From Lachnospiraceae bacterium (GTDB lineage: Bacteria > Bacillota > Clostridia > Lachnospirales > Lachnospiraceae): a stretch of DNA of 38,075 bases. The position numbers and the translations under genes are program-made. This document shows positions 1 to 38,075 of this stretch, in pieces (positions within the stretch are counted from its first letter, which is position 1; each line of letters starts with the position of its first letter). The stretch is from assembly GCA_017617005.1 (NCBI GenBank), contig JAFZWW010000111.1, positions 67,392-105,466 on the forward strand. Reading direction: 5' to 3'. The notes under the pieces are model-generated. The model was not told where the DNA came from, made no database searches, and saw nothing but the letters and a program-made list of their open reading frames with translations.

Positions 1-119
1 TATGGAATTTTTAAGTTCTTTGTCAGGCATAAGTCCCTTTTTATATCAGAAATTCACCAAAACAGAGTATTTCGCAAAACATGGATATTTTACCATAAAC
101 AGTATGTTTTGTATAAATA

Positions 120-148
120 TTGCAAAAGAAAACGGTTTTTCGTATATT
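120..148 (+). promoter_or_regulatory. Predicted promoter of the DUF3795-type gene
   Basis: TTGCAA (120-125) and TATATT (143-148) are separated by 17 bases, a reasonable sigma-A type promoter. A GAGGAG ribosome site at 202-207 precedes the ATG at 213. The first 119 bases hold no convincing gene on either strand. Confidence 0.45.
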
Positions 149-212
149 GATATAGTATATATGAAACGAAGTATACATTAACAACGTATATGGAATTTTG
201 TGAGGAGAAAAA

Positions 213-1067
213 ATGGCAGAGACTTATTGCGGAAAAAGCTGTACCAACTGTAAAGCAAAAGAAGAACTTAACTGTCCGGGATGCATGAACGGTCCCGGAA
301 TGCCGATCAAAGGTGACTGTCCCATCGCGATATGCTGCAGGGAAAAGGGTCATTCCGAATGTGCATCATGCGGGCTTAAGACAGATTGCGCGAACTGGAA
401 ATCCCGTGTCAGTCAGCCCGAATTCAGAATTGAAAAGATCAAAGCCGAAGCGGAAGAAAAAGCATACATTTCCGAATATGCTCCCGTCATGGGCAAATGG
501 TTCATGATCTTATTTGTGTTTATGATCATTTCCAATTGTACTTTTGTATTTACGAGCAACTTTGTACACGAGCATTTTCCGGCATTTTATGAGATATGTT
601 CGATAATGGACGGAATATTCGCGATCCTCTACGCGCTCGTTCTGTTCCGACTGTCCAAAGTTCACGAACGTTACTCCATAGCCGGAATCTGCGCGATCAT
701 CAATGCAATTTATCATTTTATCGAGACACTGGCATTCAGGGATGATACTCCCACATGGTTTGTACTTATCTCACTCGTATGCTATATCGCAATGATCGTT
801 GAGGGTTATCATTTCTTTAACGCAACTTCCGATACGCTTATGGGAGTAGATAATATGCTTGCCGCTAAATGGGCCGATCTTTGGAAATGGTATAAATGGA
901 TGATGATCGGAATAGTTTCATCCGTTTTATTGATATTCCTTGCACCCATAATCGGAGTTCTGGTTATGTTTGTATCGGTGATCGGTATCATCATTATCGA
1001 TATAATCAAATTTGTTTATATATTCAAAACAGCAAAAGCGTTCAAAAAAATATCCGCTGCACAATAA
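213..1067 (+). CDS. Cys-rich DUF3795-type domain fused to a polytopic membrane region
   Basis: The 284-residue product begins with a Cys-rich segment (residues 1-65, eleven Cys including C6, C10, C13, C21, C24, C36, C41, C42, C50, C53 and C59). The spacing YCGxxCxxC...CxGC...CCxxKGxxxCxxC is that of the DUF3795 family, presumed to bind metal. From about residue 92 there are five or six hydrophobic helices with short loops, ending in a basic tail. The start is supported by GAGGAG seven bases upstream of the ATG. Stand-alone DUF3795 proteins are short and soluble, so the membrane fusion is the notable part. Function is unknown; metal sensing or redox at the membrane would be guesswork. The gene is monocistronic and converges on the next gene across a strong terminator. 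Confidence 0.8.
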   Translation: MAETYCGKSCTNCKAKEELNCPGCMNGPGMPIKGDCPIAICCREKGHSECASCGLKTDCANWKSRVSQPEFRIEKIKAEAEEKAYISEYAPVMGKWFMILFVFMIISNCTFVFTSNFVHEHFPAFYEICSIMDGIFAILYALVLFRLSKVHERYSIAGICAIINAIYHFIETLAFRDDTPTWFVLISLVCYIAMIVEGYHFFNATSDTLMGVDNMLAAKWADLWKWYKWMMIGIVSSVLLIFLAPIIGVLVMFVSVIGIIIIDIIKFVYIFKTAKAFKKISAAQ

Positions 1068-1081
1068 CAGATAAATAAATC

Positions 1082-1117
1082 AACAGCCGGGAAGGATATG
1101 CTTCCCGGCTGTTTTTG
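1082..1117 (+). terminator. Intrinsic terminator of the DUF3795-type gene
   Basis: A perfect 13-bp stem (1082-1094 with 1101-1113, core CAGCCGGGAAG/CTTCCCGGCTG) with a six-base loop is followed by TTTTT on the plus strand. The minus strand lacks a comparable T-run, so it probably serves mainly the plus-strand gene. Confidence 0.85.
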
Positions 1118-1145
1118 TTATGTTTAAATGATATATGCAAATGAA

Positions 1146-1997
1146 TCAAAAGATCTTCTCTCCGCAGTATTTGCAATGTTCCCCGAAGCCCTGCCTGCTG
1201 ATTATCTGACCGCAGAACGGACAGAACATGGCACCGCTGAAAAATCCATATAAGACAGATGCCAAAAACAGGATGCCGCCGATAACAAGAATTGTTATAT
1301 CGTGTACAGCAACCATTCCGCCTATGAAACAGAGCAACAGAGCAATTCCGGCCAGTATGAACATGAGCATTCTATGCAAATGAAATTTAGAGAGGATCTC
1401 TTCCCTCTCCTCAGACTTTTCCATAGTCTTCTCTCTGAAATCACCGATCTTACCGAGGCTTCTTCCCAGACTGTGATATCTTCCCGAATAGATCACGGGA
1501 TCGAGAACGGTCAGATCGACATCAAAGGTATCTGTACAGTTTAATTTCTCATCCATCTGGATATTGCGTATCGGACAAAAGAATGTAACGGACTCTCCCG
1601 CTTCCACTGCTTTTGCAACCTCACATTCATAAACCCAGGGACTGTCATCAAGCGTGGGTACATCAAGCACTTCACCACAGCTTACACCATATTCGGGTTC
1701 CTGTACGTGTTCGTCAACAGAATGCTTGGTTCCGAAATAATCCATTAGAGGAAGCATCGATGTATTGACCAGATTTGCACTGAACATTCGGTTCCTTATG
1801 ACGTTTTCCCTTGTTCTCTTGGAGCCGTACATACTGATGACAAGCATGTAATCGTCTCCGCCCTTACAAGTGGCGCTCACCCATGTTATGGGTGCGAAAT
1901 TACATGACCCGTCTTCATTATAGGTTCCGATAATGAACGAGGGCTGTACACACATCGAATATATGGGTTCTACGCTTTTTCTTTTCATGAGAATCAT
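1146..1997 (-). CDS. Flavin-reductase-like domain with two membrane helices and a C-terminal zinc ribbon
   Basis: Residues 1 to about 190 resemble the flavin reductase-like FMN-binding split-barrel family (segments near NFAPITWVSATC and NRMFSANLV), which bind FMN and serve in electron transfer. Two hydrophobic helices follow (about 210-233 and 234-258). The last 25 residues form a CPFC...CKYC zinc ribbon. Soluble flavin reductases stop after the barrel, so this is a membrane-tethered three-part protein. The ATG at 1997 and an in-frame ATG at 1988 are both possible starts and neither has a clear ribosome site. It stands alone, downstream of the ilvC terminator and convergent with the preceding gene. 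Substrate and partner are unknown. Confidence 0.75.
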   Translation of the reverse strand: MILMKRKSVEPIYSMCVQPSFIIGTYNEDGSCNFAPITWVSATCKGGDDYMLVISMYGSKRTRENVIRNRMFSANLVNTSMLPLMDYFGTKHSVDEHVQEPEYGVSCGEVLDVPTLDDSPWVYECEVAKAVEAGESVTFFCPIRNIQMDEKLNCTDTFDVDLTVLDPVIYSGRYHSLGRSLGKIGDFREKTMEKSEEREEILSKFHLHRMLMFILAGIALLLCFIGGMVAVHDITILVIGGILFLASVLYGFFSGAMFCPFCGQIISRQGFGEHCKYCGEKIF

Positions 1998-2020
1998 TTT
2001 ATCACATAATCAACCGAAAT

Positions 2021-2053
2021 AAAAAAGCCGGGATACCATGATCGGCATCCCGG
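2021..2053 (-). terminator. Terminator of the metH-ilv operon
   Basis: Just after ilvC, CCGGGATGCC pairs with GGTATCCCGG (2028-2053, one G-T pair) and is followed by TTTTTT on the minus strand. It marks the 3' end of the operon. Confidence 0.9.
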
Positions 2054-2071
2054 TGTGTATGCTGAGAAATA

Positions 2072-3639
<1,568 letters not shown>

Positions 3640-3661
3640 ATATTTTTCCTTCAAAAATAAT

Positions 3662-3710
3662 GTAAAGCCGTAACTTTAAATACTTTACCGCTTTACTATA
3701 GTAATGTCAA
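3662..3710 (-). promoter_or_regulatory. Internal promoter with overlapping palindromes before ilvN2-ilvC
   Basis: On the minus strand a consensus TTGACA (3705-3710) lies 17 bases from TAAAGT (3682-3687). Two dyads overlap it. One is the perfect 12-bp palindrome TTACTATAGTAA (3693-3704), filling most of the spacer. The other is GTAAAGC-c-GTAA (3662-3673) matched by TTAC-c-GCTTTAC (3685-3696), spanning the -10 and the start site. Dyads in these positions usually mark a repressor site, although the second could also fold as an RNA hairpin at the 5' end. The regulator is not identifiable from sequence. Confidence 0.6.
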
Positions 3711-3733
3711 CTTTATAGACCCTAAAAACTCAA

Positions 3734-5041
3734 TTATTTGGTGCGGTTTTCTGTGATGCTGACCGCAAATGTCGATAAGGCAAATACGGTGATCGCAAAA
3801 ATCCTGCAGGTATAGATCCAGTGCTGTTCCGAATGATTCTCAAGAGCCGCGAACCAAACGAAAGGATAAAGGGCTATAAACAGCAGTATCCACGCATTTT
3901 TGATGTTGGATGATACCATTTTAAGGCCGATACCGTTCTTGCGATCAAGTATAATCCCTGCAAGTACTGCCAGGCAGATGATCCCGATATAAATGAAAAA
4001 TCCCCAATTAAGATAAGGTTTCAGGTTCAATCCGATGACTCTGAAGAAACCACTCACCCTGTTCAGACTTTCGGCACTCTGAAGCCTGGTATTTACGGTT
4101 GTAAATGCATTTCCGATAAGTCCCTTATATCCAAGGAGCCCTCCGATGAGCCATTTGGACATCCACATATATCCGTAACCTATAAACCAGGCTGCGCTGT
4201 TAAGGAGTATTGAAAAGAAAAGAAAATTATTCTTTTCCCCGGAAGGTGCCCGGGAGATCTTCCTGTAAGCATAAAAGACGAGCGGATATCCGAGGGATAC
4301 AAGGGGATATGTAAGGAAATCAAAATATGAAGTCAAAATTCCGAAGATAAGAAACATTTCAAAGAAGAGCTTCTTTTCTTCGAGTTTATCCCAGAACTTT
4401 ATCATCACAAAAAGAGAAAAGATCACAAGATAAAAACAGACGCTCAGGGATAACGAAGCAAAGGTACTGAAGAAAAACATAAAGGGAACGGATATAAGAA
4501 AAGCCCACGCTTCTCTTTTCATACCCTTTGAAGTCAGCTCAATAATTATCAAACAGAGCAGTATAAGCTGGAACGCAGAAAAGAACAGCCTCAGAGAACC
4601 GAAACTTGTGAAAAGGAGCAAAGGCTTCAAAAAGATAAGATAACCGTGCCAGTATCTTCCGTAGCTGACTTCTCTGTTTATATTGTTATTGGCAACATAA
4701 TCGACAAGGGAATTTCCGGGCTGCCATCCGTCGGGATATGAAGGATCGTCCAGAAACTCGGGTCTGTACATCATAAGGGACTGTTCAACGACCGAATGAT
4801 CCGGATGATCGTAGATCGCATGAAGCAGCATTATGCAATCAGTGAAATTCCCTGTGAGTGTAGCCCTGTATCCGTTGACCACAGTTTCGTCTTCGAATTC
4901 GGGAACAATAGTATCGAGCGACCAGTAAACATGCTCAAACATCTTACCGGTCGGCAAAAGGTGCACCAGGATCAGCAGAACCAATCCGATCACCGGTGCA
5001 CTCAAAAGAATTATAAGTTTTCTCAAAACAGATTTTTTCAT
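3734..5041 (-). CDS. Polytopic membrane protein of GT-C-like topology, within the ilv operon
   Basis: The predicted 435-residue protein has one N-terminal helix (about residues 8-28), a large loop of about 100 residues rich in Asp, Glu and aromatics, then nine or ten further helices. A C-terminal segment reads ENHSEQHWIYTCR just before the last helix. One helix, a large extracytoplasmic acidic loop and many more helices is the layout of GT-C lipid-linked glycosyltransferases, but no diagnostic motif was found, so this is only a topological resemblance. The ATG at 5041 follows the ilvN1 stop by 13 bases without a clear ribosome site, so translation may be coupled. An upstream TTG at 5092 would overlap ilvN1. 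There is no obvious link to amino acid synthesis. Confidence 0.7.
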   Translation of the reverse strand: MKKSVLRKLIILLSAPVIGLVLLILVHLLPTGKMFEHVYWSLDTIVPEFEDETVVNGYRATLTGNFTDCIMLLHAIYDHPDHSVVEQSLMMYRPEFLDDPSYPDGWQPGNSLVDYVANNNINREVSYGRYWHGYLIFLKPLLLFTSFGSLRLFFSAFQLILLCLIIIELTSKGMKREAWAFLISVPFMFFFSTFASLSLSVCFYLVIFSLFVMIKFWDKLEEKKLFFEMFLIFGILTSYFDFLTYPLVSLGYPLVFYAYRKISRAPSGEKNNFLFFSILLNSAAWFIGYGYMWMSKWLIGGLLGYKGLIGNAFTTVNTRLQSAESLNRVSGFFRVIGLNLKPYLNWGFFIYIGIICLAVLAGIILDRKNGIGLKMVSSNIKNAWILLFIALYPFVWFAALENHSEQHWIYTCRIFAITVFALSTFAVSITENRTK

Positions 5042-5054
5042 TGATGGAAAAAGA

Positions 5055-5552
5055 TCAGTTAGTCTCGTTCTCGGAACATTTTGCAAGGGCAAGGGTTCCT
5101 GTGCGGGCGACTTCGACTATGGAAACGCTCTTGAACATCTCAAGAAGGAGTTTGATACGTTCGGGAGAAGCACAGATCTGGATCATCATATAATGAAGGC
5201 TCAGGTCAACAATCTCTGCTTTCATCACATCACAGATCTCCATGATCTCCTGACGGTTATTTTTGTTGTATTTAACCTTCATAAGCATGAGTTCCCTTGA
5301 AACGCACTGGGACTCGCTGAAGGTTTTGACCTTAATGACATCAAGCTTTTTGTTGAGCTGCTTTTCGATCTGTTCAAGAGTTCTCTCATCACCGGATGAA
5401 ACGATCGTCATGGAAGAAACGGTAGGATCGTCTGTCTCACCTACGGCAAGAGAATCGATATTAAAATTTCTGCGGGAAAAGAGTCCGCTGACCTTGCTCA
5501 GCACACCGGCTCTGTTTTCAACATTTACGGAATAGATTCTTTTATCTTTCAT
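5055..5552 (-). CDS. ilvN: Acetolactate synthase regulatory subunit, copy 1 (ilvB-proximal)
   Basis: The 165-residue product has an N-terminal ACT domain (NVENRAGVLSKVSGLFSRRN) and a C-terminal small-subunit domain (EVARTGTLALAK). It lies 66 bases downstream of ilvB, as expected for the partner of the catalytic chain. The ATG at 5552 has GAGG at suitable distance; an upstream in-frame ATG at 5588 would add twelve poorly conserved residues. It differs from copy 2 over most of its length (for example NRAGVLSK against NNSGVLSR), so the copies may respond to different end products. It is also less typical in its C-terminal half, with KYNKNNRQE where copy 2 has RTAPSEREN. Confidence 0.93.
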   Translation of the reverse strand: MKDKRIYSVNVENRAGVLSKVSGLFSRRNFNIDSLAVGETDDPTVSSMTIVSSGDERTLEQIEKQLNKKLDVIKVKTFSESQCVSRELMLMKVKYNKNNRQEIMEICDVMKAEIVDLSLHYMMIQICASPERIKLLLEMFKSVSIVEVARTGTLALAKCSENETN

Positions 5553-5618
5553 ATAAGCCTCTTCTTCGCCGCCCCCGCGGCTTATCAATCAGGTATATAT
5601 TCGTGATCCTGCGTTTAC

Positions 5619-7244
5619 TTACTCGGGCTTTACAACATCCTTGGGATCTACGATGCACTCAAGAAGAACATTCTTTTTATCATTGAGGAATTTCTTGATG
5701 ACCGCTTTGGAATCCTTCATATTTTCAAGTCTGAGATAATCGAATCCGTAAGCCTTTGCGATATGCTCAAGATCCGGATCTCCGTCGAGTTTGACCATCG
5801 AATAGGAATCTTCGTAAGTATAATGCTGGTATTCACGTACCATTCCGAGATATCCGTTTCTGAGAACAACTATCTTGGCCTGTACGTCATGCTGTACGAA
5901 TGTGGCAAGCTCGCACATAGACATCTGGAAACCGCCGTCTCCGCAGACCGCAACGGTCTGACGCTTGGGTGCAGCGATCTTGGCACCGAGTGCTGCAGGG
6001 ATCGCATAGCCCATGGTTCCCATTCCGCCGCTGGTGAGCATCCTTCCCTTTCCGATAACGATATTTGCACATGACCAGATCTGGTTCTGTCCGACATCTG
6101 CTACATAGATGCTTCCGTCGATCATATCGGTAGTAAGCTGCTTAACAAACTCAGCGGGATCGACAAATTTATCGGAAGGCTTTCTGTTAGGCTTAAATGC
6201 TTTCTTTGCAGCAGTAAGTTCCTTGACCCACTCACTGTAATCACCGTCGATATCGGATGCGGTGAGCTCTTCAAGGATCGCCTCTGCATCTCCTACAAGA
6301 GGAATCGTTGAAAGAGCATTCTTACCTATCTCTGCGGGATCGACATCCATATGGATGAGTGTCTTGTTGCCGTTACTGATGAGCTCCGGTCTGTTGACCG
6401 CACGGTCGGCGACACGTGCACCGATCATAATGATGACGTCCGCATCATTCATAGCCTTGTTTGCATAGGGCTTTCCGTTATTTCCGACCATTCCGAAATA
6501 AAGGGGATGTGCGGTGGGAAGAACTCCGATACCCATCATTGTCGAAACAACGGGGATATTCTTCTCTTCCGCAAACTTCTGAAGCTCGTCATCGGCATCG
6601 GCAAGGAAGACACCGCCGCCGGCACAGATGATGGGTTTCTTTGCTGACTTGAGTTCCTTGATGACCTTCTTTATCTGAGCCGCATTTCCTTTAAATGTGG
6701 GCTTGTAGGTTCTTAAATTCACCTCATCGGGATAATGGAAATTCTTGAGAGCCTGGTTCTGTATATCAATGGGAACATCGATAAGAACGGGACCCTTTCT
6801 TCCGGTGGAAGCGATATAGAAAGCTTCCTTCATTATCCTGGGGATATCCTGTGCATCCTTTACGAGATATGAATACTTAACGAAGGATTCAACAGCACCG
6901 GTGATATCCGCTTCCTGGAAAACATCGGATCCGAGAAGTTCGGAATTAACCTGACCGGTGATAACTATCATGGGAATTGAATCTGCAAATGCGGTTGCGA
7001 TACCCGTGATGACATTGGTCGCACCGGGGCCGCTCGTTATCGCACATACACCGGGCTTTCCGGAGATACGTGCTTCACCGCTTGCCATATGAGCCGCATT
7101 CTGTTCGGTACGAACAAGTATGGTTCTGATATTTGAATCTAAAATACTGTTATAAAAAGGACAAATAGCAACGCCGGGATAACCGTATACGTTCTTTACT
7201 CCTTCAAGTTCGAGACATTTAACAATAGCATCTGCACCTAACAT
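5619..7244 (-). CDS. ilvB: Acetolactate synthase catalytic subunit
   Basis: This thiamine diphosphate enzyme condenses two pyruvates, or pyruvate and 2-ketobutyrate, in the first common step of branched-chain amino acid synthesis. The catalytic Glu is E47 in RTEQNAAHMA. The thiamine diphosphate and Mg motif is GDGGFQMSMCELAT. Three domains (N-terminal pyrimidine-binding, central, C-terminal pyrophosphate-binding) are complete in 541 residues, slightly shorter than many homologues. The presence of regulatory subunits argues for the biosynthetic rather than the catabolic form. The ATG overlaps the metH stop by one base (TGATG) and AGGAGG lies inside the metH end, so translation is coupled. Confidence 0.95.
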   Translation of the reverse strand: MLGADAIVKCLELEGVKNVYGYPGVAICPFYNSILDSNIRTILVRTEQNAAHMASGEARISGKPGVCAITSGPGATNVITGIATAFADSIPMIVITGQVNSELLGSDVFQEADITGAVESFVKYSYLVKDAQDIPRIMKEAFYIASTGRKGPVLIDVPIDIQNQALKNFHYPDEVNLRTYKPTFKGNAAQIKKVIKELKSAKKPIICAGGGVFLADADDELQKFAEEKNIPVVSTMMGIGVLPTAHPLYFGMVGNNGKPYANKAMNDADVIIMIGARVADRAVNRPELISNGNKTLIHMDVDPAEIGKNALSTIPLVGDAEAILEELTASDIDGDYSEWVKELTAAKKAFKPNRKPSDKFVDPAEFVKQLTTDMIDGSIYVADVGQNQIWSCANIVIGKGRMLTSGGMGTMGYAIPAALGAKIAAPKRQTVAVCGDGGFQMSMCELATFVQHDVQAKIVVLRNGYLGMVREYQHYTYEDSYSMVKLDGDPDLEHIAKAYGFDYLRLENMKDSKAVIKKFLNDKKNVLLECIVDPKDVVKPE

Positions 7245-9748
7245 CAGGCATCTCCTCCTAAAAGTTTCTTAGCCACCTTGACGGCCTCGGCTGCATCCTT
7301 GGAATAACCGTCGGCTCCGATCTCCTGTGCATATTCTTCGGTAACGCATGCACCGCCGACCATAACCTTGATATCAAGGCCTTTCTGCTTTACAAGCTCA
7401 ATGGATTCCTTCATATGGATCATTGTCGTGGTCATAAGTGCCGACAGGCATATGATCTTCGAACCGGTCTCTTCGGCTTTGGCAACTATATCCTCCGCTT
7501 TGATGTCCTTACCCATATCGATCACATTGAAGCCGTAATTTCCGAGCATCATGGCGACCAGATTTTTTCCTATATCATGAATGTCTCCCTCGACCGTGGC
7601 GATGACAATAGAAGGAGCATCCTCTGAAGTTCCGCTTCCCTTAAGTTCGGGCTCGATCACTGCGATCGCAGCTTTCATACTCTCTGCAGATGATATCAGC
7701 TGGGGAAGGAAATACTTACCCGAGTTAAAGAAAGCACCAACCTGATTGATTGCGGGAATCAGACAGTCATTAAGGATATCGGAAGCCTTCTCTCCTTTTT
7801 CCAGAGCGGCTTTTGCGGCAGCAGGCGCGGCATTTCTGTTTCCGCCCACCACGGCTTTGTATATATCCTTCATATCATCGGGGATAGTATCCAATGTGGG
7901 ATCGCCCGATGACTTTTTCGGAGCCGCACCGGAATCGGAACCGGATGATGCTGCGGCTTTTAATAATTCTTCTTTTGCTTCTCTTGCTTCCTTAAGTCTT
8001 CCCGCGGTCTCGATATATGCGATATCGCTTTCGGGTTTATTCAGCAGAAGGTCTGTGGCTCTTGCGGCTGCCACGAGAAGTTCCTGACCCGGATTGGATA
8101 TTGCCATCGTCAGGCCGTTTGCGATAGCAAGAGTAAGGAATGCGGAATTCACATAGCTTCTTTCGGGAAGTCCGAAGGAAATGTTCGAAAGTCCGGTAAT
8201 GGTTGCAAATCCGTTGTCATGTGCGTAACGGATGGTCTCGAGTGTTTTGACTCCCTGGCTCTGATCCGCACCTACAGTCTGCACCAGTCCGTCGACCACG
8301 ATATTATCCTTGGTAAGTCCTAGCTCGACGGCACGTTTATAGATTATATCAATGATCTCTTTTTTCTCGTCGAGATCCCTGGGAAGTCCCTTTTCCGACA
8401 GAGGTAAAAGAATAAAAACAGCTCCGTATTTTGCAACGGTGGGAAGCAGTCTTTCAAACTTTGCGGGTTCGAGTGAGACCGAATTGACCAGAGCTCTTCC
8501 GGGGTAATGTCTGAGCGCCGCTTCAAGTATCTCGGGAGAACTTGAATCGAGGCACAAAGGAAGGCTGGTTGTCTGGGTCACTTCATCGATCACACGGAGC
8601 ATCATGGCGCCTTCGTCGATTCCGCCCATACCTACATTAATATCGAGGACACCGGCACCGTTTTCTTCCTGTTCGGTAGCGAACTGTAATATACGGTCGG
8701 TATTGCCTTCACGAAGCTCTGCCTGAAGAGCTTTCTTACCTGTAGGATTAATACGTTCACCTACGATTATGAATCTTCCGTCAAGGCCAAAGGAAAGAGT
8801 CTTTCTTTCGCTTGAAAGATATCTGATGCCTTCTTTTCTGTATTCTTTTCTGCGTACGGGACCGCGACCGAATCTCTTATTTATTGCCTGTATGAATTCG
8901 GGAGTTGTTCCGCAGCATCCGCCGATTATCTGAGCTCCAGCATCAACAAGAACTTCCATCTCGGATGCAAAGGTATCTGCGTCCATTTTATAAACGGTCT
9001 TGTTATTCTCATCAAGCTCCGGAAGTCCGGCATTGGGCTTGGCGATGATGGGAATCCTTGTATTAGCCGCCATATCGGAAACTATAGATACCATTTGGGC
9101 AGGACCTGTGGAACAGTTTACACCGATGGCATCGGCTCCGAGGCTTTCACAGACGACTGCACCGGTAATTGCATCGGTACCGAAAAGAGTTCTTCCGCTT
9201 GCTTCAAATGTTAATGTAACGATAATGGGAAGTCCGGTGGTCTCTTTTGCAGCTATAAGAGCTGCTCTGGTCTCTGCGAGGCTCATCATGGTCTCGACAA
9301 CGAGAATGTCACAACCGTACTTTTCAAGAAGCTTTATCTGTTGCTTATATACATCTATAAGATCTTCAAGCTCGAGATTACCCATAGGCTTAAGCTGACG
9401 GCCGGTCATAGTTATGTCGCCTGCAACAAGGACTTTTCTGTCCTTGCATTCATCCGCAGCCTGTCTTGAAATTCCCACAAGAATCTTTATGAGTTCTTCC
9501 TGCTCATTCTCAAGTCCGTATTCGGCAAGCTTGATCGAATTTGCGGTAAATGTCGGAGCATACAGAATATCTGAGCCTGCGGAAACAAATCTTCTCTGCA
9601 GGTCGAGCATGGCATCCGGATTTTCGGATACCCACTTTTCGGTGCAGACGCCTCCGGGCATTCCCGCTTTCGCAAGATTGGTGCCTGTCGCGCCGTCGAG
9701 ATATACTATTTTGTCCTTAACAAATTCACGGAATTCCTGTTTAGTCAT
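7244..9748 (-). CDS. metH: Cobalamin-dependent methionine synthase lacking the reactivation domain
   Basis: The enzyme transfers a methyl group from methyltetrahydrofolate to homocysteine through cobalamin. Residues 1 to about 295 form the homocysteine domain with zinc Cys C212, C278 and C279 (GGCCGTTP). Residues about 320-575 form the pterin-binding barrel. A Ser/Gly/Ala-rich linker (about 598-620) leads to the cobalamin cap and Rossmann domains with DIHDIGKN, where H724 is the cobalt ligand. At 834 residues it ends after the cobalamin domain, whereas E. coli MetH (about 1227) carries an AdoMet-dependent reactivation domain. Short forms are common in Clostridia, where reactivation is presumed to come from another protein. 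It is the first gene of the ilv operon. No ribosome site is visible before the ATG. Confidence 0.93.
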   Translation of the reverse strand: MTKQEFREFVKDKIVYLDGATGTNLAKAGMPGGVCTEKWVSENPDAMLDLQRRFVSAGSDILYAPTFTANSIKLAEYGLENEQEELIKILVGISRQAADECKDRKVLVAGDITMTGRQLKPMGNLELEDLIDVYKQQIKLLEKYGCDILVVETMMSLAETRAALIAAKETTGLPIIVTLTFEASGRTLFGTDAITGAVVCESLGADAIGVNCSTGPAQMVSIVSDMAANTRIPIIAKPNAGLPELDENNKTVYKMDADTFASEMEVLVDAGAQIIGGCCGTTPEFIQAINKRFGRGPVRRKEYRKEGIRYLSSERKTLSFGLDGRFIIVGERINPTGKKALQAELREGNTDRILQFATEQEENGAGVLDINVGMGGIDEGAMMLRVIDEVTQTTSLPLCLDSSSPEILEAALRHYPGRALVNSVSLEPAKFERLLPTVAKYGAVFILLPLSEKGLPRDLDEKKEIIDIIYKRAVELGLTKDNIVVDGLVQTVGADQSQGVKTLETIRYAHDNGFATITGLSNISFGLPERSYVNSAFLTLAIANGLTMAISNPGQELLVAAARATDLLLNKPESDIAYIETAGRLKEAREAKEELLKAAASSGSDSGAAPKKSSGDPTLDTIPDDMKDIYKAVVGGNRNAAPAAAKAALEKGEKASDILNDCLIPAINQVGAFFNSGKYFLPQLISSAESMKAAIAVIEPELKGSGTSEDAPSIVIATVEGDIHDIGKNLVAMMLGNYGFNVIDMGKDIKAEDIVAKAEETGSKIICLSALMTTTMIHMKESIELVKQKGLDIKVMVGGACVTEEYAQEIGADGYSKDAAEAVKVAKKLLGGDA

Positions 9749-9757
9749 AACTTAATT

Positions 9758-9786
9758 ATTTTATTACATCTTGAGGAAAATATGAA
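9758..9786 (-). promoter_or_regulatory. Possible promoter of the metH-ilv operon
   Basis: On the minus strand TTCATA (9781-9786) is 17 bases from TAAAAT (9758-9763). The predicted start of transcription falls only a few bases before the metH ATG at 9748, which also lacks a ribosome site, so the message could be nearly leaderless. The -35 match is weak. No T-box or S-box leader is visible here. Confidence 0.35.
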
Positions 9787-9797
9787 TACTTATAGTT

Positions 9798-9953
9798 AAA
9801 AAAGGGCTCCTGCATTGTATATTGCAACGTACACCCGCTTCCGCTTCCGTCGCACTGGCAGCGGTAATAAGTTCGAACTGCGCTTACGCTTGTTCTCACT
9901 AAGTGCCGGCCGTGCTCCAGAGTGTACTTATGCAATATACAACACAGGAGCCC
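9798..9953 (-). repeat. Large imperfect palindrome with T-run after the citrate synthase gene
   Basis: Arms of about 31 bases (9804-9834 and 9922-9953) share GGGCTCCTG, then TTGTATATTGCA, then GTACAC, separated by small mismatches. They flank an 87-base centre that itself contains GCACT/AGTGC and the perfect palindrome AGTTCGAACT (9870-9879). On the minus strand the hairpin is followed by TTTTTT (9798-9803), so it should act as the terminator of the citrate synthase gene, whose stop codon lies 13 bases before it. It is far larger than a normal terminator and may be a mobile or repeated intergenic element. It fills most of the 217-base gap between metH and gltA. Confidence 0.8.
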
Positions 9954-9965
9954 CCTGTAATTCAA

Positions 9966-11357
9966 TTAACGTTCTTCGATAGGCTTATATGCAGTGTGTT
10001 CGCCGACATATTTGAAAGCGGGACGAACGATCTTGCCGCCGTTTACGATCTCTTCGAGGCGGTGTGCGCTCCATCCGGACATACGGGCGATCGCGAAGAG
10101 TGGTGTGAAGAGCTCTTCGGGGATTCCGAGCATACTGTAGACGAGTCCGCTGTAGAAGTCTACATTGGCACAAACAGGTTTAAGGATACCCTTATTCTCG
10201 GTAATGAGCTTCTTAGCAATACGCTCAACCCTGTCATAGAACTCGAATTCATCGACAAGTCCCTTTTCAACCGCAAGAGTTCTCGCATACTCTTTGAGAA
10301 GAACCTCTCTGGGATCGGAAAGTGTATATACCGCATGTCCGATACCGTAGATAAGTCCGGCACCGTCAAATGCCTTTTTGTCGAGTATCTTCTTGAGGTA
10401 AGCTTCGATCTCGGCCTCATTCTCGATATTTACGATATTCTCCTTGAGGTTCCTGAACATCTCCTGAACCTTAAGGTTTGCACCGCCATGCTTGGGTCCC
10501 TTAAGAGATCCGATGGATGCTGCGGTCGAGGAATAAGTATCGGTTCCGGAAGAAGTAACAACGTGGGTGGTAAATGTTGAGTTGTTACCGCCGCCGTGAT
10601 CGGCATGAACAATAAGTGCGATATCGAGAACCTTAGCCTCAAGCTCGGTATAATGTCCGTCCGGTCTGAGCATCTGAAGAATGTTCTCTGAAAGTGACAG
10701 CTCCTTCTTGGGATTTCTGATGATAAGCGCATCATCCTTCCTGAAGTGCATATAGGAATGATATGAATATACAGCGATGAGAGGCAGCTTATTGATCAGC
10801 TCAAGTGACTGTCTGAGAACGTTCTCAGAGGAAATATCATCCGGTCTGGGATCATAGGTATAAAGAGTAAGGACGCATCTCTGAAGGGCGTTCATGATAT
10901 TTCCGTTTGAAGCCTTCATGACAACGTCACGTACAAATCTTGCTCCGAGCTCCTGGAGATTGCTTGAAACATGAAGATATGCGTCAAGCTCCTTCCTGCT
11001 GGGAAGATGTCCGAACAAAAGAAGGAATGAAACCTCCTCAAAGCCATGGATCCTGTCACCGAGATTATTGACTATATCCATGACATTTATGCCCTGGTAA
11101 TAAAGTCTTCCGTCACAGGGAACCTTGTCTCCGTCGATTATATCGAAAGCGACAACGTCGGAAACCTCGGTAAGTCCGGTAAGAACACCCTTACCGTTTG
11201 AGTCACGCAGACCACGCTTTACGTCATATTCAACGTAAAGATTATTATCTATTTTCGGAACATGGTGAAGTTCAGAGATAAGCATTTCCACGTCGGGCTT
11301 GATCTCATCCATCTCCAGCAGATCCGGCATTTCTATTTTATCTTTCTCTTCGTACAT
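9966..11357 (-). CDS. gltA: Citrate synthase
   Basis: The enzyme condenses oxaloacetate and acetyl-CoA to citrate. In an anaerobe this probably feeds 2-oxoglutarate and glutamate synthesis rather than a full cycle. The catalytic regions are present: HADHGGGNNSTF, KGPKHGG, the second His in GIGHAVYTLSDPR, and the Asp in NVDFYSGLVYSMLG. The 463-residue length includes an N-terminal extension of about 40 acidic residues seen in clostridial citrate synthases. GGAGG lies five bases before the ATG at 11357. The gene has its own promoter and is followed by the large palindrome, so it appears monocistronic. A methylcitrate synthase role cannot be excluded, but no 2-methylcitrate cycle genes are nearby. 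Confidence 0.93.
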   Translation of the reverse strand: MYEEKDKIEMPDLLEMDEIKPDVEMLISELHHVPKIDNNLYVEYDVKRGLRDSNGKGVLTGLTEVSDVVAFDIIDGDKVPCDGRLYYQGINVMDIVNNLGDRIHGFEEVSFLLLFGHLPSRKELDAYLHVSSNLQELGARFVRDVVMKASNGNIMNALQRCVLTLYTYDPRPDDISSENVLRQSLELINKLPLIAVYSYHSYMHFRKDDALIIRNPKKELSLSENILQMLRPDGHYTELEAKVLDIALIVHADHGGGNNSTFTTHVVTSSGTDTYSSTAASIGSLKGPKHGGANLKVQEMFRNLKENIVNIENEAEIEAYLKKILDKKAFDGAGLIYGIGHAVYTLSDPREVLLKEYARTLAVEKGLVDEFEFYDRVERIAKKLITENKGILKPVCANVDFYSGLVYSMLGIPEELFTPLFAIARMSGWSAHRLEEIVNGGKIVRPAFKYVGEHTAYKPIEER

Positions 11358-11405
11358 AACACCCTCCGATACAGCTAATTATGTCAATCTGTACCCATGT
11401 ATCTA

Positions 11406-11434
11406 TGTATACAATATATTTAATTAAAAAGCAA
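11406..11434 (-). promoter_or_regulatory. Predicted citrate synthase promoter
   Basis: On the minus strand TTGCTT (11429-11434) and TATACA (11406-11411) are separated by 17 bases, about 50 bases upstream of the gltA start codon. The surrounding sequence is very AT-rich. Confidence 0.4.
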
Positions 11435-11458
11435 GGAAAAAAATATATCCTGAAAGTA

Positions 11459-11488
11459 TAAAAAGAGGACAATTTAAATCGTCCTCTA
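11459..11488 (-). terminator. Terminator of the trpCFBA operon
   Basis: AGAGGAC and GTCCTCT form a 7-bp stem around a self-complementary ATTTAAAT loop region, followed by TTTTTA on the minus strand. It lies about 80 bases after the trpA stop, beyond a REP-like repeat. Confidence 0.8.
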
Positions 11489-11529
11489 AATTCAAAACTA
11501 AATTTTCTATTCAGGGAGAATAATTTAGA

Positions 11530-11554
11530 AAACAGCAGAACCGTCCCCCTGTTT
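11530..11554. repeat. REP-like repeat, copy 1
   Basis: A 25-base unit has inverted ends AAACAG and CTGTTT around a core GCAGAACCGTCCCC. The same core recurs at 20871-20897 and 20901-20927. Short repeats with a GGGGACGGTTCT core are, to my knowledge, scattered in many Firmicutes genomes and sometimes associated with Y1-type REP transposases; that link is recalled, not shown here. Confidence 0.6.
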
Positions 11555-11565
11555 ACGCGGAAGCT

Positions 11566-12354
11566 TTAAGCCTCCAGCAAAGCGTCCTTCATAGACTTAA
11601 CAAAGTCATAAATGTATGGACCTGCTTCTTTTCCGTACTTCTCTACTATCCTTACGATAGCTGAACCGACGATCGCACCGTCGGATAACGAAGCCATGGC
11701 TTTTGCCTGCTCGGGATTCGAGATTCCGAATCCGATTGCGCACGGAACATCGGTAACCTCCCTGATATGTCCGATGATCGGAGCAAGGTCTGTGCTGATA
11801 CTGCTTCTTACACCTGTAACTCCCATTGAACTTACGACATAGATGAAGCCCTTTGCTTCAGAACAGATCATCTTTACACGATCCTCGGATGTGGGAGAAA
11901 CCATGGAAATGAAGTTAACGTCATACTTAAGCGATACGGACTCCATCTCCTCTTTTTCCTCGTAAGGCATATCGGGAATGATGATACCGCTCACATCAAG
12001 CTCTTTGCACTTTGCGAAGAACTTATCATATCCGTAATGGAATACCAGGTTTGCATAGGTCATAAAACAGAGTGTTACATCGCTCTTCTCACGCACCTTC
12101 GCAACCATATCAAAGACCATATCGGTGGTGGTTCCGGCCTGAAGTGCTCTAACGCTTGCATTCTGGATTACTGCACCTTCCGCAACAGGATCCGAAAAAG
12201 GAATACCGATCTCAATAATGTCACAACCTGCTTCGGCCATCTTGAGAATGAACTCATAAGTGCTGTCGATATCGGGATCTCCAGCTGTTATGAATCCGAT
12301 GAATGCTTTTCCGTTCTTATTCTTTTCAAAAGAGGCTCTTATCTTATCAGTCAT
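11566..12354 (-). CDS. trpA: Tryptophan synthase alpha subunit
   Basis: It cleaves indole-3-glycerol phosphate to indole and glyceraldehyde 3-phosphate and channels indole to TrpB. The 262 residues form a complete TIM barrel. The catalytic Glu is E48 ([11 protein letters not shown]). The position of the second catalytic acid (Asp60 in E. coli) is Glu59 here, in VAEG; the family signature permits Asp or Glu at that site. The phosphate-binding GFGIS and GSAIV segments are present. Its start overlaps the trpB stop by eight bases and is preceded by GGGGGG, as expected for coupled synthesis of the two subunits. It is the last gene of the trp operon. Confidence 0.96.
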
Positions 12355-13534
12355 GAAGATTCACCCCCCTGTATCTTGCTATTGCGGCAACATCCTTATC
12401 GCCTCTTCCGGAGACGTTGATGATGATGCTCTGATCCTTTGAGAAATCCTTGGCGATCTTCATAGCATGAGCGATGGCATGTGAACTTTCGATCGCAGGG
12501 ATGATCCCCTCTGTTCTTGAAAGGTACTCAAATGCCTGTACGGCTTCCTCGTCGGTAACCGGAACATACTGCGCCCTTCCGATGGAATTGAGGTATGCAT
12601 GCTCGGGTCCGATCCCGGGATAATCAAGTCCCGCAGAGAGGGAATAAACCGGTGCGATCTGTCCGTACTCATTCTGGCAAAAGAGTGACTTCATGCCATG
12701 GAATATTCCGAGAGTGCCGGTAGCAATTGTTGCTGCATTCTGATCAGTATCAACACCTTTACCCGCAGCTTCGCATCCGATCAGCTGAACATCCTTGTCT
12801 TCAATGAAATTATAGAAAGCTCCGATGGCATTTGATCCGCCACCCACGCATGCGATGACCGCTGCGGGAAGCTTTCCTTCCTTTTCGAGAATCTGCTGCT
12901 TTGCTTCCTTGGAAATGACAGCCTGGAAGTCACGGACAATGGTGGGGAATGGATGGGGACCCATTACGGAGCCGAGGCAGTAATGAGTATCCTCGGTCCT
13001 GGTGCTCCACTCTTTCATCGCATCGTTAACAGCATCCTTGAGTGTCATGGTGCCGGTGGTTACGGCATTTACCTTGGCCCCGAGAAGCTCCATACGGTAC
13101 ACATTCAGAGCCTGACGGATAGTATCCTCCTTGCCCATGAATATCTCACACTCCATACCGAGAAGTGCGGCGACGGTCGCGGTTGCTACACCGTGCTGAC
13201 CTGCACCCGTCTCAGCGATGAGCCTGGTCTTGCCCATTCTTTTTGCAAGAAGCGCCTGACCTATACAATTGTTGAGCTTGTGGGAACCTGTATGATTGAG
13301 ATCTTCTCTTTTAAGATATATCTTGGCGCCGCCGAGATCTTCCGTCATCTTGGCTGCATAATAAAGCCTTGAAGGACGGCCGGCATATTCATTCAGAAGA
13401 GACTGAACTTCTTCGTTAAAAGAAGGATCGTTTTTTGCTTCGTTATAGCACTCTTCAAGTCTAATAAGTTCATTCATCAGAGTTTCGGAAATGTACTGTC
13501 CTCCGAATTCTCCGAATCTTCCTTTGCTGTTCAT
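12347..13534 (-). CDS. trpB: Tryptophan synthase beta subunit
   Basis: This PLP enzyme joins indole and serine to make tryptophan. The PLP Lys is K86 in [10 protein letters not shown], the phosphate-binding loop is GGGSNAIG, and the catalytic Glu lies in AETGAGQHG. At 395 residues it is the standard TrpB1 type that pairs with TrpA, not the longer TrpB2. AAGGAT precedes the ATG at 13534. It follows trpF by 24 bases and overlaps trpA. Confidence 0.97.
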
Positions 13535-13558
13535 AGGACTATCCTTTCGTAAGGGAGA

Positions 13559-14164
13559 TCAGGCTATTGAGTGAGCTTCATTTACGGCTTGCATTACAAG
13601 TTCGGGATCCTTGTGACCTTTGATATCGACGGAGGAACTCATATCGACCGCATACAATCCGCTGTCCTTTAATTCCTCACATGCCTTGGTTATATTACCG
13701 GGTCCGAGTCCGCCTGCAAGAATGAACGGTCTCTTACATCCCTTTATAAGATCCCAGTTAAAGGTCTCTCCGCTTCCTTCTCCCGCATCAAACATGATCA
13801 TATCGGCGGGTGAACTCTCAGCCTTAGCCAGATCAAAACCTTCTTTTACCTTAAATACTTTAACTATCGAGCCTGAACCGGACTTGAGTTCATTGATGTA
13901 TTCGTCATCCTCGTCACCGTGAAGCTGGACGATATCGATAAGGCCGTTATACAAAAGCCTTTTGATCCTTGCGGGATCGTCATTAACAAATACTCCGACT
14001 CTCTGGATCATAGGGTCAAGAAGCTTGCAGATAAACTGTACGGTCTCTTCATCGACACTTCTCTTGAAGCCGTCGGTAAGAATGAAACCTACATAATCGG
14101 GCATTGCTTCATTGACCGCATTGATATCCCCGGGAGTTCTCAGTCCGCAGATCTTGATCTTCAT
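13559..14164 (-). CDS. trpF: Phosphoribosylanthranilate isomerase
   Basis: It converts phosphoribosylanthranilate to the carboxyphenylamino deoxyribulose phosphate that TrpC uses. The general base Cys is in the N-terminal KICGL motif and the general acid Asp in MIMFDAG. The glycine-rich phosphate loop ILAGGLGPGN is present. The 201-residue length is normal. The start lies six bases past the trpC stop; the only ribosome-site candidate (AGAGG) is rather far from the ATG, so coupling with trpC is likely. Confidence 0.95.
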   Translation of the reverse strand: MKIKICGLRTPGDINAVNEAMPDYVGFILTDGFKRSVDEETVQFICKLLDPMIQRVGVFVNDDPARIKRLLYNGLIDIVQLHGDEDDEYINELKSGSGSIVKVFKVKEGFDLAKAESSPADMIMFDAGEGSGETFNWDLIKGCKRPFILAGGLGPGNITKACEELKDSGLYAVDMSSSVDIKGHKDPELVMQAVNEAHSIA

Positions 14165-14170
14165 AACTAC

Positions 14171-14962
14171 TTACAAACCTCTTAACTGTCTCAAACACTG
14201 TCTTTTGTTTTCGCTCCTCATGAGCGTTTCACCGACAAGGACGGCATTTACACCGGCATCTTCCAGTGTTTTTACCTGTGCTCTTTCGGAAATTCCGCTT
14301 TCGGATACGAAAAGAATACCGTTCGGTACTTTATCACGCAAAGACAAAGCATTCAAGGGGTCAACCGAAAAATTTTTCAAATTTCTGTTATTTACCCCTA
14401 TTAAACGGGCTCCGAGGCCTATCGCAGTTTCGATTTCCGCTTCATCGTGGCATTCCGTTAAAGCGGAAAGCCCCAGTTCATCGGCAATATCAAGATATTC
14501 GGCAAGCTGGGAATCAGAAAGCAGGGAAACAATCAGAAGAACCGCATCCGCTCCCATGACCTTGGCCTGATAGATCATGTACTCATCAACCGTAAAATCC
14601 TTACGAAGTACGGGAATGGTTACCTGGGACTTTATCTGGGTCAGGTAGGAGTCGTTGCCAAGGAACCAATAGGGCTCGGTAAGCACAGAAATTGCATCGG
14701 CACCTGCATGCTCGTATTCCTTTGCAATATGAAGAAAAGGAAAATCGGCGGCGATTATGCCCTTTGAGGGGGATGCTTTCTTGATCTCACAGATAAAGGA
14801 CATACCTTCTTTTCTGAGAGCATTTTCAAAGGTAAAGCCTGTATCGGGATTGAGCGATCTTGCTTTTGCACTCATTTCGTCAAGGCTTATCTTCTCTTTA
14901 TAAGAAGCAACTCTTTCCCTGGTCTTGTCTGCGATTGTGTCTAAGATGTTTTTTTCAGCCAT
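14171..14962 (-). CDS. trpC: Indole-3-glycerol phosphate synthase
   Basis: It closes the indole ring in tryptophan synthesis. FICEIKKASPSKG carries the catalytic Lys, VLRKDF holds a second catalytic Lys, and IGVNNRNLKNF, VSESGI and VLVGETLM are the later family motifs. The ATG at 14962 gives the normal length of 263 residues. The open frame continues upstream through the T-box terminator, which is not coding. No clear ribosome site precedes this ATG. As first gene of a trpCFBA operon it is controlled by the T-box leader. The anthranilate genes trpE, trpG and trpD are absent from this locus. Confidence 0.95.
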   Translation of the reverse strand: MAEKNILDTIADKTRERVASYKEKISLDEMSAKARSLNPDTGFTFENALRKEGMSFICEIKKASPSKGIIAADFPFLHIAKEYEHAGADAISVLTEPYWFLGNDSYLTQIKSQVTIPVLRKDFTVDEYMIYQAKVMGADAVLLIVSLLSDSQLAEYLDIADELGLSALTECHDEAEIETAIGLGARLIGVNNRNLKNFSVDPLNALSLRDKVPNGILFVSESGISERAQVKTLEDAGVNAVLVGETLMRSENKRQCLRQLRGL

Positions 14963-14985
14963 ATTATTTTTAGAAGTAAAAGAAA

Positions 14986-15252
14986 TAAAAAAGCCCTCGT
15001 CCGACTCGTTGTCAGACAAGGGCGTTATCAACGCTGTGCCACCTTGCTTCGGGACTTTGGTCCCCTCATTACGGATACAATCATATCCCTGCTCTGTTAC
15101 GGGAGCTTCCGTCGCATCATACTAAGGCATTCGCCTTTTCCGTGCGCCCTCGACGGCCCATTTGCCCAGCAGATCTCCGACCTTTCTCAGCATCCGGTCT
15201 CTCTGTAGGTTCTTTTCCAGGCTTTACTTCCGTCTCAACGGTTTAAGTTATT
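14986..15252 (-). ncRNA. T-box leader (tRNA-Trp-sensing) of trpCFBA
   Basis: The leader shows T-box features in order on the minus strand. An AGAGAG element and GATGCTGAGAAAGG distal loop lie in stem I (about 15182-15205). A candidate specifier TGG (Trp) follows, in GGGCAAATGGGCC near 15153-15165. The conserved T-box sequence AAGGTGGCACAGCG is at 15032-15045. A terminator stem GCCCTTGTC/GACGAGGGC (14993-15023) is followed by TTTTTT. By family knowledge, uncharged tRNA pairs with specifier and T-box, stabilises an antiterminator and lets trpC be transcribed. The specifier assignment is from position and operon content. Confidence 0.9.
14987..15023 (-). terminator. Regulated terminator of the Trp T-box
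   Basis: A nine-pair stem GCCCTTGTC/GACGAGGGC (one G-T pair) is followed by six T on the minus strand, 24 bases before the trpC ATG. Its 5' half lies next to the T-box sequence, as needed for the competing antiterminator. Confidence 0.85.
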
Positions 15253-15259
15253 TTTTTCA

Positions 15260-15288
15260 ACTGTAAACCAATTATATATATGTGTCAA
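15260..15288 (-). promoter_or_regulatory. Promoter of the T-box-trpCFBA operon
   Basis: On the minus strand consensus TTGACA (15283-15288) and TACAGT (15260-15265) are separated by 17 bases. The predicted start near 15252 lies just upstream of T-box stem I. Confidence 0.65.
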
Positions 15289-15323
15289 TATAAATATATA
15301 CAGGTTTTAGCAGATTTTTCATC

Positions 15324-17018
15324 CTATTTTATATATGTCAATTCAATATCGTCAAATTCAATCGATTTTATCTTTGAATCAAATTCAACGATTTCCGTGG
15401 ACGGATCCGAATCCACAAGCCGATAATTTGAATCAAGTAATCTTTCATGATCACCAATACCGTATCTGCCGATACATATTATGTCCTCACCATTATAAAT
15501 ATATGCATATTCGGCATCATATAAGACAGCAATCGGTCCGGAACTGTATGCGGTAAGATAATCGCATAAAGGCATTTCTATAATATCCTGGTAATACCAA
15601 TCATATAATGTAAATTCGTGCAATCTGTAATTTGATACCACTTCGTTCTTATATAAAAGCGGGTAAAATTCTCCTATGCATGTAAAATAAACTGTGTCTT
15701 TGGTTCCCTCAATCATGTATTCATTAATATTTTTGCCTATAATAAAATCAGATATATCAGGAGTATTTTCTTCATAGTCCGGATTAAAGAAAACTCTTTC
15801 TACAGAATCCAATATTTCATCATAAACATATTCATAATTCATGCTTAGCATAGAAACCATGCCATGTGAAGGAATGTAATCCTTCTCTGTTGCCATTCGT
15901 GAAAAATCGATTCTCTGATGGGCATATGGTATATATACACTTGAGAGATTGATGATCTGATCATTATTGGTGTAATAAAACTGAATGATCAGACTGCCTT
16001 CCATTGAATCCGGAAAAGTATTTACAAGTTTTTCAAGACGCTTAATGTCAGACCGGATTATTTCATCCGGCATTCTTATTTCAATATCCACCCATGTCCT
16101 GTCTGATATATCGGTCAAATAATCCTTATAATCTGAATACAATACCGGTTTTCCGATGACAAATTCATCAAACAAAAAATCACATTCAAAATTACATATT
16201 TCATTCATTTCAAATGAATACTTTTTATATTGAAAATTTTCTTTATAAACATCCAAAGAACCGTCAGGCTTTAACTCCACATAGGCTGTGACCGGAACGT
16301 TTTTCCAAAACAGCTGAACACAATATGTATTACAGCCGGGTCGTATATAATCAACACACCTGCAAACCTCACCCTTTGATCCGTCCGTAGAATTCATTCT
16401 GAAATCTTCGGAATACGTATTCTCAAGATACCTGACCGATGCAGTCATTACCTTGAATTCGTTTGTATTCATGCCATTTACAGATAATTTCTCATTATTT
16501 ATATATAAAAAAATTAAACTGAAAATAATGATGAATATTATTTCGAAAACATTGACTTTTCTGAATAGTCTGCTTGTGTGCAGTACTTTATGTATTTTTT
16601 TGATCTTAGCGATCAAAATACTGATCGGCTTATTGAACGCTTTTGCTTCGAGCAATATTACAACATTTGATATCACATTCATAAGATTGACAAATGGCAT
16701 TATACCAATTTCATTCAAAGGTATATTGCTTAAAGATACCGCATAACCAAAACAAATGTAATAATCAACGCCCAGAAAACAAATAGAAAGGATAAGCAGG
16801 ATCGATGACAGGATCTTGGATTTTTTATTTTCGGAAACAGATGATGTGATTGTCAGAACGCTTGTAAGATAGGAAGCAAAATACAAAATTACAAGCCTGC
16901 CCCACCATTCAAATATAGAACCCGGAAAAAATAAAAAACAGATGACTTTACAGACCAGGGCAGAAACTCCCAAAATAAAGCCAAACTGTTTTTTGTTTGA
17001 AGATTTATTATTTTCCAA
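15324..17018 (-). CDS. Unknown membrane protein with large extracytoplasmic domain
   Basis: I do not recognise this protein. About 180 N-terminal residues contain five hydrophobic helices. After the last helix (ending LIFLYINNE) some 390 residues look soluble, with many Tyr, Asp and Glu and no cofactor motif seen; they are presumably outside the cell. The TTG at 17018 is preferred because GGAGG lies nine bases upstream; an ATG at 17045 in the same frame would add nine residues. The gene is clearly more AT-rich than its neighbours, which suggests transfer or weak constraint. It follows ackA by 70 bases and may be read from the pta promoter, as no terminator was found between them. Nothing in it points to acetate metabolism. 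Confidence 0.7.
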   Translation of the reverse strand: MENNKSSNKKQFGFILGVSALVCKVICFLFFPGSIFEWWGRLVILYFASYLTSVLTITSSVSENKKSKILSSILLILSICFLGVDYYICFGYAVSLSNIPLNEIGIMPFVNLMNVISNVVILLEAKAFNKPISILIAKIKKIHKVLHTSRLFRKVNVFEIIFIIIFSLIFLYINNEKLSVNGMNTNEFKVMTASVRYLENTYSEDFRMNSTDGSKGEVCRCVDYIRPGCNTYCVQLFWKNVPVTAYVELKPDGSLDVYKENFQYKKYSFEMNEICNFECDFLFDEFVIGKPVLYSDYKDYLTDISDRTWVDIEIRMPDEIIRSDIKRLEKLVNTFPDSMEGSLIIQFYYTNNDQIINLSSVYIPYAHQRIDFSRMATEKDYIPSHGMVSMLSMNYEYVYDEILDSVERVFFNPDYEENTPDISDFIIGKNINEYMIEGTKDTVYFTCIGEFYPLLYKNEVVSNYRLHEFTLYDWYYQDIIEMPLCDYLTAYSSGPIAVLYDAEYAYIYNGEDIICIGRYGIGDHERLLDSNYRLVDSDPSTEIVEFDSKIKSIEFDDIELTYIK

Positions 17019-17088
17019 TACAAAGCACCTCCAATTATCGGTCATCCCCCCGGTAACTGAATACGTACGGACTGTATTATTTTTTTGA

Positions 17089-18282
17089 TCAGCGTACTAG
17101 TGCAAGTGTCTCACGTGCGATGGCAAGCTCTTCGTTGGTAGGAATGACCATTACCCTTACCTTGCTGTCGGGAGTTGTTATATCAATCTCCTCTCCACGC
17201 TTGTGATTTGCTTCTTCATCGATGGCAATTCCGAGATATCCGAGATATTCGCATACAAGAGTTCTTACGATAGCGGCATTCTCGCCGATACCTGCGGTAA
17301 AGCAGATAGCATCGACTCCGTTCATCGCAGCAACATACGAACCGATGTACTTTGCGGTTCTGTAACAAAAAGCTTCAACAGCCTGCTTGGCAAGCTCATT
17401 TCCGTTGTTCATTGCTTCTTCGAGATCCCTGAAATCGGATGACAGGTCTCCGCTCATTCCGTAAACACCGGACTTCTTATTAAGAACGTTCATAACACCA
17501 GCGAAATCAAGCTTCTCTTTATTGGCGATGAATTCAAGGATCGCGGGATCGAGTTCACCGGATCTGGTTCCCATGATAAGTCCTTCAAGAGGTGTAAGAC
17601 CCATTGAAGTATCAACGCACTTACCGTTCTTGACTGCAGATACGGATGCACCGTTTCCGAGATGTGCTACGATGATCTTAAGATCGTCATAGTTTTTGCC
17701 GAGAAGTTCGGCACATCTGTGTGAAACATATGAATGAGAGGTACCGTGAAATCCGTAGCGGCGGATCTTATACTTCTCATAATATGCATTGGGAAGTCCG
17801 TACAGATAAGCCTTTGCAGGCATTGTCTGATGGAATGCGGTATCGAATACGGCAACCATCGGAGTATTAGGCATAAGCTTCTTGCATGCATCAATACCGA
17901 TAAGATTGGCGGGATTGTGAAGAGGTGCAAGGTCATTGCATTCTTCGATCGCTTTGATGACTTCGTCGTTGATGACAACGGATGATGCGAACTTCTCACC
18001 GCCGTGAACTATTCTGTGTCCGACCGCACCGATCTCATCAAGGCTCTTAAGAACGCCGGTCTTTTCGTTGGTAAGAAATTCAAGGACAAGCTTGATCGCA
18101 TTTGTATGATCGGGCATGGGGCTGTCCAGGGTTTCTTTTTCGCCGCCGGCGGGAGTATATACGATCCTTCCGTCAATGCCGATCCTTTCGCAGAGACCCT
18201 TGGCGATCCACTGCTCGGTTTCGGAATCTATGAGCTGATATTTAAGTGATGAAGAACCACAGTTGATGACTAATATATTCAT
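17089..18282 (-). CDS. ackA: Acetate kinase
   Basis: It transfers the phosphate of acetyl phosphate to ADP, yielding ATP and acetate, the last step of the fermentative acetate pathway. The N-terminal [33 protein letters not shown], the HLGNG phosphate motif and CFTAGIGEN are all present. The 397-residue length is typical. AAGGAG lies seven bases before the ATG at 18282. It follows pta by 59 bases, which contain an imperfect hairpin. The two enzymes work in sequence on acetyl-CoA. Confidence 0.97.
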
Positions 18283-18299
18283 TACCTAACTCCTTATAC

Positions 18300-18343
18300 A
18301 AAATCAGGGCATGATCCGTTAAGATCATACCCCAGATGATTTT
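18300..18343 (-). other. Intercistronic hairpin between pta and ackA
   Basis: AAAATCA...GGG.ATGATC pairs with GATCAT.CCC..TGATTTT around a six-base loop, an imperfect stem starting at the pta stop codon. There is no long T-run, so it is more likely an mRNA stability or processing element than a full terminator. Its function is not shown. Confidence 0.4.
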
Positions 18344-19346
18344 ACTGTGAGATCTGTGCCTGAACCGCAGTGAGTGCAACAACACCGACGATATCTTCCC
18401 ATGAACATCCGCGGGAAAGATCGTTAACGGGCTTTGCGATTCCCTGAAGCATAGGGCCGTAAGCCTCTGCTCCGCCGAGACGCTGAACAAGCTTGTATCC
18501 GATATTACCGGCATCAAGGTTTGGGAAGATAAGGATGTTAGCCTTACCTGCAACAGGTGAACCGGGTGCCTTGTTCTTGGCAACATGGGGAACAAGAGCT
18601 GCATCTGTCTGGAGTTCACCGTCGATAACAAGATGAGGATACTGCTCCTGGGCGATTCTTGTTGCTTCAACAACTTTATCCACAAGGGGATGCTTTGCGG
18701 ATCCCTTTGATGAATGGCTGAGCATTGCGATAACAGGTTTGGGTCCGATGAGAGATTTAAAGCTCTTAGCGGATGAATCTGCAATCGCCGCAAGTTCTTC
18801 GGGATTTGGATCCTGGTTGAGTCCGCAGTCAGCGAAGATAAATGCACCGTTATCTCCCATATCCTTCATAACGGTATCAACGATGAAGAATGCGGAAACA
18901 AGCTTTACACCGGGAGCTGTCTTGAGGATCTGCAGAGCAGGTCTCAAGGTATCGGCGGTTGAGTGGCAAGCACCGGCAACCATTCCGTCGGCATCATTAT
19001 TCTTGACCATCATAATACCGAATGTAAGATAATCCTTGTGAAGGATCTCGGTAGCCTTCTCAATGGTCATACCCTTTGACTTACGTGTCTCATAAAGAAG
19101 GTTGATATATTCATCCATCTTGGGAGTGGTGTCGGGATCGATGACAGTAACTTCATCAAGATCAACTTCGAGCCATCCGGCACCGTCGCGGATCTTCTCT
19201 TCGTTTCCGACCATTATGATATTAGCGATGCCTTCCTTGATGATCTCGGCAGCCGCAAGAAGTGTTCTCTTGTCATTGCTCTCGGGAAGGACGATGGTTT
19301 TTTTGTCGATCTTTGCTCTTTCTTTTATCTTGTCTATATAAGCCAT
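18342..19346 (-). CDS. pta: Phosphate acetyltransferase
   Basis: It converts acetyl-CoA and phosphate to acetyl phosphate for AckA. The 334 residues match the short Pta form without the N-terminal regulatory domains of the E. coli enzyme. Recognisable segments are KTIVLPESNDKRTL, MVAGACHSTADTLRP, FADCGLN, SHSSKGSAKHP, DGELQTDAAL and NILIFPNLDAGNIGYKL. AGGAG precedes the ATG at 19346 by five bases. It is the first gene of pta-ackA. A consensus -10 and a near-perfect cre-like site upstream suggest carbon-source control. Confidence 0.97.
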   Translation of the reverse strand: MAYIDKIKERAKIDKKTIVLPESNDKRTLLAAAEIIKEGIANIIMVGNEEKIRDGAGWLEVDLDEVTVIDPDTTPKMDEYINLLYETRKSKGMTIEKATEILHKDYLTFGIMMVKNNDADGMVAGACHSTADTLRPALQILKTAPGVKLVSAFFIVDTVMKDMGDNGAFIFADCGLNQDPNPEELAAIADSSAKSFKSLIGPKPVIAMLSHSSKGSAKHPLVDKVVEATRIAQEQYPHLVIDGELQTDAALVPHVAKNKAPGSPVAGKANILIFPNLDAGNIGYKLVQRLGGAEAYGPMLQGIAKPVNDLSRGCSWEDIVGVVALTAVQAQISQ

Positions 19347-19427
19347 AAAAACTCCTTATAAGAAAAAGTAATATGTGCGGAAAAGCATTTAATTTACTGT
19401 AAAATTTTGCCTTCGCACGACTTTTAT

Positions 19428-19456
19428 ATTATACTGTATCAGTAATTCACATACAA
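19428..19456 (-). promoter_or_regulatory. pta-ackA promoter
   Basis: On the minus strand TTGTAT (19451-19456) and consensus TATAAT (19428-19433) are separated by 17 bases. The 5' leader would be about 75 bases. Confidence 0.65.
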
Positions 19457-19469
19457 GAAATCGATTTCA
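19456..19469 (-). promoter_or_regulatory. cre-like CcpA site next to the pta promoter
   Basis: TGAAATCGATTTCT on the minus strand matches 13 of 14 positions of the Gram-positive cre consensus TGWAANCGNTNWCA and contains the perfect palindrome GAAATCGATTTC. It abuts the -35 from upstream. In B. subtilis CcpA activates pta and ackA from upstream cre sites. The same role here is inference. Confidence 0.5.
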
Positions 19470-19506
19470 ATAAATTGTACATTTTTACATACAAAGACTG
19501 CGATTC

Positions 19507-19535
19507 TTGTTAAAAAATTAGCAGACTTTTATATA
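19507..19535 (+). promoter_or_regulatory. Predicted tmcAL promoter
   Basis: TTGTTA (19507-19512) and TATATA (19530-19535) are separated by 17 bases, 31 bases before the start codon. It diverges from the pta promoter. Confidence 0.5.
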
Positions 19536-19566
19536 CACTTACACAGCTTTCTTTTGAGGGAAAAGA

Positions 19567-20805
19567 ATGAAAACTGCGGGTATTATCGCCGAATACAATC
19601 CGCTTCACAGCGGACATAAATATCATATTGAAAGCACCAGAAAAGAAACAGGTGCCGACTATGTGATCGTAGCAATGAGCGGAAACTTCGTACAGCGCGG
19701 AGCTCCCGCCATGATCGATAAATTCTCAAGGGCCAAGAGTGCACTCATGGCCGGCGCGGATCTTGTTGTTCAGATACCTCCTTACTATTCTCTTTCATCA
19801 GCAGAATTTTTTGCTAAAGGCGGTGTATCGACACTTGTAAATACAGGGGTATGCGAATACCTTTCATTCGGTTCCGAATCAGGCAATATCGATGATCTGA
19901 AAAAGGTTGCAAAGGTACTTGCCGAGGAACCTGCAAAATTCAAATCAAGTCTTAAGAAATATCTCAAATCAGGCGATGCTTTTCCGGGAGCGAGAATGAA
20001 AGCTCTCATAGAATGCTGTCCGGAAATGGCGGATCTTCATGAGCTTCTGACTACCCCCAACAACATTCTTGGGATCGAATATATAAAGTATCTCATTAAA
20101 ACAGGAGCTCACATAAAGCCTGTAACATTCAAAAGAGTCGGTGCCGGATACAACGATCCCTACTCTCCCGGACAACCCGGCATCAGTTCAAAAGCAATAA
20201 GGGAAGCCGTCAGTTACGGTTCAGACATCAACTCGCTGAAGGATTATATGACGGAAGAATCCTTTAAATCACTAAAGGAATCCGTCAAAAAGAATCTGAC
20301 GGTAAATGAGGATGATTTTTCACAGATGCTCATATACAAGCTGCTCTGCGAAAGACATATCGGATACGCGAAGTATTCGGATGTTTCGGAAGAGCTTTCC
20401 GACAGGATACTGAACAATCTGGATAAGTTCACAAGCTTCAGTGATTTCTGTAATCTCCTCAAGACCAAGAACATCACCTATACCAGAGTAAGCCGTGCAC
20501 TCTTCCATATTCTCCTTAACATGACCGAAGATTCAAACGCTTACACCGAATATACAGGAGTCTGTCCTTATGTAAGGGTACTGGGATTCAGAAAAGAAGC
20601 CGAGCCGCTCGTTTCGGAAATCAAGACAAAATCCATCGTTCCCATCATCACCGGATATAACGATGCATCAAAGAATCTCTATGAAGAACCGATGAAGCAG
20701 CTCATGCGGGAAAGCACAATCGAGGATCTCTACTTCTCGGTACAGACACTCAAGTCCAAGGTGAAATCTAAACCTGATATGAGCCGCCCGCTCATAGTTC
20801 TGTAA
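19567..20805 (+). CDS. tmcAL: tRNA(Met) cytidine acetate ligase
   Basis: TmcAL (YlbM family) activates acetate with ATP and acetylates the wobble cytidine of elongator tRNA-Met. The nucleotidyltransferase signature HSGH occurs in EYNPLHSGHKYH, followed by MSGNFVQRG and a conserved YY.LSSAEFFAKGG segment. The 412-residue length is normal. GAGGG precedes the ATG at 19567. The gene is monocistronic and divergent from pta-ackA. Both act on acetate or its precursors, but shared control is only a guess. Confidence 0.93.
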   Translation: MKTAGIIAEYNPLHSGHKYHIESTRKETGADYVIVAMSGNFVQRGAPAMIDKFSRAKSALMAGADLVVQIPPYYSLSSAEFFAKGGVSTLVNTGVCEYLSFGSESGNIDDLKKVAKVLAEEPAKFKSSLKKYLKSGDAFPGARMKALIECCPEMADLHELLTTPNNILGIEYIKYLIKTGAHIKPVTFKRVGAGYNDPYSPGQPGISSKAIREAVSYGSDINSLKDYMTEESFKSLKESVKKNLTVNEDDFSQMLIYKLLCERHIGYAKYSDVSEELSDRILNNLDKFTSFSDFCNLLKTKNITYTRVSRALFHILLNMTEDSNAYTEYTGVCPYVRVLGFRKEAEPLVSEIKTKSIVPIITGYNDASKNLYEEPMKQLMRESTIEDLYFSVQTLKSKVKSKPDMSRPLIVL

Positions 20806-20833
20806 AAACATAATCGTCAGATCAACGCAAACT

Positions 20834-20864
20834 AAAAGCTCTTGCAGATGCAAGAGCTTTTTTG
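20834..20864. terminator. Bidirectional terminator between tmcAL and the PFL-family gene
   Basis: AAAGCTCTTGCA and TGCAAGAGCTTT form a 12-bp stem closed by a short loop, with TTTTTT on the plus strand and a weaker TTTT on the minus strand. It should end tmcAL and probably also the operon that finishes at 20950. Confidence 0.85.
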
Positions 20865-20870
20865 AATTAT

Positions 20871-20927
20871 GAAACAGCAGAACCGTCCCCATGTTTCCGT
20901 GAAACAGCAGAACCTTCCCCATGTGTC
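20871..20927. repeat. REP-like repeat, tandem copies 2 and 3
   Basis: Two near-identical 27-base units begin at 20871 and 20901. The first has inverted ends GAAACA and TGTTTC; in the second the right end is TGTGTC. Both share the core GCAGAACC-TCCCCATG with the unit at 11530. They lie between the terminator and the PFL-family stop codon. Confidence 0.65.
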
Positions 20928-20949
20928 CGGCGACAAGGCTGATTTTTTT

Positions 20950-22314
20950 TTAATTCTTGAATGAATGGATGGGTGCGGGGATTCTTCCTTCGCGGCTGAT
21001 AAACGCTTCACAGGAATACTTGTTTACGGGCATTACGGGAGCCCATCCAAGTAATCCTCCGAATTCAACCCTGTCTCCGACATTCTTTCCGATAACGGGA
21101 ATGAGACGGACAGCGGTTGTCTTCGCATTAACCATACCGATAGCCATTTCATCTGCGATGATACCCGAAATGGTCGCGGGAGTCGTATCTCCGGGTACGG
21201 CGATCATATCAAGTCCTACAGAACATACACAGGTCATCGCTTCAAGCTTTTCAAGAGTAAGTGCTCCGCAGCTTGCGGCATCGATCATACCCTGATCTTC
21301 GGATACGGGAATGAATGCACCACTGAGGCCTCCTACATATGAAGAAGCCATAACTCCGCCCTTCTTGACCTGGTCGTTCAGAAGCGCGAGTGCCGCGGTG
21401 GTTCCGGGTGCTCCGGCTTTCTCAAGTCCGATCTCACAGAGGATATCCGCAACGGAATCTCCGATTGCAGGGGTGGGTGCAAGTGAAAGGTCAACGATTC
21501 CGAAAGGCACTCCGAGTTTTTCGCTTGCTTCCTTGGCAACAAGCTGACCTACTCTGGTAACCTTGAATGCGGTCTTCTTAATAGTCTCGCAGAGAACCTC
21601 AAAAGATTCTCCTCTTACCTTCTCAAGTGCATACTTTACAACACCGGGACCGCTGACACCTACATTGATGATGCGGTCTGCTTCGGTAACACCATGGAAA
21701 GCACCGGCCATGAAGGGATTGTCATCGGGAGCATTGCAGAATACAACAAGTTTTGCACAACCGAGTGAATCCTTGTCTGCGGTAAGTTCCGCGGTCTTAT
21801 GGATCATCTCACCCATAAGTCTGACGGCGTTCATATTGATGCCTGTCTTGGTGGAACCAAGATTTACGGATGAGCAGATGAATTCCGTTGATGCGAGTGC
21901 TTCGGGAATAGATCTGAGAAGAAGCTCTTCCGCAGGTGTCATTCCTTTGCTTACAAGAGCCGAATAACCTCCGAGGAAATTGACTCCGACTTCCTTTGCC
22001 GCTTTATCGAGACTCTTTGCAAGCTTTACAAAATCATCTGTGGACTTTGCGCTTGATGCACCGATGAGTGAAATGGGAGTTACGGATATTCTCTTATTTA
22101 CGATGGGAATACCAAACTCACCGGAGATCTCCTCTCCTGTCTTAACAAGATCCTTCGCACTCTTTGTAATCTTGTCATATACCTTGTCACAGGTCTTATC
22201 TATATCCGAATCAATGCAGTCAAGAAGGCTGATGCCCATGGTAATGGTACGGACATCGAGGTTTTCCTTCTCGATCATTTCATTGGTTTCGGAAACTTCT
22301 ACGCGGTTGATCAT
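20950..22314 (-). CDS. PFL-family protein (UPF0210/DUF711)
   Basis: The 454 residues match the UPF0210 family, whose fold relates to pyruvate formate-lyase and ribonucleotide reductase barrels but whose reaction is unknown. Typical segments are [14 protein letters not shown] near the N-terminus, [15 protein letters not shown], the GVSGPGVV region, and [15 protein letters not shown]. The C-terminal half carries [26 protein letters not shown] precedes the ATG at 22314. It lies 63 bases after an ACT-domain gene; this pairing is conserved across Firmicutes, where the ACT protein is thought to regulate it. Confidence 0.92.
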
Positions 22315-22377
22315 TTATCTATACCTCAAAAAATGTAATGCGAAAACCCCGCCGCTACGCAGCGAACCGTGCACATA

Positions 22378-22650
22378 TCAGATTCTGTGCATCATATCAA
22401 AAATTTCCTCTTTCTGGCACTTGATGGAAACTCCGATCTGGGTTCCGAGCTCATCAAGTCCGGAAACAAGAGTCTCAAAGGAATCCTTCATTCCGGAGAT
22501 ATCAACTATCATCATCATGTTGAAATATCCTGAAACGATGGTCTGGGATATATCGAGAATATTTACATTTTCATTCGAAAGATATGTGCAGGTCTTGGCG
22601 ATAATACCTACAGTATCCTTACCTACAACTGTGATAATAACTTTCTGCAT
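22378..22650 (-). CDS. ACT-domain protein (UPF0237)
   Basis: A single ACT domain of 90 residues begins MQKVIITVVGKDTVGII, with a second half IVDISGMKDSFETL. ACT domains bind amino acids or other small ligands and control partner enzymes. The UPF0237 family is usually encoded directly before a UPF0210 gene, as here. AAGGAG precedes the ATG, and the 7-bp hairpin AGTCGCA/TGCGACT (22665-22681) lies just upstream. The ligand is unknown. Confidence 0.93.
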   Translation of the reverse strand: MQKVIITVVGKDTVGIIAKTCTYLSNENVNILDISQTIVSGYFNMMMIVDISGMKDSFETLVSGLDELGTQIGVSIKCQKEEIFDMMHRI

Positions 22651-22690
22651 AACTTCTCCTTTTTAAAGTCGCATCTGCGACTAAACTCAC

Positions 22691-23488
22691 TTATACTTCA
22701 ATGCATTCGCTGGGAACATCTCTTTTCGCTACGCTTATATCGAAATCGGAAGCCCTGTAGGGATTGTCTCCCATCGTTATCTCCATCCTGACTGATTCAA
22801 ATGCAAGATCGGGGTAATTATTTTCTTTTGACAGATGTCCGAGGAATACTTTGCGGATGCCGTCATTTAAAACAGATGAAAGAAGCTTTCCTGATGCTTC
22901 GTTTGAAAGATGTCCTTTTTCACCGAGGATCCTCATCTTTAGAGGATAAGGATAGGAGCCGTTCTCAAGCATCCTGATGTCATGATTGGCTTCAAGTAAA
23001 AGTGCATCCATTCCCGACAGACATTCACACGTATAATCGGTATAGCATCCGAGATCGGTGCATACGGCGATGTTCTTATCATCTTTACGGAATCTGTATG
23101 CTACGGGATCTGCGGCATCATGGGATATCTTCATCGGAGCTACCGATATGTCACCGAGTTCAAATCTCTCATCACTTCTTACAATGTTGAAAAGCGATGT
23201 GTCTATGGATCCGAGACTTTTCATCCGGAGTATCGCATCGATCGTGGCTTCCGTTGCATACATCGGAACACCGTATTTTCTTGAAAAAACTCCGAGTCCC
23301 TGGATGTGGTCGGAATGCTCATGTGTGATAAGTATTCCCGTTATATCCCTTCCGGTGAGTCCGATGGAATTTAGACCCTCTTCAGCTTTTTTTCCGCTGA
23401 CTCCGATATCAACAAGAAGGTGCGTATCATCGGAACCTACATAGATGCAATTACCGGAAGATCCGCTGTAGAGCGGGCAAAACCTCAT
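22691..23488 (-). CDS. WalJ/YycJ-type metallo-beta-lactamase-fold hydrolase
   Basis: The 265-residue product has the metal motif THEHSDHIQGL, with further ligands in KISHDA and LLEANHD and a late His in FLGHLSKENN. The start MRFCPLYSGSSGNC is typical of the YycJ/WalJ group, proposed to be nucleases acting in DNA repair or replication. Here it is encoded with polA and coaE rather than with the walRK two-component genes. Its ATG overlaps the preceding stop by four bases (ATGA). The exact substrate is unproved. Confidence 0.9.
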   Translation of the reverse strand: MRFCPLYSGSSGNCIYVGSDDTHLLVDIGVSGKKAEEGLNSIGLTGRDITGILITHEHSDHIQGLGVFSRKYGVPMYATEATIDAILRMKSLGSIDTSLFNIVRSDERFELGDISVAPMKISHDAADPVAYRFRKDDKNIAVCTDLGCYTDYTCECLSGMDALLLEANHDIRMLENGSYPYPLKMRILGEKGHLSNEASGKLLSSVLNDGIRKVFLGHLSKENNYPDLAFESVRMEITMGDNPYRASDFDISVAKRDVPSECIEV

Positions 23489-25578
23489 TTCTTATCCTCC
23501 CATCTTACCTCTATGACATCTCCGTCCTTGAGAGGTTCGAGATACTGGGCATTCTTTCCGTTAAGAAGGGTTATGATACCACGGCCCTTGCTGTCCTTCA
23601 GATTAAAATTCAATTTGTCGAAAATATCGACAAATACGTATTCGTCCTTGCCGGTAAGGGTGAAGATCCTTCCGTTGGCAGTGACGGAAACTTTGTTCTC
23701 AATCACAGGAGCGGACTCTTTGGATTCGGGAGCCTTTTCTACGGCGGGTTCTTTTGCCTTAAGATCCTGTTCTTCGGGTTCGGCAAGATTTTCGTATGTG
23801 TCCTCTTTAGACTCGGAAGGCTTAAACTGACCGAGTTCAAATTCAAGGGTAAAACCCTCATAAACCTTGGTCGAAAGAACCGCGGGAGTCTGATTTACGA
23901 GGATATTATCGGAAATGGGAAGGTCAAGGAATTCACCGATCTGTTCGACGGTATAGAAATTATTGACCTTGATATCATCCCCTTCGGCGATCTCATAAAA
24001 GCTTTCCTTGAGTTCGCCGTTTACAACAGCCTTACGGGGCATCTCGAATTCTTTTCCGTTAACGGTGATCTTAACCGCGGACTTCATCTCGGCAAGTTCT
24101 CCGAGAGTCAGATGTGCATCCTCGCCGGGAGTGGATGCTTTTACTTCGATCGCATCTCCGCTCCTTATCTGTGAATAAAGATCGGCATTTTCACCGTTAA
24201 TGATGATCTGCGATGATTCGCCGGTTGTTCCTCGGACGATCCTGCTCTTTCCGCCGATGTTAAATGTGATGGCCTTGCCTCTCTTGGGGAAGAGATCCTC
24301 ATTGGGGAACGCAACCTGAAGAGCTGCATCACTTACGGTAAGATGTCCGTTATCATAAAGCTTAAGTCTTTCTCCGTTGAAGGTAACGAAGATGAAATTA
24401 TTGCTCTGTACATAGAAGCTGAGGCAGATACCGATGGGAGTGACCATAAGGGAATCCCTCTGGGCATTCTCATCCTCGAAGATGATGTCCTTCATGACAT
24501 CCTCTCCCCTTACTGCAACACGCTCCTTTAGTATTCCGAGTTTTTCTGAAAGCTTTTTGGTATATCCCGGTACCATTCCTCCGCCGCCGACAACGAATAC
24601 GGCGCTGACAGGCTTGTCACCGTTCAATCTCTTGATCTCTTCGGCAACCTTCGATGTCATATCATCGATATAAGGATCGAGCGCCTGCATGATCTCATCG
24701 GACTTAACCTTCTGGGGAAGTCCCATGATATCAGTAAAATCAATCTCGGGAGTTCCGTCACCGAGGCTTCTTTTTATATGCTCTGCCATATCGAAATCGA
24801 CAAGACATTTCTGTACGATGCAGTCTGTAAGTGAATCTCCGGCAACAGGGATCATTCCGTAAGCAACGATGCTTCCGTCCCTTGTGATGGAAATATCTGA
24901 GGTTCCGGCACCGACATCAACAAGTGCAAGATTGAGGAGTCTGAATTTATCGGGGATAGCAACCTGGATGGCTGCAATGGGCTCGAGAGTAAGGTTAGCT
25001 ACATGAAGTCCCGCGTGCTCGACAGCTTTATAAAGTCCGTCGACAACATCATCGGGAAGGAAGGTTGCTATAAGATCGGCTGCGATCTTCCTTGCCTTAT
25101 GCCCCTCCAGATTACCCATCTGATAACCGTTCAGGTAATAACGCATGGGAGTATAACCCACGCAATAGAATTTCATATCGGTATCGTTCTTGCTCTGGAA
25201 TTCGGAATAAGCAAGCTCGATGCCCGACATGGAAAGATTATAGATATCTTCATCCGTGACTTCTTTTTCGGCATCGAAATCCATAGTCACGTTTACGGTA
25301 ACTGTCCTGAGAACACGGCCTGCCGCTGCGATGCATACTTCACCGAGCTTCTTGCCGAGTCTGTCCTCGAGTTTCTTTTTTACATCACGGATAGTGTCTC
25401 CGACCTTACCGATATCATGGATCTGACCGTCGAGCATTGCCCTTGATTCATGCTCCTTGATCTCCTGTGCAAGAACATGAAATCCGTCATCTGCTTTGTA
25501 GCCTACGGTTCCGACAATGCTTCTGGTGCCGATATCAAGTCCGAAAACAAGCTGTCCCTGACTCTTTACTCCACCCAT
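23485..25578 (-). CDS. FtsA-like actin-fold ATPase with repeated C-terminal modules
   Basis: Residues 1 to about 395 form an actin-like ATPase: phosphate-1 motif FGLDIGTRSIVGTV (12-25), phosphate-2 ALVDVGAGTSDISI (218-231) and adenosine motif VVGGGGMVPGY (329-339). FtsA tethers FtsZ at the division site and is about 400-450 residues, but this protein continues to 697. The extra region holds at least three short units ending in a similar pattern: NGENADLYSQIRSGDAIEV (461-479), VNGELKESFYEIAEGDDIKV (519-538) and NGKNAQYLEPLKDGDVIEV (673-691). A low-complexity linker (about 586-625) precedes the last. No clear C-terminal amphipathic helix is visible. It overlaps coaE by 13 bases. It may be a paralogue of the main FtsA rather than FtsA itself. 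Confidence 0.8.
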   Translation of the reverse strand: MGGVKSQGQLVFGLDIGTRSIVGTVGYKADDGFHVLAQEIKEHESRAMLDGQIHDIGKVGDTIRDVKKKLEDRLGKKLGEVCIAAAGRVLRTVTVNVTMDFDAEKEVTDEDIYNLSMSGIELAYSEFQSKNDTDMKFYCVGYTPMRYYLNGYQMGNLEGHKARKIAADLIATFLPDDVVDGLYKAVEHAGLHVANLTLEPIAAIQVAIPDKFRLLNLALVDVGAGTSDISITRDGSIVAYGMIPVAGDSLTDCIVQKCLVDFDMAEHIKRSLGDGTPEIDFTDIMGLPQKVKSDEIMQALDPYIDDMTSKVAEEIKRLNGDKPVSAVFVVGGGGMVPGYTKKLSEKLGILKERVAVRGEDVMKDIIFEDENAQRDSLMVTPIGICLSFYVQSNNFIFVTFNGERLKLYDNGHLTVSDAALQVAFPNEDLFPKRGKAITFNIGGKSRIVRGTTGESSQIIINGENADLYSQIRSGDAIEVKASTPGEDAHLTLGELAEMKSAVKITVNGKEFEMPRKAVVNGELKESFYEIAEGDDIKVNNFYTVEQIGEFLDLPISDNILVNQTPAVLSTKVYEGFTLEFELGQFKPSESKEDTYENLAEPEEQDLKAKEPAVEKAPESKESAPVIENKVSVTANGRIFTLTGKDEYVFVDIFDKLNFNLKDSKGRGIITLLNGKNAQYLEPLKDGDVIEVRWEDKK

Positions 25579-26177
25579 GTGAATCCCTCCAGACGGGCTT
25601 TAACCTGTTCAAGAGCGGTATTTATATCTCCGCTGTTGTCGATTATGACATCACAATTATCTCTGAAATCCTTATCGGAAAGCTGGCTCTCCATGATGGA
25701 CATAGCCTTCTTTCTGGTGTATCCGCGGTCTTTCATGAGACGGTTTATCCTGGTTTCATCGTCCGCGTAGATATACCACATCTCATCAACGATATCGTTG
25801 TATCCGTTTTCGATAAGGAGTGCGGCTTCGATAAAGAAAAGCTCGGTCTCATGCTGCTTTACAGCCGCTCTCATCTTCTCATTGAGATAATTCTCAACTG
25901 CGGGATGAATGATCATATTGGCCTTCTCAAGGCTTTCCTTTTCGGAATAAATGACATGAGCGAATTTTTTCTTATCGATCGCATGATCGAAATCATTCTC
26001 AAGAATTTCATTACCGAAAAGAGAAACAAGCCGGTCATAAACTATGGTACCGGGCAGTTCGAGTTCTCTGGCGATCTCATCGGCATAATAGATCTCTGCA
26101 ATATAATGAGCGGAAATGAAATTAAGGATGCTTGATTTTCCGCCGCCGATTCCGCCTGTGATTCCTATGATCTTCAT
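25566..26177 (-). CDS. coaE: Dephospho-CoA kinase
   Basis: It phosphorylates dephospho-CoA, the last step of coenzyme A synthesis. The P-loop GITGGIGGGKSS is at residues 5-16, and the acceptor region YYADEIARELE and lid segment INRLMKDRGYTRKKA follow. The 203-residue length is normal. Its ATG overlaps the polA stop (TAATG) with GAGG upstream. A polA-coaE pair is common in Firmicutes. Confidence 0.96.
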   Translation of the reverse strand: MKIIGITGGIGGGKSSILNFISAHYIAEIYYADEIARELELPGTIVYDRLVSLFGNEILENDFDHAIDKKKFAHVIYSEKESLEKANMIIHPAVENYLNEKMRAAVKQHETELFFIEAALLIENGYNDIVDEMWYIYADDETRINRLMKDRGYTRKKAMSIMESQLSDKDFRDNCDVIIDNSGDINTALEQVKARLEGFTWVE

Positions 26178-28828
26178 TAATGTGCCTCGTACCAGCTCCT
26201 GCCTGTATCAACTGAGATCTCCAGTTTTACAGCAAGGTCAGCCGCTTTCTCCATACACTCGGTTAATAAATTCTGAATTTCCGTTTTTTCAGACTCCGGT
26301 CCTTCAATTAAAAGTTCGTCATGTACCTGAAGTATCAGACGTGACTTATAATTTTTCTTTTTCAGTTCATTCCAGACACCGATCATCGCAAGCTTGATAA
26401 TATCGGCCGCGGTTCCCTGTATCGGTGCGTTCATTGCGACTCTCTCACCGAATGATCTGGTCATGAAATTGGAATTCTTCAGCTCGGGAATAGGTCTTCT
26501 TCTTCCGAAAAATGTTTCGGAATAGCCTTTTTCCTTGGCGGATTCAACGAGTCCGTCAAGATAGACCTTAAGTCCCGGGAAGTTCTCAAAATATCTCTTT
26601 ATATAATCGGCAGCCTCTTTACGGCTTATTCCGATATTCTCTCCGAGTCCGAATGATGAAATGCCGTAAACGATTCCGAAATTAACCGCCTTGGCATTTC
26701 TTCTCTGTGTATCGGTTACTTCTTCAAGAGGAACGCCGAATACCTTGGACGCAGTGATCCTGTGAATGTCCTCTCCCGACCTGTAGCTTTCTATGAGCGA
26801 TTCGTCACCCGAAAGCGATGCAAGTACCCTGAGTTCGATCTGCGAATAATCCGCATCGGTAAAAACACATCCGTCAGCGGGTACAAATACCTTTCTCAGT
26901 TCCCTGCCGAGTTCCGTACGTACGGGAATATTCTGAAGATTGGGATCCGATGAGGAGATCCTTCCCGTTGCTGTAACCATCTGGTTAAATTTGCATCTGA
27001 TCCTTCCGTCGGCGCAGATAAAATTCTTAAGGCCTTCCGCATATGTGGACTTTAATTTTGTAAGTCCCCTGTATTCGAGGATATCCCTTACAAAGGGAAC
27101 ATCCGGAGCCAGCTTTTCGAGAACATCCGCAGATGTGGAATAACCTGTCTTGGTCTTCTTTGCACCCGGAAGCTGCATCTTTTCAAAAAGAATGACTCCG
27201 AGCTGTTTGGGAGAATTGATATTAAAATCAGGTTCTCCGCTCTCTTTATGGATAGATTCTTCCAGTTCCGCGATCCTTACGGAAAGCTTTGAGGAATAAT
27301 CGTCAAGTTCATCTGCCTTAACAAGTATTCCGAGAGTTTCCATATCGTAAAGGACATAAGAAAGAGGAAGTTCGATATCTCTGTAAACCTTTAACTGTCC
27401 GCTCTTTTCAAGTTCATCAAGTACTGCTTCTTTGGCCCGAAGGGAAATGCAGGCACCGTCGCAGGTATAGCTTTTAAGGATCTCGGGAGCGGTAAAGAAC
27501 GAATCCTTAATGCTGAGCTTACCGAATCTCTCCTTGAATGAAAGAGGCGAAAAACCAAGGTAAGCATTTGCGATGTTTTCAATGTCATGATCCGCACTCA
27601 GCGGATCGAGAACATAATTTCCGAGGGCCGCATCAAATAAATGTGCGGGATCGATATAACCGGTGATCCTGTACTGCGATTTGATATCGGAAAAACAGAG
27701 CGTGCAGCCGGAACCTGAAAGCTTATGTATAGCATCCTTCAGGGCATCACACTCTATGTCCATACCCTGATAGTAATACAGCTTATCTCCCGCATAGAAA
27801 GCAGCGGAATAAGTATTACCGTCCTCAGAAACAAACTGAAGCCCCGCTTCGGACACGGTACAGTCTGAAATCTTCTGTACAAACGAAGCGATCGTATCAA
27901 GTGTGACCGCCTCGGGCATATCGGTCTTGACCGACGTCGAAACCGCGGAGGTCTTGGATGCTTCGTCAAATTTTGAATAAAAGGACTTAAGGCCGAGTTC
28001 CTTGATCGTCTCGTATGCTTTCTCGGTAAAGAAATTTCCTGCCTTTGCCTTTTCCTTATCAAGATAAACATCTGCGTCTGTCTTGATCGTTGCAAGAACA
28101 AGACTGAGATCTGCCAGGTCTCTGTGTTCCCTGAGAGATTCTCTTACGGAGTTTCCCTTGATCTCATCTATATGCTCATAAATCCCGTCGATCGATCCAT
28201 AGGTCTGCATCAGATCAGATGCGGTCTTGGGGCCGACCTTGGGCACACCCGGAATATTATCCGCAGTATCACCCATTAGTGCCTTGAGCTGGATGAAATT
28301 GGCAGGAGAAACACCAAATTCTTCCATGACTCTGTCGGGAGTGTAATCCTCAACAGTCGTTTTTCCGGACTTAGTCTTTGGTATCCTGATCAGGATATTA
28401 TCATCTGCAATCTGGAGAAGATCCCTGTCACCGGAAACGAGACTGACCTTCATTCCCTCTGACCCGGACTTCTTGGCAAGGGTGCCCATGATGTCATCTG
28501 CTTCAAGTCCCGGTACAGAAACTGTCTGAATACCCATGTTTACCAGTAGCTCTCTTAAGATGGGGACCTGCTGTCTGAGCTCTTCAGGCATGGGCTTACG
28601 AGTGCCCTTATATTCGGCAAAGATCTCATGTCTGAACGTGGGAGCATGCTCGTCAAAAGCAACAACAACATAATCGGGCTTTTCTTCATCCATCAGTTTA
28701 AAGAAGATATTAAGGAATCCGTATACCGCACCGGTATGTACGCCCGAAGCGTTGGTAAGATCAGGAACTCCGTAAAATGCCCTGTTTATGATACTGTGTC
28801 CGTCAATCAAAACAAGCTTTTCGCTCAA
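26177..28828 (-). CDS. polA: DNA polymerase I
   Basis: It removes RNA primers and fills gaps. Residues 1 to about 290 form the 5' nuclease domain (LIDGHSIINRAFYG, LEADDIMGTL, VSGDRDLLQ, GDTADNIPGVPKVGPKTA). The middle region (about 300-480) corresponds to the 3'-5' exonuclease fold but lacks the usual DxE metal residues, as in Bacillus-type enzymes, so proofreading is probably absent. The polymerase domain has motif A (DYSQIELRVLA), motif B (RRNAKAVNFGIVYG) and motif C (QVHDE, about 834-838). The start is a TTG at 28828 with GAGG seven bases upstream. The 883-residue length is normal. Confidence 0.96.
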   Translation of the reverse strand: MSEKLVLIDGHSIINRAFYGVPDLTNASGVHTGAVYGFLNIFFKLMDEEKPDYVVVAFDEHAPTFRHEIFAEYKGTRKPMPEELRQQVPILRELLVNMGIQTVSVPGLEADDIMGTLAKKSGSEGMKVSLVSGDRDLLQIADDNILIRIPKTKSGKTTVEDYTPDRVMEEFGVSPANFIQLKALMGDTADNIPGVPKVGPKTASDLMQTYGSIDGIYEHIDEIKGNSVRESLREHRDLADLSLVLATIKTDADVYLDKEKAKAGNFFTEKAYETIKELGLKSFYSKFDEASKTSAVSTSVKTDMPEAVTLDTIASFVQKISDCTVSEAGLQFVSEDGNTYSAAFYAGDKLYYYQGMDIECDALKDAIHKLSGSGCTLCFSDIKSQYRITGYIDPAHLFDAALGNYVLDPLSADHDIENIANAYLGFSPLSFKERFGKLSIKDSFFTAPEILKSYTCDGACISLRAKEAVLDELEKSGQLKVYRDIELPLSYVLYDMETLGILVKADELDDYSSKLSVRIAELEESIHKESGEPDFNINSPKQLGVILFEKMQLPGAKKTKTGYSTSADVLEKLAPDVPFVRDILEYRGLTKLKSTYAEGLKNFICADGRIRCKFNQMVTATGRISSSDPNLQNIPVRTELGRELRKVFVPADGCVFTDADYSQIELRVLASLSGDESLIESYRSGEDIHRITASKVFGVPLEEVTDTQRRNAKAVNFGIVYGISSFGLGENIGISRKEAADYIKRYFENFPGLKVYLDGLVESAKEKGYSETFFGRRRPIPELKNSNFMTRSFGERVAMNAPIQGTAADIIKLAMIGVWNELKKKNYKSRLILQVHDELLIEGPESEKTEIQNLLTECMEKAADLAVKLEISVDTGRSWYEAH

Positions 28829-28837
28829 TTTATAACC

Positions 28838-29161
28838 TCAACCGAGATGCCATATAAGTAACAATCCGAGAAGAAAACACCCGAATGTGATGATATATCT
28901 CTGTGACTGTCTGTAGATACGATGTCTCTCGATCTGCTTCTCATTACTCGCCATACGCTTCTTGAGCTCGGAATCAAGATCAAAGTCATCATCGTCATTA
29001 TCGAGATGTCTGATACCTACAGAAACAAGGAATTGTATGCTGAGTTCCTCGCGGCATTCGTTACAGTTTTCATAGTGCTCACGAAACTCCTCCATTGTCT
29101 TGAAATCAAGCTTTTTATCAATGAAGGCGGGTATGTAACTTTCAAATTCCCTGCAGTTCAA
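28838..29161 (-). CDS. Small zf-HC2-type zinc-finger membrane protein
   Basis: The 107-residue product has an anti-sigma-type zinc finger, an early Cys followed by HYENCNEC (HxxxCxxC), then an acidic segment DNDDDDFDLD and one C-terminal membrane helix (about 88-106). Anti-sigma factors of this type hold a sigma factor at the membrane, but no sigma gene is next to it, and the helix sits at the very end with no outside domain. It is the first gene before polA, whose TTG lies nine bases past its stop. AAGGAG supports the TTG start at 29161; a GTG two codons upstream overlaps that site. Confidence 0.75.
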   Translation of the reverse strand: MNCREFESYIPAFIDKKLDFKTMEEFREHYENCNECREELSIQFLVSVGIRHLDNDDDDFDLDSELKKRMASNEKQIERHRIYRQSQRYIITFGCFLLGLLLIWHLG

Positions 29162-29188
29162 GAGCACTCCTTCCGCATCTTCGCATAC

Positions 29189-29217
29189 ATCATATATTTT
29201 ACATCAAAACGGCCCAA
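29189..29217 (-). promoter_or_regulatory. Predicted promoter of the polA-coaE operon
   Basis: On the minus strand TTGGGC (29212-29217) is 17 bases from TATGAT (29189-29194), about 28 bases before the first start codon. The -10 is good and the -35 is weak. Confidence 0.4.
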
Positions 29218-29290
29218 AAATATACTAAAAAACCAGCTCAAAACGTCCAATTATTGCTTAATATAACGAGGTAGACATAATATCAGATAA

Positions 29291-29406
29291 TGCCGGCAGT
29301 GGGGCTCACGACGTCCGGTGGACGTCGGAATTGAGCCGACCGAGGGGCACTCCCCAGTGCCCCGAGATCCGAACCCACTGGTTTCGGGATAATGCCGTCA
29401 GGCATT
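29291..29406. repeat. Densely structured element repeating the tRNA-Leu 3' end
   Basis: The element contains nested perfect stems. An outer CAGTGGG (29297-29303) pairs with CCCACTG (29374-29380). Inside, GGCTCA/TGAGCC (29303-29308, 29332-29337) encloses CGACGTCC/GGACGTCG, and GGGGCACT/AGTGCCCC (29344-29351, 29356-29363) stands alone. AATGCC/GGCATT (29391-29406) follows. Its left end TGCCGGCAGTGGG is an exact copy of the tRNA-Leu 3' end (29453-29465). It lies beyond the tRNA terminator. It could be a tRNA-derived repeat, an old attachment-site remnant or a small structured RNA; the sequence does not decide. Confidence 0.65.
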
Positions 29407-29446
29407 AAAAAATAAGAGCGGGCATTTATGCCCACTCTTATTTTTT
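29407..29446. terminator. Terminator of tRNA-Leu, bidirectional
   Basis: AATAAGAGTGGGCAT and ATGCCCGCTCTTATT form a 15-bp stem with one mismatch around a very short loop, flanked by A-runs and T-runs on both sides. It lies just after the tRNA 3' end on the minus strand. Confidence 0.85.
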
Positions 29447-29452
29447 CATACC

Positions 29453-29536
29453 TGCCGGCAGTGGGACTCGAACCCACACACAGTCGCCCGCGGCAGATTT
29501 TGAGTCTGCTTCGTCTACCAATTCCGACATGCCGAC
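29453..29536 (-). tRNA. tRNA-Leu (anticodon CAA)
   Basis: An 84-base type II tRNA has acceptor stem GTCGGCA/TGCCGGC plus discriminator A, anticodon stem-loop GCAGA-CTCAAAA-TCTGC giving anticodon CAA, a variable arm typical of Leu, and T-arm GTGGGTTCGAGTCCCAC. The 3' CCA is not encoded. It reads UUG codons. Confidence 0.95.
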
Positions 29537-29569
29537 TATATATTTCGCCCGAAAACGGACGCAAAAGGT

Positions 29570-29598
29570 AATATATCACAAAGGCGTATTTTAAGCAA
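29570..29598 (-). promoter_or_regulatory. tRNA-Leu promoter
   Basis: On the minus strand TTGCTT (29593-29598) and TATATT (29570-29575) are separated by 17 bases. The -35 overlaps the stop codon of the S66 peptidase gene. A short GTCCG/CGGGC hairpin lies in the tRNA leader. Confidence 0.55.
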
Positions 29599-30667
29599 AT
29601 TCCATTTCGAGTTCCAGCTCATTACCTGAAACGCTTACATGTCCAATGCTGCCCCAAACAACGGGCATTGCGGGTGACACATGTCCCAGGTCAACATCAA
29701 TCACTGCAGGAACACCGAGCTTTTCGATATAAGGCATGACCGCTCCGAAATGATTAAGTCCCATCATCTCCTGTCCGTTCCTGGGCCTTCCGATCAAAAA
29801 GCCTTTTACAACACCCTTTTTAAACCATCCTGCCTGCTCAAAATGCCACATGGCACGTCTTATCGAAAACACATTCAGATCACAGGCTTCCAGACACCAG
29901 ATAACTCCGTCAGAGGCGTACTTATCAAGGAAACCTTTTACATCCTCATAAGGCGTTCCGAGAAGTTCATCAAGACAGTCCATACATCCGCCGATAAGTC
30001 TTCCGCGGAATTCCAGTTTGTCGTCATATTCCCCCGGACCATGGAACTTTTTTCCGTCAAAGACAGACTTAAAAGACTTTTCGGTATACTCTTCGGGAGC
30101 AAGAGGATCCTCTTCCGTCGTTTCATCTACAAGTTCCGGATCATAGAAGAATTTCTCATGCAGGTCAAAGGAATGAACCTTATTCCTTTTGCCGCACATT
30201 ATTTCAAACGACGAGGAAACACTTTCATGAAATTCCCTAAGACCGAAAGCATTGGCACAGGGACCGTATATGGATGCAGTGTCACAAAGTGTAAGCAGGG
30301 GAAATTCGATATTTGTGATATCGGAATATCCCATTATCCATTTTGCTTCGGACTTCTCGATCCATTTAAGAGCCACATGTTCGAGAATCTCGCACATGAG
30401 CTCACCGCCACCGCAACAGATAAGCGCATCATTTGCGGGATCAAGGAACATATCGGTAAGTTCCTTGGCACAGTTCTCCGGAGTATTGCTTATTCCGATT
30501 CCGAGTCCTGCTTTGGAATTGGGACCGGGATTCAGTTTAAAGCCCTTATCCTTTAAGTACACAAGAGCTGCATCAAACTGCGATGAATACGGCTCGATAT
30601 TGCATCCGAAGGAAGGAGCGGGAAAACCGATACGGTCCCCTTCTTTTATGAACTTGGGATATCTCAT
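29591..30667 (-). CDS. S66-family peptidase (LD-carboxypeptidase / MccF-like)
   Basis: The catalytic triad of the S66 family is visible: nucleophile S115 in MGYSDITN, E260 in CLEACDLN and H329 in DLGHVSP. Members either trim murein tetrapeptides (LD-carboxypeptidase) or cleave microcin C-like toxins (MccF); the 358-residue length and N-terminal region (KEGDRIGFPAPSFG) do not settle which. It lacks a signal peptide, so it acts in the cytoplasm. GGAGG lies eight bases before the ATG at 30667. It is the last gene of the operon, 28 bases after the lysA-type gene; diaminopimelate in murein links the two only loosely. Confidence 0.9.
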   Translation of the reverse strand: MRYPKFIKEGDRIGFPAPSFGCNIEPYSSQFDAALVYLKDKGFKLNPGPNSKAGLGIGISNTPENCAKELTDMFLDPANDALICCGGGELMCEILEHVALKWIEKSEAKWIMGYSDITNIEFPLLTLCDTASIYGPCANAFGLREFHESVSSSFEIMCGKRNKVHSFDLHEKFFYDPELVDETTEEDPLAPEEYTEKSFKSVFDGKKFHGPGEYDDKLEFRGRLIGGCMDCLDELLGTPYEDVKGFLDKYASDGVIWCLEACDLNVFSIRRAMWHFEQAGWFKKGVVKGFLIGRPRNGQEMMGLNHFGAVMPYIEKLGVPAVIDVDLGHVSPAMPVVWGSIGHVSVSGNELELEMEFA

Positions 30668-30695
30668 ACAGGAGTCCTCCGGACTTCAGAAAGAA

Positions 30696-31976
30696 TTATT
30701 TATTCTCAGCCTCGAGCTTCTTGTAAATGTCGAATTCATCAAAGGTTGCATAGTAATCCATAGGGGTCTCGGCCCTTCTGATCTTCTTAAAGGTACCATC
30801 GGACTTAAGAAGAACCTCGGCACTTCTGAGTCTTCCGTTGTAGTTGTAGCCCATGGAATAACCATGCGCACCCGAATCATGGATGAAAAGAAGATCTCCC
30901 ATATCGATCTTGGGAAGCTGCCTGTCAATCGCGAACTTATCACAGTTTTCGCAAAGTGAACCGGTCACATCATATACGTGATCACAAGGCGCGTTTTCTT
31001 TTCCCAAAACGGTGATGTGATGATAAGCACCGTAGATAGCGGGTCTCATAAGGTTAGCGGCACAAGCGTCAACACCGATGTACTCCTTGTAGATGTGCTT
31101 CTCGTGAATGGCTCTGGTAATAACTGCGCCGTAGGGAGCCATCATGAATCTTCCCATCTCGGTATAGATTGCAATGTCTCCCATTCCTGCGGGAACCAGG
31201 ATCTCATCATAAACCTTGTGGACATTCTCTCCGATAACGGCGATGTCATTGGGAGTCTGGTCGGGCTTGTAAGCGATACCTACTCCGCCGGAAAGATTGA
31301 TGAACTTAATGTCTGCTCCGGTTTCTTTTTTCAGTTCGATAGCAAGCTCGAAAAGCTGTCCCGCAAGCTTTCCGTAGTACTCATTGGTAACGGTGTTGCT
31401 TGCAAGGAAAGCGTGGATACCGAAATGTTTAACCCCCTTACTCATCATGATCTTGTAAGCTTCGGCAATCTGCTCCCTTGTCATTCCGTACTTTGCATCG
31501 CCGGGGTTATCCATGATACCGTTTGAAAGAGTGAAAACTCCGCCGGGATTGAATCTGCAGCTCATGGTCTCGGGAAGCTTTCCGCCGCATGCCTTCTCAC
31601 AGAAATCAATATGGGTAATATCATCGAGATTGATGATCGCACCGATCTTATTAGCATATTCATACTCTTCGAAAGGAGTATCATTAGAAGAAAACATGAT
31701 ATGAGTTCCGTCAAAATCAAGAGCCTTGCTTATCTGAAGCTCGGTCAGCGAAGAGCAGTCGGTTCCGCAGTCATACTCTTTTAAGATTGAAAGAATAAAA
31801 GGATTGGGATTTGCCTTTACAGCAAAATATTCCCTGAATCCGGGATTCCAAGCGAATGCTTTCCTGACTGCTTCAAAATTTTCCCTCATTCCCTTCTCGT
31901 CATAGATATGAAAAGGTGTGGGAATTACTTTTGCAATCTCTTCTGCTTTTTCTTTGGTGATAAATGCTTTTTTCAT
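30696..31976 (-). CDS. lysA: Diaminopimelate decarboxylase-type PLP enzyme
   Basis: This fold type III PLP enzyme most likely decarboxylates meso-diaminopimelate to lysine. The PLP Lys is K54 in YFAVKANPNP. The phosphate-binding glycine loop LSGGVGIAY, the substrate Cys region GSLCENCDKFA and the C-terminal SGAHGYSMGYNYNG are present. The 426-residue length fits LysA. Carboxynorspermidine or ornithine decarboxylases share the fold, but GSLCE...D favours LysA. AAGGAG, overlapping the ung stop, precedes the ATG at 31976. No lysine riboswitch is visible upstream. Confidence 0.88.
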   Translation of the reverse strand: MKKAFITKEKAEEIAKVIPTPFHIYDEKGMRENFEAVRKAFAWNPGFREYFAVKANPNPFILSILKEYDCGTDCSSLTELQISKALDFDGTHIMFSSNDTPFEEYEYANKIGAIINLDDITHIDFCEKACGGKLPETMSCRFNPGGVFTLSNGIMDNPGDAKYGMTREQIAEAYKIMMSKGVKHFGIHAFLASNTVTNEYYGKLAGQLFELAIELKKETGADIKFINLSGGVGIAYKPDQTPNDIAVIGENVHKVYDEILVPAGMGDIAIYTEMGRFMMAPYGAVITRAIHEKHIYKEYIGVDACAANLMRPAIYGAYHHITVLGKENAPCDHVYDVTGSLCENCDKFAIDRQLPKIDMGDLLFIHDSGAHGYSMGYNYNGRLRSAEVLLKSDGTFKKIRRAETPMDYYATFDEFDIYKKLEAENK

Positions 31977-31985
31977 AAATACTCC

Positions 31986-32657
31986 TTAATCTCTGATCTG
32001 CCAGTCTATCGGAGTGATACCGTTTGCCGACAGATAATCATTACATTTTGAAAAGGGCCTGCTTCCGAAGAATCCCCTGTATGCAGAAAGAGGACTCGGA
32101 TGAGCGGATTCTATCACAAGATGCTTCGGATTGGTGATGAACACCTTCTTCGCTCTCGCAGCAGAACCCCATAGGATGTAAACAATGGGTCTGTCCTGCG
32201 CGGCAACCGCTTTGATAGCTGCATCGGTAAATTCTTCCCATCCCATACCTTTGTGTGAAAAAGCCTGGTGGGCCCTTACGGTAAGAAGCGAATTCAAAAG
32301 AAGAACTCCCTGCTCGGCCCAATATGTAAGATCGCCGCTCTGAGGAATGGTGCATCCCAGATCGGTATTAAGCTCCTTATATATGTTTTCAAGTGAAGGC
32401 GGTTTCTGAATTCCTTTTTTTACGGAAAAAGAAAGACCGTGAGCCTGGCCCGGTTCGTGATAAGGGTCCTGCCCCAGAATGACAACCTTGACTTCGGAAA
32501 GCGGAGTAAGATTAAATGCTCTTAATACATCATCTTTGGGAGGATATACAGTCTGAGTCTGATACTCTTTAACGATGAAAGAATAGAGTTTCTTATAATA
32601 TTCCTTGCCGAACTCGGCTGACATAAAAGGCAGCCAGTCATTATCAATTACGGACAT
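31986..32657 (-). CDS. ung: Uracil-DNA glycosylase
   Basis: Family 1 uracil-DNA glycosylase removes uracil from DNA. The water-activating Asp is D64 in GQDPYHEPGQAHGLSFSV and the catalytic His is H186 in SAHPSPLSAYRGFFG. The 223-residue length is standard. The ATG lies one base after the hisF stop and has no strong ribosome site, so it may be coupled to hisF. Its place between hisF and lysA is not functional grouping. Confidence 0.97.
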   Translation of the reverse strand: MSVIDNDWLPFMSAEFGKEYYKKLYSFIVKEYQTQTVYPPKDDVLRAFNLTPLSEVKVVILGQDPYHEPGQAHGLSFSVKKGIQKPPSLENIYKELNTDLGCTIPQSGDLTYWAEQGVLLLNSLLTVRAHQAFSHKGMGWEEFTDAAIKAVAAQDRPIVYILWGSAARAKKVFITNPKHLVIESAHPSPLSAYRGFFGSRPFSKCNDYLSANGITPIDWQIRD

Positions 32658-32658
32658 A

Positions 32659-33417
32659 TCACAGTCTGACGCTGACAGAGCGTTCCTTTAAATATTCTTT
32701 GACTTCCCTGATCTCAAGTTCCTTATAGTGGAAAAGCGATGCAGCAAGAACTGCGGATGCACCTGCTTCGATGGCATCATAAAAATCCTTACAGCTTCCG
32801 GCTCCTCCGGATGCAATAACGGGAATGTTAACATTGGATGCTATAGCCTTGGTAAGCTCAAGATCGTAACCCGCCTTTGTTCCGTCCGCATCCATAGATG
32901 TAAGAAGGATCTCACCCGCACCGAGCTTTTCGGCTTTGATGGCCCATTCGACGGCATCTATGTTCATATCGACTCTTCCGCCGTTCTTATAAACGGTCCA
33001 TCTGTCGGCTCCTTCGATCCTCTTCGCATCCATCGCAAGAACAACACACTGAGAACCGAATTTCATCGCAGCATCGGAAATAAGATCCGGATTCATAAGA
33101 GCTGCGGAGTTAACCGCAATCTTATCCGCGCCTTCACGAAGGATTGCTTTGAAATCATCCGTAGTTCTGATACCGCCGCCAACCGTGAAAGGAATGAAAA
33201 GCGTGGAAGCCACATCCCTTACCCATGAAAGCTGTGTATCACGAGAATCTGCGGAAGCGGTGATGTCCAGGAATACAACCTCATCTGCACCCTGTGCATC
33301 ATAAGCAGCAGCTGTTTCTGCGGGATCACCGGCATCCTTGAGATTTAAGAATTTTATTCCTTTTACGACTCTCCCGTCCTTAACATCAAGACAGGGGATA
33401 ATACGTTTAGTGAGCAT
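32659..33417 (-). CDS. hisF: Imidazole glycerol phosphate synthase, cyclase subunit
   Basis: HisF uses ammonia from HisH to form imidazole glycerol phosphate and AICAR in histidine synthesis. The catalytic D11 in [15 protein letters not shown] and the second Asp in VLAMDAKR are present, as are the phosphate loops VGGGIRT and ASGGAGS. The 252-residue length is normal. Its ATG overlaps the hisH stop (TAATG) with AGGAG upstream. Confidence 0.97.
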
Positions 33418-34031
33418 TAAAGTTCTCCTGCGATCTTTAAGAAATTGGTCAGGACCTTAAGTCCGGCATCAGAACTCTTTTCCGGATGGAACTGTGTCGC
33501 GAAGACATTTCCGGATTCAATGGATGAATCGTAATCAATACCGTATGAAGTCTTCGAGGTGACAATATTTTTATCTGCTGCATCCAGGAAATAAGAATGA
33601 ACAAAGTAAAAGAATGTTCCGTCATCGATTCCTTCAAACAGCCTTCCTTTTACGGAAGTGACATCATTCCAGCCTATCTGGGGAACCTTGAGTTCATCGG
33701 ATGAAGTAAATCTTTTTACTTTGCCTGAAAGAATTCCGAGTCCGGGAACTCCCGGTGATTCTTCACTTTCGTCAAACAAGAGCTGAAGTCCGACACATAT
33801 ACCGAGGAAACATTTGCCGGATGCGGCAAAATCCCTGATCGCGGAATCCAATCCTCTTGATCTTAATTTATCCATGCAGTCGCCGAAATTTCCGACGCCG
33901 GGTAAAATACAGGAATCTGCGTTTCTGATGACTTCGGGATCGGATGTGAGTACATGCTCTGCCCCGAGTTTTTCGAGAGCCTTCTCAACGCTTTTTACAT
34001 TTCCTGCATCGTAATCAACTACAGCAACCAT
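33417..34031 (-). CDS. hisH: Imidazole glycerol phosphate synthase, glutamine amidotransferase subunit
   Basis: HisH hydrolyses glutamine and passes ammonia to HisF. The triad is C79 ([12 protein letters not shown]), H182 and E184 ([13 protein letters not shown]). The 204-residue length is normal. AAGGAG lies five bases before the ATG and directly after the stop of the large acidic protein, suggesting coupled translation. Other his genes are not in this window. Confidence 0.97.
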
Positions 34032-34040
34032 TACCGCTCC

Positions 34041-36974
34041 TTAAGGATTAACAAATACTATATCCGAACCGGGATCTTCTTCACCGGGTATCACATCCTG
34101 AATGGGTTCGGGCTCCGGCTCAGGTTCAGGCTCCGGCTCAGGTTCGGGCGTAACACCGTACATACCTTCAACAACCTGATATATCGCTCTGGTATATTCG
34201 ACATCACTCCTGATCATCGCGATCTCTTTTGCCTGATCTTCGGTAAGTCCGTATCTGGATTCAAGTTCACTCAGAAGCTGTCTGTATATGGGTTCAACCT
34301 CATCAAGGCATCCCCACTTGACAGCCGATGCATAAAGTTCAGGATATCTGTTAACGGTCTGAATAAGCGAATCAAGAGCCTTAACATCGGACTCTTCCTT
34401 GAGGAGATCATATTCTCTCTGGAAAAGTCTGATCTTCAGGATACATTCGGATTTCTTGAAAATGATCTTATCGGAATCATTCAGTTCCTGACCGAAAAGA
34501 TCCTGGTATGCGGTCTGGTAGTCGCCCTGTGCGTATGCCTGTCTTGCTTCACGCTTAACATGGTACGCTCCCATGAGGCTTGAAACAATGAGCACGGCAA
34601 CAAGAACGGTTACGCAAAATGCAAATACTGCAATGACCTTCTTCTTATTAAGCTTCTTTGAAGGCTTCTCATCTTCAACGGGAGCCTTTTCCTTTTTGGG
34701 CTTCTTTTCCTTTTTCTTCTTGCCCTTCTTGGCGTCGCCGTCAACTTCTTCGCCTACGCCATCCATCTCGGCAGCTTCGGCGTTCTTATCCTTCTTGCCT
34801 TTTTTCTTTTTCTTCTTTTTACCTTTTCCGCCTTCACCCTCGGCATCGAGTTCTTCGAGAATTGCGGCATTTTCTTCGGAAAGCTTTATCTCGCTTGCAG
34901 AACCCTCTTCATCATCATCGGTCTCCGTGAGCATATCAAGGATCTTGGAAATAAGGCCTTTCTTCTTCTCGGGCTTCTTTTCCGCATCAAGATCTCTTAT
35001 CTCACTGAGAGGATCGATCTCAGGTTCTGCAGACGCAGAATCAGTCGAAGGTATATCAAATGCCTTCTCAAGGGAAACTTCTTCAGGTTCCTCGTCACCG
35101 AATGACCCGCCCATGATCTCGGCAAGAAGTGAATCGGTCTCATCAAGCGGAGAAGGTTCGGATGCAGGTTCTTCGGAGGGTTCCACGGAAGGAGCTTCGG
35201 ATTCTCCGGATACAGAAACAGGTTCATCGATCGCGGAAGCAGCGGCATTCTTAACTTCCGCAGCAGCCTCAGCAGCACCGGCCAAAAGTGCATCAACATC
35301 TGACATATCGGCATTTTCAGCGTTCTCACTTGAGATCTCGTTTTCTTCGCCGACATTTCCGCCAAGCTTCTTAGCCTTCTTGGCTTCAGCTTTAAGTCTT
35401 GATTTTTCCTCTTTTGCTTTTCTTCTGGCTTCCTTCTTTTCTTCGCGAAGACGCTTTTTCTCGGCAGCCTTATCAAGAACGGGCTCTGCTTCGGTACTTT
35501 CTTCTCCGAGCACATCGGGAACTTCCGTATCATCGGTTCCGTTAAGAAGAGCTTCGATCTCTTCACCGACAGCCTCGTTATTGTCGCTCTTATCGAGAAG
35601 AGCTCCGATATCGGATGCGGAACCGCTGTCCGCAGCAAGAAGCTCATCAAGACTCATTTCCGATCTGTCGGCATCTTCGGCAAGACCTTCGGTTTTGGCT
35701 TTGTTCAGAAGTGCTTCGATATCATCCTCGCCGGGAAGATCTGCTGATTCATTCTCTTCCTTCATAAGCTCGGCAAGTTCTGCATCGAGGTCAAAATCGG
35801 ATACATCCGAAGCATCGGAGGATTCCTTATCTTCCGCAGGCTTTCCGTCCACATAAGCAGAATCATCCGAAGTCTTTATCTCAAGATTGTCGTTTTCATC
35901 AAGGGTAATACCGCTCTCGTTCAAAAGTGCGGCAAGCTGTGCATCAAGATCATCGCCGCCCGTAGCAAGCTCAGGTTCGGACTCGGGAACGGGTTCGGAT
36001 TCAAGCGTGATGTCCGGTTCGGACTCGGGAATGGGTTCGGGCTCGAGGGCAATCTCAGGTTCGGGCTCGGGAACCGGTTCGGTTTCGAGTGTGATCTCCG
36101 GTTCGGACTCTGCAGGAACATCCTCTGCTTCGGCCTCGGGTTCGATCTGTTTCATAAGGTCGTTCATGAGGTCGGTGAGATCTGTTTCCGCACTGAGATC
36201 CTCATCGGGAATCTCAAGAGAAGGAGCAGAATCTATATGAATATCAGATGCCGCAGGATCTTCATTAATGATAGTTTCAAGATCCGGAATATCGGCGGAA
36301 TGATCTATAGGGGCCGGAGCTTCCTCAGCAGGAATTTCAACTGCGGGAGTATCATCAACAACAGGTTCCTCGGCGGGAATTTCCTCGGGGATATCTATAA
36401 CAGGATTATCTACAAGCGGGGAATCATCGACTTCTTTCAGAAGTGAATCAAGGTCCAGATCATCAAATGACATCTGAACTTCTTCAACAGGAACTTCAGC
36501 AGAAGGTACAGCTTCTTCCATCGCGGGCTCTTCCATTGCAGGTTCTTCCGCTGCGGGTTCCACAACTTCGGGCTCTTCCGTCACGGATTCATCTGCAACA
36601 ACTTCTTCAACAACGGGCTCATCAAGAAGTGATGAAAGATCCTCTGAAAGAATATCCGAAAAATGCTCTTCTATCGGTGCCTGAACTGTCGGCTCTTCCG
36701 CAGGTATATCGATCCGGATATCCTCTGCGGCAGATTCTTCGACAACAGGTTCATCTGTTGGAATATCAACCTGTATATCCTCTGAGACAGGTTCCGGAGC
36801 AGCAGGTTCATCTGTCAGCGAATCATCCGTAAAAACGGCATCGGGAACTATCGGAGCCTGTGCGGCAGGTTCCTGTGCTTCCGGTTTTGATGCTGCTTTT
36901 GTGGGGGATGCAAGCTCGGCGGGAACACCCATCGATCTGAGCAAACTGTCAAGATAATCTTCAGAAGAACTCAT
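34041..36974 (-). CDS. Giant acidic membrane-anchored protein with repeated EIxALL motifs
   Basis: I do not recognise a family. Residues 1 to about 715 are very acidic and Pro/Ala-rich, hence probably disordered. Short Leu-Leu motifs recur through it: LDSLL (8-12), LDSLL (175-179), LDAQLAALLNES (343-354), DIEALLNKA (418-426), SLDELLA (441-447), DIGALLDK (455-462), EIEALLNGT (472-480), DVDALLAG (559-566) and TDSLLAEIMGG (613-623). A charged, probably helical block (503-536) and Lys-rich stretches (about 717-774) precede one membrane helix (780-804). By the positive-inside rule the N-terminal part is cytoplasmic. Outside are about 135 probably helical residues and a Pro-Glu repeat tail (about 939-952). 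The gene heads an operon with hisH, hisF, ung and lysA and lies after a chemotaxis receptor gene. GGAG supports the ATG. Confidence 0.8.
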   Translation of the reverse strand: MSSSEDYLDSLLRSMGVPAELASPTKAASKPEAQEPAAQAPIVPDAVFTDDSLTDEPAAPEPVSEDIQVDIPTDEPVVEESAAEDIRIDIPAEEPTVQAPIEEHFSDILSEDLSSLLDEPVVEEVVADESVTEEPEVVEPAAEEPAMEEPAMEEAVPSAEVPVEEVQMSFDDLDLDSLLKEVDDSPLVDNPVIDIPEEIPAEEPVVDDTPAVEIPAEEAPAPIDHSADIPDLETIINEDPAASDIHIDSAPSLEIPDEDLSAETDLTDLMNDLMKQIEPEAEAEDVPAESEPEITLETEPVPEPEPEIALEPEPIPESEPDITLESEPVPESEPELATGGDDLDAQLAALLNESGITLDENDNLEIKTSDDSAYVDGKPAEDKESSDASDVSDFDLDAELAELMKEENESADLPGEDDIEALLNKAKTEGLAEDADRSEMSLDELLAADSGSASDIGALLDKSDNNEAVGEEIEALLNGTDDTEVPDVLGEESTEAEPVLDKAAEKKRLREEKKEARRKAKEEKSRLKAEAKKAKKLGGNVGEENEISSENAENADMSDVDALLAGAAEAAAEVKNAAASAIDEPVSVSGESEAPSVEPSEEPASEPSPLDETDSLLAEIMGGSFGDEEPEEVSLEKAFDIPSTDSASAEPEIDPLSEIRDLDAEKKPEKKKGLISKILDMLTETDDDEEGSASEIKLSEENAAILEELDAEGEGGKGKKKKKKKGKKDKNAEAAEMDGVGEEVDGDAKKGKKKKEKKPKKEKAPVEDEKPSKKLNKKKVIAVFAFCVTVLVAVLIVSSLMGAYHVKREARQAYAQGDYQTAYQDLFGQELNDSDKIIFKKSECILKIRLFQREYDLLKEESDVKALDSLIQTVNRYPELYASAVKWGCLDEVEPIYRQLLSELESRYGLTEDQAKEIAMIRSDVEYTRAIYQVVEGMYGVTPEPEPEPEPEPEPEPIQDVIPGEEDPGSDIVFVNP
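34111..34146 (-). repeat. Tandem 18-bp repeat coding the Pro-Glu tail
   Basis: Two adjacent 18-base units (34111-34128 and 34129-34146) are identical except for the last base and encode part of an alternating Pro-Glu stretch. Such a repeat can change length by slippage without breaking the frame. Confidence 0.75.
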
Positions 36975-37031
36975 GATTTTTCTCCATAAAATTTAATAAT
37001 GACCGTTATGCAAAATTCACATAAACATACG

Positions 37032-37059
37032 AATATATTTTAGCACACTGCATTGTCAA
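37032..37059 (-). promoter_or_regulatory. Promoter of the acidic protein-hisHF-ung-lysA operon
   Basis: On the minus strand consensus TTGACA (37054-37059) and TATATT (37032-37037) are separated by 16 bases. The 5' leader would be about 50 bases, ending in GGAG before the ATG at 36974. Confidence 0.65.
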
Positions 37060-37064
37060 TGTAT

Positions 37065-37102
37065 ATAAAAAATGGGGTCAGCCACAGAGGATGACCCCAT
37101 TT
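37065..37102 (-). terminator. Terminator of the chemotaxis receptor gene
   Basis: AAATGGGGTCA (37070-37080) and TGACCCCATTT (37092-37102) form a perfect 11-bp stem followed by TTTTTT on the minus strand. It separates the receptor gene from the promoter of the next operon. Confidence 0.85.
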
Positions 37103-37127
37103 AAAAACATATGCTATTTAAGAATCT

Positions 37128-38075
37128 TTAAAGTCTGAAGAACGAGATTGCCTGGCTCATATCCTCATTCATCTTACGCATCTGTGCTGTAGAATTCTGA
37201 GTGTCGGTACAGGAGTCTGTAACAGTCTGGCAGGATGCCGCAACTTCCTGAGCGGATGCACCGAGTTCTTCCGATATTGCTCCTAATTCCGTGGTGGAAT
37301 TGGTGAGCTCATTCTTGATCTTATCAAGAGTGCCTGTCATATTCCTGATCGTTTCGATCTCAGTGATGGAAGCTTCAACAGAATCCGAAAGGACATTGAA
37401 TCTTTCCTGAGCCTGTTCGATATCCGACTGTTCATTCTTGATAACATCATATACTCGATTGGATATATCAACGGTCTTCTTGGAAAGAGCGATGACGTTT
37501 TCAATGATCTCTTTGATCTCTTTTGCGGATTCAGCCGAAGAATCTGCAAGGCTTCTGATCTCATCGGCAACAACCGCAAATCCTCTGCCGGACTCTCCGG
37601 CTCTTGCAGCCTCGATCGAAGCATTGAGTGAAAGCAGGTTTGTCTGGGAAGCAATCGATTCGATAGCCTGGATTGCGGTTCCGATGTTTTCGATCGCTTC
37701 ATTGGTCTCCTTGATCTTCTCTGCAATCTCATCCATTGCATCGACTGATTCCTTGGATCCCTTATAAACGGAATTCATACATTCAGCCGCATCGTTATTG
37801 GCATTCTTGATAGTTTCCGATGCTTCGTGAAGAATACTTACATTGTTATGGAGTACTTCGATATTCTCACCAAGCTCGGCAGCCTTTTCAGCCATGTTCT
37901 GGGCATTTTCCGCAACGCTCTGTGATGTCTCCGCAACTTCATTGACTGCGATGTTGATCTGGGAAATGGACTCAACATTATTGCCGGTCATTTCATCAAC
38001 GTCAACTATCGAGCTGTTAAGATCCTCAGCCGTGGTCTTGACCGATGACATCGAAGATGTAAGTGCATCCCTGAG
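37128..38075 (-). CDS. Methyl-accepting chemotaxis protein, C-terminal part (5' end outside window)
   Basis: The frame is open to the right edge, so the N-terminal sensor and membrane helices lie outside. What remains is the long coiled-coil cytoplasmic domain. The hairpin tip that binds CheA and CheW reads [20 protein letters not shown], followed by [15 protein letters not shown]. The heptad-rich arms contain many Glu, Gln, Ser and Asn, including possible methylation pairs. The C-terminus (AISFFRL) shows no CheR-binding pentapeptide. It is the last gene of its transcript, with a terminator 26 bases past the stop. Ligand specificity cannot be told from this part. Confidence 0.95.

Follow-up and report, generated by a model that had tools for sequence, protein, structure and literature searches.

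A candidate membrane-anchored acidic hub with FliM/FliY-like motifs, encoded beside cheV in flagellated Lachnospiraceae

RESULTS

Gene order and upstream region

The window (the whole stretch of 38,075 nucleotides that was analysed) contains an ORF, P0001, of 977 aa from its ATG (34041-36974, minus strand, as are all features given below), which ORF reading and orthologue search mark as a candidate acidic, membrane-anchored hub protein. Nine bases downstream follows hisH (33417..34031), with which the ORF probably shares one transcript, and then hisF (32659..33417) and the uracil-DNA glycosylase gene ung (31986..32657), all three identified by Pfam and conserved as neighbours in the locus comparison. 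On the other side lies a gene for a methyl-accepting chemotaxis protein (MCP), cut by the contig end (37128..38075; Pfam MCPsignal, 1e-31). The initial annotation had placed P0001 beside a chemotaxis receptor, and while this receptor gene is real, the conserved chemotaxis neighbour is cheV: a gene encoding CheW plus a receiver is found upstream in 66 of 78 loci (L039 was left out of the gene-order analysis), as opposed to an MCP in two of the 78, counted with a narrow sequence pattern. The usual place of the gene is between cheV and hisH-hisF-ung, and in a genome of the same genus cheV stands just beyond the counterpart of the MCP gene. A Sir2-like identity considered for a neighbour found at 27 loci (cluster c4) was dropped, as it had no Pfam match.

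Upstream of the ORF is a sigma-70-type promoter-like site, TTGACA-16-TATATT (37032..37059), matching the consensus at 11 of 12 positions; two such sites were found against 1.2 in shuffles. P0001 may have a promoter of this housekeeping type and be co-transcribed with hisH. No sigma-D-type (flagellar) promoter was detected upstream of the gene in 76 cases, and upstream of cheV the count was 1-3 of 61, near that in shuffles (mean 0.2-0.8, maximum 2-3).

Architecture of P0001

P0001 fits no named family in Pfam or NCBIfam profile scans. Two hits below cut-off were rejected as composition artefacts: Pfam Trypan_PARP scored 19.7 bits where 100 is required, and NCBIfam TonB scored 15.6 where 265 is required. 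A MapZ-like division-site protein was not recognized either (no MapZ match in Pfam/NCBIfam, E up to 0.1), and a Pfam scan found no FliM or SpoA domain that would identify a C-ring protein; the true FliM and FliY of the source genome are encoded on another contig.

The acidic part, predicted to be cytoplasmic, comprises 777 residues (1-777). Asp and Glu make up 29% of residues 1-795, and the protein has one hydrophobic stretch. There are Lys-rich blocks around residues 502-538 and 718-779, the second of which is juxtamembrane (34638..34823, by sequence reading) and is followed by a single membrane helix (about 780-802, 34569..34637), recognized as a hydrophobic stretch that is helical in AlphaFold2 models, and by an all-helical outer domain (803-945, 34140..34568; mean pLDDT 96.2 over residues 771-945), for which fold comparison gave no convincing match. 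The succession of acidic region, Lys-rich blocks, one membrane helix and outer domain in the initial annotation is therefore borne out. The N-terminus would be cytoplasmic because of the positive-inside rule. From the full-length AlphaFold2 model (mean pLDDT 49.5) only disorder and local helices were read: the linkers of the arm (pLDDT about 30) are predicted to be disordered, and helices (pLDDT about 50-75) are predicted on the N-terminal motif and on seven of the eight motif sites described next.

Motif enrichment in the arm

We counted the pattern [DE][ILVMY]xxL[LMF] (aHxxLL) and compared it with 40-residue-window shuffles (n=1000). Residues 1-777 contain eight sites, far above the shuffled sequence (mean 0.45, maximum 3), and a single copy of the mirror pattern (expected 0.43). 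The strict form [DE][IV]x[AS]L[LMF] is found four times against 0.04 expected, placing the D/E-I-x-x-L-L core above chance. The regularly recurring EIxALL-type motifs that had been noticed earlier are thus real (EIEALLNGT at 472-480, DIEALLNKA from 418, DIGALLDK from 455, DVDALLAG from 559), and their number, put at about ten, is reached if the looser MSLDELL, LAALLN and DSLLAEIM and the N-terminal DYLDSLL are included; otherwise it is eight.

The likeness does not extend to the full LSQxEIxxLL profile. In P0001 a FliM/FliY matrix scored every site below 8 bits, the best reaching 7.4 bits versus at least 26.5 for the training FliM/FliY segments. Since the background of this matrix is the acidic arms, W, C and H score high and scores on ordinary proteins are inflated, so regular expressions were used instead for comparison between proteins. 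At the sequence level, the full profile is approached only by arrays in some P0001 relatives.

Conservation, motif by motif

Conservation was assessed in 13 close relatives (L204 and L216 represent one MAG, and L207 lies on the same contig as L034). The best conserved part of the arm is the N-terminal motif SEDYLDSLLRSM (residues 4-15, 36930..36965), present in all 13 relatives at 95% identity and covered by a predicted helix (4-14). It is collinear with FliM SQNEIDALLN, and more broadly with FliM/FliY LSQxEIxxLL, and carries Tyr-Leu at the place of FliM's Glu-Ile. An N-terminus of the E-x-Y-L-D-x-L-L type occurs in 63 of 80 orthologues; as the pattern itself demands the Tyr and hydrophobic positions, the free findings are only the Glu (62/63), the Asp (58/63) and the spread.

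Six of the eight aHxxLL sites are kept in 12-13 of the 13 relatives. These are DLTDLM (265-270, 36165..36182; 13/13, helix 262-277), ELAELM (399-404, 35763..35780; 13/13, 96% identity, helix 396-409) within DLDAELAELMKEENE, the FliM/FliY-like DIEALL (418-423, 35706..35723; 13/13, helix 416-428), the core of DIGALLDKSDNNEAV (455-469, 35568..35612; 13/13, helix 453-461), EIEALLNGT, likewise FliM/FliY-like (35535..35561; 13/13, helix 471-477), and the FliY-like DVDALLAGA (559-567, 35274..35300; 12/13, helix 557-581). DIGALLDKSDNNEAV is the counterpart of L-x-[DE]-I-x-x-L-L-x-K-S-D-N-x-E-x-V in other genera, a loose regular expression for which matched 26 of 80 orthologues. The expectation that motifs persist while acidic linkers drift holds for these six. 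Of the remaining two, DLSSLL (112-117, 36624..36641; 0/13, no predicted helix) is not conserved and DLDSLL (174-179, 36438..36455; 7/13, helix 175-183) is weakly conserved. Identity at the sites is 0.74 versus 0.53 with random placement (P 0.013); when residues of matching type from other parts of the arm serve as reference, the expected identity is 0.57, slightly nearer to the observed value than the null is.

Three further segments stand out: DSLLAEIMG (614-622, 35109..35135; helix 609-620), a short motif of another type, conserved and invariant in 14 aligned rows; the amphipathic GLISKILDMLTE (673-684, 34923..34958; helix 674-683), aligned among relatives and matched by eye to GFFxKLFxxL in other genera; and LSEENAAILEELD (698-710, 34845..34883; helix 700-712), conserved in the alignment, with a similar DENxxILxELD seen by eye in other genera.

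Motifs across the family

Across 80 family proteins (L113, an unrelated protein, was left out of all motif counts) aHxxLL occurs 143 times against 26.2 expected, with at least one site in 60 proteins and none in 20. The mirror pattern is likewise enriched in this set (43 vs 25.5), which indicates that part of the motif signal is general amphipathic-helix content. The longer LSx[DENQS][DEQ][IVL]xx[LM][LFM] reaches 10.9 per 10,000 aa in the family arms (40 matches in 11/80 proteins), compared with 0.05 in 639 neighbouring ORFs and 0.09 in 979 other flagellar-region ORFs, spurious ORFs included. Strict LSxxEIxxLL-type motifs are confined to 11 of the 80 proteins, and some relatives carry tandem LS[AP]D[DE]IAAL[FM] arrays: 11 LSADEIAAMF in L052, six LSPDDIAALF in L066 and six LSADDIAA[LM]F-type copies in L043. 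In flagellar regions of the same genomes, the FliM N-terminus is LSQxEIDxLL in all 40, and a FliY with a similar N-terminus occurs in 37 of the 40.

Distribution and link to the flagellum

Clear orthologues are present in 84 of 200 Lachnospiraceae genomes (199 genera), and the family was clearly found only in Lachnospiraceae; weak profile matches (G028, G070, G073, G129, G183) and a low-complexity BLAST match (G051) were not counted, and G147, G131, G170 and G016 lie outside the full-length fetched set. The gene occurs in 81 of 89 genomes with a native-type FliM, in 0 of 19 with a divergent FliM and in 3 of 92 others. Presence thus follows flagellar genes, a check that the initial annotation had named. 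Eight native-FliM genomes are without the gene, and two of the three gene-bearing exceptions have FliG and CheA. Conversely, the near-complete genomes G068 and G120 have CheA and lack FliM, FliG and the gene; hisH there adjoins cheV (in one genome, only its CheW part), with the gene missing between.

Tree-aware analysis was underpowered, with just four independent pairs on supported branches, three to four in the same direction (median p 0.25), and in the reverse direction five pairs, three the same way and two without difference. The best tree carries 13 and 14 changes; it draws on the 108 of 119 loci (79 with the gene, 40 without) that had a callable hisF, and G042 was scored FliM-positive on FliG evidence. 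As the 40 gene-less loci were picked from genomes without a search match, they document how the locus looks there and do not count as new evidence that the gene is absent. P-loop signatures of FlhF and of FlhG are each present in 37 of 40 flagellar regions. We consider the linkage of the family to the flagellum well supported.

DISCUSSION

Starting from these computed properties, we tentatively propose, with confidence somewhat short of even, that P0001 is a multivalent membrane hub that mimics the FliM/FliY N-terminus and gathers its binders, CheY-P and/or FlhG. The outer helical domain and membrane helix would anchor P0001 in the envelope, with the long, mostly disordered acidic arm extending into the cytoplasm. 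The helix at the N-terminus (E-x-Y-L-D-x-L-L) and several others inside the arm (D/E-I-x-x-L-L), which resemble the organism's own FliM/FliY N-termini, could display several copies of the C-ring docking site, whether at a distance from the motor or beside it, and the proteins that dock there, CheY-P and/or the MinD-like ATPase FlhG, would be gathered or buffered at one membrane place. As pieces of the arm resemble the motor-switch tail, proteins for chemotaxis or for placing flagella may be brought together by P0001 at the membrane. EIDALL is bound by CheY-P (excerpt of PMC9126983) and the N-terminal 36 residues of FliY are required, and suffice, for binding to FlhG (excerpt of PMC12327844); since the FliM/FliY N-termini are docking sites for FlhG too, FlhG and CheY are candidate partners of equal standing. 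A stronger version, which we think fairly unlikely, is that the family acts as a switch decoy with several docking copies (about a dozen in some species), competing with the C-ring for CheY-P and FlhG and coupling flagellum placement to switching, its copy number evolving by tandem duplication.

If the motifs, or the N-terminal E-x-Y-L-D-x-L-L, instead recruit FlhG, FliM/FliY or FlhF, then P0001 could be a flagellar landmark that places or counts flagella like HubP/FimV. Binding of FliM/FliY N-termini by FlhG in the literature excerpts, the acidic cytosolic modules of HubP that bind its partners (in the available part of PMC8789113), the FlhF/FlhG signatures and a gene that tracks the flagellum rather than CheA all point this way, and a housekeeping-type promoter-like site would suit it. 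We nevertheless rate it as rather unlikely. It does not specifically predict the FliM-like motif detail or the cheV neighbour; moreover, FliY-N36 extends beyond the EIxxLL core, which may be insufficient by itself.

It is equally doubtful that the hub, while linked to the flagellum, binds something else through its motifs (CheV, CheC/CheX or a cell-wall enzyme), the likeness to FliM/FliY being convergence of short amphipathic helices. The heterogeneity of the motifs (DLTDLM, ELAELM and DSLLAEIM beside EIEALL), the enriched mirror pattern and the neighbouring cheV are consistent with this, whereas the LSADEIAALF-type arrays have LS..EI.AL in common with FliY. In 59 of 61 CheV receivers, moreover, the switch position is occupied by Gln and not by an aromatic residue (the pattern was not found in the other two), which makes canonical FliM-type docking by CheV less likely, and we disfavour CheV as a partner by that route.

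Less probable than either is a buffer or relay in which the motifs bind CheY-P specifically, tuning free CheY-P or concentrating it near the array or motor. The known CheY-P docking site is an EIDALL-type motif (PMC9126983, in the part available), cheV is the conserved neighbour, in all 37 CheY genes found in the flagellar regions the aromatic switch residue is Phe, and a comparison of the organism's own CheY with that of Thermotoga gives about 1e-50. Against this, in G068 and G120 CheA and cheV (or its CheW part) persist and the gene, FliM and FliG are missing; a CheY-P buffer is compatible with this only if what counts is the motor and not the kinase. Finally, although the arm is acidic and repeat-rich and the formal tree-aware test is not significant (four supported pairs), the window-shuffle and mirror controls, the conservation of the motifs among relatives, the predicted helices on them, and one locus with near-perfect co-occurrence across 199 genera make it highly improbable that this is an ordinary low-complexity acidic protein whose motifs are by-products of composition and whose presence reflects shared ancestry.

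To our knowledge, flagellar placement and steering have been little studied in Lachnospiraceae, which are prominent among the flagellated commensals of gut and rumen; among the literature matches listed, all work on FlhF/FlhG landmarks concerned other bacteria. The P0001 family is a concrete, widely conserved candidate for these functions. In the gut, Lachnospiraceae flagellin is a known immune signal (excerpt of PMC3720852), so genes tightly tied to flagella matter beyond motility. If its motifs bind CheY-P or FlhG, P0001 would be a naturally occurring, multivalent rival to the C-ring; none of the literature matches listed gave an example of this principle of control.

Contact with CheY outside the C-ring has precedent, as a C-terminal peptide of CheZ, which is not a C-ring protein, binds CheY. 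Archaeal CheF also contacts CheY, at a surface other than that used by FliM (excerpt of PMC9126983); the likeness of P0001 to both is by description only, its own non-C-ring contact with CheY being putative. Similarly by description only, P0001 resembles GpsB of the B. subtilis GpsB-FlhG flagellar confinement in lying outside the C-ring and being potentially able to keep FlhG in position (PMC12327844, in part), although GpsB, unlike P0001, is a cell-cycle regulator.

With the FliM/FliY-N docking motif the family shares the D/E-I-x-x-L-L core, most closely in the LSADEIAALF arrays (FliY, LSQDEINALL), and the N-terminal position of its best conserved copy. In contrast to FliM and FliY, P0001 is not a C-ring protein, carries many copies per chain with E-x-Y-L-D-x-L-L as the N-terminal one, and its docking is putative.

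HubP/FimV, which are polar landmarks of Gammaproteobacteria that recruit FlhF, FlhG and other partners, and P0001 both have a single membrane helix, a very long, acidic, repeat-rich cytoplasmic arm (predicted for P0001) and an association with flagella and chemotaxis. A periplasmic LysM domain is a named feature of HubP/FimV in the available parts of PMC8789113 and PMC12918733; neither LysM (Pfam/NCBIfam, E up to 0.1) nor the cytoplasmic C-terminal FimV TPR domain (Pfam/NCBIfam) is matched in P0001, whose C-terminal domain lies past the membrane helix. The order is reversed in P0001, with the arm N-terminal and the outer domain C-terminal, and it belongs to another phylum, bears FliM/FliY-N-like motifs in its arm and is encoded at a cheV-his-ung locus. 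P0001 is not a member of HubP/FimV and may, by analogy, work like one.

Architecture and genomic setting of the putative hub protein

The gene of the putative hub (34041-36974, minus strand) encodes a protein of 977 residues, of which residues 1-777 are acidic (E 18% and D 11% over residues 1-795), with Lys-rich blocks at ~502-538 and ~718-779, a single membrane helix at ~780-802, an all-helical domain at 803-945 and a C-terminal tail of ~30 residues beyond residue 945. The positive-inside rule suggests that the N-terminus is cytoplasmic. Pfam and NCBIfam scans named no family for this protein, and their two weak matches were composition artefacts far under the cut-off. AlphaFold2 with a 78-row alignment folded residues 771-945 into seven helices (mean pLDDT 96), a model with no convincing match among solved folds. 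In the full-length model, built on a 14-row alignment (mean pLDDT 49.5), most linkers of the acidic arm score about 30, a sign of probable disorder. Short helices with a pLDDT of about 50-75 cover the N-terminal motif (4-14) and every motif site except the unconserved 112-117, seven of the eight in all.

A sigma-70-type promoter-like site lies upstream of the gene, hisH begins 9 bases past it, and the contig ends within the upstream MCP gene; the order in a same-genus genome is cheV-MCP-gene-hisH-hisF-ung. Gene order was readable in 78 of the 79 orthologue loci, with hisH (71), hisF (73) and ung (64) within five genes of the orthologue. A same-strand gene cluster of roughly 300 residues lies upstream in 66/78 loci, and some of the 12 loci lacking it end directly upstream of the orthologue. 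One scanned member combines a CheW (8e-30) with a receiver (1e-17) domain, the make-up of CheV, to which we assign this cluster. The CheV receivers beside the orthologue have Gln at the aromatic switch position in 59 of 61; the non-canonical CheV4 of Vibrio is reported to deviate there too, with Ala (PMC8789113). A further family of 160-330 residues (cluster c4) stands between cheV and the orthologue in 27 loci (e.g. L057); the one member scanned had no Pfam match at 0.01. Elsewhere in the window, long ORFs of 573, 452 and 284 residues (15324-17045, 3734-5092 and 213-1067) have no Pfam match at 1e-5, and 23485-25578, close to coaE and polA, encodes a 697-residue protein with an FtsA/PilM/MreB-like domain (1e-9 to 1e-12).

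The hub gene probably follows the flagellar motor

Searching 200 Lachnospiraceae genomes (199 genera) with the outer region gave matches in 85 as a single sequence and in 89 as a profile. Of the profile matches, 84 are clear, with E-values no worse than 7.6e-19, and 5 are weak (2.7e-5 to 5.5e-4). Across 391 genomes of the class, all 13 strong matches, the query counted, are in Lachnospiraceae, and matches outside the family reach E 1.1e-5 or worse. Of the 70 named loci, all but four are labelled Lachnospiraceae, Acetatifactor or Roseburia. The four others are called bacterium, Bacillota bacterium, Muribaculum sp. and Bacteroidales bacterium, vague or foreign names that probably stem from faulty binning or naming or, in the Bacteroidales case (E 8e-5), from chance. 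Of the relatives with Muribaculum or Bacteroidales labels among these, both from MAGs, L253 (JAMPGV010000032.1, 45% identity) has probably been misbinned or wrongly labelled, and L273 (CAMTOW010000014.1) is a weak match.

FliM was found in 110 of the 200 genomes: 89 have a native type (>=166 bits), 19 have a divergent one (98-148 bits), and the other 2 (G042 and G133) have nothing beyond weak matches, probably to FliY. The expectation that the hub gene tracks flagellar genes was borne out, as it occurs in 81/89 native-FliM, 0/19 divergent-FliM and 3/92 other genomes. Two of these three exceptions (G147 and G042) have FliG and CheA, and the third (G174) has a completeness of 76%. Among the eight native-FliM genomes that lack the gene are both complete (G014, 99%) and draft (G128, G146 and G199, 68-70%) assemblies. 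The divergent FliM may mark flagella gained by transfer, a reading we link ourselves to a Lachnospiraceae profile study that describes flagellar genes grouping across unrelated members, e.g. C. bolteae (PMC6130602).

We also collected 40 hisF loci from genomes without the hub gene (one native-FliM, five divergent-FliM and 34 others), and in none of the 35 that could be ordered does it precede hisH; profile matches there are marginal and reach 0.06 at best. Two near-complete genomes, G068 and G120 (96 and 100%), have CheA and lack FliM and FliG: in G068 a full-length cheV stops 62 bases ahead of hisH, and in G120 (L166, about 4911-5381) cheV consists of its CheW part alone, with a stop codon that overlaps the hisH start. 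As these genomes keep the kinase without the motor and without a hub gene before hisH, the hub gene appears to track the motor, not the kinase, and loss would be the simplest reading of such genomes. A third CheA-only genome (G040) has neither gene at that place. A tree-aware test on hisH and hisF could draw on just 4 independent pairs with support; 3-4 of them agree with the expectation and, in a few pairings, one goes against it (median p 0.25), an outcome consistent with the pattern. Overall, the hub family is very probably linked to the flagellum.

The arm motifs exceed chance and resemble FliM and FliY N-termini

The initial annotation had proposed a multivalent scaffold or sink for CheY-like or other partners, with low complexity as its alternative. 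Its expectation of more motifs than in shuffled sequence holds: residues 1-777 contain 8 matches to [DE][ILVMY]xxL[LMF] against a mean of 0.45 and a maximum of 3 in 1000 rounds of shuffling within 40-residue windows, and the mirror pattern occurs once. Across 80 proteins (the query and 79 relatives) we observed 143 motifs versus 26.2 expected, with at least one in 60. The mirror pattern is also in excess over this set (43 versus 25.5), and therefore part of the motif excess reflects general amphipathic character. The stricter LSx[DENQS][DEQ][IVL]xx[LM][LFM] has 40 matches in 11/80 arms, a density of 10.9 per 10,000 residues, compared with one match in the 639 neighbouring ORFs and two in a further 979 flagellar-region ORFs, spurious ones counted in.

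That motifs are kept while linkers drift stands for most of the motifs. In a full-length alignment of 13 loci from related genomes (outer region 68-86% identical; two loci from one MAG), identity to the query is 47% in cytoplasmic linkers and 78% at 14 hand-chosen motifs (random placement, P 0.0002), reaching 95% for the N-terminal SEDYLDSLLRSM. Sites defined by regular expression only average 0.74 versus 0.53 (P 0.013), where the same residue types elsewhere predict 0.57; six of these eight sites hold the pattern in 12-13 of 13 loci, one in 7 and one in none. Relatives vary in repeat content and length; over 79 loci the open frames span 323-1218 residues, a few of them truncated at contig ends. 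An E-x-Y-L-D-x-L-L type motif lies close to the N-terminus in 63/80 proteins, with Glu in 62 and Asp in 58 of the 63, the search pattern itself having required Tyr and the hydrophobics; four of the other 17 (L039, L045, L052 and L098) lack their N-terminus through contig ends or runs of N. A zinc-ribbon-like CxxC...CxxC occurs at the N-terminus of 14/80 orthologues (L063, L072, L073, L080, L082, L090, L092, L096, L101, L104, L107, L108, L109 and L110), in most of them before this motif. Several relatives carry arrays of LS[AP]D[DE]IAAL[FM] type, with 11 LSADEIAAMF and two variants in L052 and 7, 6, 4, 3 and 2 motifs in L066, L043, L039, L086 and L048, respectively.

For comparison we used 40 flagellar regions of genomes carrying the hub gene. 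FliM reads LSQ[NSDEQ]EIDxLL in all 40 and FliY reads LSQ[DE]EI[NDS]ALL in 34, with a near variant in 3 others, a differing LSQ cap in L127 and L139, and a spurious ORF called as FliY in L150. FliY and the arrays share LS..EI.AL, and FliM SQNEIDALLN aligns column by column with the hub N-terminal SEDYLDSLLN-type motif. The hub's EIEALLNGT, DIEALLNKA and DVDALLAGA contain the FliM/FliY core without its LSQ cap, and a strict FliM/FliY matrix gives them low scores.

A possible docking platform, compared with known systems

CheY of these genomes is close to Thermotoga CheY, whose structure 4iga is a FliM complex, and has the aromatic switch residue in 37/37 cases; FlhF- and FlhG-like signatures occur in 37/40 flagellar regions. 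In published work, CheY-P binds FliM and FliY at their EIDALL helix (PMC9126983, PMC6946799). The FliY N-terminus is the docking site of FlhG in Bacillus and Geobacillus, its first 36 residues being both required and enough (PMC12327844); in polar flagellates FlhG docks on that of FliM (PMC12826062). Since this docking is known and CheY and FlhF/FlhG are encoded here, the hub may gather CheY and/or FlhG by mimicking the C-ring tail, a mechanism to which we give slightly below even chance.

Among the papers listed in our literature searches, none was seen to describe this family or a multivalent scaffold with FliM-N-like motifs, which is weak evidence of absence as the searches covered few subscription journals. 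The membrane hub is itself a known kind of protein, and in HubP acidic cytosolic modules bind its partners (PMC8789113). HubP/FimV proteins have LysM and FimV C-terminal domains, neither of which was found in the hub by the Pfam and NCBIfam scans, and the domain order is reversed; the hub is thus outside the HubP/FimV family, but may work like its members.
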